Shown here in pieces: positions 1 to 50,658 of a stretch of 50,658 nt of DNA. Under the pieces are notes generated by a model. The model saw nothing but the letters and a program-made list of their open reading frames with translations. It had not been told where the DNA came from and did no database searches. The DNA lies in the NCBI RefSeq assembly GCF_005435165.1, contig NZ_SGUC01000021.1, positions 1-50,658 on the forward strand. Reading direction: 5' to 3'. Position 1 is the stretch's first letter. Each line of letters begins with the position of its first letter. The position numbers and the translations under genes are program-made. The stretch is from Halorubrum sp. GN11_10-6_MGM. Lineage in GTDB: Archaea; Halobacteriota; Halobacteria; Halobacteriales; Haloferacaceae.

Positions 1-1
1 G

Positions 2-841
2 GGGACGGCGGCGGGGGGGCCCGGACCCGGGGAGCGCCTGCGCGCCGAGCTCGGGCGACGCGGCGTCGCGGCGGTCGAGCGCCGGTTCCTCGGCGGGGTC
101 GACGCCGCGGTGTACAACGCCGAGACGACGCGGCGCGACGCCGCCGGGCTCGGCGGTCCGGACCGGAGCGCCGTCGCGCCGCCCGCGGGCGACCGGTTCG
201 AGCCCGTGATCTCCGCCTCCGAGATCCGCGAGCGGGCGCGGTCCGGCCCGCTGGAGGTGACGTTCCTCGGCAACGTCGTTCCCCGGAAGGGGCTCGACGC
301 GCTCGTCGACGGGCTCGCCCGGCTCGATCGGAGCGGCGTCGAGTGGCGGCTGACGGTCGTCGGCGACCGGACGGTCGCGCCGGACCACGCCGAGGCGGTC
401 GCGGACGCAGTCGCGGCAGCCGGGATCGGCGACCGGGTCCGCTTCGCCGGCCGCCTCGACGACGAGGCGGTCGCGGCGCGGCTCCGCGAGAGCCACGCCC
501 TGGCGGTTCCCTCGCGCTACGAGCCGTTTGGCATGGTGTACTTGGAGGCGATGGGGTTCGGCTGCGTCCCGCTGGCGACGACCGCTGGCGGGGCCGGCGA
601 GTTCGTCCGCGACGGCGAGTCCGGCGTCCTCGTCTCTCCGGACGACCCCCGCGCGGTCGCCGCGGCGTTCCGGGACCTCGACGACCGCGAGCGACTGGCC
701 GAGATGGGGATCGCGGCGCGCCGGGAGTACGAGGCGCGGCCGGGGTGGCCCGAGACGCTGGACCGCGTCGTCGACTTCCTGGAGTCCGAGGCCGGCCGGC
801 GGACGACCGAGCCCGCGAGCGCGGGAGGTGACGCGGCGTGA
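2..841 (+). CDS. Glycosyltransferase family 4, C-terminal part (5' end outside window)
   Basis: The reading frame is open from the first bases, so the true start lies upstream. The visible part ends the N-terminal Rossmann domain (the VYNAETTRRDA stretch resembles the 'vyNSe.tr' hinge of GT4 enzymes) and contains the whole C-terminal GT-B domain. It shows FLGNVVPRKGLDALVDGL, then the nucleotide-sugar site VPSRYEPFGMVYLEAMGFG with the E-x7-E pattern. GT4 enzymes move a sugar from a nucleotide donor to a lipid, protein or glycan on the cytoplasmic side. Its stop overlaps the next start by 4 nt, so it is probably cotranscribed with the methyltransferase. Donor and acceptor cannot be told from sequence. 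Confidence 0.85.
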   Translation, partial: GTAAGGPGPGERLRAELGRRGVAAVERRFLGGVDAAVYNAETTRRDAAGLGGPDRSAVAPPAGDRFEPVISASEIRERARSGPLEVTFLGNVVPRKGLDALVDGLARLDRSGVEWRLTVVGDRTVAPDHAEAVADAVAAAGIGDRVRFAGRLDDEAVAARLRESHALAVPSRYEPFGMVYLEAMGFGCVPLATTAGGAGEFVRDGESGVLVSPDDPRAVAAAFRDLDDRERLAEMGIAARREYEARPGWPETLDRVVDFLESEAGRRTTEPASAGGDAA

Positions 842-1623
842 CCGACCACGCGACGTACCTCGACGCGAAGCGCGCGCTCGACGACCGGTCGCTGAACCGC
901 GACGTGCTCGACCGGTTCGCCGCCGAACTCCCGCCCGACCCCGAGATACTCGAAGTCGGCGCCGGGACGGCGACGATGGTGGAGCGCCTCGTCGACTGGG
1001 GCGTGATCGACGGCGGTCGGTGGGTCGCGGTCGACGCCCACGCTGACGCCCTCGCCGCGGGCGAGGATCGGATCGGGAGCGAGGTCGGCGACGCGAGCGG
1101 GGGAGTTGACGTCGAGTTCCGCGTCGCCGACGCCTTCGAGTACGCGAGCGAGGCGGCGGCCGCGGGGCGACAGTTCGACGCCGTCGTCGGCTGCGCGTTC
1201 TTCGACGTGGTCGACGCCCGTCCCGCGGTCGACGCCCTCGCCGACGTGGCCCCCCTCGCGTACGCGCCGATCACCTACGACGGCGAGACGCGCTTCGCGC
1301 CCCCCGATCCGGACGACGAGGTCGTCCTCGACCGCTACCACCGCCACATGCGGGAGTTCCGTCCCGGCGGTCCGGACGGCGCGGCCGCGCTCGCCCGCGA
1401 GGCGACCGTGATCGCCGAGGGGCCGTCGCCCTGGAGGATCGAACCGCCGTACGAGAACGGCGAGCGCGTCGTCCTCGCGCACCTGCTCGACACGGTCGAG
1501 GGGGCGGTCGCCGAGACCGGCTACGACGCGAGCGACTGGGCCGACCGGCGGCGCGAGGCGCTCGACGCGGGGCGGCTCCGCTACGAGGCGGCGAACCGCG
1601 ACCTGCTCGCGCGGCTGGAGTGA
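838..1623 (+). CDS. Class I SAM-dependent methyltransferase-like protein
   Basis: The protein has 261 residues. The SAM-binding motif I region is ILEVGAGTATMVERLV at about residues 39-54, followed by an acidic motif II (WVAVDAHADAL) and FDAVVGCAFFDVVDARPAVDAL in the position of motif IV. This is the seven-strand Rossmann methyltransferase fold. The ATGA overlap with the upstream glycosyltransferase suggests translational coupling, and the pair may act on the same glycan or small molecule. The substrate is unknown. Alternative: a non-catalytic SAM-fold protein. The fold is well supported, the reaction is not. Confidence 0.75.
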   Translation: MTDHATYLDAKRALDDRSLNRDVLDRFAAELPPDPEILEVGAGTATMVERLVDWGVIDGGRWVAVDAHADALAAGEDRIGSEVGDASGGVDVEFRVADAFEYASEAAAAGRQFDAVVGCAFFDVVDARPAVDALADVAPLAYAPITYDGETRFAPPDPDDEVVLDRYHRHMREFRPGGPDGAAALAREATVIAEGPSPWRIEPPYENGERVVLAHLLDTVEGAVAETGYDASDWADRRREALDAGRLRYEAANRDLLARLE

Positions 1624-1637
1624 CGCGTCGGGGGCGG

Positions 1638-1823
1638 CTACGGGCCGAACGCCGCGCCCGGAATCGGGTCGGGAAGGCCCTCCAAGAGCAGGGTGGTGTA
1701 GTGGAGGAACACCGCCAGCACCGCGACGGACAGCAACAGCAGGAACAGCAGGATCAGCCGCTCGTCGCTGCGGACGACCGCGGCGGCGTCCGCGAGGAAC
1801 CGCGTCCGACGACGACCGGTCAT
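1638..1823 (-). CDS. Small single-span membrane protein, function unknown
   Basis: The protein has 61 residues counted from MTGRRRTRFL. A longer frame exists upstream, but an AT-rich box at 1847-1855 lies 24-32 nt before this ATG, which fits a leaderless haloarchaeal transcript and favours the short form. The N-terminus is Arg-rich (likely cytoplasmic), then comes one hydrophobic span, LILLFLLLLSVAVLAVFLHY, and a short Pro-rich tail. No family is recognised. It lies between the methyltransferase gene (convergent) and purU (same strand, downstream). Confidence 0.6.
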   Translation of the reverse strand: MTGRRRTRFLADAAAVVRSDERLILLFLLLLSVAVLAVFLHYTTLLLEGLPDPIPGAAFGP

Positions 1824-1846
1824 CGTCGATTCTTTCGCCCGCGTCC

Positions 1847-1855
1847 GATTAAAAG
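1847..1855 (-). promoter_or_regulatory. TATA box for the small membrane protein gene
   Basis: Read on the minus strand this is CTTTTAATC, 24-32 nt upstream of the ATG at 1823, the spacing expected for a leaderless haloarchaeal promoter. It helps decide the start of that gene. Confidence 0.5.
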
Positions 1856-1907
1856 TAGTCGGTAGAGCGTCCAAGTCCGGAGACGTGCCCGGTCTGGTGG
1901 GGGCCGG

Positions 1908-2888
1908 TCAGTCGTCCGACGGCGACGGGCGCGTTCGGCCGAGCAGCTCGCCGTCGACGGGTTCGTCGGGGTTCGCCTCGACGGCGGCGTCGGAGAGGCC
2001 GAGCTGCGCGTCGACGTCGACGTCCTCGCGGACGTGGACGGTGCCGCGGTGGACCGCGATGGCGTCCGCGAGGTGGAGCCGGACGGCGTCGAGCAGCACG
2101 TCGGCTTCGAGCGGCTGCCCGCGGCGCTTGATCTCGTCGACGTCGGCGCCCGGCGGCACGTCGAACGCGCGCTGCGCGATCACCGGCCCCTGATCGAGGT
2201 CGGTCGTGACGTAGTGAGCGGTAACGCCCGCGATTCGTACGCCCGCGTCCTTCGCCTGCCGGTACGCCTCCGCGCCGGGGAACGCCGGCAGGAGCGACGG
2301 GTGGACGTTGATGATCCGGCCCTCGTACCGGAAGACGACCTCCGGCGAGAGGATGCGCATGTACCGGGCTAAGGCGATCAGGTCCACGTCGTACTCGGCC
2401 AGCAGATCGAGGAGACGGCCCTCGTCGGTGTTGCCGTTGCCGTCGCCCACGTCGTAGAACGGCTTATCGTAGCGCTCCGCGAGCGACCTGAGGTCGCCGC
2501 GGTTGCCGATGACCACCGGGATCTCGGCCTCCGCGCCGTCGTCGGCGAGATCGCCGTTCGCTTCCGCCTCCAGCAGGGCCTCCGGCGCGTGCGTCTCCTT
2601 GGTGACGAGCAGCGCGACCCGACGCGCGTCGCGGTCGCTCGGGAACCGGACCTGGATGTCGACGTCGAGCTCGCGGCCCAACTCGGCGAGCGCGCGCCGG
2701 AGCTCGCCGCGGGAGGTCTCCATCTCCGCGGTGTCGACGCGGGTCGTCATCCGGAAGACGCCCTCGCGGACCGCCTGATCGAGGTCCTCGATGTTGATCC
2801 CCCGCTCGAACAGCAGGGAGGTGACCCGCGCGATGAGTCCGGTCTTGTCTCCTCCGACCACCGTGATCTCGGTCAGTTCGCGGGTCAT
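1908..2888 (-). CDS. purU: Formyltetrahydrofolate deformylase PurU
   Basis: The protein has 326 residues. An N-terminal ACT domain (ITVVGGDKTGLIARVTSLLFERGINIEDL) is followed by a formyltransferase-like catalytic domain. The active-site block NVHPSLLPAFPG and the downstream GVTAHYVTTDLDQGPVIAQ give the Asn/His/Asp set of the family. The enzyme hydrolyses 10-formyl-THF to THF and formate, balancing one-carbon pools and feeding formate to purine synthesis in some organisms. The ATG at 2888 is chosen because the ACT domain starts there and a strong Shine-Dalgarno precedes it. It is divergent from purS. A C-terminal extension of about 40 residues beyond the core is acidic and ends in PSPSDD. Confidence 0.9.
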   Translation of the reverse strand: MTRELTEITVVGGDKTGLIARVTSLLFERGINIEDLDQAVREGVFRMTTRVDTAEMETSRGELRRALAELGRELDVDIQVRFPSDRDARRVALLVTKETHAPEALLEAEANGDLADDGAEAEIPVVIGNRGDLRSLAERYDKPFYDVGDGNGNTDEGRLLDLLAEYDVDLIALARYMRILSPEVVFRYEGRIINVHPSLLPAFPGAEAYRQAKDAGVRIAGVTAHYVTTDLDQGPVIAQRAFDVPPGADVDEIKRRGQPLEADVLLDAVRLHLADAIAVHRGTVHVREDVDVDAQLGLSDAAVEANPDEPVDGELLGRTRPSPSDD

Positions 2889-2893
2889 GCGAC

Positions 2894-2903
2894 GATCACC
2901 TCC
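2894..2903 (-). promoter_or_regulatory. Perfect Shine-Dalgarno of purU
   Basis: On the minus strand the sequence is GGAGGTGATC, complementary to the canonical 3' end of archaeal 16S rRNA, with 5 nt before the ATG at 2888. A complete match like this is unusual among the mostly leaderless genes here and fixes the purU start. Confidence 0.75.
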
Positions 2904-3039
2904 GCGGGTTCGAACGGCTGCATACACCCACCACAGCAGTCGGAGGGGTTTGCCCCTTTCGTTCCGCGCGGTCCCTGCCACCCGCACGAACGACCGATAT
3001 GTATCCACGAACGTGAGTATAAACGCCGTTCCAAAACGG

Positions 3040-3047
3040 TTTTTACA
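3040..3047 (+). promoter_or_regulatory. TATA box of purS-purQ
   Basis: A T-rich box (TTTTTACA) lies 22-29 nt before the purS ATG, which implies a nearly leaderless transcript. The purU-purS intergenic region (2889-3068) is noticeably AT-rich and must also hold the purU promoter. Confidence 0.5.
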
Positions 3048-3068
3048 CACGACTCCGCACCAACGGGT

Positions 3069-3320
3069 ATGACCGCGTACACGGCGACGGTAACGGTCCG
3101 GCTGAAGCGGGGCGTCCTCGACCCAGAAGCCGAGACGACCCAGCAGGCGCTCGAACGGCTCGGCTTCGAGCTCGATGGCCTCCGGTCGGCGGACCGGTTC
3201 GAGGTCGACCTCGACGCCGCCGACGCCGACGAGGCGGCCGCGCGCGCCGACGAGATGGCCGAGCGGCTGCTCGCGAATCCCACGATCCACGACTACGACG
3301 TGGCGGTCACCGAGCGATGA
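3069..3320 (+). CDS. purS: Phosphoribosylformylglycinamidine synthase subunit PurS
   Basis: The protein has 83 residues, the usual PurS size. It begins MTAYTATVTVRLKRGVLDPEAETTQQALERLGF, with the typical P-G-V-L-D-P strand-helix region, and ends with ...TIHDYDVAVTE. PurS bridges PurL and PurQ in the archaeal and Gram-positive three-subunit FGAM synthase, which converts FGAR, glutamine and ATP to FGAM (fourth step of purine synthesis). Its stop codon overlaps the ATG of a 31-codon micro-ORF (ATGA, 3317-3320) that leads into purQ. No purL is visible in the window. Confidence 0.93.
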   Translation: MTAYTATVTVRLKRGVLDPEAETTQQALERLGFELDGLRSADRFEVDLDAADADEAAARADEMAERLLANPTIHDYDVAVTER

Positions 3321-3412
3321 CGGTCGCAGTCGTCGAGACGACGCCGACCGTCACTGGCGCGAGCGGTGCCGGCGGAACCGCCGCGGCCACCCACGCGAGG
3401 TGGGCGGCGTGA
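3317..3412 (+). CDS. 31-codon ORF bridging purS and purQ, with a duplicated PurQ N-terminus
   Basis: This short frame starts in the purS stop (ATGA at 3317-3320) and ends in the purQ start (GTGA at 3409-3412). It encodes MTVAVVETTPTVTG followed by an Ala/Gly-rich stretch. Its first six residues repeat the PurQ N-terminus (VTVAVV), and at DNA level 17 bases at 3318-3334 recur exactly at 3410-3426. The simplest reading is that purQ once began at 3317, overlapping purS directly, and that a 92-bp partial duplication inserted this frame. Whether the peptide is made or only passes ribosomes on to purQ is unknown. Confidence 0.45.
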   Translation: MTVAVVETTPTVTGASGAGGTAAATHARWAA

Positions 3413-4086
3413 CGGTCGCAGTCGTCCAGTTCGGCGGCTCGAACTGCGACCGCGACGCGGTCCGCGCGCTCCGGCAACTCGGCGTCGACGCCGAGCGCGT
3501 CTGGCACGCGGACGGCCTCCCGGACGACGCCGACGGGATCGTGCTCCCCGGCGGGTTCTCCTACGGCGACTACCTCCGCGCCGGCGCGATGGCCGCGCGC
3601 GCCCCGGTCATGGAGGAGGTCCGCGCCGCGGCCGACGAGGGGATTCCCGTGATCGGGATCTGTAACGGCGCGCAGATCGGCTCGGAGTCCGGGCTGACGC
3701 CGGGCGCGTTCACCACGAACGCCTCCGCGCGCTTCCAGTGTGAGCCGGTCCACCTGCGCGTCGAGCGCGCGGACACTCCCTGGACCGCCGCCTACGACGA
3801 AGGCGACGTCATCGAGGTCCCCATCGCGCACGGCGAGGGGCGCTTCGAGATAGGCGAGGACGCCCACACCGACCTCGTCGCCGACGACCGCGTCCTGTTC
3901 CGCTACTGCGACGCGGACGGAAACGTCACCGACGCCGCCAATCCGAACGGCTCGACCGACAACGTCGCGGGCGTCCTCGGCGAGCGCGAGACGGTCGCCG
4001 TGCTGATGCCCCACCCCGAGCGCGCCACGCTCCCGGACCTCGGCCGAAGCACCGACGGCGCCGGGATCCTGACGGCGTTCGCCTGA
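3409..4086 (+). CDS. purQ: Phosphoribosylformylglycinamidine synthase subunit PurQ (glutaminase)
   Basis: The protein has 225 residues starting at GTG (VTVAVVQFGGSNCDRDAV). It is a class I glutamine amidotransferase: LPGGFSYGDYLRAGAMAA, the nucleophile in PVIGICNGAQIGSESGL (about Cys85), and the catalytic His/Glu in MPHPERATLPDLG near residues 203-205. It supplies ammonia to PurL for FGAM formation. The start is set by homology of the first strand and by GTGA coupling to the micro-ORF after purS. A longer in-frame extension upstream has shadow-type composition and is rejected. Confidence 0.93.
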   Translation: MTVAVVQFGGSNCDRDAVRALRQLGVDAERVWHADGLPDDADGIVLPGGFSYGDYLRAGAMAARAPVMEEVRAAADEGIPVIGICNGAQIGSESGLTPGAFTTNASARFQCEPVHLRVERADTPWTAAYDEGDVIEVPIAHGEGRFEIGEDAHTDLVADDRVLFRYCDADGNVTDAANPNGSTDNVAGVLGERETVAVLMPHPERATLPDLGRSTDGAGILTAFA

Positions 4087-4119
4087 CCGGGCCCGAAGGT
4101 CGCCAGAATCGGCGCTCGC

Positions 4120-4491
4120 TTACCGCGCGCTCGCGGCCTCTCCGCTCTGTTCCGTCTTCGCCGGTGACCCCGTCTCGACCCCGTCCGCCCCCTCGGAGTC
4201 CAGTTCTCGCTCCAGCGCACGCTCGAACTCCGCCTCGGTGAGTTCGCCTTCGGCGTACCGACGCTGGAGGCGTTCGACCGGCGTTTCGTCGCCGTCGCTC
4301 GCGTCCGAGCCGTCGTCGGTCCCGCTCGCGAGGAGCTTGATCCCGACGAGACTCACGGCGAGCAGCGCCGCGACGGTGAGCAGGGCGATGAGCGGGAAGA
4401 GGAACATCCAGCCGCCCATCCCGCCCGCCATCCCCGAACCGGCCATGCCACCCATCAGCGGCGCGACGGCGGCGGTGTCGAGAACGATCAT
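4120..4491 (-). CDS. SHOCT-domain membrane protein
   Basis: The protein has 123 residues. The N-terminus is Gly/Met-rich (GGMAGSGMAGGMGGWMF), one long hydrophobic span follows (FLFPLIALLTVAALLAVSLVGIKLL), then an acidic linker, and then a SHOCT motif (PVERLQRRYAEGELTEAEFE) near residues 70-90. SHOCT is a short C-terminal helical-pair motif found in many prokaryotic membrane proteins, with a suggested oligomerisation role. The tail is low-complexity. A TATA-like box at 4513-4522 sits 22-31 nt upstream. It is convergent with purQ and divergent from the VOC gene. Function unknown. Confidence 0.75.
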   Translation of the reverse strand: MIVLDTAAVAPLMGGMAGSGMAGGMGGWMFLFPLIALLTVAALLAVSLVGIKLLASGTDDGSDASDGDETPVERLQRRYAEGELTEAEFERALERELDSEGADGVETGSPAKTEQSGEAASAR

Positions 4492-4512
4492 GTATGATAC
4501 TCACATTTCCGC

Positions 4513-4522
4513 CGATAAGTAC
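4513..4522 (-). promoter_or_regulatory. TATA box for the SHOCT protein gene
   Basis: The minus-strand sequence GTACTTATCG lies 22-31 nt before the ATG at 4491, leaderless spacing. Confidence 0.45.
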
Positions 4523-4648
4523 TCTCCGGGCGTTCGCAGTTCGCGAAACCGCTCTCCGGCGTCGCGGGCGGACGCGCCGGCGACGCCCGGAAACGTCAGT
4601 CGTGCCGCCCCCGGACGACTTTTGCGCCCGGCCGCCGAACCGGCTCCC

Positions 4649-5041
4649 ATGCGAGCGCGACACATCGACCACGTCAACCTCCGGATCCCCGAGGACGGCG
4701 CCGACGACGCGCGCGAGTTCTACGGCGAGAGGCTGGGGTTCGGCATCGAGGACGCGCTGTACGCGGCCGACGAGAAGCCCTTCTTCGACGTGCGCCTCTC
4801 GGCGACCGCGGTGATCCACCTCTGGCCGACCGACGAGTTCGAGGCGCCAACGAAGACGAACTACGACCACGTCGCGGTCGTCGTCGAGGAGTCGGTCGAG
4901 GAGATGGAGGCCGAACTCGCAGAGGCGGGCGTCGAGGTTGAGAAGACGCTCGACTCGCCGCTCGGCGCGACCGGCGAGGCGGGCGCGGTGTACGTCCGCG
5001 ACCCGTTCGGCTACCGGGTGGAGCTGAAGGCGCGGGTGTGA
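4649..5041 (+). CDS. VOC-family (glyoxalase/dioxygenase fold) protein
   Basis: The protein has 130 residues, a full two-module VOC domain. It starts MRARHIDHVNLRIPEDG, where the first metal-ligand His is expected (HVNL), continues with YGERLGFGIEDALY, a second His in YDHVAVVVEESVEEME, and ends with the typical VYVRDPFGYRVELKA, where the Glu is a likely metal ligand. The family includes glyoxalase I, extradiol dioxygenases and fosfomycin-resistance proteins, so the reaction cannot be assigned. It stands alone between a divergent SHOCT gene and ilvD. Confidence 0.85.
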   Translation: MRARHIDHVNLRIPEDGADDAREFYGERLGFGIEDALYAADEKPFFDVRLSATAVIHLWPTDEFEAPTKTNYDHVAVVVEESVEEMEAELAEAGVEVEKTLDSPLGATGEAGAVYVRDPFGYRVELKARV

Positions 5042-5122
5042 CGGCGCGAGCCCGTTATCGTGTCTATCGCTCCGGCTCGAACCCGTTCGCGCCCCCGAGC
5101 AACCCTCGCCCCGACGCGGTCG

Positions 5123-5128
5123 TTTAAG
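5123..5128 (+). promoter_or_regulatory. TATA box of ilvD
   Basis: TTTAAG lies 24-29 nt before the ilvD ATG, compatible with a leaderless mRNA. Confidence 0.5.
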
Positions 5129-5151
5129 AGTCCCGAGCGACAGGGGCGAGT

Positions 5152-6939
5152 ATGAGCGAACAGCAGCCGCGACCCGACGACGAGGAGCGGAGTCGTCGCC
5201 GGGGGGACGCGGACCGATTCGCCGGCAGCAAAGACGAGAACCTGCGCAGCCGCGACGTGACCGAGGGGCCGGACAAGGCGCCGCACCGCGCGATGTTCCG
5301 CGCGATGGGGTTCGACGACGAGGACCTCTCGTCGCCCATCGTCGGCGTGCCGAACCCGGCGGCGGACATCACGCCGTGTAACGTCCACCTCGACGACGTG
5401 GCCGACGCCGCACTCGACGGGATCGACGCCGCCGGCGGGATGCCGATCGAGTTCGGGACGATCACCATCTCCGACGCCATCTCGATGGGGACCGAGGGGA
5501 TGAAGGCGAGCCTGATCTCGCGGGAGGTCATCGCGGACTCGGTCGAGCTCGTCTCCTTCGGCGAGCGCATGGACGCGCTGGTGACGGTGGCGGGCTGCGA
5601 CAAGAACCTCCCCGGGATGATGATGGCCGCGATCCGGACGGACCTCCCCAGCGTCTTCCTGTACGGCGGCTCGATCATGCCCGGGCAACACGACGGGCGC
5701 GACGTGACGATCGTTCAGGTGTTCGAGGGCGTCGGCACGTACGCGCAGGGCGACATGGACGCCGACGAGCTCGACGACTTGGAGCGCCACGCCTGCCCCG
5801 GCGCGGGCTCCTGCGGCGGGATGTTCACCGCGAACACGATGGCGTCGCTCTCGGAGGCGCTCGGGCTGGCGCCGCTCGGCTCCGCCTCCCCGCCCGCCGA
5901 GGACGAAGCGCGCTACGCGGTCGCCGAGCGCGCGGGCGAGCTGGCGATGGACTGTATCGAGAACGACCGCCGGCCCTCCGACATCCTCACGCGTGAGTCG
6001 TTCGAGAACGCGATCGCGGCCCAGACCGCGATGGGCGGCTCGACGAACGCGGTCCTCCACCTGCTCGCGCTCGCCGGCGAGGCGGACGTGGACCTCTCGA
6101 TCGAGGACTTCGACGAGATCTCCAAGCGCACGCCGAAGATCGCGAACCTCCAGCCCGGCGGGAGCCGCGTCATGAACGACCTCCACGAGATCGGCGGCGT
6201 CCCCGTCGTCCTCCGGCGGCTGCTGGAGGCCGACCTGCTCCACGGCGACGCGATGACCGTGACCGGCCGGACGCTCGCCGAGGAGATCGCCGAGCTGGAG
6301 GCGAACGGCGACCTCCCCGACGATTCGGAGATCGAGGCCGACTTCCTCTACTCCGTCGACGACCCGAAGGAAGAGGAGGGCGCCATCAAGATCCTCGACG
6401 GGAACCTCGCGCCCGACGGCGCCGTGCTGAAGGTGACCGGCGACGACGAGTTCTACCACGAGGGGCCCGCCCGCGTGTTCGAGAACGAGGAGGACGCGAT
6501 GGAGTACGTCCAGTCGGGCGGGATCGAGTCCGGCGACGTGATCGTCATCCGGAACGAGGGCCCCCGCGGCGGCCCCGGGATGCGAGAGATGCTCGGCGTC
6601 ACGGCCGCCGTCGTCGGCGCGGGCCACGAGGACGACGTGGCGCTGCTCACCGACGGCCGCTTCTCGGGCGGTACCCGCGGCCCGATGATCGGTCACGTCG
6701 CGCCCGAGGCGGCCGTCGGCGGCCCGATCGGACTCATCGAGGACGGGGATCACGTCACCGTCGACATCCCCGAGCGCGACCTCACCGTCGACCTCTCCGA
6801 CGACGAGCTCGACGAGCGCCGCGAGGGGTGGGAGACGCCCGAACCCCCGTACGAGGGCGGAATTTTAGCGAAGTACGGCCGTGACTTCGCCTCGGCCGCG
6901 GAGGGTGCGGTGACGAACCCCCGGCTCACGCGGGACTGA
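5152..6939 (+). CDS. ilvD: Dihydroxy-acid dehydratase
   Basis: The protein has 595 residues, a normal IlvD/EDD-family length plus a short acidic N-terminus. Hallmarks in order are [32 protein letters not shown] (cluster Cys, about residue 149), the second cluster motif [17 protein letters not shown], and [15 protein letters not shown]. The C-terminal swivel domain contains [15 protein letters not shown] and [13 protein letters not shown]. It dehydrates 2,3-dihydroxy-3-methylvalerate and -isovalerate to the 2-keto acids in Ile/Val synthesis and carries an Fe-S cluster in the cytoplasm. It is monocistronic here; the other ilv genes are not in the window. Related sugar-acid dehydratases share the fold, but the overall match favours IlvD. 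Confidence 0.93.
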
Positions 6940-6971
6940 GCGCGGCGGTCGACTGCGACCCCCGTCTCTCC

Positions 6972-7062
6972 TTAGCGGACGAACACGACCGTGTCGTACG
7001 CCTCCGCGCGGTCGACGATGTCGCGCGCGGGATATACCCACGCCGGCGACCGTCTCGACCAT
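6972..7062 (-). pseudogene. Remnant of a universal stress protein C-terminus (frameshifted)
   Basis: On the minus strand, MVETVAGVG in one frame continues after a single-base shift as PARDIVDRAEAYDTVVFVR in another and then stops at 6972. This resembles the segment of UspA proteins that contains G-x-P-A-x-x-I-v-x-x-A. No upstream body of the gene is present, so it would be a decayed tail. The match is short, and a chance resemblance is possible. Confidence 0.35.
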
Positions 7063-7260
7063 CGCCTCGTGCTACCGTCATCGACAGCGAGTACCTATCA
7101 TCTCGTCGACAGCAGACCCGACGGGTGAGCACTCGCGTCGGCGAGAGCGAAGGAGGGCAAGGGAGTCGAAAGGGAGCGGAGAGCGCAAGAGAACCGAGAG
7201 AGCGAACGACTCGAAAAGGCGAACTGGCAGGGGGGACACCGCCGCGACCGACGAGCCCGC
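7063..7260. other. Gene-free stretch with a purine-rich tract
   Basis: Nothing codes convincingly here. From about 7140 to 7230 the plus strand is strongly GA-rich (repeated GAGAGCGAA/GGGAGCGGAGAG-like runs), a low-complexity tract of unknown meaning between the ilvD region and the convergent 83-residue gene. Confidence 0.4.
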
Positions 7261-7512
7261 TTACTGACGCTCACCGCCGTCCGTCCGGGCCGGCTTGACC
7301 GACTCCGCGCACCAGACGTTGCTGCGGCGCCCGGCGCGCGACAGCTCCATCTTCACCACCGACCCCACCGGCAGGTCGGCGACGCGCTGCCGGGCGTCCT
7401 CGTCGGCGTACTCGACAACGTGGTACGTCTCGTTGCGCGGATGGGCACGTACGGTGGTACAATCGTGATCGTTCTGTGCGGAAATGACGGTGTACGCGTT
7501 TGATTGCGACAT
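7261..7512 (-). CDS. Conserved-looking small haloarchaeal protein, function unknown
   Basis: The protein has 83 residues, starting MSQSNAYTVISAQNDHDCTT. It looks like a compact beta-rich domain (TYHVVEYADEDARQRVADLPVGSVVKMELSRAGRRSNVWCAESV), and two Cys residues (about 18 and 68) could pair or bind metal. The sharp AT-rich drop just upstream of the ATG (7513-7560) supports a real promoter and start. No domain is recognised. It stands alone on the minus strand, convergent with ilvD. Confidence 0.65.
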   Translation of the reverse strand: MSQSNAYTVISAQNDHDCTTVRAHPRNETYHVVEYADEDARQRVADLPVGSVVKMELSRAGRRSNVWCAESVKPARTDGGERQ

Positions 7513-7723
7513 CTTATCCGCTTATTGCTGGACATCCCACTTTAATTCTCCGTATATTCACTACGGTCGTGGGGCAAGTCGTAATATCGATATAAGGAGT
7601 TAAATCGTCGATCCGATCGAGCGGGTTCGGGGGGTCGTACCGACCGCAGAAGCGGCGACGGTCCCGTCGCGCTCCGCGCCCGCGGATCACCATCCCTATT
7701 TCCGCCGACGGCGAAGGCCGGCC

Positions 7724-8290
7724 ATGGACCGAGGCGACGGGCCGGACGGCGGGACGGGCGCGGACGGCGAGGCGAACGCCGACGGCAAGACGGGCACGGA
7801 TACCGGCGGCGTGGCGCTGTTCGTCGACGGCCCGAACGTGTTGCGCGAGGAGTTCGACGTCGACCTCGACGACGTGCGGCGGGCGGGCGAGGCCGAGGGG
7901 CCGCTGGTGACGACGCGGCTCTACCTCGACGAGCACGCGACGCCGGGACTGATTCAGGCCGCAGAGGCGCGCGGCTTCGAGGTCGTGGTCACGAGCGGCG
8001 ACGTGGACGTGAAGCTCGCGGTCGACGCCGCCCGGTTCGCGGCCGAGCGCCGGATGGACACGCTCGCGATCGCCTCGCGAGACACGGACTTCAAGCCGGT
8101 CGTCGAGACCGCCAACGGTTACGGGATCCGGACGCTCGCCATCGCGCCCGGCGAGTTCGGTCGGTCCGACGCGCTCCGCAACGCCGCCAACGGCTCCGTG
8201 ACGCTCGACGGGGACGAGGTCGATGCGGACGAGGTCGACGCGACCGAGGGCGGCGACGAGACGGATACCGAACCGACCTGGCACCGGTAG
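7724..8290 (+). CDS. NYN-domain (PIN-like) putative ribonuclease
   Basis: The protein has 188 residues with a Gly/Asp-rich N-terminus of about 25. The NYN core follows: VALFVDGPNVLREEF (first acidic residue), VVVTSGDVDVKLAVDAARFA (second Asp cluster) and LAIASRDTDFKPVVETANGYG (third), then IRTLAIAPGEFGRSDALRNAA. This is the LabA/DUF88-like branch, whose members are metal-dependent RNases with a PIN-like acidic active site. The tail is acidic and Thr-rich. A T-rich box near 7693 lies at leaderless distance. RNA target unknown. Confidence 0.85.
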   Translation: MDRGDGPDGGTGADGEANADGKTGTDTGGVALFVDGPNVLREEFDVDLDDVRRAGEAEGPLVTTRLYLDEHATPGLIQAAEARGFEVVVTSGDVDVKLAVDAARFAAERRMDTLAIASRDTDFKPVVETANGYGIRTLAIAPGEFGRSDALRNAANGSVTLDGDEVDADEVDATEGGDETDTEPTWHR

Positions 8291-8738
8291 CGATCGACCG
8301 ACGGCGGCGGCTATTTATTAGCGAACGGCGGCTCCGCGCTGAACGCAGCCGAAGCCCCAGTCGGGAGGCTGTACGATGGTGATTCTGTTTATAAACGTCC
8401 GATCGACACGAACACCGCCGAAGCCCCAGTCGGGAGGCGGGCGCACGCTCGCTGCGGTCCTCGTCGCTCGCTGTGCTCGCTCCTGTGGTCCTTACTTCGC
8501 CTGCGCCCGCCTCCCGACTGCCCCTTCGAGTCCCGCCCCGTACAGCACCGCGCCTCACGCCTCCCCAGCCTCGTCAGTCGCCGTCGCTTCGCTCCGGCGA
8601 CTGACTCCCTCGCGCGGCGCTCCTCGCGGCCGCCTCCGGCGGCCGCTCGGAGGCGCGCGCCGACCGCACCGTATTTATAAGTAATCTCTGTCGCCGTCCG
8701 TTGGTGTTTAGATAGTGTACCGCTGTCGCCGGGCCGCG
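8291..8738. repeat. Repeat-rich intergenic region with a 17-bp inverted repeat
   Basis: A 22-bp sequence beginning GCCGAAGCCCCAGTCGGG occurs at 8348-8369 and again at 8417-8438. Part of the second copy (8428-8444) is exactly inverted at 8503-8519, giving a 17-bp stem with a loop of about 58 nt. Two further GC-rich hairpins follow: CAGTCGCCG paired with CGGCGACTG near 8575-8605, and a GGCCGCC/GGCGGCC stem near 8630. TTTATA boxes near 8389 and 8672 could drive small RNAs. This looks like a dispersed genomic repeat family. No protein is supported. Confidence 0.6.
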
Positions 8739-9521
8739 TCACCGCCGCCTCCCCCGCCGGAGCCGACCCAAAAACAGGGCACCGACTCCCCCCGCGAGTC
8801 CGGCGACGCCGACGAGGACGACTCCCGTCGCGACGCCGCCGTACCGCGCCGCGGCCGCGTCGATCCCGACCCGAATCCAGCCGAGGTTCGGCACCGCGAA
8901 CAGCGCCTTCCCGGCGATCCACGCCTCGGGGACGACCGGCGCGATACCGGCGCTCTGGTCGTACAGATCGTTCGCGTCGCCGCGCGTGACGTACCCGTCG
9001 TACGGCGCCGGACAGGTGGCGAGCTCCGCGCAGTCGCCGGAGAGGAGCGCCGGGTCCGCCCGCTCCGTCCAGTCCTCGCCCGCGTCGACCGCGAACGACA
9101 ACCGGTGGAACACCGGTCGCCCGCCGGCGCCCGGAACGGTGTACACCACCACGTCGCCCGGCTCGCCGAGCCTGTCCGGCGCGTTCGGGTCGGCGGCGGC
9201 GTCGAGGTCGCCCCACGGCGCGCGGTCGGCCGCGGTGACGACGACGAGGTCGCCGCGCTCGACGCCGGGGGCCATGCTCCCGCTCTCGACCGCGACGAAC
9301 GGCGGCCACGTCCCGACGAGCGCTCCGAGCAGAACCGCGGTCAGGAGGACCGCGACGGCGGGGGCGACGAGACCGGTTCGGTCGGGACGACGGCTGCTCA
9401 CGCCCGATTGAGAGGCCGGCGGCCGCTTGAGACTGTCGGCCGACTCGCTCCGCTCCTCCGGGTGCGGACTCGACGCGACCACCGGCGAGCGGACGGCCGC
9501 CGAGCGGACCGCCGATGTCAC
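8739..9521 (-). CDS. Archaeal signal peptidase I (S26B type)
   Basis: The protein is 260 residues long at maximum; translation could begin at an internal start after the first ~40 polar residues, so the N-terminus is uncertain. A membrane anchor (LVAPAVAVLLTAVLLGALVGTW) precedes the catalytic Ser motif FVAVESGSMAPGVERGDLVVV. Later come RPVFHRLSF (His in place of the bacterial Lys) and YVTRGDANDLYDQ (Asp), the Ser/His/Asp arrangement of archaeal and ER enzymes, and a second C-terminal membrane span. It removes signal peptides from secreted proteins at the cytoplasmic membrane. It is divergent from gcvT with only 33 bp between. Confidence 0.88.
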   Translation of the reverse strand: MTSAVRSAAVRSPVVASSPHPEERSESADSLKRPPASQSGVSSRRPDRTGLVAPAVAVLLTAVLLGALVGTWPPFVAVESGSMAPGVERGDLVVVTAADRAPWGDLDAAADPNAPDRLGEPGDVVVYTVPGAGGRPVFHRLSFAVDAGEDWTERADPALLSGDCAELATCPAPYDGYVTRGDANDLYDQSAGIAPVVPEAWIAGKALFAVPNLGWIRVGIDAAAARYGGVATGVVLVGVAGLAGGVGALFLGRLRRGRRR

Positions 9522-9554
9522 AAAACCTTAGGCTCGTCCCGGAGAGGTGCGAGT

Positions 9555-10739
9555 ATGACCGATCGCCTCCCTCCGCTCCACGACGTTCACGACGCGCGCG
9601 GCGCGAAGTTCACCGACTTCGGCGGCTGGCAGATGCCCGTCGAGTTCGATTCGATCCGCACCGAACACGCCGCGGTCCGCGAGTCGGTCGGCGTCTTCGA
9701 CGTCTCGCACATGGGCGAGATCGAGGTCGCCGGCCCGGACGCGACCGAGCTGCTGAACCGGCTCACGACCAACGACGTGAGCGCGCTCGACCCCGGCGAC
9801 TCCCAGTACGCCGCGATCACGAACGAGGAGGGCGTGATGCTCGACGACACGGTCGTCTACCGACTCCCGGACGGCACCGCGGCGGGAGATGCGGCCGACT
9901 CGCTCGCGGCCCTCGAAGCGACCCACGACGGCGACCTCGACGCGCCGAGCGGCGACCCCGCCTACCTCTTCGTGCCGAACGCGGGCCACGATGGGCAGAT
10001 GAACGACCGGTGGACCGCGCACCGCGACGAGTGGGGGCTCGACGCGACCGTCGCGAACGCCACCGACGACTGGGCGATGCTGGCGGTTCAGGGCCCCGAC
10101 GCGGCCGACGCCCTCGACGAGGCCACCCCGCGCGACCGCGTCGTCGACCTCGCAAAGTTTGAGGCGACGGCGGCGGCCGTGGCGGGTGTCGAGAGCTGGG
10201 TCGCGCGCACCGGCTACACCGGGGAGGACGGCTTCGAGGTGATGTGCCCAGCCGACGCCACCGAGTCCGTCTGGAAGGCGTTCGTCGACGCACCCCGCGA
10301 GGCGCAACCCTGCGGCCTCGGCGCGCGCGACACGCTCCGGACGGAGATGGGATACCTCCTCTCCGGGCAGGACTTCGACCCGGAGGACGAGCCCCGCACC
10401 CCCTACGAGGCGCGGATCGGCTTCGTCGTGAAGCTCGACACGGAGTTCGTCGGCCGCGACGCGCTGGCGGCCCAGAAGGAGGAGGGCGTCGACGAGACGT
10501 TCGTCGGCGTCCGCCTCTTGGAGCGCGGCGTGCCCCGCGGCGGCTACGCGGTCACTGACGGCGATCTCACCCGCGTCGGGAAGCTCACCTCCGGGACGAT
10601 GAGCCCGACGCTCGACGAGCCGATCGGGTTGGGCTACCTCCACGAGACGTACGCCGACGCCGGGACCGAAGTGAGCGTCGTCGTGCGCGGCGACGAGAAG
10701 CGCGCCGAGGTCGTGATCCCGCCGTTCCTCGACCGCTGA
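9555..10739 (+). CDS. gcvT: Glycine cleavage system T protein (aminomethyltransferase)
   Basis: The protein has 394 residues from MTDRLPPLHDVHDARGAKFTDFGGWQMPVEF, which is where family homology begins. Other hallmarks are GVFDVSHMGEIEV, LNRLTTNDVSAL, AVQGPDA, SWVARTGYTGEDGFEV (folate-site region) and GLGARDTLRTEMGYLLSGQD. It transfers the methylene group from the lipoyl H protein to THF, giving 5,10-methylene-THF and ammonia. gcvH and gcvP are not in the window. An acidic insertion of about 40 residues (DGTAAGDAADSLAALEATHDGD region) looks typical of haloarchaeal surface loops. It lies just upstream of the formate-THF ligase gene, making a one-carbon pair. Confidence 0.92.
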   Translation: MTDRLPPLHDVHDARGAKFTDFGGWQMPVEFDSIRTEHAAVRESVGVFDVSHMGEIEVAGPDATELLNRLTTNDVSALDPGDSQYAAITNEEGVMLDDTVVYRLPDGTAAGDAADSLAALEATHDGDLDAPSGDPAYLFVPNAGHDGQMNDRWTAHRDEWGLDATVANATDDWAMLAVQGPDAADALDEATPRDRVVDLAKFEATAAAVAGVESWVARTGYTGEDGFEVMCPADATESVWKAFVDAPREAQPCGLGARDTLRTEMGYLLSGQDFDPEDEPRTPYEARIGFVVKLDTEFVGRDALAAQKEEGVDETFVGVRLLERGVPRGGYAVTDGDLTRVGKLTSGTMSPTLDEPIGLGYLHETYADAGTEVSVVVRGDEKRAEVVIPPFLDR

Positions 10740-10794
10740 GAATTGTCACCACGTCCCGAGCAACGCTCATTGGACCTGCCTGAGAAGCGCCGGT

Positions 10795-12537
10795 ATGGCA
10801 CCGACCGATCCCGCGAGCGACGCGACCGGGGTACCGGAGTCGGATCTCGCGGTCGCGCGAGCGACCGACGCCCGTCCGATCGAAGCCGTCGCCGCCGATC
10901 TCGGCCTCTCCGCGGACGACGTCGAGCGCCGCGGCGAGGGCGTCGCGAAGCTCACGCACGCGGCGGTCCGCGAGGCCGTCGGCGATGCGGCGAGCGCGGC
11001 CGACGCTTCGAGGAAAGCCGACGGGACGACCGTCCTCGTGACCGGCATGTCCCCCACGCCGAAGGGCGAGGGGAAGACGGTGACGACCGTGGGGCTGGGA
11101 CAGGGGCTCGCGGCGCTGGGCGAGCGGACCGCCGTCGCCGTCCGCGAGCCGTCGCTCGGGCCCGTGTTCGGGATCAAGGGCGGCGCGGCCGGCGGGGGCC
11201 GCTCGCAGGTGTTACCGATGGAGGCGATCAACCTCCACTTCACGGGCGACATCCACGCGCTGACGGCCGCGCACAACCTCCTCGCAGCCGCGCTCGACAA
11301 CCACCTCCATCAGGGGAACGACGCGGGGATCGACGCGCGGCGGGTGGAGTGGCCGCGCGCGCTCGACGTCAACGACCGGGCGCTCCGCGAGACGGTCGTC
11401 GGGCTCGGCGGGACGACCGGCGGCGTCCCGCGCGAGGACGAGTACGTCATCACCGCCGCCTCGGAGCTGATGGCCGTCCTCGGGCTCGCGTCCGACCTGA
11501 CGGACCTGAAGGAGCGAATCGGCCGCATCGTCCTCGCGGCCGACGCGGACGGCGAGCCGATTACGCCGGCCGATCTCGGAGTGACCGGCGCCGCGGCCGC
11601 GCTGCTGCGCGACGCCTTCCGGCCGAACCTCGTCCAGACGGTCGAGGGCGTCCCCGCGTTCGTCCACGGCGGCCCCTTCGCGAACATCGCGCACGGCACG
11701 AACACGGTCGTCGCCGACCGCGTCGGCGCCGCGCTCGCAGACTACCTCGTCACCGAGGCCGGCTTCGGCGCCGACCTCGGCGCGGAGAAGTTCGGGAACA
11801 TCGTCGCCCGCGAGGGCGTGGTCCCCGACGTCGCGGTCGTCGTCGCCACCGTCCGCGGCGCGAAGCGACACGGGCTGGAGATGTGGCCGACCGACTTCGA
11901 CGCCCTCGCGGAGCCGGACCCGAACGCGGTTCGAGCCGGCGCCGAGAACGTCGCGAAACACGTCTCGATCGCCGAGTCGTTCGGGGTCCCGACGGTCGCG
12001 GCGATCAACGTCTTCGCGGACGACACCGAGGCGGAACTCGCGGCGCTGGAGGGGGCGCTCACGGAGCGCGGGGTCCCGGTCGCCCGCTCGACCGCCTACC
12101 GCGACGGCGGCGCGGGCGCGACCGATCTGGCCGAGCTCGTCCGGGAGCGCGCCGGGACCGGGTCGTTCGAGCCGCTGTACGACGCCGACGCGCCGCTCCG
12201 CGAGAAGATAGCGACGGTGGCCAGCGAGGTGTACGGCGCCGCGGGCGTCGAGTACGTCGACGGCGCGGCCGACGACGTCGAGCGCGTCGAGCGGTGGGGG
12301 TACGCCGACCTACCGGTCTGCCTCTCGAAGACGCCGTACTCGCTCTCCGACGACGCCGCGCGGACCGGCGTACCGGAGGGGTGGACGCTGACCGTCCGCG
12401 AGGTGACGCCCTCCGCGGGCGCCGGGTTCGTCGTCGCGAAGACCGCCGACGTGATGACGATGCCGGGGCTCCCGGCCGAGCCGGCGGCGGAGAGCATCGA
12501 CGTCGACGCGGACGGCGACGTGAGCGGGCTGTTCTGA
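10795..12537 (+). CDS. fhs: Formate-tetrahydrofolate ligase
   Basis: The protein has 580 residues, close to the family length. The P-loop-like ATP site is SPTPKGEGKTVTTVGLGQGL (about residues 83-102), followed by REPSLGPVFGIKGGAAGGG, the HFTGDIHALTAAHNLLAA block, HGGPFANIAHGTNT, and the terminal motif MPGLPAEPAAESIDVD...GLF. It makes 10-formyl-THF from formate, THF and ATP. Together with PurU, which does the reverse hydrolysis, it sets the formyl-THF pool for purine and fMet-type uses. It is 55 bp after gcvT on the same strand. Confidence 0.94.
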   Translation: MAPTDPASDATGVPESDLAVARATDARPIEAVAADLGLSADDVERRGEGVAKLTHAAVREAVGDAASAADASRKADGTTVLVTGMSPTPKGEGKTVTTVGLGQGLAALGERTAVAVREPSLGPVFGIKGGAAGGGRSQVLPMEAINLHFTGDIHALTAAHNLLAAALDNHLHQGNDAGIDARRVEWPRALDVNDRALRETVVGLGGTTGGVPREDEYVITAASELMAVLGLASDLTDLKERIGRIVLAADADGEPITPADLGVTGAAAALLRDAFRPNLVQTVEGVPAFVHGGPFANIAHGTNTVVADRVGAALADYLVTEAGFGADLGAEKFGNIVAREGVVPDVAVVVATVRGAKRHGLEMWPTDFDALAEPDPNAVRAGAENVAKHVSIAESFGVPTVAAINVFADDTEAELAALEGALTERGVPVARSTAYRDGGAGATDLAELVRERAGTGSFEPLYDADAPLREKIATVASEVYGAAGVEYVDGAADDVERVERWGYADLPVCLSKTPYSLSDDAARTGVPEGWTLTVREVTPSAGAGFVVAKTADVMTMPGLPAEPAAESIDVDADGDVSGLF

Positions 12538-12582
12538 CGAGCCTCGACGACCGACGCCGACCGGGGAGGCGGTCCCGCGACC

Positions 12583-13095
12583 CTACTCCCCGACCGTCTC
12601 CTTCCGCTTGTTGACCACTTCGACGTCCGCGATCCGCGTGTCCGGATACCCTCCGTCGGCGTCTTTCTCCGCGGCCTTCACCATGTCCCAGACCGTGTTG
12701 AGCCCGGTGGTGACGCCTTCGAGCGCCTCCATCTCGCAGCCCGTCTTCCCGGTCGTCTCGACCGCGACGGTCAGCTCGATCCGGTCGTCGCCGACGGCGA
12801 ACTCGGTATCGACGTTCGTGATCGGAATCTGATGACACATCGGGATCGTCTCCCACGTGTGTTTCACGGCCTGAACCGCGCCGATCCGGGCGGTCGCGAG
12901 CACGTCGCCCTTCTCGACCTCGTCGGCCTCGACCGCCGCGATCGTCGCCGGAGTCAGCCGGATCTCGCCGCGCGCGACCGCGCGGCGGCTGCTGTCGGGC
13001 TTGCTGCCGACGTCGACCATCTGGACGTCGCCGGCGTCGTCGGTGTGGGTCAGCGCGTCCGTGTCGGGGGAGCGACCGCCCTCCTCGTCACTCAT
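12583..13095 (-). CDS. moaC: Cyclic pyranopterin monophosphate synthase MoaC
   Basis: The protein has about 170 residues. Diagnostic blocks are MVDVGSKPDSSRRAVA, IPMCHQIPI, GCEMEALEGVTTGLNTVWDMVKAAEKD and the final DVEVVNKRKETV. It acts with MoaA to form cPMP in molybdenum-cofactor synthesis. The ATG at 13095 overlaps the end of the upstream nnr gene by 8 nt (ATGAGTGA on the minus strand); a GTG at 13098 is an alternative. An acidic lead of about 25 residues precedes the conserved core. Convergent with fhs. Confidence 0.93.
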   Translation of the reverse strand: MSDEEGGRSPDTDALTHTDDAGDVQMVDVGSKPDSSRRAVARGEIRLTPATIAAVEADEVEKGDVLATARIGAVQAVKHTWETIPMCHQIPITNVDTEFAVGDDRIELTVAVETTGKTGCEMEALEGVTTGLNTVWDMVKAAEKDADGGYPDTRIADVEVVNKRKETVGE

Positions 13096-14584
13096 CACGC
13101 ATCGCCTCCGGCAGCCGGTCGGGTAAGTCCGTCGCCACCAGCCCGGCCCCGTTCGCTTCCGCCGCGGCGTCGCCCGCGCGCCCGACGGCGTAAGCGCCGA
13201 CCGCCGCCGCGCGGAAGTGATCGGTCACGGCCGCCAGCGCGCCGACCGTCCCCGCCAGCACGTCGCCCGTCCCGCCGACGGTCATCCCGGGGTTGCCGGT
13301 GCGGTTGAGCCGGACGTCGCCGCCATCGGCGACCACGTCGACCGCGCCCTTCACGAGCAGGGTGTGGCCGATCTCGGCCGCGAACTCGCTGACCAGTTCC
13401 GCGCGCTCGTTCGGGTCGTCGGCCGTCTCGCCGCCCATGCCGACGAGTTCGCCCTGGTGCGGCGTACAGATCAGCTCGGCGTCGGTGTCGACCTCGGGGA
13501 CGATCCGGAGGGCGTCCGCGTCGACGACCGCGCGTCCCTCGTACTCCGTCAGGAACTCGCGGACGAACGCCTCGGTCCCGTCGCCGCCGCCGAGGCCCGG
13601 ACCGAGGACGACGACGTCGTGCTCGGCCGCGAGCGACGCGACCCGTTCGGTGTGGGCGGCCCCGACGCGGTCGCCGGGCAGGGGCCGGACGATGAGGTTC
13701 GGCGAGAACCGCTGGACGGCGTCCGCGACGGACTCGGGGCACGCGACCCGGACGAGGTCGGCGCCCGCCCGGAGCGCGGCGAGCGCGGACAGCGTCGGCG
13801 CGCCGGTGTACGGGCCGCCGCCGACCACCAGCACCTCGCCGTTGTCGCCCTTGTGCGAGTCCGGGTCGCGGTCGAGCCCGAGGAGGTCTCCCGGCCCGGT
13901 GTACCGCTCCGCGGCAGCCGGGATCCCGATGTCGGCGACCGTGACGTCGGCGTCGAGCGCGGCCAGCCCGGGCTTCTCGTCGTGGAACGTCACCACGCGG
14001 TCGGCGTTCACGGCGACCGCGTCCCCTCCGGCGTCGGCCGCAGCGGCGTCCGAACCCCCGGTCGGCTCCCCCGTGTCGGCGTCGATCCCGGACGGCGCGT
14101 CGACCGCGATCACCGTCGCGTCGCTCGCGTTGATCGCCGCGGCCGCCGTGCGCTCCGGCTCGCGGAGCGCGCCCGAGACCCCGGAGCCGAGCATCGCGTC
14201 GACGACCACGTCCGGGCCGTCGTCGGAGTCGGTATCGGCGGGGGCGGCGAGGGCGAACTCGCGCGAGTCGGAGACCGCCTCGGTCGGGAGTTCGGCGCTC
14301 GCCAGCGCGTTCCAGTTCCCCCGCGCGATGTCGGTCCGGATCGTCTCGGGGCGGCCGAGCAGCTGGACCGTCACGTCGTACTCCTCGAGGAACCGCGCCG
14401 CGACGAAGGCGTCGCCGCCGTTGTTCCCGCGGCCGCAGACGAGCGCGACGGTCGCGCCCGGCTCCGCGACGTCGCGGACCTCCCGGGCGACCGCGTTGCC
14501 GGACGACTCCATCAGCTGCTTGCGGGGCACGCCGAGCGCGGCCGCGTTGGCGTCGACGGCCGCCATGCGGTCGGTCGTGATCAT
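13088..14584 (-). CDS. nnr: Bifunctional NAD(P)H-hydrate epimerase / ADP-dependent dehydratase
   Basis: The protein has 498 residues and two domains. The N-terminal YjeF_N epimerase shows MESSGNAVAREV, VCGRGNNGGDAFVAARFL and VDAMLGSGVSG...AVDAPSGIDADTGE. The C-terminal YjeF_C/carbohydrate-kinase domain shows DSHKGDNGEVLVVGGGPYTGAP, VVVLGPGLGGGDGTEAFVREF and the ATP/ADP site NRTGNPGMTVGGTGDVLAG. It repairs hydrated NAD(P)H in the cytoplasm. The start at 14584 (MITTDRMAAVDANAAALG) is the family start; the longer frame adds a non-homologous Arg-rich stretch. It probably forms a two-gene operon with moaC. Confidence 0.93.
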   Translation of the reverse strand: MITTDRMAAVDANAAALGVPRKQLMESSGNAVAREVRDVAEPGATVALVCGRGNNGGDAFVAARFLEEYDVTVQLLGRPETIRTDIARGNWNALASAELPTEAVSDSREFALAAPADTDSDDGPDVVVDAMLGSGVSGALREPERTAAAAINASDATVIAVDAPSGIDADTGEPTGGSDAAAADAGGDAVAVNADRVVTFHDEKPGLAALDADVTVADIGIPAAAERYTGPGDLLGLDRDPDSHKGDNGEVLVVGGGPYTGAPTLSALAALRAGADLVRVACPESVADAVQRFSPNLIVRPLPGDRVGAAHTERVASLAAEHDVVVLGPGLGGGDGTEAFVREFLTEYEGRAVVDADALRIVPEVDTDAELICTPHQGELVGMGGETADDPNERAELVSEFAAEIGHTLLVKGAVDVVADGGDVRLNRTGNPGMTVGGTGDVLAGTVGALAAVTDHFRAAAVGAYAVGRAGDAAAEANGAGLVATDLPDRLPEAMRDE

Positions 14585-14617
14585 GCGTCGGCGTTCGTGG
14601 GCCGGCGGATTAAGCGG

Positions 14618-14658
14618 GCGGGATCGGGAAATGAACACGAGCGGGATCGGGAAATGAA
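14618..14658. repeat. Two-copy 23-bp tandem repeat upstream of nnr
   Basis: GCGGGATCGGGAAATGAA at 14618-14635 recurs exactly at 14641-14658 with a 23-bp period. It lies in the divergent gap between nnr and the GT4 gene, where the nnr promoter should be. It may be a duplicated binding site or simple slippage. Confidence 0.6.
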
Positions 14659-14846
14659 AATGTTGAAGCGGTCAGGTGGTGAATCTCGCGACCAACAGTG
14701 GTATCGGTAGCACTCGTCGTCGCAAGCGACCGCCGGCCGGACCGAACCACCGGCCGCGTCCCCGCCGCGACCGACGCACCCCCCTCCGACCGCGGCGGGA
14801 GACGCCGCCCCGGCCGGACGCGACCCCTCCACGCACGACCGCAATC

Positions 14847-15911
14847 ATGAACATCGGTTTCTTCACCGACAGCTACTTCCCCGGTATCGACGGGGTCACC
14901 TACACCATCCAGGCGTGGCGCGACCGCCTCGAAGCGCGCGGTCACGACGTGTACGTCGTGTATCCGGAGAGCGACCACGAGCCGGACGACCACGAGATAC
15001 CGGTCCCCTCGCTGCCGAACCCCTTCTACCGACAGTACCGCTTCCCGACCTACCGCCGCCTCTCGACGCTGCCCGACCTCGACGTCGTCCACTGCCACGG
15101 GCCGGCGTCGACCGGGCTGATGGGGCTCCGCTACGCGAAGCGGCGCGGCGCCACCTCTGTGTACACCCACCACACGCCCGTCGAGGACTACTTCGTCCAG
15201 GGGCTCAGGTCCGAGCGGCTCGCCGCGCTCGCCGGCCGGGCGTACGTCGCCTACGAGAACCGCTTCCTGAACGCGTTCGACTGCGTCACGGCCTCGACCT
15301 CGCGCATCCGCCGCGACGTGGAGCCGTACCGGCTCCCGGTCGGGATCGAGATGGACCGCTTCCGCCCGCGAGAGGACGCCCGGGTGGACTCGCTGGCGGC
15401 GGACGGCGGCCCGACCGCGGCGGACGCGCCGGTGGTCGGCTACAGCGGTCGGCTGACGCACAAGAAGAACGTCGACGAGATCCTCCGGCTCGCGGACCGG
15501 CTGCCCGAGGTGCGGTTCGAACTCGTCGGCGAGGGGCCGGTCCGGTCGGAGTTGGAGGCCGACGCGCCCGAGAACGTCCGGTTTCACGACTTCCTGCCCC
15601 GCGACGACCTCCCCGACTTCTACGCCGCGATCGACGTGTTCGTCACGGCCTCGACCTGCGACACGCTCGGGCTCTCGACGCTGGAGGCGAACGCCTGCGG
15701 CACTCCGGTCGCCGCGGCGGACGTGGCGCCGTTCGACGAGACGATCGGTCCCGAGAACGGGAGTCGCTTCGCGCTCGGCGACCTCGACGACATGGAGCGC
15801 GCGGTCCGCGACTGCCTCGACGGCGACAGGGACACCCGCACCGCGGTCGAGCGGTTCTCGGTGGAGCGAACGATAGACGAACTCGAATCTATCTACGGGG
15901 TGACCGCGTAG
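14847..15911 (+). CDS. Glycosyltransferase family 4
   Basis: The protein has 354 residues. The N-terminal GT-B domain starts MNIGFFTDSYFPGIDGVTYTIQ (Gly-rich donor loop) and includes DVVHCHGPASTGLMGLRYAKR and SVYTHHTPVEDYF. The C-terminal domain has VVGYSGRLTHKKNVDEILRLADRLP, RFELVGEGPVRSELE and the E-x7-E-type block FVTASTCDTLGLSTLEANACGTPV. It resembles archaeal mannosyl/diacylglycerol glycosyltransferases, but donor and acceptor are not assignable. Its stop abuts the DUF2070 gene start (TAG directly followed by ATG), so the two are cotranscribed. Confidence 0.88.
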   Translation: MNIGFFTDSYFPGIDGVTYTIQAWRDRLEARGHDVYVVYPESDHEPDDHEIPVPSLPNPFYRQYRFPTYRRLSTLPDLDVVHCHGPASTGLMGLRYAKRRGATSVYTHHTPVEDYFVQGLRSERLAALAGRAYVAYENRFLNAFDCVTASTSRIRRDVEPYRLPVGIEMDRFRPREDARVDSLAADGGPTAADAPVVGYSGRLTHKKNVDEILRLADRLPEVRFELVGEGPVRSELEADAPENVRFHDFLPRDDLPDFYAAIDVFVTASTCDTLGLSTLEANACGTPVAAADVAPFDETIGPENGSRFALGDLDDMERAVRDCLDGDRDTRTAVERFSVERTIDELESIYGVTA

Positions 15912-17693
15912 ATGGGCGCGGACAACGTCGACGCCTTCCAGCGGTTCATCTTCTCGGTTCCCCCGCTCAGGATTCAGGCGGCCGCACTCGTCGTTCTCAG
16001 CGCCGTGTACGGGGTCGCCACGGTCGGCGGGTTCTGGCTCTTCACGCCGTTCGAGCCGGACCCGTCGCGGATCGTGCCGGTCGCGGTCCTCATCTTCCTG
16101 ATCCCGTTCGTCGCCGCGGCCGAGCTGTTCCCCCGCGTCCTCGACGGCTACCCGCGGTCGTGGAGCTACTTCCTCGCGCTCACTTCGCAGTTCGTCCTGT
16201 TCGTGTACGCGCTGGTGCTCTCGGGCGCGGACAACGTCGGGAACGCGTGGAGCATCATCTGGCTCAGCTTCATCACGCTGTACCTGATCAACATCCTCGT
16301 CCTCGTCGTCTCGACGGGGATCGACCGGTCCGACCGGATCCTCTTCGTCTCGCTGACCCAGCCCGGGCTGCTCATCGCCGCGTTCTACGCACTGGGCGGC
16401 AACGATTTCGGCTTCACGACGTACCGCCACGTGTTCGCGTTCGGCTCGCTGCTCATCGCGGCGGGCTTTCTCGTGTTGGTCCTCGTCGTCGTCGACTACC
16501 TGATCAAGAGCAACACCGACGTCTCGGCGTTCGCGCTCACCTCCGGGCTCCTCCGGAACGACCGCGAGTCGCTGGACCTCGGCGTCGAGGCGTGCCCGTC
16601 GGTCGAGACGTTCGCCGTCGACAACGGGAGCCAGCTCACGGTCGCGGCCCCGTGGGTCCACCCCGGTCCCCTCGGCGGTTTCGGCGGCGGCCAGCTGAGC
16701 GGGAACCTGATCGACGCGCTGAACGGCGGTCGAGGGGGCGACGCGGCCGACGGCGGCGAGACCGCGACCGACGGCAGCGGCGAGACTGCGACTGACCGCG
16801 GCGAGACCGCGACCGACGGCGGCGCCGAGACCGCGTCGGGCGGCGACGCCGGCTTCTTCTTCCACGTCCCGTGTACGCACAAGGAAGACCTCTCGAACCC
16901 GGCGGACGCGGAGCGGCTCCTCGACGCGGTCGACGAACCGGAGCGGACCGATCGCGCGTCGCGGCTCGTCACCGAGTCGTACGGCGACCGCGATAGGTAC
17001 GCGGACGTGCGGTTCCACGGCCGCCGGATCGGCGACAAAGAGCTGATCGTCCTCCACGGGGAGGGGATCGACGACTACGACACGGGCGTGTTCATGCGCG
17101 ACGTCGACCACGACGAGGTGCTGTTGATCGACCAGCACAGACACGACATCCAGCGGGGGCCGGACGTGGAGATCCAGTACGGCTCGGCGGAGGCGGACCG
17201 CCTCAAGCGCGCGTTCGACGAGTTCCGCGAGCGGCTGGCGGACGCCGAGCTCGTCGACGACTACGCCGCGGGCTTCGAGGTGACGCGGGCCGGACAGGAC
17301 GCGTTGGCGATGGTCGAGTCCGTCGACGGGCAGGAGGTGCTCTGGATCGGCGTCGACACGAACGGACTCACCCCGGACGTGCGCGAGACGGCCGACGAGT
17401 TCCGCGAGACGTTCGACGCGGTGATCCCCTTCTCGACGGACACCCACGCGTCGATCCACGAGCTCGCGAATATGCGCGAGTCCGACACCGACGCGATCGA
17501 GCGCGCGGTCGACCGCGCCGTCGACGACCTCGCGCCCGCGACCGTCGGGTTCACCAGCCGTCGGTCCGATCCCGTGAAGCTCCTCAAGAACGACTACAAC
17601 GGGCTCGTCTTCAGCGTCAACATCCTCATCCGCCTGACGCTTATCTCCCTCGTGACGCTGTACGCGCTGCTCGTGTTGTGGCTGTTCTTCTGA
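15912..17693 (+). CDS. DUF2070-type archaeal membrane protein
   Basis: The protein has 593 residues. The first ~200 hold about seven hydrophobic segments (for example AAALVVLSAVYGVATVGGFWLF and SYFLALTSQFVLFVYALVLSG). A large soluble part follows, with conserved-looking APWVHPGPLGGFGGGQLSGNLI and FFFHVPCTHKEDLSNPADAERLL, and a last membrane span lies at the C-terminus. This architecture and the HPGPLG...GGG motif match archaeal DUF2070, whose function is unknown. Between these two motifs lies a haloarchaeal-looking Gly/Glu/Thr/Ala/Asp repeat (GETATD units, about residues 275-312) that is probably a surface linker. It is cotranscribed with the GT4 gene. Confidence 0.8.
   Translation: MGADNVDAFQRFIFSVPPLRIQAAALVVLSAVYGVATVGGFWLFTPFEPDPSRIVPVAVLIFLIPFVAAAELFPRVLDGYPRSWSYFLALTSQFVLFVYALVLSGADNVGNAWSIIWLSFITLYLINILVLVVSTGIDRSDRILFVSLTQPGLLIAAFYALGGNDFGFTTYRHVFAFGSLLIAAGFLVLVLVVVDYLIKSNTDVSAFALTSGLLRNDRESLDLGVEACPSVETFAVDNGSQLTVAAPWVHPGPLGGFGGGQLSGNLIDALNGGRGGDAADGGETATDGSGETATDRGETATDGGAETASGGDAGFFFHVPCTHKEDLSNPADAERLLDAVDEPERTDRASRLVTESYGDRDRYADVRFHGRRIGDKELIVLHGEGIDDYDTGVFMRDVDHDEVLLIDQHRHDIQRGPDVEIQYGSAEADRLKRAFDEFRERLADAELVDDYAAGFEVTRAGQDALAMVESVDGQEVLWIGVDTNGLTPDVRETADEFRETFDAVIPFSTDTHASIHELANMRESDTDAIERAVDRAVDDLAPATVGFTSRRSDPVKLLKNDYNGLVFSVNILIRLTLISLVTLYALLVLWLFF
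16735..16850 (+). repeat. In-frame GETATD coding repeat inside the DUF2070 gene
   Basis: A short DNA motif encoding GETATDG-like units is repeated four times with small changes, a coding minisatellite that could vary in length between strains. It sits between two conserved blocks of the protein. Confidence 0.65.
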
Positions 17694-17784
17694 CCCACCG
17701 TCCGCGCCGCTTCTCGGGGACCGGCCTCACGTCCGTTCTCGATTACGGCCGGGATTTTTCACCGTCCCCGTCGAGCCGGGACGC

Positions 17785-18252
17785 ATGAAGTTCCGAGCCC
17801 TCCTCCTCGGAGCCGACCGGACTCCGAAACGCGCGCTCGGTACCGTCGCGGCCGCGTTCGTGGCCGCGTCGCTCCTCGTCGTCATCCTCCCGTGGGAACC
17901 GACGGGACCGGGTGGACGCTACGCGCTCTGGGCGGGCCTCGTCGCCGTCGGCCTCGCGAGCGCGGCGCACGCGGGCCGAGTCCGCGGCGGTCTCCTCGCC
18001 GGCTGGACGGCGGTGTTTCTCGCCGCCGTCTGGATCTTCGTCGTCCCGCCGCTCGCGGCGCTCGTCCGCGGCGACGGGGTCGACGCCAGCGGCTACGCGG
18101 TCCCGCGTCCGTCGGCGGTCGCGCTGTCCCCGCGCGCCGAACTGCTGACCGGGCTCCGGATCGGGCCGGTCGTCGCGCTCGCCGTCGCGCTCACGGCCGG
18201 AAGCGCGGCGTTCGCGCTCGGCGCTGGGCTCCGACGGCGGTCGGCGCGGTGA
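17785..18252 (+). CDS. Four-span membrane protein, function unknown
   Basis: The protein has 155 residues. Hydrophobic segments are ALGTVAAAFVAASLLVVILP, ALWAGLVAVGLASAAHAG, GWTAVFLAAVWIFVVPPLAALV and GPVVALAVALTAGSAAFALGAG, separated by short Arg- and Gly-rich loops. No family or motif is recognised. It starts 91 nt after the DUF2070 gene; an AT-rich GGGATTTTTCACC stretch near 17752 could be its promoter. Convergent with the flippase-like gene. Confidence 0.65.
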   Translation: MKFRALLLGADRTPKRALGTVAAAFVAASLLVVILPWEPTGPGGRYALWAGLVAVGLASAAHAGRVRGGLLAGWTAVFLAAVWIFVVPPLAALVRGDGVDASGYAVPRPSAVALSPRAELLTGLRIGPVVALAVALTAGSAAFALGAGLRRRSAR

Positions 18253-18292
18253 CTCGACGCGGTGACTCGACGCCGGGGCCCGGAACCGCCGA

Positions 18293-19306
18293 TCACTCGA
18301 AGGCCTTGACGCCCAGCGCCGACGCCGACGCGCCGCCGATGACCATCGGGAGCCAGTAGACGGCGCCGCGGAAGACGAGGACGGCGGCGGTGATCGCCGA
18401 CGCGGCGACGCCGGTCGTCGGAACGAGGAGGCCGACGAGCGCGGCCTCGATGCCGCCGAGTCCGCCGGGCAGCGGCGTCGCGCCCGCGACGTACGACAGC
18501 GGGACGACGAAGACGGGGATCAGCGGCGAGATCGGATGGCCGATCGCGGCGAACGCGGCGGTGAGCGCGGCCGCCTGAAACAGCCAGCCGACGAGCGACA
18601 GCGCGACGATGCCGAGGAGTCGCCGGCGGTCGGTGCCGACGCGCTCGATGTCGGCGAAGAAGTTCCCCAGCCGGTCCGCGAGGCCCGCCTCTACCGTCTC
18701 GGCGTCGAACCGGTCGAACCGACCGAGGAACGGGCCGACCGCGCCCGGCACGCGGTCGACGACGGCGACGCGGTAGCGCCAGACGAAGGCGATCGCCGAG
18801 ACGATCGCGGCGATCAGCGCGACCGCGCTCGCGACGGCGAACCCGACGCGGTCGCCGACGGCGGTGGTGGCCGCGTACGAGCCGACCCCGAGGAACACGA
18901 GCGAGACGGAGGGGACGACGTTGAGCACGTCGACGCTCGCGATGCCGACGAGTCCGGTCTCGTACCGCGACTCGGCCACCTTCGAGATGAGCGCCGCGGC
19001 GACCGGCTCGCCGCCAGCCTGCCCGAACGGCGTGACGTTGTTCGCGAAGGCGGCGCCGCTGTAGACGAGGAACGACGTCGCGACCGACAGGCGAACGTCG
19101 AGCGCGCCCAGCACGGCGCGGAGCATGAGGCTCCACGCGACGAGCCAGCAGAGCCCGAGTCCGGCGGTCGCGGCGACGAGCGCCGGGTCGGCCCGGGCGA
19201 GCGCGTCGAGAATGCGGTCGACCCCGACGACGACGAAAAGCACCGCGAGGAGGGCGACCGCCCCCGCTCCGCCGAGGATCAGCGCGCGCCGTTGTGGGCC
19301 GTCCAT
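18293..19306 (-). CDS. Lysylphosphatidylglycerol synthase-TM/flippase-like membrane protein (UPF0104)
   Basis: The protein has 337 residues from MDGPQRRALILGG. A longer frame adds a polar stretch with no membrane character and overlaps the divergent gene, so it is rejected. About eight hydrophobic helices are visible. The core matches this family: FLVYSGAAFANNVTPFGQAGGEPVAAALISK, then SVDVLNVVPSVSLVFLG, and PLSYVAGATPLPGGLGGIEAALVGLL near the C-terminus (P-G-G-x-G-x-x-E). Members include the membrane domain of MprF and archaeal proteins next to glycosyltransferases; a lipid or glycolipid transporter role is proposed. The surrounding glycan genes fit that. Confidence 0.85.
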   Translation of the reverse strand: MDGPQRRALILGGAGAVALLAVLFVVVGVDRILDALARADPALVAATAGLGLCWLVAWSLMLRAVLGALDVRLSVATSFLVYSGAAFANNVTPFGQAGGEPVAAALISKVAESRYETGLVGIASVDVLNVVPSVSLVFLGVGSYAATTAVGDRVGFAVASAVALIAAIVSAIAFVWRYRVAVVDRVPGAVGPFLGRFDRFDAETVEAGLADRLGNFFADIERVGTDRRRLLGIVALSLVGWLFQAAALTAAFAAIGHPISPLIPVFVVPLSYVAGATPLPGGLGGIEAALVGLLVPTTGVAASAITAAVLVFRGAVYWLPMVIGGASASALGVKAFE

Positions 19307-19458
19307 AGGCGAGGTGGGGTGGTAGCGAACTTGAAACGTCTGCTTCGCGTCCGCCGGGACGGAGCGGCCCTCCCCCGGTTCCGGTTCGATCGGACGGACC
19401 TCCCGTCCGGGGCCGAGAATGGGAATACATACGTACCGCCGGACCGACGGCCCATCCA

Positions 19459-20319
19459 ATGGAAGACCAGCGGTTCCTCGAGTCGGAGTGGGATTACTGC
19501 CTGGTGCTCGACGCGTGCCGGTACGACGTGTTCGCGGACGTGTACGACGAGTACCTCGACGGAACGCTCGAAAAGCGACGCAGCGTCGGCTCGTCGACGC
19601 CGGAGTGGGCCTACCGCACGTTCACCGGCGACCACGACATCGCGTACTTCTCCGGGAACCCCTTTATCAACGACCTCGGGATCCCGCTGAACGAGCTCAA
19701 GTGGGGCGCCAGCTGCGACTACGAGTGGACCGCCTCCGAACACATCAGCGACATCCACGACGTGTGGAAGACCGACTGGGACGACGACCTCGGGACCGTC
19801 CCGCCGGAGGGGCTCGCGGACGCGTTCCACCGCAATCGGGACGCCGTCGAGCGCGCCGACCGCACCGTCCTCCACTACATGCAGCCGCACGCGCCCTACC
19901 TCTCGCGGGGGAAGGGCCAGAAGCTCAAGCAGATCCAGAAGGGGATCAGAGAGCAGGGAGAGGACGACGGCGGAAGCGACGACGACGGCGGGCTGCTCTC
20001 GTCGCTCAGCGACACCGTCCGCCCGAAGATCGAGAGCCGACTGGACGACAGCGAGTTCGCTCAGAAGGCCGGGCTGTGGCTCGAACTCGACCCGAAGGAC
20101 CTCGTGAAAGACGGCACGCGCGTCACCGCGCTGTCGATGTACGAGGAGAACCTCCGGATCGCCTTAGAGAGCGTCGCCGACCTCGTCGAGGAGCTCGACG
20201 GCGACGTGGTGGTCACCGCCGACCACGGCGAGGCGTTCGGCGAGGAGGGCGTCTGGGAACACCACATCGAGACGTACATCCCGCCGCTGATGGAGGTCCC
20301 GTGGCTGGAAGTCGAGTGA
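19459..20319 (+). CDS. Sulfatase/alkaline-phosphatase superfamily protein
   Basis: The protein has 286 residues. The N-terminus WDYCLVLDACRYDVF carries the metal-binding Asp and a Cys/Arg segment where arylsulfatases have their nucleophile. The C-terminal DGDVVVTADHGEAFGEEGVWEHH supplies the Asp-His and His ligands of the superfamily. The middle (NRDAVERADRTVLHYMQPHAPYL) also fits, with an acidic loop (EDDGGSDDDGG). It has no signal peptide, so a cytoplasmic phosphoglycan or phospho/sulfo-transfer role is more likely than secretion. Its location between the flippase-like and GT4 genes suggests work on a surface glycan. The exact reaction is unknown. Confidence 0.8.
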   Translation: MEDQRFLESEWDYCLVLDACRYDVFADVYDEYLDGTLEKRRSVGSSTPEWAYRTFTGDHDIAYFSGNPFINDLGIPLNELKWGASCDYEWTASEHISDIHDVWKTDWDDDLGTVPPEGLADAFHRNRDAVERADRTVLHYMQPHAPYLSRGKGQKLKQIQKGIREQGEDDGGSDDDGGLLSSLSDTVRPKIESRLDDSEFAQKAGLWLELDPKDLVKDGTRVTALSMYEENLRIALESVADLVEELDGDVVVTADHGEAFGEEGVWEHHIETYIPPLMEVPWLEVE

Positions 20320-20353
20320 CCGGTCGTCCGAAAGGGGACGACCGGCGCCGCCG

Positions 20354-21388
20354 ATGAAGGTCAGCCACTACTTCGAGTTCGAAGAGCACGTCACCGGCGG
20401 GATGGCGGCGTCCGTCGACCACCAGCGGAAGATGTTCGACCGGGTCGGGATCGACTACACCACCGAGCCGACGCTGGACGCCGACGTACTCCACTGCAAC
20501 CTGATGGGGCCGCGCTCGGTCTGGTACGCGCGCCGCGCCCGGAGGGCCGGCGTTCCGGTGGTCGCGCACACCCACGTCACCGCCGAGGACTTCGGCGACA
20601 GCTTCCGGTTCACGAACGCGCTCGCGCGACCGCTGAAGCCGTATCTGCGGCGCGCCTACGGGCTCGCCGACCGACTCGTCTGCCCCTCCGAGTACAACCG
20701 CGAGGTTATCGGGGAGTACACCGACGTCCCCACCACCGTCGTCTCGAACGGCGTCGACCGCGAGAAGCTGGCGGGGTTCGAGGGGTTGGAGTCCGAGTAC
20801 CGCGACCGCTACGACCTCGACCCCCCGACCGTGTTCATGGTCGGCCACGTCATCAAGCGGAAGGGGTTGGAGACGTTCGTCGAGACGGCCCACCGGATGC
20901 CGGACGTGGACTTCGCGTGGTTCGGCCACGTCGACCGATCGCTGAAGGGCCGCGAGACGAAGCGGCTCATCGACGAGGCGCCGTCGAACTGTACGTTCAC
21001 CGGCTACGTCGACGACATCCGCGGCGCGTACGCCGCGGGCGACGTCTTCTGTTTCCCGACCCACGAGGAGAACGAGGGGATCGCGTTGCTGGAGGCGATG
21101 GCGGCCGGGAAGGCGCTCGTCGTCCGCGACATCGAGACGTTCTCTTGGCTCGACGACGGCGAGGACTGCCTGAAGGTCGGCGACGAACGCGGCGAGGCGG
21201 CCGACTCCGACGCGGGGGGCGGCGACGCGCGCGGGGACGACGTCGAGGGGTTCGTCGAGGCGATCGACGCGGTTCGCGACGCCGACCGGCGGGCGGCGCT
21301 CGGTGCGAGCGCCGCCGAGCGCAGCGAGGCGTTCTCGCTCGACGCGATCGCCGAGCGGTACGAGTCCTTGTACGCAGATCTGACGTAG
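20354..21388 (+). CDS. Glycosyltransferase family 4
   Basis: The protein has 344 residues. The start MKVSHYFEFEEHVTGGMAASVDHQRKMFDRVGI has the Gly-rich donor loop. Then come DVLHCNLMGPRSVWYARRARRAGVPVVAHTH, LADRLVCPSEYNREVIGEY, FMVGHVIKRKGLETFVETAHR and DVFCFPTHEENEGIALLEAMAAGKALVVRD, which contains the E-x7-E donor-binding motif. An acidic loop (ADSDAGGGDARGDD) is inserted near residue 290. It begins 34 bp after the sulfatase-fold gene, a likely operon. Similar short GT4 enzymes act in archaeal glycolipid or glycan assembly. Confidence 0.88.
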   Translation: MKVSHYFEFEEHVTGGMAASVDHQRKMFDRVGIDYTTEPTLDADVLHCNLMGPRSVWYARRARRAGVPVVAHTHVTAEDFGDSFRFTNALARPLKPYLRRAYGLADRLVCPSEYNREVIGEYTDVPTTVVSNGVDREKLAGFEGLESEYRDRYDLDPPTVFMVGHVIKRKGLETFVETAHRMPDVDFAWFGHVDRSLKGRETKRLIDEAPSNCTFTGYVDDIRGAYAAGDVFCFPTHEENEGIALLEAMAAGKALVVRDIETFSWLDDGEDCLKVGDERGEAADSDAGGGDARGDDVEGFVEAIDAVRDADRRAALGASAAERSEAFSLDAIAERYESLYADLT

Positions 21389-21477
21389 ACGGAGCGAAAA
21401 CGGCTGAAATCGCCAGCTGCGCGGAATCTTGCGAAAACCGCAGTTGGTATGTCCGCCGACCGACTCCGTAGGGCCAA

Positions 21478-22254
21478 ATGACTCGAGTGAGCGTAATCGG
21501 CTGCGGGAACATGGGCGGCGCCCTGCTCAGGGGCCTCGCCCGCGCGGAGGGGTACCACCTGACGGCGATCGACCTCGACTCCGAGGCCCTCGCCGCGATC
21601 GAAGACGCCGTCGACGAGACGACCGAGGACGTGGCGGCGGCGCGCGACGCCGACATCGTCGTCCTCGCGGTGAAGCCGGACGTGGCGCCGGCGGTCCTCG
21701 ACGAGCTCGACCTGCGGGCGGACCAGCAGCTCGTGACGCTGGCCGCGGGGCTCCCCCGCGAGTTCGTCGACGAGCGCACGGACGCGTCCGTCGTCCGCAT
21801 CATGCCCAACCTCGCCGCGGAGACGGGCGACATGGCCGCGGCGGCGACGAACGCGGGGCTCACCGACGAGGTCCGCGCCATGCTCGGCGCGGTCGGGGAG
21901 TTCGTCGAGGTCGACGAGTCGCTGATGCACGTCTCGACCGCGGTCAACGGCAGCGGCCCCGCGTTCGCCTTCTACCTGATCGACGCGATGAAACAGGGCG
22001 GGATCGACGGCGGGCTCGACCCCGAACAAGCGGAGACGCTGGCGGCGCAGACGTTCAAGGGTGCGGCGGAGACCGTGCTGCGCGACGACCGCAGCGTCGA
22101 CGAACTCATCGACGCAGTCTGCTCGCCGAACGGGACGACGATCGAGGGGATGGAGGTGCTGTGGGACAGCGACGCCGACGCGGCGGTCGAAGACGCCGTC
22201 GCGGCCGCTGAGCGTCGGTCGCGAGAACTCGCCGAGGCGTTCGACGATGCCTGA
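21478..22254 (+). CDS. proC: Pyrroline-5-carboxylate reductase
   Basis: The protein has 258 residues. The NAD(P) motif is [17 protein letters not shown] at the N-terminus, followed by [17 protein letters not shown] and [16 protein letters not shown]. The C-terminal dimer/active-site block is [20 protein letters not shown] with ...[13 protein letters not shown] and [14 protein letters not shown]. It reduces pyrroline-5-carboxylate to proline. Its end overlaps the proB start by 8 nt (ATGCCTGA, 22247-22254), so translation of proC-proB-proA is coupled. Confidence 0.94.
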
Positions 22255-23146
22255 GGACGCGGGCGTCGAGCGGACGGACGCCGGCGGCGGGAGTCGAGTC
22301 GGCACGGCCGACCCGGAGCGCGTCGAAACCGCCCGGCGAGAGGCGGCCGAGGCGGATCGGGTGATCGTCAAGGCGGGGACGAACTCGCTGACCGACGACG
22401 CCTCCCGGCTCGACCGCGTGAAGCTGGACAAGCTCGTCGCGGACGTGATGGACCTCCGCGAGCGCGGCACGGAGGTCGTGCTGGTCTCCTCGGGCGCCGT
22501 CGGCGCCGGGACGGGCCGGCTCGACGTGGGCCCCGAGTCGCGAGAGGGCGTCGAGTCGATCGCCGAGAGCCAAGCGCTCTCGACGGTCGGCCAAGGGCTG
22601 CTGATGCGCCACTACACGCAGAGCTTCGAGCGGTTCGACCAGGACGTGGCGCAGATCCTCGTGACGGGGACCGACCTCGACGCGCCCGAGCGGTTCGACA
22701 ACTTCACAAACACCGTCGAGACGCTGCTGTCGTGGGGGGTCGTCCCGGTCGTCAACGAGAACGACGCGGTCGCGACCGACGAGCTGCGGATCGGCGACAA
22801 CGACATGCTGTCGGCGTCGATCGCGATCGGGCTCGACGCCGACCTCCTCGTGACGCTCACCGACGTCGACGGCGTCTACACCGGGAACCCGAAACGCGAC
22901 GCCGACGCGGAGCTGATCGAGGCGGTCGACGACGGCTACGAGCGGCTCCGCGAGATCGTCGGCGGCGGAACGGAGACCGACTTCGGCGGCATCCGCACGA
23001 AGGTGGAGGGCGCCCACGACGTGAGCCGCCACGGGATCCCCGCGATCATCGCGGGCTCCGCCGAGCGCGACGTGCTGGCGCGGATCGCAGCGGGTAAGCC
23101 GGCGGGCACGCTATTCGTCCCGAAGACGGGTGACGACGATGAGTGA
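22247..23146 (+). CDS. proB: Glutamate 5-kinase
   Basis: The protein has 299 residues with an amino-acid-kinase fold: [81 protein letters not shown], and [24 protein letters not shown]. It makes glutamyl-5-phosphate, the first step of proline synthesis. No C-terminal PUA domain is present; the protein ends after the kinase domain, as in some archaeal and bacterial short forms. The ATG at 22247 overlaps the proC end; a longer in-frame start is inside proC and not supported. Confidence 0.92.
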
Positions 23147-24512
23147 GAACGCCCCCGACACCGAACCCGATAGCGACGTGGAAGCCGACACCGACGAGCT
23201 GGCCCGGCGGGCCGAGCGCGCGGCGCTCCGGCTCGCGAACGCCGACGAGGCGACTCGAAACGAGGCGCTGCGCTCGATCGCCGACGCGATCCGCGACCGC
23301 GAGGCCGAGATCCTCGAGGCGAACGCCGAGGACGTCGCGGCGGCGGAGGCGATGCTCGCGGACGGCGAGTACACGCAGGCCCTGGTCGACCGCCTGAAGC
23401 TCGACGAGACGAAAATCGAGGAGATCGCCTCGATGGTGGAGTCGGTCGCCGAACAGGACGACCCGCTCGGCGAGACGCTCGCGGCCCGCGAGCTCGACGA
23501 GGACCTGGAGCTGTACCGCGTGGCGGTGCCGATCGGCGTGGTCGCGACCGTCTTCGAGTCGCGGCCCGACGCGCTGGTCCAGATCGCGGCGCTCGCGCTG
23601 AAGTCCGGCAACGCCGTCGTCCTCAAGGGCGGCAGCGAGGCGAGCGAGTCGAACCGAATCCTCCACGAGGCGATCGTCGAGGCCACTCCCGACCTCCCCG
23701 ACGGGTGGGCGGCCCACGTCGAGGCCCACGAGGAGGTCGATCGCCTCCTCGAACTCGACGACCGGGTCGACCTCGTGATGCCCCGCGGCTCCTCGGAGTT
23801 CGTCTCCTACATCCAGGAGAACACGCAGATCCCCGTGCTCGGTCACACCGAGGGGATCTGTCACGTGTACGTCGACGCGGACGCCGACCTGGAGATGGCG
23901 GAAGACGTGGCCTTCGACGCGAAGGTACAGTACCCCGCCGTCTGTAACGCGGTCGAGACGCTGCTCGTCCACGACTCCGTCGCCGACGCGTTCCTCCCGG
24001 ATCTCGTCGCGCGCTACGAGGACGCCGGCGTCGAACTGCGCGGCGACGAGCGCACGCGCGAGGTCGTCGACGTTGCGCCCGCGACCGACGACGACTGGGA
24101 CACCGAGTACGGCGACCTCGAACTGTCGATCAAGGTCGTCGGCGACCCCTACGACGCGATCGACCACGTCAACGACCACGGCTCGAAACACACCGAGTCC
24201 ATCCTCACCGAGGACACCGAGACGGCGGAAGCGTTCATGACCGGCGTCGACGCCGCGAGCGTCTTCCACAACGCGTCGACCCGGTTCGCGGACGGTTACC
24301 GCTACGGCCTCGGCGCGGAGGTCGGGATCTCCACCGGGAAGATCCACGCCCGCGGCCCGGTCGGGCTGGAGGGGCTCACGACGTACAAGTACTACCTCGA
24401 AGGCGACGGCCACCTCGTCGCGAGCTACAGCGGCGAGGACGCGCTCCCGTTCACGCACCTGGAACTCGACGGCGTCGACTGGACGCCCGGTCGGCTGTCG
24501 AGGGAGCAGTAG
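23139..24512 (+). CDS. proA: Gamma-glutamyl phosphate reductase
   Basis: The protein has 457 residues from ATG 23139, which overlaps the proB stop by 8 nt (ATGAGTGA). It is an aldehyde-dehydrogenase-fold enzyme: [68 protein letters not shown], and the catalytic Cys region [14 protein letters not shown]. The C-terminus has [31 protein letters not shown]. It reduces glutamyl-5-phosphate to glutamate semialdehyde. It is the last core gene before the low-GC island, which starts about 100 bp after its stop. Confidence 0.94.
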
Positions 24513-24700
24513 CGGTTCGCGCGGGTCGGAATTTCACTCTCGATTTCCCTTCCGAGTAGACGGCGTCTCGTTCCGATTTTTCGGTAGATCGCGGATTGGG
24601 GCGAATCAGGTGACACGCACACTGTAGTTGCGGATGCCAAAATTGCTGTACGGGATTCAATCTAGACGACCTCTACTGAAACCATCCGTTAGAAAATATT
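24513..24700. other. Junction between proA and the low-GC island
   Basis: Base composition falls from GC-rich to AT-rich across this stretch. Apart from the bracketing repeat at 24611-24657, no gene, tRNA or clear attachment site is seen. Confidence 0.45.
24611..24657 (-). repeat. Left copy of an imperfect inverted repeat bracketing the island
   Basis: Read on the minus strand this has CCGTACAGCAA, an 11-nt spacer, then GCAACTACAGTGTGCG. The same order (CCGTACAGCAA, spacer of 13, GCAACCACAGCGCAC) occurs on the plus strand at 32113-32158. It may mark the island edges or be ends of a lost insertion sequence. Confidence 0.4.
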
Positions 24701-24777
24701 GTCTCCGTTGAAATACCCTTCTTCAGATGTATTCTTGTCTGAAACAGCTGTTCGATGAGACCTGCGTATCTTACTTC

Positions 24778-24945
24778 TCAACGATCAAACTCGTTATTCC
24801 CAACCAGATACGAACCATATAATAAGAGGGCAACAGGCACTAAAAACCCGAATATATCTGACCCTCGGTAGAAGTTAGCTACCGCCAAGCCTAGTATCGA
24901 TACCTGAACACCGATGATACTCTTGTTTGCGCTCATGTTAATCAT
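24778..24945 (-). CDS. 55-residue membrane protein carried by element E1
   Basis: This small gene encodes a 55-residue protein (MINMSANKSIIGVQVSILGL at the N-terminus) with two hydrophobic spans (about 10-26 and 31-48) joined by NFYRGSDIF and ending VGNNEFDR. An internal ATG at 24936 is an alternative start. Hydrophobicity, a clean frame and placement inside E1, in the position where the other elements carry small membrane proteins, support it being real. No family is recognised. The host element is split by E2, but this gene is intact. Confidence 0.5.
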   Translation of the reverse strand: MINMSANKSIIGVQVSILGLAVANFYRGSDIFGFLVPVALLLYGSYLVGNNEFDR

Positions 24946-25019
24946 ATTCTGTTCATTACAGATAATCTCTCGCCATCTCAGCCGGCCTCGTACTATATGG
25001 AGATCTAGTCTACTAGTGA

Positions 25020-25591
25020 GGCTCTGTTGAAATCCTATTCTTCAGACATAACATCATGTGAAACAGCCGGTCATATTGAGCCGATTTAGTATCTACCACT
25101 CGCTTAGACGAAAGCCAGCAGTCAGTACAATACCGCGTTACTCCACCTTTTTAGAGAATTTCTTGAGTACGTAGTCTGCGACTTTTCCGGCAACTGAGAT
25201 GCCGATCAAGAAGGCTACTGCCAGCAGGAGTATTTGCCACAAGAAAGCGGCACCAAGGTTCAGGTTAAACAGAATAGCTGTATCTACGAAAAACACATAC
25301 ATAGCATACATCAATGGAAGCCCGACTACGAGAACAGATCCGAAGTAAGTCAGGCCGGCTATTGCCAACGGGCGACGGCTGTACGTAGAGGTGCTCATCA
25401 CGTGTAAATGTGTACTTTTTACGTAAAGTCTTTCGGGCAGATTGCTCCAAATGGACTCTTTCACTCATAGAACGACTGGCTGATCCACACAAGAACGTAT
25501 GAAACCGATAATAACTGAACGCTGACTTCACCATCTGTACTGGCCGCGACTGGGTCAGAATATATCACTGTTTGAGGATTTCAACAGAGCC
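25020..25591. mobile_element. Element E2 (572 bp, 16-bp perfect terminal inverted repeats)
   Basis: The left end GGCTCTGTTGAAATCC (25020-25035) is exactly inverted at 25576-25591. The left end continues into the shared hairpin (TTCAGACAT...ATGTGAAAC), and the right end is preceded by TGTACTGGCCGCGACTGGG (25536-25554), related to E3 and E4. It has one small gene and no transposase, and is inserted inside E1. No clear target-site duplication is visible (left flank ACTAGTGA, right flank ACATTCTC). The GGCTCTGTTG ends resemble IS6-family termini, so trans-mobilisation by such a transposase is possible (inference). Confidence 0.7.
25138..25398 (-). CDS. 86-residue membrane protein carried by element E2
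   Basis: The protein has 86 residues from MSTSTYSRRPLAIAG. Two strong hydrophobic segments (LTYFGSVLVVGLPLMYAMYVFFV and AAFLWQILLLAVAFLIGISVAG) are followed by a basic tail (LKKFSKKVE). The T-rich TTTACGTAAAAAG box just upstream on the minus strand (about 25410-25422) suggests its own promoter. A longer start at 25464 exists but adds a polar N-terminus overlapping the promoter. No family recognised; it shares size class and membrane nature, not sequence, with the genes in E1, E3 and E4. Confidence 0.65.
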   Translation of the reverse strand: MSTSTYSRRPLAIAGLTYFGSVLVVGLPLMYAMYVFFVDTAILFNLNLGAAFLWQILLLAVAFLIGISVAGKVADYVLKKFSKKVE

Positions 25592-25781
25592 ACATTCTCC
25601 TGATGTCGGATACTTGTACTGAGCGATTCCTGAGTCACCTACACTGACCGGAACCGGGCAGAAATATGTACTCACTGGGGATTTCAACAAAGCCCAGCCG
25701 ATTCCTCTGTGGGGAGACAGTGAACTCATGATTTCAAAACGCCAGGATACATTCGGAAGATTCGGAAACGCCACACTTCCA
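25592..25781. other. Right arm of E1 and the orc1-like promoter region, no gene
   Basis: This holds the right end of E1 (to 25694) and about 90 bp before the orc1-like gene. No origin-type repeat (haloarchaeal ORB elements are GC-rich GTTCCA..GAAAC-like blocks) is seen beside the orc1-like gene. Confidence 0.4.
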
Positions 25782-25788
25782 TTTATTA
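25782..25788 (+). promoter_or_regulatory. TATA box of the orc1-like gene
   Basis: TTTATTA lies 23-29 nt before the ATG at 25811, leaderless spacing. Confidence 0.5.
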
Positions 25789-25810
25789 GCCTCGCCTCTC
25801 GTCGACACCC

Positions 25811-26815
25811 ATGATCACGGACGCTCGGGTACTCCAACCGGAGTTCATCCCACGGGAGGTGACGCATCGAGACGCCGAAGTCAACACGCTCTCAAGCGTC
25901 CTGCAGCCCATTCTTGATGGAAACTCTACTGACCCCGCATTCCTCCACGGCCCATCCGGCGTCGGGAAAACCTGCATCGCACAGTTCACCGTTGAGCGAC
26001 TGCGCGAGAACGTCGTTGACCTCAACCACCAGTACGTCAACTGCTGGGAGGACTACAGCCGCTTCAAAACGCTCTACACCCTCCTAGAGGGCATCAACAA
26101 AACAATCGACATTCACCGACAGTCAACCCCGCGAGACCAGCTCCTCGATCGTCTCCGCGACTACGACGGCCCACCCTATGTTGTTATCCTCGATGAAGTA
26201 GACCAGCTAGAAGACAAGAGTCTCCTGTACGATCTGTACCGGATTCGCGGCCTCACAATGATCCTCATCGCAAACAATGAACAGGGAGTCTTCGCAGATG
26301 TTGATGACCGAATCAACAGCCGCCTCGCTAACGCCACCCGCATCCATTTCAGACAATACCACCACGACGAATTGGTTGCTATCCTCCACGATCGTGTCTC
26401 TTGGGGACTCAACCCAGACGTAATCAACGCGAACGAATTGAGTCTAATTGCGAATAATGCAGCTGGTGATGCTCGCGTGGCTATTGGAATACTTCGCCAA
26501 GCTGCTCGCACCGCCAACGCTCAACAGATGAATAAAATCGGCGATGGCGTTATTCGGAAAGTGACTCCGGAAGCGAAATCGGAAATCAAGCAGAAAACCG
26601 TTGATCGTCTCACTACCCACCAGGAAGTCCTATACAAGGCCATCACCGAGTACGGAGAAATCCAACCGAATGAATTGTACGAGGAGTATTGTAATCGAGT
26701 GGGTGATCCAAAGACGCAACGCATGGTCCGGAACTACTTATCGAAGCTTGAACACTACAATCTCATCGAGGCAGAAGGCAACACGCGGGGGCGGACCTAC
26801 CGTACAGTCGCGTAA
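25811..26815 (+). CDS. Small Orc1/Cdc6-like AAA+ ATPase
   Basis: The protein has 334 residues, shorter than chromosomal haloarchaeal Orc1/Cdc6 (usually about 400 or more). Walker A is GPSGVGKT (about residues 46-53), Walker [14 protein letters not shown] (about 124), sensor 1 [10 protein letters not shown] and the sensor 2 Arg region [17 protein letters not shown]-terminal winged helix follows ([24 protein letters not shown]...[24 protein letters not shown]). These proteins bind origin DNA and load helicase; divergent short forms are common on plasmids, viruses and islands. No ORB-like repeats are seen beside it. Element E3 begins within 4 bp of its stop. Codon use is AT-richer than the flanking core. 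Confidence 0.88.
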
Positions 26816-26818
26816 TGA

Positions 26819-27445
26819 GCCCTGTTGAAATCTCTTCTTCAGACATATTTATACCTGAAACAACTGGCCGCTGAATACTGCAAGTGGTTCGGCTTCCCTG
26901 TGATAATATTTTATACAACGCAGGTTGTTTTTTGATATATGGCCCCCTCGCTCTCACCCGCTACACGACAATTCCTTGTATTCGTATTTGTAGGAATATA
27001 CGCTCTGTTGAGCCTTCTCCGACTCATGGAGGGTGGTTTCATTCCATGGGGCTCTGTTGTGGGTATTGGAGTCGGTATCGCACTCCTTGCCGGTCCGGTT
27101 GTCTGGGTTGCGCGTGACCGATATCCGGAACAGCGCCGAGAGCGTTTGTCATTAGTAGCATTTGGTATCGGTATGATTGTCTTTCCTCTCACTCTCGGTC
27201 TTCTACTTGCGTTCGGCGCACCCCCGTTTATACCGTCATCTGACGTTCTCATTATTGGGGCTTACGTTGGACTGCTCTTTGCTCACACAGCAGAACGCAC
27301 GGTTGTGCCGGAACGGTTGCGAGCTGTCAATTAGAAATCTGACTACTGATTGTATATGTATATACTGTACTGAATGACTCGTGAGCCCCCTGTACTGACC
27401 ACAACAAAGCCAAATCTCTCATCTACTGAGGGCTTCAACAGAAGC
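26819..27445. mobile_element. Element E3 (627 bp cassette)
   Basis: The left end GCCCTGTTGAAATCT (26819-26833) has the shared hairpin TTCAGACATATTTATACCTGAA. The right end (inverse of GCTTCTGTTGAAGCCCTC) is at 27428-27445, preceded by TGTACTGACCACAAC at 27391-27405. It carries one membrane-protein gene. It occupies nearly the whole gap between the orc1-like stop (26815) and the nuclease start (27498). Confidence 0.62.
26939..27334 (+). CDS. 131-residue four-span membrane protein carried by element E3
   Basis: The protein has 131 residues. Hydrophobic segments are FLVFVFVGIYALLSLLRLM, VVGIGVGIALLAGPVVWVA, LVAFGIGMIVFPLTLGLLLAFG and VLIIGAYVGLLFAHTA. The ATATTTTATAC-like box at about 26907-26917 lies 22-32 nt before the ATG. 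No enzyme motif or known family. It is the largest of the four cassette-borne membrane proteins. Confidence 0.65.
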   Translation: MAPSLSPATRQFLVFVFVGIYALLSLLRLMEGGFIPWGSVVGIGVGIALLAGPVVWVARDRYPEQRRERLSLVAFGIGMIVFPLTLGLLLAFGAPPFIPSSDVLIIGAYVGLLFAHTAERTVVPERLRAVN

Positions 27446-27497
27446 TTTCGGAAACAACACGCCCTTGCCTTTGACCCCGACTGCACGTCCTATTCGT

Positions 27498-28625
27498 ATG
27501 ACTGGTGATAATCCACAGAAAGGCCCCGAGTTCAATATTCCCGTCGACGAAACAGGCGCGGTTGGTACTGATCTCAACGTCACAGAGAACATCGTTCACC
27601 GTGTCTCGAATCGGACCTTCACCGAGTGGTACAACGAACAGCAATTTGAGCAGAACATCTTGGAGGGCAAAGCGTATTTCAATGGGCTGTCGCCGCCGAA
27701 AGACCCGGAACGTCACACCCCGAGCAAACTGCTACAGTGTCACCGGAAAGCGAGCTACGCCCGACAGAACGCACCACGAGAAGGTGTGCCCCCGAAGGGG
27801 CTATTCTGGGTCGGCAGTGCCTTCGAGGAGGATTTCATCGTCCCATACCTGCAAGAGGTCATCCCCGACCAGTTGTACGTACAGAACTCGTTGTGGATAG
27901 ATACGACCATCAGTCGAGACAGGACAGAGCTCCGGATTCGAGGGTCTACTGACCCAGCAATCGTCACGAGTGAGGCTAACCCACTGTTTCTGACAGAAAT
28001 TAAGACAACAACCTCTCTAGACCACCTTGATGAGCCGAAGAGTCACCACAAAGCGCAGCTCCACGCCTACCTACATGCACTCAATGAGATGAGTGACCAC
28101 TCCATTACCGACGGAATGCTCGTGTACGGATCGCGTGAAACATTTGATCTCAAAACCTTCCATGTCACGTTCAACTCAGAGTTCTGGGACACAATCGTCG
28201 AGTGGATGGTAGCCCAAACGGAGTATGAACAGGATGGTGAATTACCGCCGGCAACGCCCGAGCGTGACTGGGAGTGCAACTATTGCTCTTTCAAACATCG
28301 GTGTGGGAAAGCTAATACACCGTACGCAGACACAGGGTACACCGGGTTACTCCCACTGTTTGAAGAGTATGACCGAGAGAACCTCACCGACTATCTTGAC
28401 TCACGGGCCGATGCGAAACTCACCCCAACACTCGCTCATGTATTCTCTGATCTCACGGACACGTACAGTGTGTACGACTGGTCGTGCCCCCGGTGTAGTG
28501 AGACCTACGCTTGGGATGCTGTAGACTGGGACGGTGATACGTCTGAACCACCGGTCTGTTCTGAATGCCTTACTGATGGGGAGCTACTTACTCTAAGCGG
28601 GCCAGAACCGGCTGAACAGCAGTGA
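27498..28625 (+). CDS. Cas4-like PD-(D/E)XK nuclease with Fe-S-type cysteines and a C-terminal zinc ribbon
   Basis: The protein has 375 residues from MTGDNPQKGPEF; a longer frame starts 11 codons upstream. Cys81 (LLQCHRKASYARQ) and Cys260/263/269 (CNYCSFKHRC) give the C...CxxCx5C set that binds a 4Fe-4S cluster in Cas4/AddB-type nucleases. The catalytic core is Asp152 (GSTDPAIV) and Glu167-x-Lys169 (FLTEIKTTTS), with a QLHAYLHAL helix after it. The C-terminus adds CPRCSETYAW...CSECLTDG, a probable zinc ribbon. Cas4-like enzymes process DNA ends; no cas genes or CRISPR repeats are visible here. It lies between E3 and E4 and may take its promoter from E3's right end. Confidence 0.85.
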   Translation: MTGDNPQKGPEFNIPVDETGAVGTDLNVTENIVHRVSNRTFTEWYNEQQFEQNILEGKAYFNGLSPPKDPERHTPSKLLQCHRKASYARQNAPREGVPPKGLFWVGSAFEEDFIVPYLQEVIPDQLYVQNSLWIDTTISRDRTELRIRGSTDPAIVTSEANPLFLTEIKTTTSLDHLDEPKSHHKAQLHAYLHALNEMSDHSITDGMLVYGSRETFDLKTFHVTFNSEFWDTIVEWMVAQTEYEQDGELPPATPERDWECNYCSFKHRCGKANTPYADTGYTGLLPLFEEYDRENLTDYLDSRADAKLTPTLAHVFSDLTDTYSVYDWSCPRCSETYAWDAVDWDGDTSEPPVCSECLTDGELLTLSGPEPAEQQ

Positions 28626-28629
28626 CCCG

Positions 28630-29116
28630 GGCTCTTAGAATCCGATTCTTCAGACATATTCTTGTCTGAAACAGCTGGTCACTGAACGGTGCTTGTTCGT
28701 CAGTAACTCGTCCCCGTGGCGATAGTACTGTAGAGAGTAAGAGTATCACCAACGTTTTCGAATAGCGTAAACGAGGACCGTCAGTTAGTTGCGACTCCAA
28801 ATGTAGACGACGAGTGCGAGTATCCCCCCGAAAAACGTCGTGATTGTGAGCACGCCGACACCAATAGCCCACAACGCGGCGTTGTTGTTGCCGCGTTTCT
28901 TGGCATCGGTGTACACCCAGTAGCTTACTACAAAGGGCAAAATAAGCCATACTATAGCCAGAAGCCCAACAGCAGGAGGAATCGCAAATTGGAGCGAGAT
29001 CATAATATACTATACAATCTTTATAATAAAAAGAGCATCGACTGTTGCTACGTCTATCCCCTGTACTGACCACAACGGGAACAACACGTAGCATCACTGA
29101 GGAGTTCAACAGAATC
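28630..29116. mobile_element. Element E4 (487 bp cassette)
   Basis: The left end GGCTCTTAGAATCC (28630-28643) is a slightly degenerate copy that then matches the family exactly through ATTCTTCAGACATATTC, with the perfect hairpin TTCAGACA-TATTCT-TGTCTGAA. The right end GGAGTTCAACAGAATC (29101-29116) is preceded by TGTACTGACCACAAC at 29062-29076, identical to the E3 block. It carries one small membrane-protein gene and ends 9 bp before the stop of the winged-helix gene. Confidence 0.62.
28785..29003 (-). CDS. 72-residue membrane protein carried by element E4
   Basis: The protein has 72 residues: MISLQFAIPPAVGLLAIVWLILPFVVSYWVYTDAKKRG, then a short Asn-rich loop and LWAIGVGVLTITTFFGGILALVVYIW. 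The two-span arrangement with a YTDAKKRG turn resembles small PLDc_N-like membrane proteins common in haloarchaea. A TTTATTATAAAG box near 29022-29033 on the minus strand is its likely promoter. Function unknown. Confidence 0.65.
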   Translation of the reverse strand: MISLQFAIPPAVGLLAIVWLILPFVVSYWVYTDAKKRGNNNAALWAIGVGVLTITTFFGGILALVVYIWSRN

Positions 29117-29124
29117 GCAACTCC

Positions 29125-29931
29125 CTACGAATCAGTGTCGTCGTCTTCTTCGCTCGGTGGATATTCATCATAGGATACTTCTTCGAGCCTTTCTTGTTCC
29201 AATTCCTCTGGGTCTGTCGATTGATCGAGATCGGGAGCACGATCTGATGAAGAAGCAGACCCACTCGATGAATCATCGGTGGTTTCCTCGTCATCGTCCG
29301 CCTCTGTATCGCTAGTTTCTGAATCCGAATCCTCGGGTGGTATCAGGTCCACAGGTAACTCATCTTCAGGAGGGAAGTTATCTCCCTCACTCGGCCGTGC
29401 AGGTGGCTCGGTTTCTGGGTCATCCAAGTTGCTAGCGTACTTGTCAGCATCAGGTACTTCCTCACGTTCACTCGGTGATGGGGAATAGTTCGTGTTTGTT
29501 TCACTGTCCGAATCCTCGTCCATGTCGTCTTTGCTGATAATGGTTCCATCACCACCATTTCGAAACTGTAGGAGCTCCGATGGGTTCTCTTTCATCCACT
29601 GTACAAGACCGTCTGTCTGTTCGTCTACCGATTGTTGATGCGCCCGCATCTTTCGGTAGTTACTGACAATTCCCTCTCGTGCCATCTTGTCCGTCAGGAA
29701 CTCGCCCATATCGGTCAAAGTATACACGCGTTTGGTCCCGACTTCACCCTCACCGAGAGAAACGTCCAACAGTCCGAGTTCGGCAGCCTCGTCACGCCGT
29801 GCAACAATAGTTGAAGACGTCACATCTATTTCCGGTTCGATTTCCGAATACGTCATCGGGCGCTCGTGAAGTAGCGACAGTAGCCCAACTCCGCCTTTAC
29901 TCTGTAGAAACTCCTGAAGGGTTACAGCCAT
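29125..29931 (-). CDS. Winged-helix DNA-binding protein with long acidic tail
   Basis: The protein has 268 residues from MAVTLQEFLQSKGG; GGAGAT sits just before this ATG, and an alternative start lies 5 codons upstream. Residues 1-100 form a wHTH of the HxlR/PadR/ArsR sort (LLSLLHERPMTYSEIEPEIDVTSSTIVARRDEAAELGLL, then RVYTLTDMGEFLTDKM). The rest, from about residue 130, is disordered, very rich in Asp, Glu, Ser and Pro, with no fold. It could regulate the island or bind partner proteins through the tail. Convergent with E4 and the nuclease region; divergent from the transposase gene. Confidence 0.75.
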   Translation of the reverse strand: MAVTLQEFLQSKGGVGLLSLLHERPMTYSEIEPEIDVTSSTIVARRDEAAELGLLDVSLGEGEVGTKRVYTLTDMGEFLTDKMAREGIVSNYRKMRAHQQSVDEQTDGLVQWMKENPSELLQFRNGGDGTIISKDDMDEDSDSETNTNYSPSPSEREEVPDADKYASNLDDPETEPPARPSEGDNFPPEDELPVDLIPPEDSDSETSDTEADDDEETTDDSSSGSASSSDRAPDLDQSTDPEELEQERLEEVSYDEYPPSEEDDDTDS

Positions 29932-30180
29932 CAGATCTCCGTTCAAGGCCGGTCCATTTAGAAACCCAGTCTAACTCCAATTTGGAAATAACTAGATATT
30001 CGAGAAACCTAGAAAACCTGAAGAATAGGCCTCAAGACACTTTATTTAACCATTCATTCGGAAACTACACCCGCATACATATGCTCCATATTCGAGTTAC
30101 TATCTCTATGGTTGGCGCAATCGCACTCTGTCGTATCTCACGGACGTATTGCGCGCGTTCACGCGTGGACGGTGGTTTCG

Positions 30181-31950
30181 ATGAGTGACCCATCCGCTGT
30201 CGATGAACTCGGTTCTGGTCCTGCGTTGAATATGATCTCACAGCAAGCTGACGATGTCATAGACGATGGAACTGATTGGGCGGATCTCGGTCAGGAACTT
30301 GATGTCTCAATGTACCAGCGTGATGATGCGTACCCTGAGTGGCACGCTGAAACAACAGATTTCGAGCCGATGTTCTTGGCAATGCTGTGGGCAAAAACCG
30401 AGGATGAATCCGTTACTGGTCTTTCTGACCGTCTAAAATCGAACCCAGAGACTGCTGAGGCGTTTGGGTTCTCCGAAGATGACATCCCACACGGGGACAC
30501 GTTCGCTCGCGCATGGAGAGAACGATTTGAGTCCCTACAGGGGACTATCGAAACGACCGCAAAAACAATCGACGAAATTGCTACTGAACGCGGCAGTCCA
30601 ATCGGTGGGCACACTGGCTTGGAATTCGAAGAAACAGATGGGACGTCGAAACGAACAGAACAGCGTCTACTCCGAAAGAAGACGAAGGAAGTGTTGAACG
30701 AAATGGCTGGCGTTGTGTTTCCTGCTCTCGATCTCCCTCGTCCTAAGAACGCGATTTACGATCAGGACGATATGTTGGAATTGATGACTATCATGGGAAT
30801 GAAGGGTGTAGCTGCGAATAACGGCGCGGACCTCCACGGCGATAAACTCGCAGACAAGAAGGACATCCAACCGAGCGACCCGTTCTATGAAGACGGGATG
30901 CGAGGTGAGACATTACTCAACGCTATCCACAAACTCTCGGTAAACGCGATTACGGACATGGTGAACAGCGCAGCTCACCGCGCGTTGACCCGTATCAAAC
31001 CGTACGCTGAGTTCCCAGACCCTGTGTTCATGGCGATCGACATCACGTACGTCGCGTACTACGGTGAACGTGAAGGGCTCAAATGGGTGTCAGGCACGCC
31101 TGATCACAAACAGTACAAGTGGTGTCACAAATTCGCCACTGCAACACTCGTCGGGGAGGGAGTCCACATGGTTGTCGGGATGCTGCCAGTCGGTAACCCA
31201 GACTTCACCGACAACCAAGCGTATCCGGGAGGTGAAGAGAAATCGTACGTGGCAGGGGATGTCGTTCGGAAACTTCTCTCGAAAACGAAACGCCACGTGA
31301 CGCCGCGGTGCGTGTACGCTGACCGAGCATTCGCATCCGCTGATACGATTGCAGCGTTTGAACAGCATAACATGCGGTACTTGATGCCAGCTCCGCGGAA
31401 CGACCGAACGAAACTCTGGCTCAAGCGGAACGTAGACATGGAGCAAGGAATCGTTTCTGTTGAGCAGGAGTGGGCGTTGCGCGGAGCGGTGAAACACGGG
31501 GTGTCGAACGAGCGCGTCACGACAACGCTCATCGGGTTACCTGGTGATCCTGATGACGAACAGTACGGGTACGGCGAAACGGCTGATGAAGGTGAAGAAC
31601 TCATTCCTGAAGAGGACCAAGCTGCGGTTCCGTTCTATACGAACACACATGCAGACGATGAGATTGCGCTTGACCGCCGGCAGACCAAGCGAAAAGTTGA
31701 GCAGTACAACCGGAGAGGTGGGATTGAAACGGCGTACAAGAAGATCAAAGAGTTCGCTGCATGGACGACATCGAAGGAGTTTGAGGTTCGGTTGTGGCAT
31801 TTCGGGTTCGCTGTGCTTCTGTACAATGCGTGGCTGATGGTTGATTTCCTTGTACAGGCTGGGCTCGACAGAGAATTTCGGTCGAAACCGCGGATAACTG
31901 CGCAACGGTTCCTATCGTTTCTCGATCGGCAGCTAACACGACTAATATAG
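30181..31950 (+). CDS. Large ISH3-like DDE transposase
   Basis: The protein has 589 residues. ISH3-type landmarks appear in order: IPHGDTFARAWRERFE in the N-terminal part, first Asp in FMAIDITYVAYYGE (about 287), second in CVYADRAFASADTIAAFEQHNMRYLMPAPR (about 381), and the Glu in YNRRGGIETAYKKIKEFAAWTTSK (about 515) with WHFGFAVLLYNAWLMVDFL. Typical ISH3 proteins are near 390 residues, so this one has about 200 extra, mainly between the N-terminal part and the first Asp. The ATG at 30181 is chosen over an upstream in-frame start. Terminal inverted repeats were not found by eye, so element borders are not given. Confidence 0.8.
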   Translation: MSDPSAVDELGSGPALNMISQQADDVIDDGTDWADLGQELDVSMYQRDDAYPEWHAETTDFEPMFLAMLWAKTEDESVTGLSDRLKSNPETAEAFGFSEDDIPHGDTFARAWRERFESLQGTIETTAKTIDEIATERGSPIGGHTGLEFEETDGTSKRTEQRLLRKKTKEVLNEMAGVVFPALDLPRPKNAIYDQDDMLELMTIMGMKGVAANNGADLHGDKLADKKDIQPSDPFYEDGMRGETLLNAIHKLSVNAITDMVNSAAHRALTRIKPYAEFPDPVFMAIDITYVAYYGEREGLKWVSGTPDHKQYKWCHKFATATLVGEGVHMVVGMLPVGNPDFTDNQAYPGGEEKSYVAGDVVRKLLSKTKRHVTPRCVYADRAFASADTIAAFEQHNMRYLMPAPRNDRTKLWLKRNVDMEQGIVSVEQEWALRGAVKHGVSNERVTTTLIGLPGDPDDEQYGYGETADEGEELIPEEDQAAVPFYTNTHADDEIALDRRQTKRKVEQYNRRGGIETAYKKIKEFAAWTTSKEFEVRLWHFGFAVLLYNAWLMVDFLVQAGLDREFRSKPRITAQRFLSFLDRQLTRLI

Positions 31951-32112
31951 CCGCTCACTGAGGTTCGCGTTCGACTGTTCGCGTAGAGCCTTCAGTACAC
32001 AGCTCCTTGATTTTTACCGGTATTTTAGCAGATGTCCTGTCTTTGACAGTTATATGGAGAGTTTTCGCAGTGATCAGCGGCTGATTGGCGAGTGAGTTGG
32101 TCAAAAACTGGG

Positions 32113-32158
32113 GATTCCGTACAGCAAACACCGGGGAATCGCAACCACAGCGCACACA
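32113..32158 (+). repeat. Right copy of the imperfect inverted repeat bracketing the island
   Basis: CCGTACAGCAA, a 13-nt spacer and GCAACCACAGCGCAC mirror the minus-strand copy at 24611-24657. It sits close to where high-GC core sequence resumes. Confidence 0.4.
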
Positions 32159-32255
32159 TTTGGTATAGCGGAATGGGGTTTACTCGTTGCGTCCGCGACG
32201 AAAATGCGTCGGATCCATGCCGACGCAATCCTCCGAAAACCGACGAACTCCGGAA

Positions 32256-32261
32256 TTATTA
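32256..32261 (+). promoter_or_regulatory. TATA box of the UlaG-like gene
   Basis: TTATTA lies 27-32 nt before the ATG at 32288, so the core gene keeps its own promoter just outside the island. Confidence 0.45.
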
Positions 32262-32287
32262 CCTCCGCCGCTCCCGCAGCGTCGTCC

Positions 32288-33121
32288 ATGGCCGACTCCG
32301 ACTGGGGCGACTGGCTGCCGCGCGCGGTGGCCGACGCCGACCCCGACACGGTGGCGCTGTGGTATCTGGGCTGTAACGGCTTCGCTATCAAGGGGAGCGA
32401 GGGGACCGTCCTCTGGATCGACCCGTACGTCGGCACGGGCGACCCGCCGCGGACGATACGCATGATCCCGATCCCCTTCGATCCCGCGGACGTCGACGTC
32501 GCGGACGCCGTGCTCGCCACCCACGAGCACACCGACCATGTCCACGGCCCCTCGCAGGCACCGATCCTCGAAAACACCGACGCCGACCTCGTCGCGCCCG
32601 ACGACTCCCTCGCGGTCGCGCGCGACGAGGAGGCGTGGACCGACGAGTACGCGCTCAGCGAGGCCGCCTTCACCGAGGTTCGGGAGGGCGACGAGCTGCG
32701 GATCGGCGAGTTCACGGTTCACGTCGTGGAGACGCGCGACGCCGACGCCACCCACCCGGTCGGCTACGTGATCGAACACGACGCGGGCACGGTGTTCCAC
32801 GCGGGCGACAGCAAGCCCTCGCCGTCCTTCACCGAGCTCGGCGAGCGGTTCGACATCGACCTCGGCATCCTCGCGTTCGGCTCTGAGGGAACGATTCCCG
32901 ACAAGGAGACGGGCGAGCCGGTCCAGACGAAGTGGTACAGCGACGAGAACGAGATCGCGACGGCCGCGAACGACCTCGGGCTCGACCGGCTGGTTCCGAC
33001 CCACTGGGACATGTGGAAGGGGCTGACCGCCGACCCGACCGCGCTCCACGACCACGTCCGGAGCTACGAGTCGCCGGACCGGCTGGAGATAGTCGAGATC
33101 GGCGACCGGATCGACCTGTAA
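32288..33121 (+). CDS. Metallo-beta-lactamase-fold hydrolase, UlaG-like
   Basis: The protein has 277 residues from MADSDWGDW. VALWYLGCNGFAIKGSEGTVLWIDPYVG opens the MBL fold, the metal site is ATHEHTDHVHGPS (HxHxDH), a further ligand is in VFHAGDSKPS and the last His in LVPTHWDMWKG. The pattern and length resemble L-ascorbate-6-phosphate lactonase-like (UlaG) proteins, a group in which many archaeal members have unknown substrates. A TATA box precedes the chosen ATG at leaderless spacing; the upstream in-frame extension runs into the intergenic region and is not favoured. Confidence 0.85.
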   Translation: MADSDWGDWLPRAVADADPDTVALWYLGCNGFAIKGSEGTVLWIDPYVGTGDPPRTIRMIPIPFDPADVDVADAVLATHEHTDHVHGPSQAPILENTDADLVAPDDSLAVARDEEAWTDEYALSEAAFTEVREGDELRIGEFTVHVVETRDADATHPVGYVIEHDAGTVFHAGDSKPSPSFTELGERFDIDLGILAFGSEGTIPDKETGEPVQTKWYSDENEIATAANDLGLDRLVPTHWDMWKGLTADPTALHDHVRSYESPDRLEIVEIGDRIDL

Positions 33122-33187
33122 ACGGGAGTCGAGCGGCCGATTTCGCGGCGTGTGTCGGTTATCAGCCGCGAAACCCGGCCCGTGGAA

Positions 33188-33193
33188 TTTAAG
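33188..33193 (+). promoter_or_regulatory. TATA box of the coiled-coil protein gene
   Basis: TTTAAG lies 24-29 nt before the ATG at 33217. Confidence 0.45.
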
Positions 33194-33216
33194 CCCCTGC
33201 TCCGGGACCGTGGGAT

Positions 33217-34989
33217 ATGAGCGAACGGACGGCTGAGGCGGCCACGACCGTCGACGAGGACGGCATCCGCGTCGAGAAATCCTTCACGGACGACGCGTTC
33301 CCGGTGCCCGCGGTCATGTACACCCTCTCTTCGCACCGCGAGGATCCCGTACGGGTGCGTATCGTCGACCGGATCCCGGAGTCGTTCCCGATGGACCGAG
33401 TCGGGTTCCACCCGGAGTACGAGAGCGAGAACTGGACGGCGTACAAGGACCATCGGGTGGAGTTCGAGCGCGTCATCGACCCCGACGAGAGCGTCGAGAC
33501 CGTGTTCGGAATCCGCGACGAGGACCCCGACCTCGACGGGTTCCTCGGAACGCCGGTGATCGAACACGTCCCGGTCGGCGAGGAGATCGAAGACGTCCTC
33601 GGCGCCGGTGACACGGACGCGGTGCGCGAGGTGCTCTCCGGAGACCGTGCGACGCTCCCCGGAATGGCGGAAGACGAGGAGCTACTGCCGGAAGATCCGG
33701 CCGGCGGCTCCATCGAAGAGCCCGAACCGGACGCCCCCGAAGCTGAACCCGACGCCCCTGAGGCCGAACCGGACGCCCCCGAAGCTCACGACGAACCCGA
33801 CGCACCCGAGGTCGACGACGAACCCGACGCACCCGAACCACGTGCGGTCGGCGAAGGGACGGCCGCCGTCACGGCCCACGAGGGAGACCCGCTCGGCGCC
33901 GCGACCGAGCCGGAAACCGAAGCCGAATCGGCCGACGAGACGGTGTCGACAGACGACGACGAGGAACCCGAGGAGCCGCCTGAAACGGACGACGCGGGTG
34001 CCGAAGAGTCCGTTGACGGCGAGCACGAGGGGGTCGCCGACGCCGAGTCGGAGCCCGACGAGACCGCGAGCCTGCCCGGCGAAGGCGGTCTCGCGGCGGC
34101 GCTGGCGGCGGAGATCCGAAGCGGCGCGGCCGACGAGGAGGACATCGCCACGATCGAGCGGGAGTTTGCGGGCGGCGTGCCGCGCAGCGTCGACGTGCGG
34201 ATCGCCCGGCTTCAGTCGAGCGTGGCCGACATCGAGGCGTACGCCGACGCGCTCGCCGAGTTCATCGACGGCGAGGGCACCGCCCGTGAGATCCTCGACG
34301 GGATCGACGAACGCGTCGACGCCGTGGAGTCCGAGGTCGACGCTCTCGATGATCGCCTCGACGACGCGGACGACCAGCGCGAGGCGATCGAGTCGGACGT
34401 CGACCGCGTCGACGCCGCCATCGCGTCGACCGCTGACGATGTCGACGCGGTCGACGATCGCGTGGACGCCGTCGAGGACGACGTGCGCAGCGTTGAAGCC
34501 GACGTGCGGGCCGTCGAAGACGAGGTCGAGACTATCGACGACTCGGTCGAATCGGTTCAGGCGGCCGTCTCGGCCGTCGAGAGCGACGTGGAGGGGCTCG
34601 ACGCCGACGTCGACCGAATCGAGGGGCAGGCGGACGCGGTCGCGGAGACCGTCGACGACCTGGGCGACGACGTCGAAACGCTGTACGAGGAGGTCGACAA
34701 GGCAGCCGAGCGCGCCGAGAGCGCCGAGGAGCAGGCCCAGGACGCCGAAGAGCGGGCCGCCGACGCCGCCGAGCGCGTCGGCGACGTGGAGTCCGGACTC
34801 GACCGCTTCGACGAGGAGTTCGACGACCTGTGGGACGACCTCGCGGAGGTCGACTCGCGGCTCACCGACATCGAGAACCGTCTCGGGGACGACCTCGACG
34901 ACGTCGCCGCCGAGTTAGACGAGATAAACGAGCACCTCGACGAGCTCGACGAGTTCCGCTCTCGACTCAACGAGGCGTTCGGTCCCTGA
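33217..34989 (+). CDS. Long acidic coiled-coil protein, function unknown
   Basis: The protein has 590 residues in three parts. Residues 1-130 look like a compact beta domain (IRVEKSFTDDAFPVPAVMYTLSSHREDPVRVRIVDRIPE). Residues about 165-285 are low-complexity and acidic, with tandem EPDAPEA units. From about 330 to the end runs a long heptad-rich coiled coil (ADIEAYADALAEFI, VDAVESEVDALDDRLDDADDQ, many V-D-x-V-E-x-D-V repeats) ending FRSRLNEAFGP. It is probably an elongated scaffold or SMC-like partner; no ATPase or membrane segment is seen. It is followed by the HisG-like gene after 108 bp. Confidence 0.75.
   Translation: MSERTAEAATTVDEDGIRVEKSFTDDAFPVPAVMYTLSSHREDPVRVRIVDRIPESFPMDRVGFHPEYESENWTAYKDHRVEFERVIDPDESVETVFGIRDEDPDLDGFLGTPVIEHVPVGEEIEDVLGAGDTDAVREVLSGDRATLPGMAEDEELLPEDPAGGSIEEPEPDAPEAEPDAPEAEPDAPEAHDEPDAPEVDDEPDAPEPRAVGEGTAAVTAHEGDPLGAATEPETEAESADETVSTDDDEEPEEPPETDDAGAEESVDGEHEGVADAESEPDETASLPGEGGLAAALAAEIRSGAADEEDIATIEREFAGGVPRSVDVRIARLQSSVADIEAYADALAEFIDGEGTAREILDGIDERVDAVESEVDALDDRLDDADDQREAIESDVDRVDAAIASTADDVDAVDDRVDAVEDDVRSVEADVRAVEDEVETIDDSVESVQAAVSAVESDVEGLDADVDRIEGQADAVAETVDDLGDDVETLYEEVDKAAERAESAEEQAQDAEERAADAAERVGDVESGLDRFDEEFDDLWDDLAEVDSRLTDIENRLGDDLDDVAAELDEINEHLDELDEFRSRLNEAFGP
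33721..33840 (+). repeat. Tandem coding repeat for EPDAPEA units
   Basis: Repeated 21-24-bp units encode EPDAPEA/EPDAPEV stretches in the middle of the coiled-coil protein. Near-identical copies suggest slippage or recombination and possible length variation. Confidence 0.6.
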
Positions 34990-35066
34990 ACCGACCGTCT
35001 TCGACGCCGTAGTCGGAGACGAGGAAGCGTCGATCGCCCGCCGTCGACCCGGTTCAAAAACGCAAC

Positions 35067-35075
35067 CCGTTTTAC
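35067..35075 (+). promoter_or_regulatory. TATA box of the HisG-like gene
   Basis: GTTTTACGC lies 23-31 nt before the ATG at 35098. Confidence 0.45.
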
Positions 35076-35097
35076 GCGCCCGCTCGCAGAACGGACA

Positions 35098-36003
35098 ATG
35101 AGTGATCCGGTTCCGGTCGCGGTTCCCCGCAAGGGGCGCCCGCTCGAAGCGGTTTTAGAGCGGATCGCGGCCGTCGCGGACGGCGACCGCCTCGACCGGC
35201 TCGCGGACGGCGTGAGCAACACGCTCCGGTACGAGAAGGCCGTCACGAAGGGGTCCGTCGACGCTGACGCGGGTCCCTACGAGCGCCTCGCCGAGTACTC
35301 CGACCCGGCGACCCCGGCCGAGCCCGAGTTCACGCTGCTTCGCGACGACCGAAACGGCAAACCGCGTCGGATCGTCTTCGACGCCGCGACGGTCGATCTA
35401 GGCGACGTAACGGTCAAACTTGTCGGTCGCGAGGAACCGTTCCGGGCGCTCCGGACCCACGAGTTCGCGCTCGGATTCGACTCGGCCGACCTCGTCTTAG
35501 AGGAGGTGGTCGGGATCCGAGACACGGGGCTCGGCACCATCTCCGACATCAACGACCGCATCGACCCGCTCGACACCGACGTGCGCGTGGTGACCGGGCT
35601 CGGAGACACCGTGTTCCACACCCTGATGGGGCGCGAGGAGGAGCGGGCGCCGAACACGACGTTCGACCGCGCGTATCTCGCCGACTACGAGGGGCCGCTG
35701 TGTATCTCGCCGCGGTACGAGCGCCTCGTCACCGCCGTGTTGGGAACCGACGCGCTCGACGGCGTCGAATTCGTCCATCCGGGCGCCGACGAGGAAGAGG
35801 AGGCCGCGATAGCGAGGGTCGGACTCGGCGTGTACCTCACCGTCACCGGCTCGACGGCGCGTGAACACGGTCTCGCCGTCGGCGAACACCTCTTCCCGAG
35901 CGAGACGGTTCTGATGCGTAACGCCGCCGAGACGGGCGATCCGGTCTCCCGCGTGCTCCGAGCGCTCGAACGCGAGGCGACCGACTCGGAAATTCGCGTC
36001 TGA
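35098..36003 (+). CDS. Divergent HisG-like (ATP phosphoribosyltransferase fold) protein
   Basis: The protein has 301 residues. The opening VPVAVPRKGRPLEAVLERIA echoes the HisG start (i-A-v-P-x-K-G-R). Later, VKLVGREEPFRALRTHEFALGFDSADLVLEEV has the spacing of HisG's R-x-x-D-i-P...D-l-G-i-T-G-x-D-l segment, and LCISPRYERLVTAVLG fits the second lobe (a-T-x-y). The catalytic Asp/Gly residues of true HisG are poorly kept, and long acidic loops are inserted, so it may bind a ligand without the histidine-pathway activity. No his genes are nearby. The assignment rests on motif order only. Confidence 0.5.
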   Translation: MSDPVPVAVPRKGRPLEAVLERIAAVADGDRLDRLADGVSNTLRYEKAVTKGSVDADAGPYERLAEYSDPATPAEPEFTLLRDDRNGKPRRIVFDAATVDLGDVTVKLVGREEPFRALRTHEFALGFDSADLVLEEVVGIRDTGLGTISDINDRIDPLDTDVRVVTGLGDTVFHTLMGREEERAPNTTFDRAYLADYEGPLCISPRYERLVTAVLGTDALDGVEFVHPGADEEEEAAIARVGLGVYLTVTGSTAREHGLAVGEHLFPSETVLMRNAAETGDPVSRVLRALEREATDSEIRV

Positions 36004-36464
36004 CCCGCAGACGATATCGCGAAATACGATATACGCGTTCCACCTGAGAGGCGTTCCCGAGGGCGTGGGGTGTATGAATCTACGTTGATCGCGAATCGAT
36101 AGGTGATCGCCACCCCATCCGTCTCCTGTGTTCCAAACCGTAGTTCTCCTGCCCAACTTCGAGCTACCGCCGAGAGCTCGCTCGCTTCGTTCCCGTGAGC
36201 GGGTGCGACAACACGACCGGGCCGAAGGTGTGCCCGACCGACTCGGCGACACGAACTCGATTCGATCCGGCCGCGTTCGGTGGATCAGCGAGCGTTTTGT
36301 ATATCTTTTATTCTAGTACTACTTATCGATGGCTGTAGTCTTACAATCCAGCATATGCTATTTTATCCGGGTGAATATGAGTTCTATAGACGAGGATAAG
36401 TGACTTTATCCGAAATTGTGGGATAGATTGAAGTCGGGCCGCCGAGAACGCCCGTCCGAGAACG
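36004..36464. other. 461-bp gene-free region with an AT-rich block
   Basis: No convincing gene. The last ~180 bp (36290-36420) are strongly AT-rich (for example GTATATCTTTTATTCTAGTACTA) against a GC-rich surround and should contain the promoter of the DUF5805-recombinase pair. The block could also be a trace of inserted DNA. Confidence 0.4.
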
Positions 36465-36845
36465 ATGGGAGGCGACCGACAGTCGGTGAAGACGTACGTG
36501 CCGACGGAACAGAAGGACGTGTGGCGCGACCACGCCGACGAGCTCGGGATGTCGCTGAGCGAGTTCGTCAGAACGATGGTCCAAGCTGGACGCCGTGGAT
36601 TCGCACCGGCCGAATCCGGGGAACGAGTGGAACCCGCTTCCGACCCCTCCGACCCCAGCGGTCACGACCTCGAAAGTGGGGTCGAGAGGGCTCTCGAATC
36701 GGGACCCCGTTCGTGGGACGAACTCGTTCAGGTCGTGGTCGGTGACGTCGAGGACGAGTTGGAGGCGACCCTCGACGATCTCCAGGAACGAAACCGCGTT
36801 CGGTACAGCGGTCGAGAGGGAGGGTACGTGTTGACCGATGAGTAG
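36465..36845 (+). CDS. DUF5805-type small regulator-like protein
   Basis: The protein has 126 residues. The N-terminal half, VKTYVPTEQKDVWRDHADELGMSLSEFVRTMVQAGRRGF, looks like a ribbon-helix-helix (beta strand then two helices). The C-terminal half, RSWDELVQVVVGDVEDELEATLDDLQERNRVRYSGREGGYVLTDE, looks like a winged helix. This pairing matches haloarchaeal DUF5805 proteins encoded beside tyrosine recombinases. Its end overlaps the recombinase start by 8 nt (ATGAGTAG, 36838-36845), so the two are translationally coupled and probably work together. Confidence 0.75.
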   Translation: MGGDRQSVKTYVPTEQKDVWRDHADELGMSLSEFVRTMVQAGRRGFAPAESGERVEPASDPSDPSGHDLESGVERALESGPRSWDELVQVVVGDVEDELEATLDDLQERNRVRYSGREGGYVLTDE

Positions 36846-37869
36846 CGCGCGAACGGCTCCCGATCCCGACGATCCGGTCGGCTACTTCCTCGAAGATCTC
36901 ACGTACCACGGGAAGACGGACCGAACGAGGGCGGCGTACGAGCGCGTACTCAGGCGCTTCGAGGGGTTTCTCGACGACGCGACCCCGAAATCCGCGACCC
37001 ACCGCGACTGTATGTCGTTCGTCCACTCGCTGCGGGGCGACGTCGCCGACAGCACGGTCGCGACGTACGCGGCGTACCTCCACCGGTTTTACGGGTATAT
37101 GACGGAGGTGGGCGCCTTCGACGCGAACCCGATGACGCTGGTAATGGAGGAGATGGACGAGACCGTCGACAAAGACCCGGCCCGACGCGACGTCTCAGTT
37201 CCGGCGATGCGGTCGTTCGTCGCCGGGATCCGTCACCCGCTCCATCGCGCGCTCGTGGTGACGCTCCTGAAAACCGGAATGCGGGTCGGCGAGCTGTGTA
37301 ACCTCGATCTGCGGGACCTCTCTGTCACGGATTCGGAGCTCAACGCGGAGTATTCGCTCGGGGAGCGCCCGGCGCTGTCCGAGCGACCGGACTCGATCTT
37401 CGTGACCGCCGAGGCGGCGGTCGGCGAGGAGTTGAACGGCGAGGTGCGAACGGCGGCGAACAAACGGAAGCGCGGGACCGTGATCCCGGTCGACGACGAG
37501 CTCCGCCGGACGCTGAAGGCGTGGCTCGCGGTGCGACCGGACTCGCCGTCGCCCGCGGAGCCGCTGTTCGTCGGCACCGCGGAGGGATGGGGAGAACGAC
37601 TAGAGCCGCAGGCGGTCAGGCACGTCGTCGAGCGGCACGCACGCGAGGAGGGGTGGTACCGGACCGGTGGCGGCGCCGACGAGAACGTTACGCCGCACTA
37701 CTTCCGCCACTTCTTCACGACGCACCTCCGGGACAGGACCGGCGACCGCGGCGTGGTGAAGTACCTCCGCGGCGACGTCGCCGACGACGTGATCGATACC
37801 TACACGCACAACTGGGGGGATCAGGTGCGGCAGGTCTACGAGGCGAACGTGTACCGACTCCGTATCTGA
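36838..37869 (+). CDS. Tyrosine recombinase (XerC/D-like integrase)
   Basis: The protein has 343 residues. The N-terminal SAM-like core-binding domain (YFLEDLTYHGKTDRTRAAYERVLRRFEGFL...FVHSLRGDVADSTVATYAAYLHRFYGYM) is followed by the catalytic domain. This has Arg149 (LKTGMRVGELCNLDLRDL), a Lys-rich beta hairpin (NKRKRGTVIPVDDEL), His287-x-x-Arg290 (HYFRHFFTTHL) and nucleophile Tyr322 (DTYTH). It cuts and rejoins DNA by a 3'-phosphotyrosine link. The coupled DUF5805 gene is a common haloarchaeal partner, so it may be a chromosomal recombinase rather than the island's integrase. It lies 4.5 kb from the island. Confidence 0.88.
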   Translation: MSSARTAPDPDDPVGYFLEDLTYHGKTDRTRAAYERVLRRFEGFLDDATPKSATHRDCMSFVHSLRGDVADSTVATYAAYLHRFYGYMTEVGAFDANPMTLVMEEMDETVDKDPARRDVSVPAMRSFVAGIRHPLHRALVVTLLKTGMRVGELCNLDLRDLSVTDSELNAEYSLGERPALSERPDSIFVTAEAAVGEELNGEVRTAANKRKRGTVIPVDDELRRTLKAWLAVRPDSPSPAEPLFVGTAEGWGERLEPQAVRHVVERHAREEGWYRTGGGADENVTPHYFRHFFTTHLRDRTGDRGVVKYLRGDVADDVIDTYTHNWGDQVRQVYEANVYRLRI

Positions 37870-38141
37870 ACGATCCGCGTCTTTTCGTCGGGTTCGATCG
37901 GTCAGATATCTGTTCGGCGCGAAACTGATAAACTGTATATCGCGATATCCAATTGTGGGGCCGTCCCCGTGAATCGGCTCCGCTCGTGGGAGCGCCGAGC
38001 GACGGTCTCGACGGGTTGCGTGACGCCTTCCGAAGCGACGATTCGATGACGGCGGCGGCGCAAGGACTCGCGCGGATGTCGAATCGGCGAGAAATCGGCC
38101 GAGTGACCGGGTACGGGACGACGAAACGGATCGACGCGCGG

Positions 38142-39254
38142 CTACATCTTCGAGGAGGAAGCGAGCAGTTCGGAGACGGACTGATCGGTCGTCTCGGGGA
38201 CCTCAAGCCGGACCCGTCTGGCCTCGTACGTCTCCATGATCGCGCCCGGCCCGCCGACGGTGAACTCCTCGGTTCCGTCGTCGAGTACCAACGCGTTCTC
38301 GATGGGGATGTTGTTCGTCGTCGGTTCGACGAGCCCTTGCCGCACGGTGGTCACCCGACCGCGCCGCGTCTCGAACGGCTCGGAGGACCGGGCGGGACGC
38401 ACCGACACCTCCGCGATCAGTTCACGGCCGTAGCGGCGGTGGAGCGTCGCGTCCAACACCGCGTGTCTGAACCGGTCGTACGTCTCCGGGGGCTCGCTCG
38501 GCTCGTCGACGTACACCTCCGTCGCGAGGGGCCAGTAGTTCCCGAGAAAAGATCCGACCAGCGCCGGTGAGAGTCGGTCCTCGGTGAAGCCGATGGCCTG
38601 CTGGTCGGTCGGGGGGCCGACGACGACCTCGGGCGGGGAGAACAGGCCGTGGGTTCGGTCGACGCTGAGGATCATCGGACCGGTGTGGTCCCAGACGCGC
38701 ACCGCGCTGCCCAACCCGTCGAATCGGTCCCTTTCGGCCGCGTCGGTCCCGTCGTCGTTGACCAGCACGAGCGTGAGTACGCCGCGGTCGACCGCGGACC
38801 TGAGGTCGGCGGCGAGGTCCGAGACGATCGACGCGTGGACCGAGAGGCTGACCTCGTTTTCCGCCTCCCGGAGCAGCCGCGAAATACGCTTCCTGACCGT
38901 CGCCGTCGACTTGATAACCTCGTAGCGCCGGTCGACCTCCGGGTCGGGATCGTAGAGCGCGTCGAGGTTCTCTTCGAGGGCCGAGAGGGTGCCGGAGAGC
39001 CGGTCGACGACGGTCGACGGGTCCAACGCCCGTACGGTGGTCGGCGTCTCGTGGTCGTGTATCTCGACGAGCCCGCGGTCCTCGAACTCTCCCAACACGT
39101 TGTAGACGTACCGCTTGGAGACGTCGGCCCCCTCTGCGATCGCGCTCGCTTTCGCCTCGCCGAGGGTCAAGATAGTCGTGTACGTATCAATCTCCTTGTC
39201 GGAGAACCCGAACGACTTCAGTTGGTCCCTGAGACCGGGATCGGTTCCGCTCAT
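38142..39254 (-). CDS. TrmB-family transcriptional regulator
   Basis: The protein has 370 residues. The N-terminal wHTH is FGFSDKEIDTYTTILTLGEAKASAIAEGADVSKRYVYNVLGEFEDRGLVEIHD (about 14-66), with a coiled linker and a C-terminal TrmB sensor domain (RKRISRLLREAENEVSLSVHASIVSDLAADLRSAV...; DHTGPMILSVDRTHGLFSP). TrmB proteins sense sugars or related ligands and control transporters or metabolism. It lies directly downstream of, and on the same strand as, the BMP-type ABC importer genes (gap 65 bp), so it is a good candidate for controlling them, perhaps at the promoter near 44390. Confidence 0.85.
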   Translation of the reverse strand: MSGTDPGLRDQLKSFGFSDKEIDTYTTILTLGEAKASAIAEGADVSKRYVYNVLGEFEDRGLVEIHDHETPTTVRALDPSTVVDRLSGTLSALEENLDALYDPDPEVDRRYEVIKSTATVRKRISRLLREAENEVSLSVHASIVSDLAADLRSAVDRGVLTLVLVNDDGTDAAERDRFDGLGSAVRVWDHTGPMILSVDRTHGLFSPPEVVVGPPTDQQAIGFTEDRLSPALVGSFLGNYWPLATEVYVDEPSEPPETYDRFRHAVLDATLHRRYGRELIAEVSVRPARSSEPFETRRGRVTTVRQGLVEPTTNNIPIENALVLDDGTEEFTVGGPGAIMETYEARRVRLEVPETTDQSVSELLASSSKM

Positions 39255-39319
39255 GACGCCGCCCTTCGGTAGGACGGGTAATGAAGTGCCCGGACGGGCC
39301 GAGCGCTCGGACCCGCCGG

Positions 39320-40375
39320 TCAGTCTTCTTTCGAGTACGGTTCACCGACCGCCGCCGGGACCCGCGTGTACCCGACCACGACGAGCACGACGAGGACGGC
39401 GACGTACGGGAACAGCCCCGTGATGCTCCCGGGCAGCGAGATACCGATGGTCTGAAGCTGGATCTGGAGCATGTCCATCGCACCGAACAACAGGGACGCT
39501 CCGTACGTACCGAGCGGGTTGTAGTTGCCGAACAGGTACGCGACGATCGCGATCCAGCCGCGGCCGTCGACCATCGTCACTCCCGTCCCGGTGAAGCCGC
39601 TCCCGATGCCTATCGACAGCACGGCACCGCCGAGGCCGGCCATGACTCCCGAGAAGACGAGCGTGGCGTAGCGGACGCGGTTCACGTCGACGCCGGCCGT
39701 GTCGAGCGCCTCCGGATTCTCCCCGGCCGCCTGTACCCAATAGCCGTATCGGGTCCGGAACAACACGATCCACGCGCCGACCGCGAGGACGACCGTGAAC
39801 AGGACCAGCGGCGACGCGTCGAAGAACAGCCGCCCCGCGATCGGGACCTCGGAGAGGACGGGCACGACCACGTTGTCGATGTTCGGGAGCGACGGGCTCG
39901 AAACGCCGCCCCAGACGACCGTGGAGATGAACGGCCCGAAGCCCAGTCCGATGAACCACACCGCGAGCCCGGCGACGATCTGGTCGGCCTCGTAGCGGAT
40001 CAGGAGGACGGCGAACAGCGCCGCCATTAGACCGCAGACGACCATCGCGGTCAACACGCCGAGCCAGAGATCCGCTTGGCCGACGCCGTCGCTTCCGGAC
40101 GCGGTCCAGGCCGTGACGGCTCCGAACAGCGCGCCGAATATCATGAACCCTTCTAGCCCGATGTTGAACACGCCGCTCTTCTCGGCGTAGAGCCCGCCGA
40201 TGGCGGCCAGCGCGATCGGCGTCGCGGCCTGAAGCGCCCGTTCCATCGCGCCGACCGTCACGAGATCGGAGCCGGGGATGTCGGTAACGAGGAACGCGAT
40301 CAGAGCGACCGCGAGCAGCGCGAGCCCGCCGACGAACGCAGAGCGCCCGTCCATCGCTTCGCGGACGGCGCTCAT
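39320..40375 (-). CDS. ABC transporter permease, nucleoside/BMP class (second permease)
   Basis: The protein has 351 residues and about eight to ten membrane spans. The branched-chain/ribose-type permease core is IALAAIGGLYAEKSGVFNIGLEGFMIFGALFGAV, the E-K-S-G-V-x-N-I-G-x-E-G signature of this class, with IVLFRTRYGYWVQAAGENPEALDTAGVDVNRVRY as the cytoplasmic coupling (EAA-like) region. It pairs with the permease encoded just upstream, which overlaps it by 4 nt, to form the channel for the ATPase and lipoprotein of this operon. Substrate predicted as purine nucleosides or related bases by family. Confidence 0.88.
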   Translation of the reverse strand: MSAVREAMDGRSAFVGGLALLAVALIAFLVTDIPGSDLVTVGAMERALQAATPIALAAIGGLYAEKSGVFNIGLEGFMIFGALFGAVTAWTASGSDGVGQADLWLGVLTAMVVCGLMAALFAVLLIRYEADQIVAGLAVWFIGLGFGPFISTVVWGGVSSPSLPNIDNVVVPVLSEVPIAGRLFFDASPLVLFTVVLAVGAWIVLFRTRYGYWVQAAGENPEALDTAGVDVNRVRYATLVFSGVMAGLGGAVLSIGIGSGFTGTGVTMVDGRGWIAIVAYLFGNYNPLGTYGASLLFGAMDMLQIQLQTIGISLPGSITGLFPYVAVLVVLVVVGYTRVPAAVGEPYSKED

Positions 40376-41505
40376 CGGGCGTCACCTCCGAGACCCGTGT
40401 ACCGTCCGGCGGCGCGAAACAGCTCCGGCGCCGCGACGAACAGGACGATTAGCCCGATCACGCCGTCGACCAGTTCGCTGGGCACGTCGAGCGTGAAACC
40501 GATGTACTGTCCGCCCGCGTCGAGCCCGCCGAAGAGGAGCCCGGCGGGGATCACCCCGAGCGGGTTGTTCGCGGCCAAGAGGCTCACGGCGATGGCGTCG
40601 AAGCCGAACGTCGGGAACGTGTTCGGGTCGCTGTAGTACCCCAAGATCATCACGGCGAACAGCGCCCCGGCGAGCCCGGCGATCATCCCCGAAAGCGTCA
40701 TCGTCCGGACGATCATTCGGTTCGGATCGACGCCGGAGTACTTCGCGGCGGGCTCCTGGAAGCCGCTGGTGACGAGGTCGTAGCCGGACCCCGTCTGCGT
40801 CATGTACACGTAGACGACGGCGACGGTCACCAGCGCGATCGCGAACCCGATGACCGAAAACGACGGGCTCCCGAAGGCGAATCCCGGTAGGTCGACGTAG
40901 TCGGGGAACGACTCCGTGTTCGGCGCCGCCGCCCCCGGCGGACGCAGGTACGCGTCCAAGAGGAAGTAGACGACCCCGGAGGCGATGAAGTTCAGCATGA
41001 TCGTCGTGATGACTTCGTTCGCACCGGCGTACGCCTTCATCAACCCGGGCAGCGCACCGTACGCCCCACCGGCGACGACGGCGGCTCCGGCGGCGACGAC
41101 CATCAGAACGACACCGACGAAGGTGTTCCCGGGGAGCAGCGGCGTCAGGAACAGTATCGCGAGGGTGGCGGCGAATCCGCCGACCACGAACTGCCCCTGA
41201 ACGCCGATGTTCAACACGCCGGCGCGGAACGCGACGGCGACGGCGACGCCGGCCAAGATGAGCATCGTCGACTGTCTGAGGGTAAAGGCGACGTTCGAGA
41301 GCTCGCCCACCGCCCCGTACACGAGCGAGTAGACGAACTCGACGGCGTCGTATCCGGAGAGGGCCACGATACCCGCGCCGATACCGAGCGCGAGGGTCGT
41401 CGAAATGATCGCGATGACGATCCGCTCCAGTACGGTCGCCCGGACCATACGGTCGACCAGCCGGTCGAGCGCGGTCCGGACGCGCGAAGCGCCGGCGTCG
41501 CTCAC
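40372..41505 (-). CDS. ABC transporter permease, nucleoside/BMP class (first permease)
   Basis: The protein has 377 residues. An N-terminal span is followed by FTLRQSTMLILAGVAVAVAFRAGVLNIGVQGQFVVGGFAATLA, the R-A-G-x-x-N-I-G-x-x-G-Q signature typical of the YufP-like partner. Then comes LPGLMKAYAGANEVITTIMLNFIASGVVYFLLDAYL and the coupling region YDLVTSGFQEPAAKYSGVDPNRMIVRTM. It overlaps the ATPase gene by 4 nt upstream and the second permease gene by 4 nt downstream, so the three are one translation-coupled block. Confidence 0.88.
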   Translation of the reverse strand: MSDAGASRVRTALDRLVDRMVRATVLERIVIAIISTTLALGIGAGIVALSGYDAVEFVYSLVYGAVGELSNVAFTLRQSTMLILAGVAVAVAFRAGVLNIGVQGQFVVGGFAATLAILFLTPLLPGNTFVGVVLMVVAAGAAVVAGGAYGALPGLMKAYAGANEVITTIMLNFIASGVVYFLLDAYLRPPGAAAPNTESFPDYVDLPGFAFGSPSFSVIGFAIALVTVAVVYVYMTQTGSGYDLVTSGFQEPAAKYSGVDPNRMIVRTMTLSGMIAGLAGALFAVMILGYYSDPNTFPTFGFDAIAVSLLAANNPLGVIPAGLLFGGLDAGGQYIGFTLDVPSELVDGVIGLIVLFVAAPELFRAAGRYTGLGGDAR

Positions 41506-43076
41506 GCGTCACCCCCCGCGTCGACCGCGACCGTGTCGGGCTCGTCGAGCGACTGTCCGGCCATCATCAGTCCGAGTTCCTCCTCGGTCACGTCGCCGGG
41601 ATCGACCACGTCGACGAACTCTCCCTCGTACATGACCGCCGTTCGGTCGGAGAGCCGCTTGACCTCGTCGAGCTTCGAGGAGACCAAGATCACGGCCGCG
41701 CCCTCGTCACGCATCTCGCGGAGCCGCTCGTGAATGAACTCGATCGACCCGATGTCGACGCCCCGCGTCGGATGCGCCGCGACGAGCAGCGACGGGTCTC
41801 GTTCGAGCTCGCGACCCACGACGAACTTCTGTTGGTTCCCGCCGGACAGCGACTCCGCCGCCGCGTCCGCGTCGGCCGGACGAACGTCGTACTCCTCGAC
41901 GATGGCGTCCGCGTGGTCGGTGATCGCCCGCCAGTCGAGGAAGGCGCCGTCCGCGAAGGGTTCGACGGTCTGGTTGCCGAGCAGCGCGTTCTTGACGAGA
42001 CTGTACTCCTGAACGAGCCCCTCGCGAGTCCGGTCGCCGGGAACGTACGCGACTCCCGACTCGATGCGCTCCCGCCGACTCAGTCCCGTGATGTCGTCGC
42101 CGAACAGCGTCACGGCGCCGCGTTCGGCGTCTCGCATACCGGTTATCGTTTCGATCAGCTCCCGCTGTCCGTTGCCCTCGACGCCGGCGACGCCGAGAAT
42201 CTCTCCCTCCCTGACGGCGAAGTTCACGCCGTCGACCTGACGGATCCCCCGCTCGTCGTCCGTACAGACGTCGTCGACGGAGAGCGCGACGTCACCCGGA
42301 GAGCGCTCTCGGGGCTCGATGTCGAAGAGCACCTCTCGACCGACCATCATCCGGGCGAGCTCGTTCCGCGACGTCTCGTCGGCGTCGACCGTCCCGACCG
42401 CGCTGCCGTCCCTGAGAACCGTGATCTCGTCGGCCGCCGTCATCGCCTCGTCGAGTTTGTGCGTGATGAAGACGAGCGAGCGCCCGTCGGCGGTGAGCGC
42501 TTCCATGACGTCGAACAGTCCCTCGACCTCCTGTGGCGTCAGCACCGCCGTCGGCTCGTCGAAGATAAGCGTCTCGGCGCCCCGGTAGAGGCTCTTGACG
42601 ATCTCGACGTGTTGCTGGACGCCGAGACCGAGGTCCTCGACGTCCGTGTCGAGGTGTTCGTCGACGGAGAACCCGTAGGCGTCGCAGATCTCTCGGACGC
42701 GCTCGCGAGCCTCGCTATCGTCGACGAGTCCGTTTTTCGACGGTTCGTGACCTAAGACGATGTTCTGGAGGACAGTCATCGTGTCCACCAGTTGGAAGTG
42801 CTGATGGATCATCCCGATGCCGGCGTCGATCGCGTCGCGCGGCGACGCGAACGTCCGCGGCTCACCGTCGACGGTCACCGTCCCCTCGTCGGGGTCGTAG
42901 AGGCCGTACAGTACCTTCATCAGGGTCGTCTTGCCGGCGCCGTTCTCGCCGACCACGGCGTGGACGGACCCGTTCCTGAGAGAGAAGTCGACACCGTCGT
43001 TCGCGACGACGTCGCCGAACCGTTTCGTGATGTCGGTGAGTTCGACGGCGCACGCGTTGTCTGTGGATTCTGGCAT
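41502..43076 (-). CDS. ABC transporter ATPase with two nucleotide-binding domains (YufO/RbsA-like)
   Basis: The protein has 524 residues. Domain 1: Walker A VVGENGAGKTTLMKVLYGLYDPDEG, signature region DLGLGVQQHVEIVKSLYRG, Walker B TLIFDEPTAVLTPQE. Domain 2: degenerate Walker A GVAGVEGNGQRELIETITGM, signature ESLSGGNQQKFVVGREL, and LLVAAHPTRGVDIG in place of Walker B (Asp/Glu lost, as is usual in the second domain of sugar/nucleoside ATPases). It powers import through the two permeases. ATG 43076 (MPESTDNACAVELTDITKRFG) is the natural start; a longer frame overlaps the lipoprotein gene region. Confidence 0.9.
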   Translation of the reverse strand: MPESTDNACAVELTDITKRFGDVVANDGVDFSLRNGSVHAVVGENGAGKTTLMKVLYGLYDPDEGTVTVDGEPRTFASPRDAIDAGIGMIHQHFQLVDTMTVLQNIVLGHEPSKNGLVDDSEARERVREICDAYGFSVDEHLDTDVEDLGLGVQQHVEIVKSLYRGAETLIFDEPTAVLTPQEVEGLFDVMEALTADGRSLVFITHKLDEAMTAADEITVLRDGSAVGTVDADETSRNELARMMVGREVLFDIEPRERSPGDVALSVDDVCTDDERGIRQVDGVNFAVREGEILGVAGVEGNGQRELIETITGMRDAERGAVTLFGDDITGLSRRERIESGVAYVPGDRTREGLVQEYSLVKNALLGNQTVEPFADGAFLDWRAITDHADAIVEEYDVRPADADAAAESLSGGNQQKFVVGRELERDPSLLVAAHPTRGVDIGSIEFIHERLREMRDEGAAVILVSSKLDEVKRLSDRTAVMYEGEFVDVVDPGDVTEEELGLMMAGQSLDEPDTVAVDAGGDA

Positions 43077-43108
43077 AGTGGAAAAATACTCGCGGGCACC
43101 GCCCGCTG

Positions 43109-44353
43109 TCAGCAACCGCCGGCGCTACAGGGAACCGTGACCTCCCCGTCGATGATCGCCTGCCTGCTCTCCTCGAGGTTCTCGGCCGCGACGTCCGGGA
43201 GGCTGTCACCGACGGCCTGCCCGAACACGACCTCGACGCCCTCGGATTCGAGGCCGAGGACGTTCGACCCCTGAACGCTGGACCAGTTGTCCTCGACGAC
43301 CGCTTCGGCGACCTCGTACGTCCCCTCGTTGATGTACTTCACCGCCGACGCCATGATGACGTCCTGGTAGTCCGGGAGCGTCACGGACTGGTCGGCGTCA
43401 ACGCCGATAGCGAACCGACTGGCGTCCTGTGCGGCCTGGAACACGCCTTGGCCGGCCGCCGCGGCGGCGTGATACACGATGTCGGCGCCCGCGTCGTACT
43501 GCGAGGTGGCGATGTTGTTCGCGGTTTGGGTGTCGGTGTAGTTCCCGATGTAGCCGACGTTGACCTCGATACCCTCGTCGACCCACTCCACCCCGGCGCG
43601 GTAGGCTCGCTCGAACGCGTTGATGAGCGAGCCGTCGACGCCGCCGACGAACCCGACGACGCTCTCGTCCGGGTTGAGCGAGTTGCCCTCGTGAGAGAGT
43701 TCGCGCGTGGTCATCGTCCCGGCCAACACGCCCGCCTGGAAGGACATCTGGTGGTTCGCCCACGTGTACCCCGCCACGTTCGGCTGGTCGACCGACGCGT
43801 TGATCAGCATCCAGTTCTGGTCCGGGTACTCCTCGGCGTTCGTCTGGAGCGCTTGCGTGTGGTTGTAGCTGACCAAGACGATGAGGTCGTAGTCCGGGTC
43901 GCCGCTCTCGGCGAGTCGCGACTGAACCGTCTGATAGTTCGACTGGTTGGTCTCTTCGACCTGCTGGATCTCGATGTCGTACTCCTCGGCCGCGTTCTGG
44001 AGCCCGTCGAGCGCGAGGTCGTTGAACGCCTGATCGCCGAACCCCGCCGGGCTGGAGACGATGGCGACGTTCGTCGTCTCGCTTCCGCCGTCGGAACCGT
44101 CGGAGCCGTCTGAACCGTCGGAGTCGTCGGAGTCGTCGGAGCCGTCCGAGCCGTCGGACCCATCCGAACCGTCGGAGCCGTCCGAACCGTCCGAACCGTC
44201 CGAACCGTCGTCGGTGAGACACCCCGCGAGCCCGGCGATCCCTACCGCCCCCGCCCCCACCTTTAAAATATCGCGGCGCTGCGATCCGCGTTCGGACGCG
44301 GTTGTCTCTGGGCTGTGCGTCGACCCGTCCCCGTGATTATCGCTGTCAGTCAT
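43109..44353 (-). CDS. BMP-family substrate-binding lipoprotein (Tat-type)
   Basis: The protein has 414 residues. The twin-arginine-like start SQRRDILKVGAGAVGIAGLAGCLTDD has a lipobox Cys at about residue 44 (LAGC). A long GSD repeat tether (about residues 48-90) separates it from the BMP domain: VAIVSSPAGFGDQAFNDLALDGLQNAAEEYDIEI, YDLIVLVSYNHTQALQ, VGFVGGVDGSLINAFERAYRAGVEWV and YDAGADIVYHAAAAAGQGVFQAA. BMP proteins bind nucleosides or similar ligands outside the cell. It is the first gene of the importer operon. The C-terminus, PCSAGGC, carries two Cys that could form a disulfide. An AT-rich box at 44391-44400 lies 38-47 nt before the ATG. Confidence 0.9.
   Translation of the reverse strand: MTDSDNHGDGSTHSPETTASERGSQRRDILKVGAGAVGIAGLAGCLTDDGSDGSDGSDGSDGSDGSDGSDGSDDSDDSDGSDGSDGSDGGSETTNVAIVSSPAGFGDQAFNDLALDGLQNAAEEYDIEIQQVEETNQSNYQTVQSRLAESGDPDYDLIVLVSYNHTQALQTNAEEYPDQNWMLINASVDQPNVAGYTWANHQMSFQAGVLAGTMTTRELSHEGNSLNPDESVVGFVGGVDGSLINAFERAYRAGVEWVDEGIEVNVGYIGNYTDTQTANNIATSQYDAGADIVYHAAAAAGQGVFQAAQDASRFAIGVDADQSVTLPDYQDVIMASAVKYINEGTYEVAEAVVEDNWSSVQGSNVLGLESEGVEVVFGQAVGDSLPDVAAENLEESRQAIIDGEVTVPCSAGGC
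44090..44215 (-). repeat. Coding repeat for the GSD tether of the BMP lipoprotein
   Basis: More than a dozen near-identical 9-bp units encode the (D-G-S) tether. Short units with third-base differences point to replication slippage plus point change. Length probably varies between strains without harming the ligand domain. Confidence 0.65.
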
Positions 44354-44390
44354 GACGTTGTCCTCAAACTAACCGGACTCTGAGTAACGT

Positions 44391-44400
44391 AAATAATTAT
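44391..44400 (-). promoter_or_regulatory. Probable promoter of the BMP importer operon
   Basis: The AT-rich minus-strand sequence ATAATTATTT lies 38-47 nt before the lipoprotein ATG, giving an mRNA leader of about 12-15 nt. The short palindrome ACTCTGAGT near 44378-44386 is a possible operator next to it. Confidence 0.4.
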
Positions 44401-44571
44401 CCACTATACTCATCGACGTCACTGATAATAAAAAAGCGTGAGAAATCTCTTTATCGCAGTTCGAACCGGCAGGCGATCGGCGCTCGGCGCGCGAGGAACC
44501 GAGGAGGCCCGCGTAAGCGGTGCCGCCACACCGTGTCACTCATCTGTCGGGAGGACTGTGAAGAGACGACG

Positions 44572-45437
44572 ATGTCGCTCCTCGAAGTGATCGCCATCAC
44601 CGGCCTCTCCGTCCTCGTCGGGACGGCGATCACAGCCCTCCTCTGTGTCGGGCCTCGACAACTGTCCCGCGCGGTGACCGGCTTCGACGATCGCCTCCGT
44701 GACGTCGCCCCGTACCTCGGGGCGGCGCTCGCCCTGCTCGCGGTCAAGCAGATCACGCAGGGGTACCGCATCCGGATATCGCGCGCGCTCGACTGGCGTA
44801 TCACCGACGAGCTGTACGCGGTCGACGGCGAGTTCGTGGCCGTGCTACAGCGCGCGACGCCGGAAGCGGCGCTCGAACCCTTCCGGTCGCGTACATGCTC
44901 GGGTTCGCCGTGCTCCTCGCTGCCGGGCCAGCGGTGTACTTCCTGGGCGGGAAGACCGGACAGCGACACCTGAAGGAACTGCTCGTCGCCTACATGCTGA
45001 ACTACGCGGTCGGGACCGTCTGCTACACGCTGTTCATCGGATACGGGCCCCGCAGGTACCTCGAATCGGTCGACGGGCTGATGTACCAGTTCTACCCCGA
45101 GACGCAGGAACTCACGGCCGCGGTCGCGTCGAACACGAACGTCTTCCCGTCGCTCCACGCCTCGCTCTCGGTTGCGGTGTTCGCCGTCGCGTGGCGCTCT
45201 CGGCGCCGGTTCCCGCGGTGGACGGCGCTCGCCGCGGCGCTCGCGGCCGCCGTCGTCTACTCGACGATGTTCCTCGGGATTCACTGGGCGATCGACGTCG
45301 TCGCCGGCGCCCTCCTCGGCGTCGGCTCGGTCGCGGCCGCGACACGGATCGTGGCGCGCGTCGAGAGGGCGCCCGTCGGTGCGGACGTCGACACCGTCGA
45401 CCGCGCGACGCCGGAGGGACGTTCGGACGACGATTGA
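44572..45437 (+). pseudogene. PAP2/Aur1-like phosphatase gene broken by a frameshift
   Basis: The 5' half (from MSLLEVIAITGLSVLVGTAI) runs to LQRATPEAALEPF near 44883 in one frame; the rest (PVAYMLGFAVLLAAGPAVYFLGG...) continues in another, fitting loss of one base. The second half has FIGYGPRRYLESVDGLMY, the PAP2 motif NVFPSLHASLSVAVF, and TMFLGIHWAIDVVAGALLG with the catalytic His and the later Asp, as in Aur1-type inositol-phosphotransferase relatives. Both parts keep membrane spans and good codon use, so the break is recent or a sequencing error. A standalone start at ATG 44895 would lack the N-terminal spans. Confidence 0.7.
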
Positions 45438-45544
45438 GCCGTCCGAGCGTCGAGAGTCCGTCGTCACGCCGCTGACGGGCGAGAAGTGAAACGGCGCGAG
45501 AAGGGCAACGGCGAGAGAAGGGCAACGCGGCTCCGAGCCTTCGG

Positions 45545-46621
45545 CTACTCCTCGTCGAGCAGGCTCTCGACGAGGTCCTCGGGGTCGAACAGCGTGATGT
45601 CGTCGTACCCCTGTCCGGTGCCGAGGAAGAGGATCGGCTTTCCGGTGACGTACGCGACCGAGATGGCGGCGCCGCCGGAGGAGTCGGCGTCGGCCTTCGT
45701 CAGGATGGCGCCGTCGATCGCGGCGGCGTCGTCGAACTCCTTCGCGCGGTTGACCGCGTCCTGCCCGGCGACCGCCTCGTCGACGAAGAGGGTCATGTCC
45801 GGGTCGACGACGCGGTCGATCTTCTCCAGTTGCGCCATCAGGTCGTCGCTCGTGTGAAGTCGCCCCGCGGTGTCGCCGAGGACGACGTCGACGTCGTTCG
45901 CCTGCGCGTACTCGACGCCGTCGTAGATGACGGCCGCCGGGTCGCCGCCTTGGTCGTGGCTGATCAGATCGCGGCCGAGCCGGTCGGCGTGCTCGCGGAT
46001 CTGCTCGTTGGCCCCCGCGCGGTAGGTGTCGCCGTTCGCGAGGACGGAGGAGTAGCCGCGGTCGGCGAGCCACTCGGAGAGCTTCGCGATGCTCGTCGTC
46101 TTCCCGACGCCGTTGACGCCGGTGAAGACGATGGTGACGGGCTTGTCGGCCTCGGCGATCCGCTGCTCGAAGTCGAACTGCCCGACCGCGATGACGTCGA
46201 GCAGCGCGTCGTGAAGCGCCGACTCGACCAGTTCGCCGGTGGTCTCGACCTGCTTCCGGGACTCGCCGAGCATGCTCTCGCGGACGGAATCGAGGATCTG
46301 TTCGGCGACGCTCATCTCCACGTCGCTTTCGAGCAGCGCCATCTCGAGGTTCCACAGCGGCTCCTCTAAATCCTCCTCCTCGATGATGATCCGTCCGGTC
46401 GCGAACGCCTTCGCGCGCTGGAAGGTGCTCGGCTCGTCGTCCGACCCCGACTCGTCGGCGTCGGACTCGTCCGCGTCGACCTCCGCGGGTTCGGCGGTCG
46501 CGGCGGCGTCGCTCCCGGCCGGCGCCGCCTCGTCGGGCGCCGCCGCATCTTCCTCGGCCTCGGTCGACTCCTCGACGTCCTCGCGGAAGCCGGAGAGCTT
46601 GTCTTTCAGTCCGTCGAACAC
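45545..46621 (-). CDS. ftsY: Signal recognition particle receptor FtsY
   Basis: The protein has 358 residues. The N-terminal acidic A domain (EESTEAEEDAAAPDEAAPAGSDAA) is followed by the N helical bundle (LEEPLWNLEMALLESDVEMSVAEQILDSV). The GTPase G domain then shows FTGVNGVGKTTSIAKLSEWL (G1), DTYRAGANEQIREHADRLG, VVLGDTAGRLHTSDDLMAQL (G3), GAILTKADADSSGGAAIS (G4) and LFLGTGQGYDDITLFDPEDLVESLL. It docks SRP-ribosome complexes at the membrane. It ends the conserved rpl18a-pfdA-ftsY set and is convergent with the broken PAP2 gene. Confidence 0.95.
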   Translation of the reverse strand: MFDGLKDKLSGFREDVEESTEAEEDAAAPDEAAPAGSDAAATAEPAEVDADESDADESGSDDEPSTFQRAKAFATGRIIIEEEDLEEPLWNLEMALLESDVEMSVAEQILDSVRESMLGESRKQVETTGELVESALHDALLDVIAVGQFDFEQRIAEADKPVTIVFTGVNGVGKTTSIAKLSEWLADRGYSSVLANGDTYRAGANEQIREHADRLGRDLISHDQGGDPAAVIYDGVEYAQANDVDVVLGDTAGRLHTSDDLMAQLEKIDRVVDPDMTLFVDEAVAGQDAVNRAKEFDDAAAIDGAILTKADADSSGGAAISVAYVTGKPILFLGTGQGYDDITLFDPEDLVESLLDEE

Positions 46622-46636
46622 GGTCGGGGCCCTCCG

Positions 46637-47098
46637 TTACTCCCCGTCGTCTTCCTGCGACTGCTGCATCTGCTGCATCTGCTGCTGTTGCATCTGCTGT
46701 TGCATCTGCTGGGCCTGCTGTTCGAGCTCGTCGCTCTCGGACTCCAGCTCGTCGACCTCCGCTTCGGTCTCCTCGATCCGATCGTCGAGCGCCTCCTGCT
46801 TGCGCCGGAGGACGTCGATGGCGTCGTCCTGCTCCTGCTCGGCGGAGTAGTTGCCGCCCAGCGAGACGATGACCTCGTCGATGTCCTGGACCTCAGCGCG
46901 GAGGTAGGCGCCGCCGCCGAGCGGGACCTGAACGGTCGCGCCCGTGTCGAGCGTCTCGATGGCCTCGATCGCGTCGTCGATGTCGGCCTTCTCCTCGCGG
47001 TAGTCGGCGATCTCGGCTTCGAGCGCCTCGATCTCCTCGTCGAGTTCCTGTAGCTCCTGCGAGAGCTGCTGGAGCTGCTGTTGTCCGCCGCCCATCAT
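46637..47098 (-). CDS. pfdA: Prefoldin subunit alpha
   Basis: The protein has 153 residues, beginning MMGGGQQQLQQLSQELQELDEEIEALEAEIADYREEK (N-terminal coiled coil). The beta-hairpin centre is TLDTGATVQVPLGGGAYLRAEVQDIDEVIVSLGGNY. The C-terminal coil ends in a Gln/Met-rich run (QQMQQQMQQQQMQQMQQ), low-complexity and likely slippage-prone. It forms the alpha2-beta4 chaperone that holds unfolded proteins. ATG at 47098 or the next ATG at 47095 could be used; the rpl18a stop overlaps the first (ATGATG), so translation is coupled. ftsY follows after 15 bp. Confidence 0.94.
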   Translation of the reverse strand: MMGGGQQQLQQLSQELQELDEEIEALEAEIADYREEKADIDDAIEAIETLDTGATVQVPLGGGAYLRAEVQDIDEVIVSLGGNYSAEQEQDDAIDVLRRKQEALDDRIEETEAEVDELESESDELEQQAQQMQQQMQQQQMQQMQQSQEDDGE

Positions 47099-47271
47099 GC
47101 CTCGGACACCTCCTCGATCTCGATCTGGGTGCGCTTGCGGTTGTGCTGGCTCCCGACCGTGGTGTAGATGCGCTCGCGGGCGAGGTCCTCGTTCTCCGCC
47201 TCGACGTCCTTCGTGAACGGCTGGTCGCCGTCTCGGCTCTGGAACCGTCCACTCACCGTGTAGGTACTCAT
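47095..47271 (-). CDS. rpl18a: Ribosomal protein L18Ae (LX)
   Basis: The protein has 58 residues. The sequence MSTYTVSGRFQSRDGDQPFT, then KDVEAENEDLARERIYTTVG and SQHNRKRTQIEIEEVSEA matches the small archaeal L18Ae/LX (L20A) large-subunit protein. It is complete and of normal length for archaea. The TGA stop lies inside the ATGATG start of pfdA. The ATG at 47271 is fixed by homology of the first beta strand. In many archaea this gene directly follows eif6; here an ABC transporter pair lies between. Confidence 0.92.
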   Translation of the reverse strand: MSTYTVSGRFQSRDGDQPFTKDVEAENEDLARERIYTTVGSQHNRKRTQIEIEEVSEA

Positions 47272-47368
47272 GTTCCCCGATCCGGCAGGGACAGGGAAGT
47301 ATCTTCCTAAAAAAGGACAGGCGGCGAGGCGGCCGTGAGCCAGACGGAACGGTCTCGAACTCCGGGGT

Positions 47369-48184
47369 TCACCCCGAGAGGTCCGCGCGTCGGAACCGAA
47401 CGACCGCGAGCGCGACGAGACCCGCCGTCGCCGCGAGCAGAATCGCGGCGCCGGTCAGGTCGTACTCGCCCAACACGAGCGCCGCGGAGGGATCGTAGTG
47501 CGCCGTCGGGCTGACGTCCCCGACCGCCGCGTAGTCGGTGCTGGCGACCACGGACTCGAACATGAACAGCGCGAACAGCGCGCCGAGCGCGACCCGCTGC
47601 GCGACTCCCGGCCGCGAGACGAGCGTCGACACGGCGATCCCGGCCGCGACGCACGCGAGGTGGTACGGCACCGCCAGCGCGTGGACCGCGACGAGCCGTT
47701 CGACCGCGATCGTCTCGCCGACCGCGAGGACGCCGACGTACGCGACGACCGGCAGGACGAGGTTGAGGAGGACGACGAACGGGACGAGTCCGAGGAACCG
47801 CCCGATCACCACGTCGCGCCGCGCGACCGGCGCCGACAGCGTGAGGTCCATCCGGCCGGAGGCGACGTCGCCGGCGATCGTCCCCCCGGCGAGGTACGCG
47901 AGGTAGAGGCCGACCAGAAGCAGCCACGCGAACTGGTAGAACTCCACCGCGAGGAATCCCTCGATCGAGGAGATGGCGATGATCCCGAACGCCTCCTGGA
48001 ACGCGGGCGGGAACGCCTCGACGTACGCGTCGAGGTCGATACCGGCGGTCGACAGCGAGGGGAAAAAGGCCAGAAACAGGAGGAGGAACGCGGAGAGCAG
48101 CCCCGTCACCACGAGCGACCCGCGGGCGCGGCCCGCGGCGTCGTAGCGCGCGATCGCGATCCACGGCGCCGGGCGGTCGCTCAT
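47369..48184 (-). CDS. ABC-2 type transporter permease
   Basis: The protein has 271 residues. Hydrophobic segments include GSLVVTGLLSAFLLLFLAFFPSL, FLAVEFYQFAWLLLVGLYLAYLAGG, FLGLVPFVVLLNLVLPVVAYVGVLAVG, LAVPYHLACVAAGIAVSTLV and a C-terminal AILLAATAGLVALAVVRFR. The motif IAGDVASGRMDLTLSAPVARRDVVIGRF is typical of ABC-2/Nat-type exporters. It overlaps the ATPase gene (ATGA-type, 48181-48184), so both subunits are made together. Likely export of a drug, ion or lipid; substrate unknown. Confidence 0.85.
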   Translation of the reverse strand: MSDRPAPWIAIARYDAAGRARGSLVVTGLLSAFLLLFLAFFPSLSTAGIDLDAYVEAFPPAFQEAFGIIAISSIEGFLAVEFYQFAWLLLVGLYLAYLAGGTIAGDVASGRMDLTLSAPVARRDVVIGRFLGLVPFVVLLNLVLPVVAYVGVLAVGETIAVERLVAVHALAVPYHLACVAAGIAVSTLVSRPGVAQRVALGALFALFMFESVVASTDYAAVGDVSPTAHYDPSAALVLGEYDLTGAAILLAATAGLVALAVVRFRRADLSG

Positions 48185-49161
48185 CGCGACTCACCCCCGG
48201 ACGACGCGGTCGCGTCGCGCTGCTCGTCGCCGTCCCGTGCCGCGCGGTCGCCCCGGGGCGTGCCGCCGCTCCCGGTCGGTCCCGGGACGTCGCCGTCGTA
48301 GAACGTCATGAACGCCTCTTCGAGCGGCGCGTCGACCACGTCGAGGTCCAGCACGGAGTACCCGGAGAGCAGGTCGATCAGCGCGTCGTACTCGCCGGTC
48401 CACGTGAACGAGACGGTCTCGCCGACCCGGAGGTTCATGATTCCGCGGAGCTCGAAGTCGGCCCGATCGACGTCCTCGGCGACCCGGACGCGGACCTGTT
48501 TGCCGCCTCGCGACCGGAGGTCCGAGACGGACTCGACCGCGACGAGGTGGCCCTGCCGGAGGACGCCGACGCGGTCGCAGAGCGCCGCCACCTCGCCGAG
48601 GACGTGCGAGGAGAGGAGGACGCTCGCGCCGTCGTCGACGCGCTCGCGCACGAGGGCGGCGAACTCCTCCTGAAGCAGCGGGTCGAGCCCGGAGGTCGGC
48701 TCGTCGAGCAGCAGCAGGTCCGGGTCGTGCATGAACGCGGCCACCAGCGCCACCTTCTGTCGGTTCCCGCGCGAGAGGTCGGCGATTCGGCGCGACTCGT
48801 CGAGACCGAACCGGTCGACGAGTGCGTCGCGACTCGACTCTCCCCTGAGCGCCGCCTGATGGTCCAGAAACGCCGCCGCGGTGCGGTCGCGGTCGAGTCC
48901 GGGGTCTCCCGGGAGGAACCCGGTCCGTTCGCGGGCGCGACGCGACGCGGCCGGGTCGGTCACGTCGTGGCCGAGCAGCGCACCGCCGCCGCTCGTCGGC
49001 GACAGGAATCCCAACAGGGTGCGGATCGCGGTGGTCTTTCCCGCGCCGTTCGGCCCGAGGAAGCCGAACACCTCACCGTCCTTGACGGTGAACGAGACGT
49101 CTTCGATCCCCCGGACGTCGCCGTAGTACTTGGTGAGGTTTCGACACTCGATAGCGGGCAT
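48181..49161 (-). CDS. ABC transporter ATP-binding protein (ABC-2/Nat type)
   Basis: The protein has 326 residues. It has Walker A FGFLGPNGAGKTTAIRTLLGFLSPTSG, a signature-like DLSRGNRQKVALVAAFMHDP (Arg in place of the second Gly), Walker B DLLLLDEPTSGLDPLLQEEF, and the H-loop LLSSHVLGEVAALCDRVGVL. A C-terminal domain of about 100 residues (DFELRGIMNLRVGETVSFTWTGEYDALIDLLSG) is usual for this class and ends in an acidic/Ser-rich tail. It drives the permease encoded downstream. It lies between eif6 and rpl18a, which are often adjacent in archaea. Confidence 0.9.
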   Translation of the reverse strand: MPAIECRNLTKYYGDVRGIEDVSFTVKDGEVFGFLGPNGAGKTTAIRTLLGFLSPTSGGGALLGHDVTDPAASRRARERTGFLPGDPGLDRDRTAAAFLDHQAALRGESSRDALVDRFGLDESRRIADLSRGNRQKVALVAAFMHDPDLLLLDEPTSGLDPLLQEEFAALVRERVDDGASVLLSSHVLGEVAALCDRVGVLRQGHLVAVESVSDLRSRGGKQVRVRVAEDVDRADFELRGIMNLRVGETVSFTWTGEYDALIDLLSGYSVLDLDVVDAPLEEAFMTFYDGDVPGPTGSGGTPRGDRAARDGDEQRDATASSGGESR

Positions 49162-49249
49162 ACCGTCCGCAACTCCGCTGTGGCTCTTAAATGTAGGAGT
49201 GTCAGCGAAAGAGAACGGAGAGCGGAGGTCGGGAACGCCGGCGGGCGGC

Positions 49250-49915
49250 TCAGTCGATGAAGCCGAGCGTCTCCTCGATCCGGCCCAGCTCCGGCCCGGT
49301 GGTGTCCTCGCCGACGACGTACCCCTCGTCGGTGGCGACGAGCCCGGAGCCGACGAGCGGCGCGCCGTAGTTGACCGTGCCGAGATCGGCGCGGACGTCG
49401 AGCGCCTCCTCGACCGCCTGAAGCTCCGACTCGGTCGACTGCGGGTGGCACAACACGCCCGTGTTGTTGGCGACCGCCGCGGTGCCGACGGTCCGGACGT
49501 CGCCGAGGTCGCCCCGGGTGACGGGGACGTCGAGCGCGTCTTTGACCGTCTGGATCGCCTCGCGCGAGAGGTCCGGATGGACGTACGCGCCGTAGTCGTT
49601 CGCGAGGACGACGTTTCCGGCGGCGTTGATCTCGCCCGGGAGTTCGTACACCGGGACGCCGGCGGCGTCCGCGATCCGGTCTTTCTCGCGTTCGGTCGCT
49701 CGCGCGGAGACGAGGAGGCCGTTCTCGTTGCCCGTCGCGAGCGCGCCGACCGTGTTGGACCCCCCGACCGTCGTCAGCAGCGGCTCCGCGCCGAGTTCCG
49801 CTCCGAGGTCCTCGGCGAGCGCCTCGTCGACGTCCGGCCGGACCAGCAGGAGGTCGTCGACGGCGCGGGCGAACACGCCCACGTACGACGAGCCGGTGAA
49901 GGTCGCCCGTAACAC
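49250..49915 (-). CDS. eif6: Translation initiation factor 6
   Basis: The protein has 221 residues, the full fivefold pseudosymmetric pentein. It starts [27 protein letters not shown]; repeats show [61 protein letters not shown] and [21 protein letters not shown]. It binds the large ribosomal subunit and blocks early joining. It is encoded 1 nt after the rpl31e stop, in the conserved rpl39e-rpl31e-eif6 order. Confidence 0.95.
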
Positions 49916-49916
49916 G

Positions 49917-50195
49917 CTACTCGGCGTGCTCGGCCTCGACGACCGGCTCGCCGTCCTCGACGAACCGAGCCGCGCGGACCCGCACCGTGCTGGGCGGGTT
50001 CTGCCGCCCGTTCTCCCAGACCGCCTCGTTGACCGAGCCGTCGATGATCACGTCGCCCTCGTCGACGGAGAAGTGCTTCGCGAGGTGCTGACGGGTGATC
50101 TTCATGGCGTAGTCGGCGCGCTGCTGGACGGGCTTCTCCTTGGCGTCGCGGAGCGGGACGGTGACGACGCGCTCCTCGAAGTCGTTCGTCGACAT
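49917..50195 (-). CDS. rpl31e: Ribosomal protein L31e
   Basis: The protein has 92 residues: [42 protein letters not shown], then [30 protein letters not shown]. This is the archaeal/eukaryotic L31e fold, a large-subunit protein near the exit tunnel. It starts directly after the rpl39e stop (no gap), so the two are one operon with eif6. The C-terminus is acidic, as usual in haloarchaea. Confidence 0.95.
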
Positions 50196-50348
50196 TTACT
50201 CGTCCAGGTCGTTCCGGCGCCAGTTGCGCCGCTTCGGGTTTCGCGTCACGTTCATGTCCGTCTTCATCATGACCCACGCGGGGACGCGGGTGTTCTGGCG
50301 CTCCGCCTTCGCCAGACGCTTCTTTTGAGCCTTCGATTTGTCTCCCAT
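50196..50348 (-). CDS. rpl39e: Ribosomal protein L39e
   Basis: The protein has 50 residues, the normal L39e length. [20 protein letters not shown], then [30 protein letters not shown] gives the strongly basic exit-tunnel protein. The start is fixed by homology and by a TATA box at 50374-50380 (leaderless distance); the frame runs on upstream, but that part is unrelated. First gene of the rpl39e-rpl31e-eif6 operon. Confidence 0.94.
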
Positions 50349-50373
50349 AGTGGCGCACACTTTCCGCGGGTCG

Positions 50374-50380
50374 CATAAAA
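50374..50380 (-). promoter_or_regulatory. TATA box of the rpl39e-rpl31e-eif6 operon
   Basis: The minus-strand sequence TTTTATG lies 26-32 nt before the rpl39e ATG, leaderless spacing. Confidence 0.55.
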
Positions 50381-50540
50381 CCCCTTCCATACGGGGTCGC
50401 GCACAGCAGGATCGAGCCCGAGATACGTGACTGTGGACCATACTTTTTGTAACGTACCGATAGAACCGAACAGCAAGTGGACAACGTATGACGAAAGTCG
50501 ATGAATCAGTCCAAAACGGCGAGATGGATCCGGTACGTGT

Positions 50541-50658
50541 TTACCCTGAAGACTCAACAATCGGAGCAGCTTGATCCCGTGAGATCATCTCGTTGTCGCG
50601 GACAACTCGCCTGAGTTCGTCGTAAGGATTGCGTCCCTGCTGGCGCCACGTCGCCAGC
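50541..50658 (-). CDS. C-terminal end of a transposase-like protein (5' part outside window)
   Basis: On the minus strand a frame enters from the window edge and ends with LATWRQQGRNPYDELRRVVR, then a short helical tail and a TAA stop at 50541. The TWRQQGRNPYDEL block resembles the C-terminus of IS66-type transposases in haloarchaea (T-W-x-x-Q-G-x-x-P). Only 39 codons are visible, so the family call is tentative. It lies about 190 bp upstream of the rpl39e start, on the same strand. Confidence 0.45.
   Translation of the reverse strand, partial: LATWRQQGRNPYDELRRVVRDNEMISRDQAAPIVESSG

What the first reader, a model, noticed from the sequence alone, without database searches (positions are those of the whole stretch)
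25020..25591. E2 is nested inside E1, showing the cassette family has been mobile more than once
Order along the DNA is left end of E1, E1 gene, left end of E2, E2 gene, right end of E2, right end of E1. E2 termini are perfect inverted repeats while those of E1 are diverged, so E2 is the younger insertion. No direct repeat is evident at the E2 borders (ACTAGTGA versus ACATTCTC), which does not fit a simple cut-and-paste insertion with target duplication.
Basis: seen in the sequence. Interest (0 to 1): 0.55.

Follow-up and report, generated by a model that had tools for sequence, protein, structure and literature searches.

The report
Mosaic of archaeal mobile gene cassettes
In salt-loving archaea, many small genes sit between the copied ends of one jumping-gene family; this stretch is not one cassette cleanly nested in another but a patchwork of several, and related genomes suggest that the cargo between the ends gets swapped.

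Summary
The E2 cassette is real: 25020-25591, perfect 16-nt terminal repeats, a conserved small membrane-protein gene. It belongs to a multicopy family bounded by two distinct ends (L, about 59 nt; R, about 60 nt) shared with an IS5-family IS (ISHla2/ISHxa2-like transposase) in the same genome. The family inserts with 8-bp target duplications: 40 of 153 end pairs, and two clean empty sites. Transposase-free members are MIC-like mobile cassettes; 31 with duplications fall in 29 payload groups.

The nesting claim is half right. E2's left terminus sits inside E1's R end (uninterrupted E1 copies). But "E1's right end" (25694) is best read as the R end of a third cassette: a related genome has it at the same site beside the same cdc6, with another gene behind it. 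That, plus rearrangement, explains the missing duplication. "E2 is younger" is not supported: a related genome has E2 behind the same left flank, while E1 is 96.5% identical to a mobile copy in this genome.

New here: one flank and L end carry three different payloads in three genomes, and near-identical payloads carry different ends. Exchange at the ends is inferred.

The parts
24622..24700 (.). Chromosomal left flank shared with G009 and G016 (72/80 ungapped identity to each)
24701..24759 (+). L end (diverged) at the left of E1; G009 and G016 have an L end at the same nucleotide of the same flank
24778..24945 (-). E1 payload gene, 55 aa, small membrane protein; copies with own TSDs at L011, L020, L044
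24946..25019 (.). E1 region toward its R end, cut off after ACTAGTGA
   Evidence: alignment to uninterrupted copies
25020..25072 (+). L end of E2 (GGCTCTGTTGAAATCC...GAAACAGCCGGTC), fused to the payload with about 67 bp fewer than in G009
25138..25464 (-). E2 payload gene, 108-aa ORF; conserved part starts at 25398 (86 aa), 89.5% and 90.7% aa identity in G009 and G046, third codon position changes most
25532..25591 (-). R end of E2, with a TCAGTACAG-type box (GGCCAGTACAG)
25592..25614 (.). 23 bp of unassigned origin between E2's R end and the third R end
25615..25694 (-). R end of a third cassette, next to cdc6; same position in G009 with a different (146 aa) gene behind it
25811..26815 (+). 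Orc1/Cdc6 family gene lying between cassettes
   Evidence: TIGR02928 192 bits
26818..26875 (+). L end of the next cassette (E3)
26939..27334 (+). E3 payload, 131 aa membrane protein; E3 interior 94.3% identical over 471 nt to L013:8432-8902
27388..27445 (-). R end of E3
28628..28685 (+). L end of a fourth cassette (E4), outer part degenerate
28785..29003 (-). E4 payload, 72 aa; E4 interior 99.5% identical over 366 nt to the passenger region of a transposase-bearing IS (L017:2649-3968) in the same genome
29058..29116 (-). R end of E4

Best explanation
The site is a mosaic of at least three (with E3 and E4: five) mobile gene cassettes of one family. Shown: an IS5-family IS with an open 273-aa DDE transposase gene (ISHla2/ISHxa2-like) exists in this genome; it shares the terminal repeat and the whole L end with transposase-free cassettes that carry unrelated genes, often small membrane proteins; both kinds insert with 8-bp target duplications. 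Inferred: the IS transposase moves the cassettes in trans. Locally (inferred), E1 came to lie behind an old, fixed L end; an L terminus was joined by transposition inside E1's R end (exact terminus at 25020); and the right side was rearranged so that E2's R end now nearly abuts the R end of an older third cassette, which removed the target duplication. More generally (inferred from sharp identity breaks), the region between the inner edge of the L end and a TCAGTACAG box of the R end behaves as an exchangeable payload module: payloads are swapped between cassettes, or the ends are overwritten, by recombination in the conserved ends.
For: Family and mobility: 27+30 pattern hits against 0+1 in the reversed control in the own genome; 49 of 52 genus genomes; 34 of 146 order genomes in 21 of 56 genera, own genome and genus members included; exact 8-bp TSD in 40 of 153 convergent pairs against 411 of 200,000 random flank pairs; gapless empty sites in G021 and G028. 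Transposase: NF033579 transpos_IS5_2 216 bits, Pfam DDE_Tnp_1; 93.8% identical to ISHla2 and 96.0% to ISHxa2. Local mosaic. Payload module: behind one flank and L end, G009 and G016 match 78/80 (flank) and 58/62 (L end) but 31/150 beyond; the window matches them 72/80 each in the flank and 32/150 and 40/150 beyond the L end. A histidine-kinase payload is 98-99% identical in three genomes with three different flanks, while the ends differ at 7-16 of 40-62 positions per end (Fisher ends vs interior p 2.8e-7 to 1.4e-22). E4's interior is 99.5% identical to the passenger region of an IS and breaks at the L-end edge and at the box (L end vs interior p 9e-13). A box (<=3 mismatches to a 12-mer) starts 3-5 nt past the last aligned transposase codon in 16 of 19 copies with at least 86% identity. 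In 102 L-R elements the first box lies at position 47-48 from the R terminus in 62 of the 68 that have one, and 17 of 24 spacings between boxes are 25 nt; R side 92 boxes, opposite strand 3, L side 8.
Against: E2 itself has no TSD, so its own transposition at this site is not directly shown. By own-genome matches alone the third R end could be E1-type (L020, 73.2% over 82 nt, tied with L010). The exchange mechanism is inferred from patterns; fast change of the ends by gene conversion would explain part of it (same-site pairs also show slightly more change in the ends: 2/120 vs 0/505 and 3/120 vs 1/639). One different-site pair (L143/L144, same genome) is identical throughout, as plain transposition predicts. 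Among more distant pairs, which I did not test, L137/L014 has the L end more alike (90-93%) than the interior (87.3%), R end 76%. At the four ends compared between window and G009 by gapped alignment, the 150 bp inward score above a single reversed control at three (A 58/166 vs 45/205; B 67/167 vs 50/152, where the window side is E2's R end and not a payload; C 53/172 vs 48/202) and not at one (D 57/156 vs 58/155). Window-G009 L-end identity (41/58, 43/59) is about that of L ends of unrelated cassettes, so orthology there rests on position. Assemblies are drafts (own genome 200 contigs; the G016 payload lies at a contig end), so a misjoin at repeated ends cannot be excluded for single loci. 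The box (9-12 nt) is short for homologous recombination.
Confidence: 0.72

Rival explanations
1. Simple nested insertion: E2 transposed into E1, and the target duplication has since been lost by point mutation.
For: E2's left terminus lies exactly inside E1's R end; the piece right of E2 resembles the R end of the E1-type cassette L020 (73.2% over 82 nt); nested insertions with TSD do exist in the family (L011:14235-14614 in another R end; L040:3565-4210 in the first 8 bp of another R end).
Against: Measured against L011, the closest E1 copy, the piece right of E2 is about 42 nt too long, and in G009 it lies at the same site with another gene behind it. 6 of 8 TSD positions differ, although E1 is only a few percent from its mobile copy.
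Confidence: 0.1
2. Insertion hot spot plus deletion: cassettes keep inserting in each other's ends, and recombination between repeated L ends or R ends deletes what lies between; no special exchange module is needed.
For: Insertions into ends with TSD are seen; L-L and R-R bounded units with TSD exist (2 of 15 and 2 of 11 pairs).
Against: Does not by itself explain near-identical payloads with different ends on both sides at three different sites, unless ends are also converted.
Confidence: 0.4
3. Only the ends change: gene conversion among the many copies per genome overwrites ends, while cassettes otherwise move normally.
For: Ends differ more than interiors in 6 of 7 different-site pairs tested (three of them one payload) and mildly in both same-site pairs; identity breaks coincide with the limits of shared homology.
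Against: Cannot explain one flank and L end with three unrelated payloads in three genomes.
Confidence: 0.3
4. Assembly chimera at repeated ends.
For: Draft genome of 200 contigs with many copies of the ends.
Against: The repeats in question are not identical (E1 interior 96.5% to L011; E2's L end 95% to its best other own-genome copy); similar breaks occur in independent assemblies.
Confidence: 0.07

Closest known systems
IS231-MIC231 of Bacillus cereus (mobile insertion cassettes; IS4 family)
   Same: Passenger genes between IS ends, with and without a transposase; MIC231 mobilised in trans (as told in passages of PMC3913671 and PMC2266710; the original papers were not read).
   Different: Archaeal, IS5 transposase, 8-bp TSD, two distinct long ends, very diverse payloads (29 groups in 31 elements), evidence for exchange of payload or ends.
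ISHla2 / ISHxa2 (IS5 family, haloarchaea)
   Same: Transposase 93.8% and 96.0% identical; same terminal repeat; one or two other genes follow the transposase.
   Different: The window's cassettes lack the transposase and have another R end inside the terminal repeat.
ISH2-type elements / HqIRS32 of Haloquadratum and Halobacterium
   Same: About 520-bp transposase-free haloarchaeal element with a non-transposase ORF (PMC3119063, passages).
   Different: Relation by sequence not tested; described there with homologous short ORFs, not a set of unrelated payloads.
Transporter ISs (tIS) and MITEs
   Same: IS copies with passenger genes (tIS), and IS-related elements without a transposase (MITEs, MICs), as described in passages of PMC3129680.
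   Different: Here forms with and without a transposase share one payload slot (E4 and L017).
Integron gene cassettes
   Same: Many unrelated small genes flanked by a common sequence (recalled, by analogy).
   Different: No integrase or attC was sought; movement is by terminal repeats with TSD.

Membership tests
Mobile insertion cassette (MIC) | Terminal inverted repeats shared with an IS | tested here: met
   Cassettes and the transposase-bearing IS share the terminal repeat and the L end (the L terminus of L012 has one mismatch)
Mobile insertion cassette (MIC) | No transposase, other gene(s) instead | tested here: met
   33 of 40 TSD elements lack it; E2 carries a conserved 86-aa gene
Mobile insertion cassette (MIC) | Target duplication (family as a whole) | tested here: met
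   40 of 153 pairs, 8 bp, and two empty sites
Mobile insertion cassette (MIC) | Target duplication at E2 itself | tested here: not met
   Flanks differ at 6 of 8 positions; membership is claimed for the family, E2 being part of a rearranged mosaic
Mobile insertion cassette (MIC) | Mobilised in trans by the cognate transposase | not testable with these tools
   Needs a transposition assay
IS5 family (ISHla2-like) | DDE transposase of the IS5 family | tested here: met
   NF033579 216 bits, cut-off 140
IS5 family (ISHla2-like) | TSD of the transposase-bearing form | tested here: met
   L012, L051, L052, L106, L118 exact 8 bp between an R and an L end
IS6 family | IS6-type transposase (the 8-bp TSD and a TGTTG-containing end resemble it, recalled) | tested here: not met
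   Transposase matches IS5 models; no IS6 model among the hits
Integron cassettes | attC sites and tyrosine integrase | not tested
   Analogy only

The most novel reading that the evidence does not exclude
The cassettes form an archaeal gene-exchange system: the conserved L end on one side and the 25-nt-spaced TCAGTACAG boxes of the R end on the other are the seams at which payload genes are swapped between resident cassettes and transposase-bearing ISs, so that fixed genomic slots are refilled with new small membrane or regulatory genes without a new transposition.
Probability: 0.33. Interest if true: 0.8.

Novelty: new variant of a known kind. Interest (0 to 1): 0.58.

Why it matters
A genus-wide pool of small genes moves on shared IS ends in haloarchaea, some of it in stretches without annotated genes. 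It can account for orphan small membrane proteins, gives exact boundaries and empty sites with which to annotate them, and suggests that archaea have a modular gene-cassette economy comparable to IS231-MIC231 and, loosely, to integrons. Payload swapping is directly testable.

Tried and rejected
IS6 family, suggested by the 8-bp TSD and the TGTTG-containing end (recalled): rejected, the transposase is IS5. Simple nested insertion: disfavoured on the right side. A tRNA or Rfam RNA as insertion site: none found (whole window for tRNA, 23000-30500 at gathering threshold for Rfam). Viral carriage: one exact L-end pattern in viral contigs, 0 matches, a weak test. Defence role: PADLOC on 10 proteins, 8 of them cassette payloads, gave hits for one payload only, a trypsin-like protein (PDC-S45, 64 bits); the two others with hits were the Cas4-like and Cdc6 proteins. 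The virus-induced passenger gene Hlac_3088 (PMC10544981, section 11 and passages read) was not tied to this family and is not used as evidence. An 'E2 older' claim is also not proven: a second, independent arrival of E2 in G009 remains possible. Literature: the listings (open-access library) showed no paper whose title or abstract start describes this cassette family; of the listed papers I read passages of five (PMC10544981, PMC3119063, PMC3129680, PMC2266710, PMC3913671).

Full report
1. Observation. E2 runs from 25020 to 25591 with perfect 16-nt inverted termini. In the window, 6 sites match the terminus at up to 3 mismatches, 0.22 expected in shuffles. In the own genome (3.32 Mb, 200 contigs) the 15-mer at up to 2 mismatches gives 27 forward and 30 reverse sites against 0 and 1 for the reversed control. 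The genus is probably Halorubrum: two contigs of genus members have exactly the lengths of pHLAC01 and pHrrPV6 (431,338 and 300,774); this is an inference.

2. Anatomy of the family. Two kinds of end recur: an L end of about 59 nt with an internal inverted repeat (TTCAGAC...GTCTGAA) and an R end of about 60 nt with a TCAGTACAG box. In 102 L-R elements, 68 have a box within 400 nt of the R terminus at up to 1 mismatch and 34 have none; the first box lies at position 47-48 in 62 of the 68; 17 of 24 spacings between successive boxes are 25 nt; totals are 92 on the R side, 3 on its opposite strand, 8 on the L side. In the window there are four L ends (24701, 25020, 26818, 28628) and five R ends (25591, 25694, 27445, 29116, all by profile; 25694 being the extra one beside E2's 25591), that is four R ends in all, with E1's own R end cut off.

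3. Mobility. I examined 114 loci (window, 19 own-genome stretches, 6 first relative stretches, 8 plasmid stretches, 80 stretches of relatives chosen around L-end or similarity hits, so enriched for the family). Of 153 convergent end pairs, 40 have an exact 8-bp flank repeat: 36 of 127 L-R, 2 of 15 L-L, 2 of 11 R-R; random flank pairs agree in 411 of 200,000. Many of the 153 pairs are alternative pairings of the same ends, so 40 of 153 is not a rate of intact elements. Two cassettes (L137, L131) have clean empty sites in other genomes (92% identity, no gap across the joint, one target copy).

4. Transposase. Four of the own-genome stretches hold a 273-aa match of 93% or more to the transposase (L010, L012, L017, L024); open 273-aa ORFs were seen in L012 and L017, and L012:10377-11731 has TSD AGATATGT. 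It is IS5 family, 93.8% identical to ISHla2 and 96.0% to ISHxa2. Of 220 plasmid records with a match, 44 have one at 80% identity or more; the 30 records listed are haloarchaeal by name. In eight annotated neighbourhoods what follows the transposase varies: for example 57 aa in pHLAC01, 236 aa followed by an RDD protein in pHALXA01, 169 aa in pCBA1232-02; in CP002989 another transposase follows. So the autonomous element often carries a variable passenger.

5. Payloads. Of 40 TSD elements 33 lack the transposase; in 21 of these 33 the longest ORF has a predicted membrane span, against 123 of 1602 shuffles (a simple hydropathy rule, and the longest ORF is not always the gene). Payloads include an RDD protein (own genome, L010:1886-2527, no TSD) and, in TSD elements, an M48 peptidase, a 7TM histidine kinase, a hexapeptide-repeat protein and a trypsin-like protein; 5 of the 10 payload ORFs had no Pfam hit and one a sub-threshold one. 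By protein similarity (up to three longest ORFs, blastp 1e-4, which can overcount groups of short proteins), 31 transposase-free L-R elements with TSD fall in 29 groups, and all 85 in 64. The E2 gene is conserved: 89.5% and 90.7% aa identity in G009 and G046, changes by codon position 6,4,12 and 5,4,18; E1 against L011 1,0,6; E3 against L013 6,5,8.

6. What E1/E2 is. Two uninterrupted E1 relatives in the same genome show that E2's L terminus starts inside E1's R end. To the right, 25615-26881 (third R end, cdc6 and the next L end) aligns at 91.5% to G009 (L040), where a 146-aa gene lies behind that R end; the L end belonging to it there is not identified, because another R end follows at L040:10383. 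By own-genome matches alone the piece is equally near L020 (E1-type) and L010 (73.2% over 82 nt). To the left, G009 and G016 have an L end at the same nucleotide of the same flank, followed in G009 by E2 and in G016 by a third gene (109 aa). So E1 is framed by ends that other cassettes have in relatives, and E2 lies in this locus in G009 too. The 23 bp at 25592-25614 are of unknown origin. E2 also lacks about 67 bp between L end and payload compared with G009. I cannot give a full order of events.

7. Exchange. (a) One flank and L end, different payloads: G009 vs G016 flank 78/80, L end 58/62, next 150 bp 31/150; window vs each 72/80, 41/58 and 39/58, 32/150 and 40/150, ungapped. By gapped alignment four ends were compared between window and G009; flanks 72/80 (A), 69/80 (B), 72/81 (C), 62/88 or 67/83 with one TSD copy left out (D); inward 150 bp 58/166, 67/167, 53/172, 57/156 against single reversed controls 45/205, 50/152, 48/202, 58/155. 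A, B and C are thus somewhat above control; at B the window side is E2's R end, not a payload. (b) Near-identical payload, different ends: I tested 9 pairs chosen from the list plus E1/L011 and E4/L017. Of 7 different-site pairs, 6 have ends more diverged than the interior (p 3.9e-4 or lower; three of them are one payload), 1 is identical throughout; both same-site pairs show a slight excess in the ends (p 0.037 and 0.014); E1/L011 p 6e-8 and E4/L017 p 9e-13, both L end only. Rows not tested: pairs whose shared interior is the transposase, nested re-pairings of one locus, the other E1-type and E2-type pairs, L084/L136, L040/L046 and L137/L014; in the last the L end (90-93%) is more alike than the interior (87.3%), the R end less (76%). 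(c) In E4 and the histidine-kinase cassettes the breaks lie at the inner edge of the L end and at a box; in E3 only the right break can be read, also at a box. A box directly follows the transposase gene in 16 of 19 copies of at least 86% identity; left out of that count are a 79% copy and four distant ones (35.6-40%), all without a box, and four partial rows. Exchange at these seams, end conversion, or insertion followed by deletion can all contribute; which dominates is open.

8. Comparison. Closest known are the modular IS231-MIC231 elements; PMC2266710 (passages read) says such modularity had not yet been seen in other IS families. In haloarchaea, PMC3119063 (passages read) reports ISH2-type elements with a non-transposase ORF. 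The listings of nine searches of the open-access library showed no description of this IS5 cassette family; that library lacks most subscription papers, and ISfinder was not searched.

9. Verdict. Real, part of a widespread mobile cassette family; nesting half right; E2 not shown to be younger. New variant of a known kind; the payload-exchange reading is the interesting part and remains inferred.

Noticed in passing
L013:4011-4630 and L019:2457-3215: A second sub-family with a near-identical terminal repeat but other subterminal sequence; L013:4011-4630 has TSD ACTGAGGT and a 98-aa ORF with two predicted membrane spans.
   Followed up: no
L017:2122-3968; L128:931-2801: Units bounded by two L ends with exact 8-bp TSD, the first holding a cassette plus a transposase-bearing IS in opposite orientation: possible composite mobilisation by L-L ends.
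   Followed up: partly
L040:3565-4210; L011:14235-14614: Cassettes with TSD that sit inside the R ends of other cassettes: true nesting seems to occur in the family.
   Followed up: partly
window 27465-28625: Cas4-like nuclease (TIGR00372 46.7 bits, below its cut-off of 65) between E3 and E4, near an Orc1/Cdc6 gene.
   Followed up: no
L041:5886-8341: TSD cassette carrying a trypsin-like protein that matches PADLOC model PDC-S45 (64 bits) and a 178-aa ORF with three predicted membrane spans.
   Followed up: no
NC_012030 306476-306937 (L156): Complete cassette in a published plasmid lying almost wholly in a stretch with no gene in the PLSDB table (which is incomplete): such cassettes may be invisible in annotation.
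   Followed up: no
L018:2115-2739 and L117:2177-2801: Cassette with identical interior and identical 30-nt flanks in the window genome and in another genome of the genus (G010), suggesting recent exchange of a larger DNA segment.
   Followed up: no
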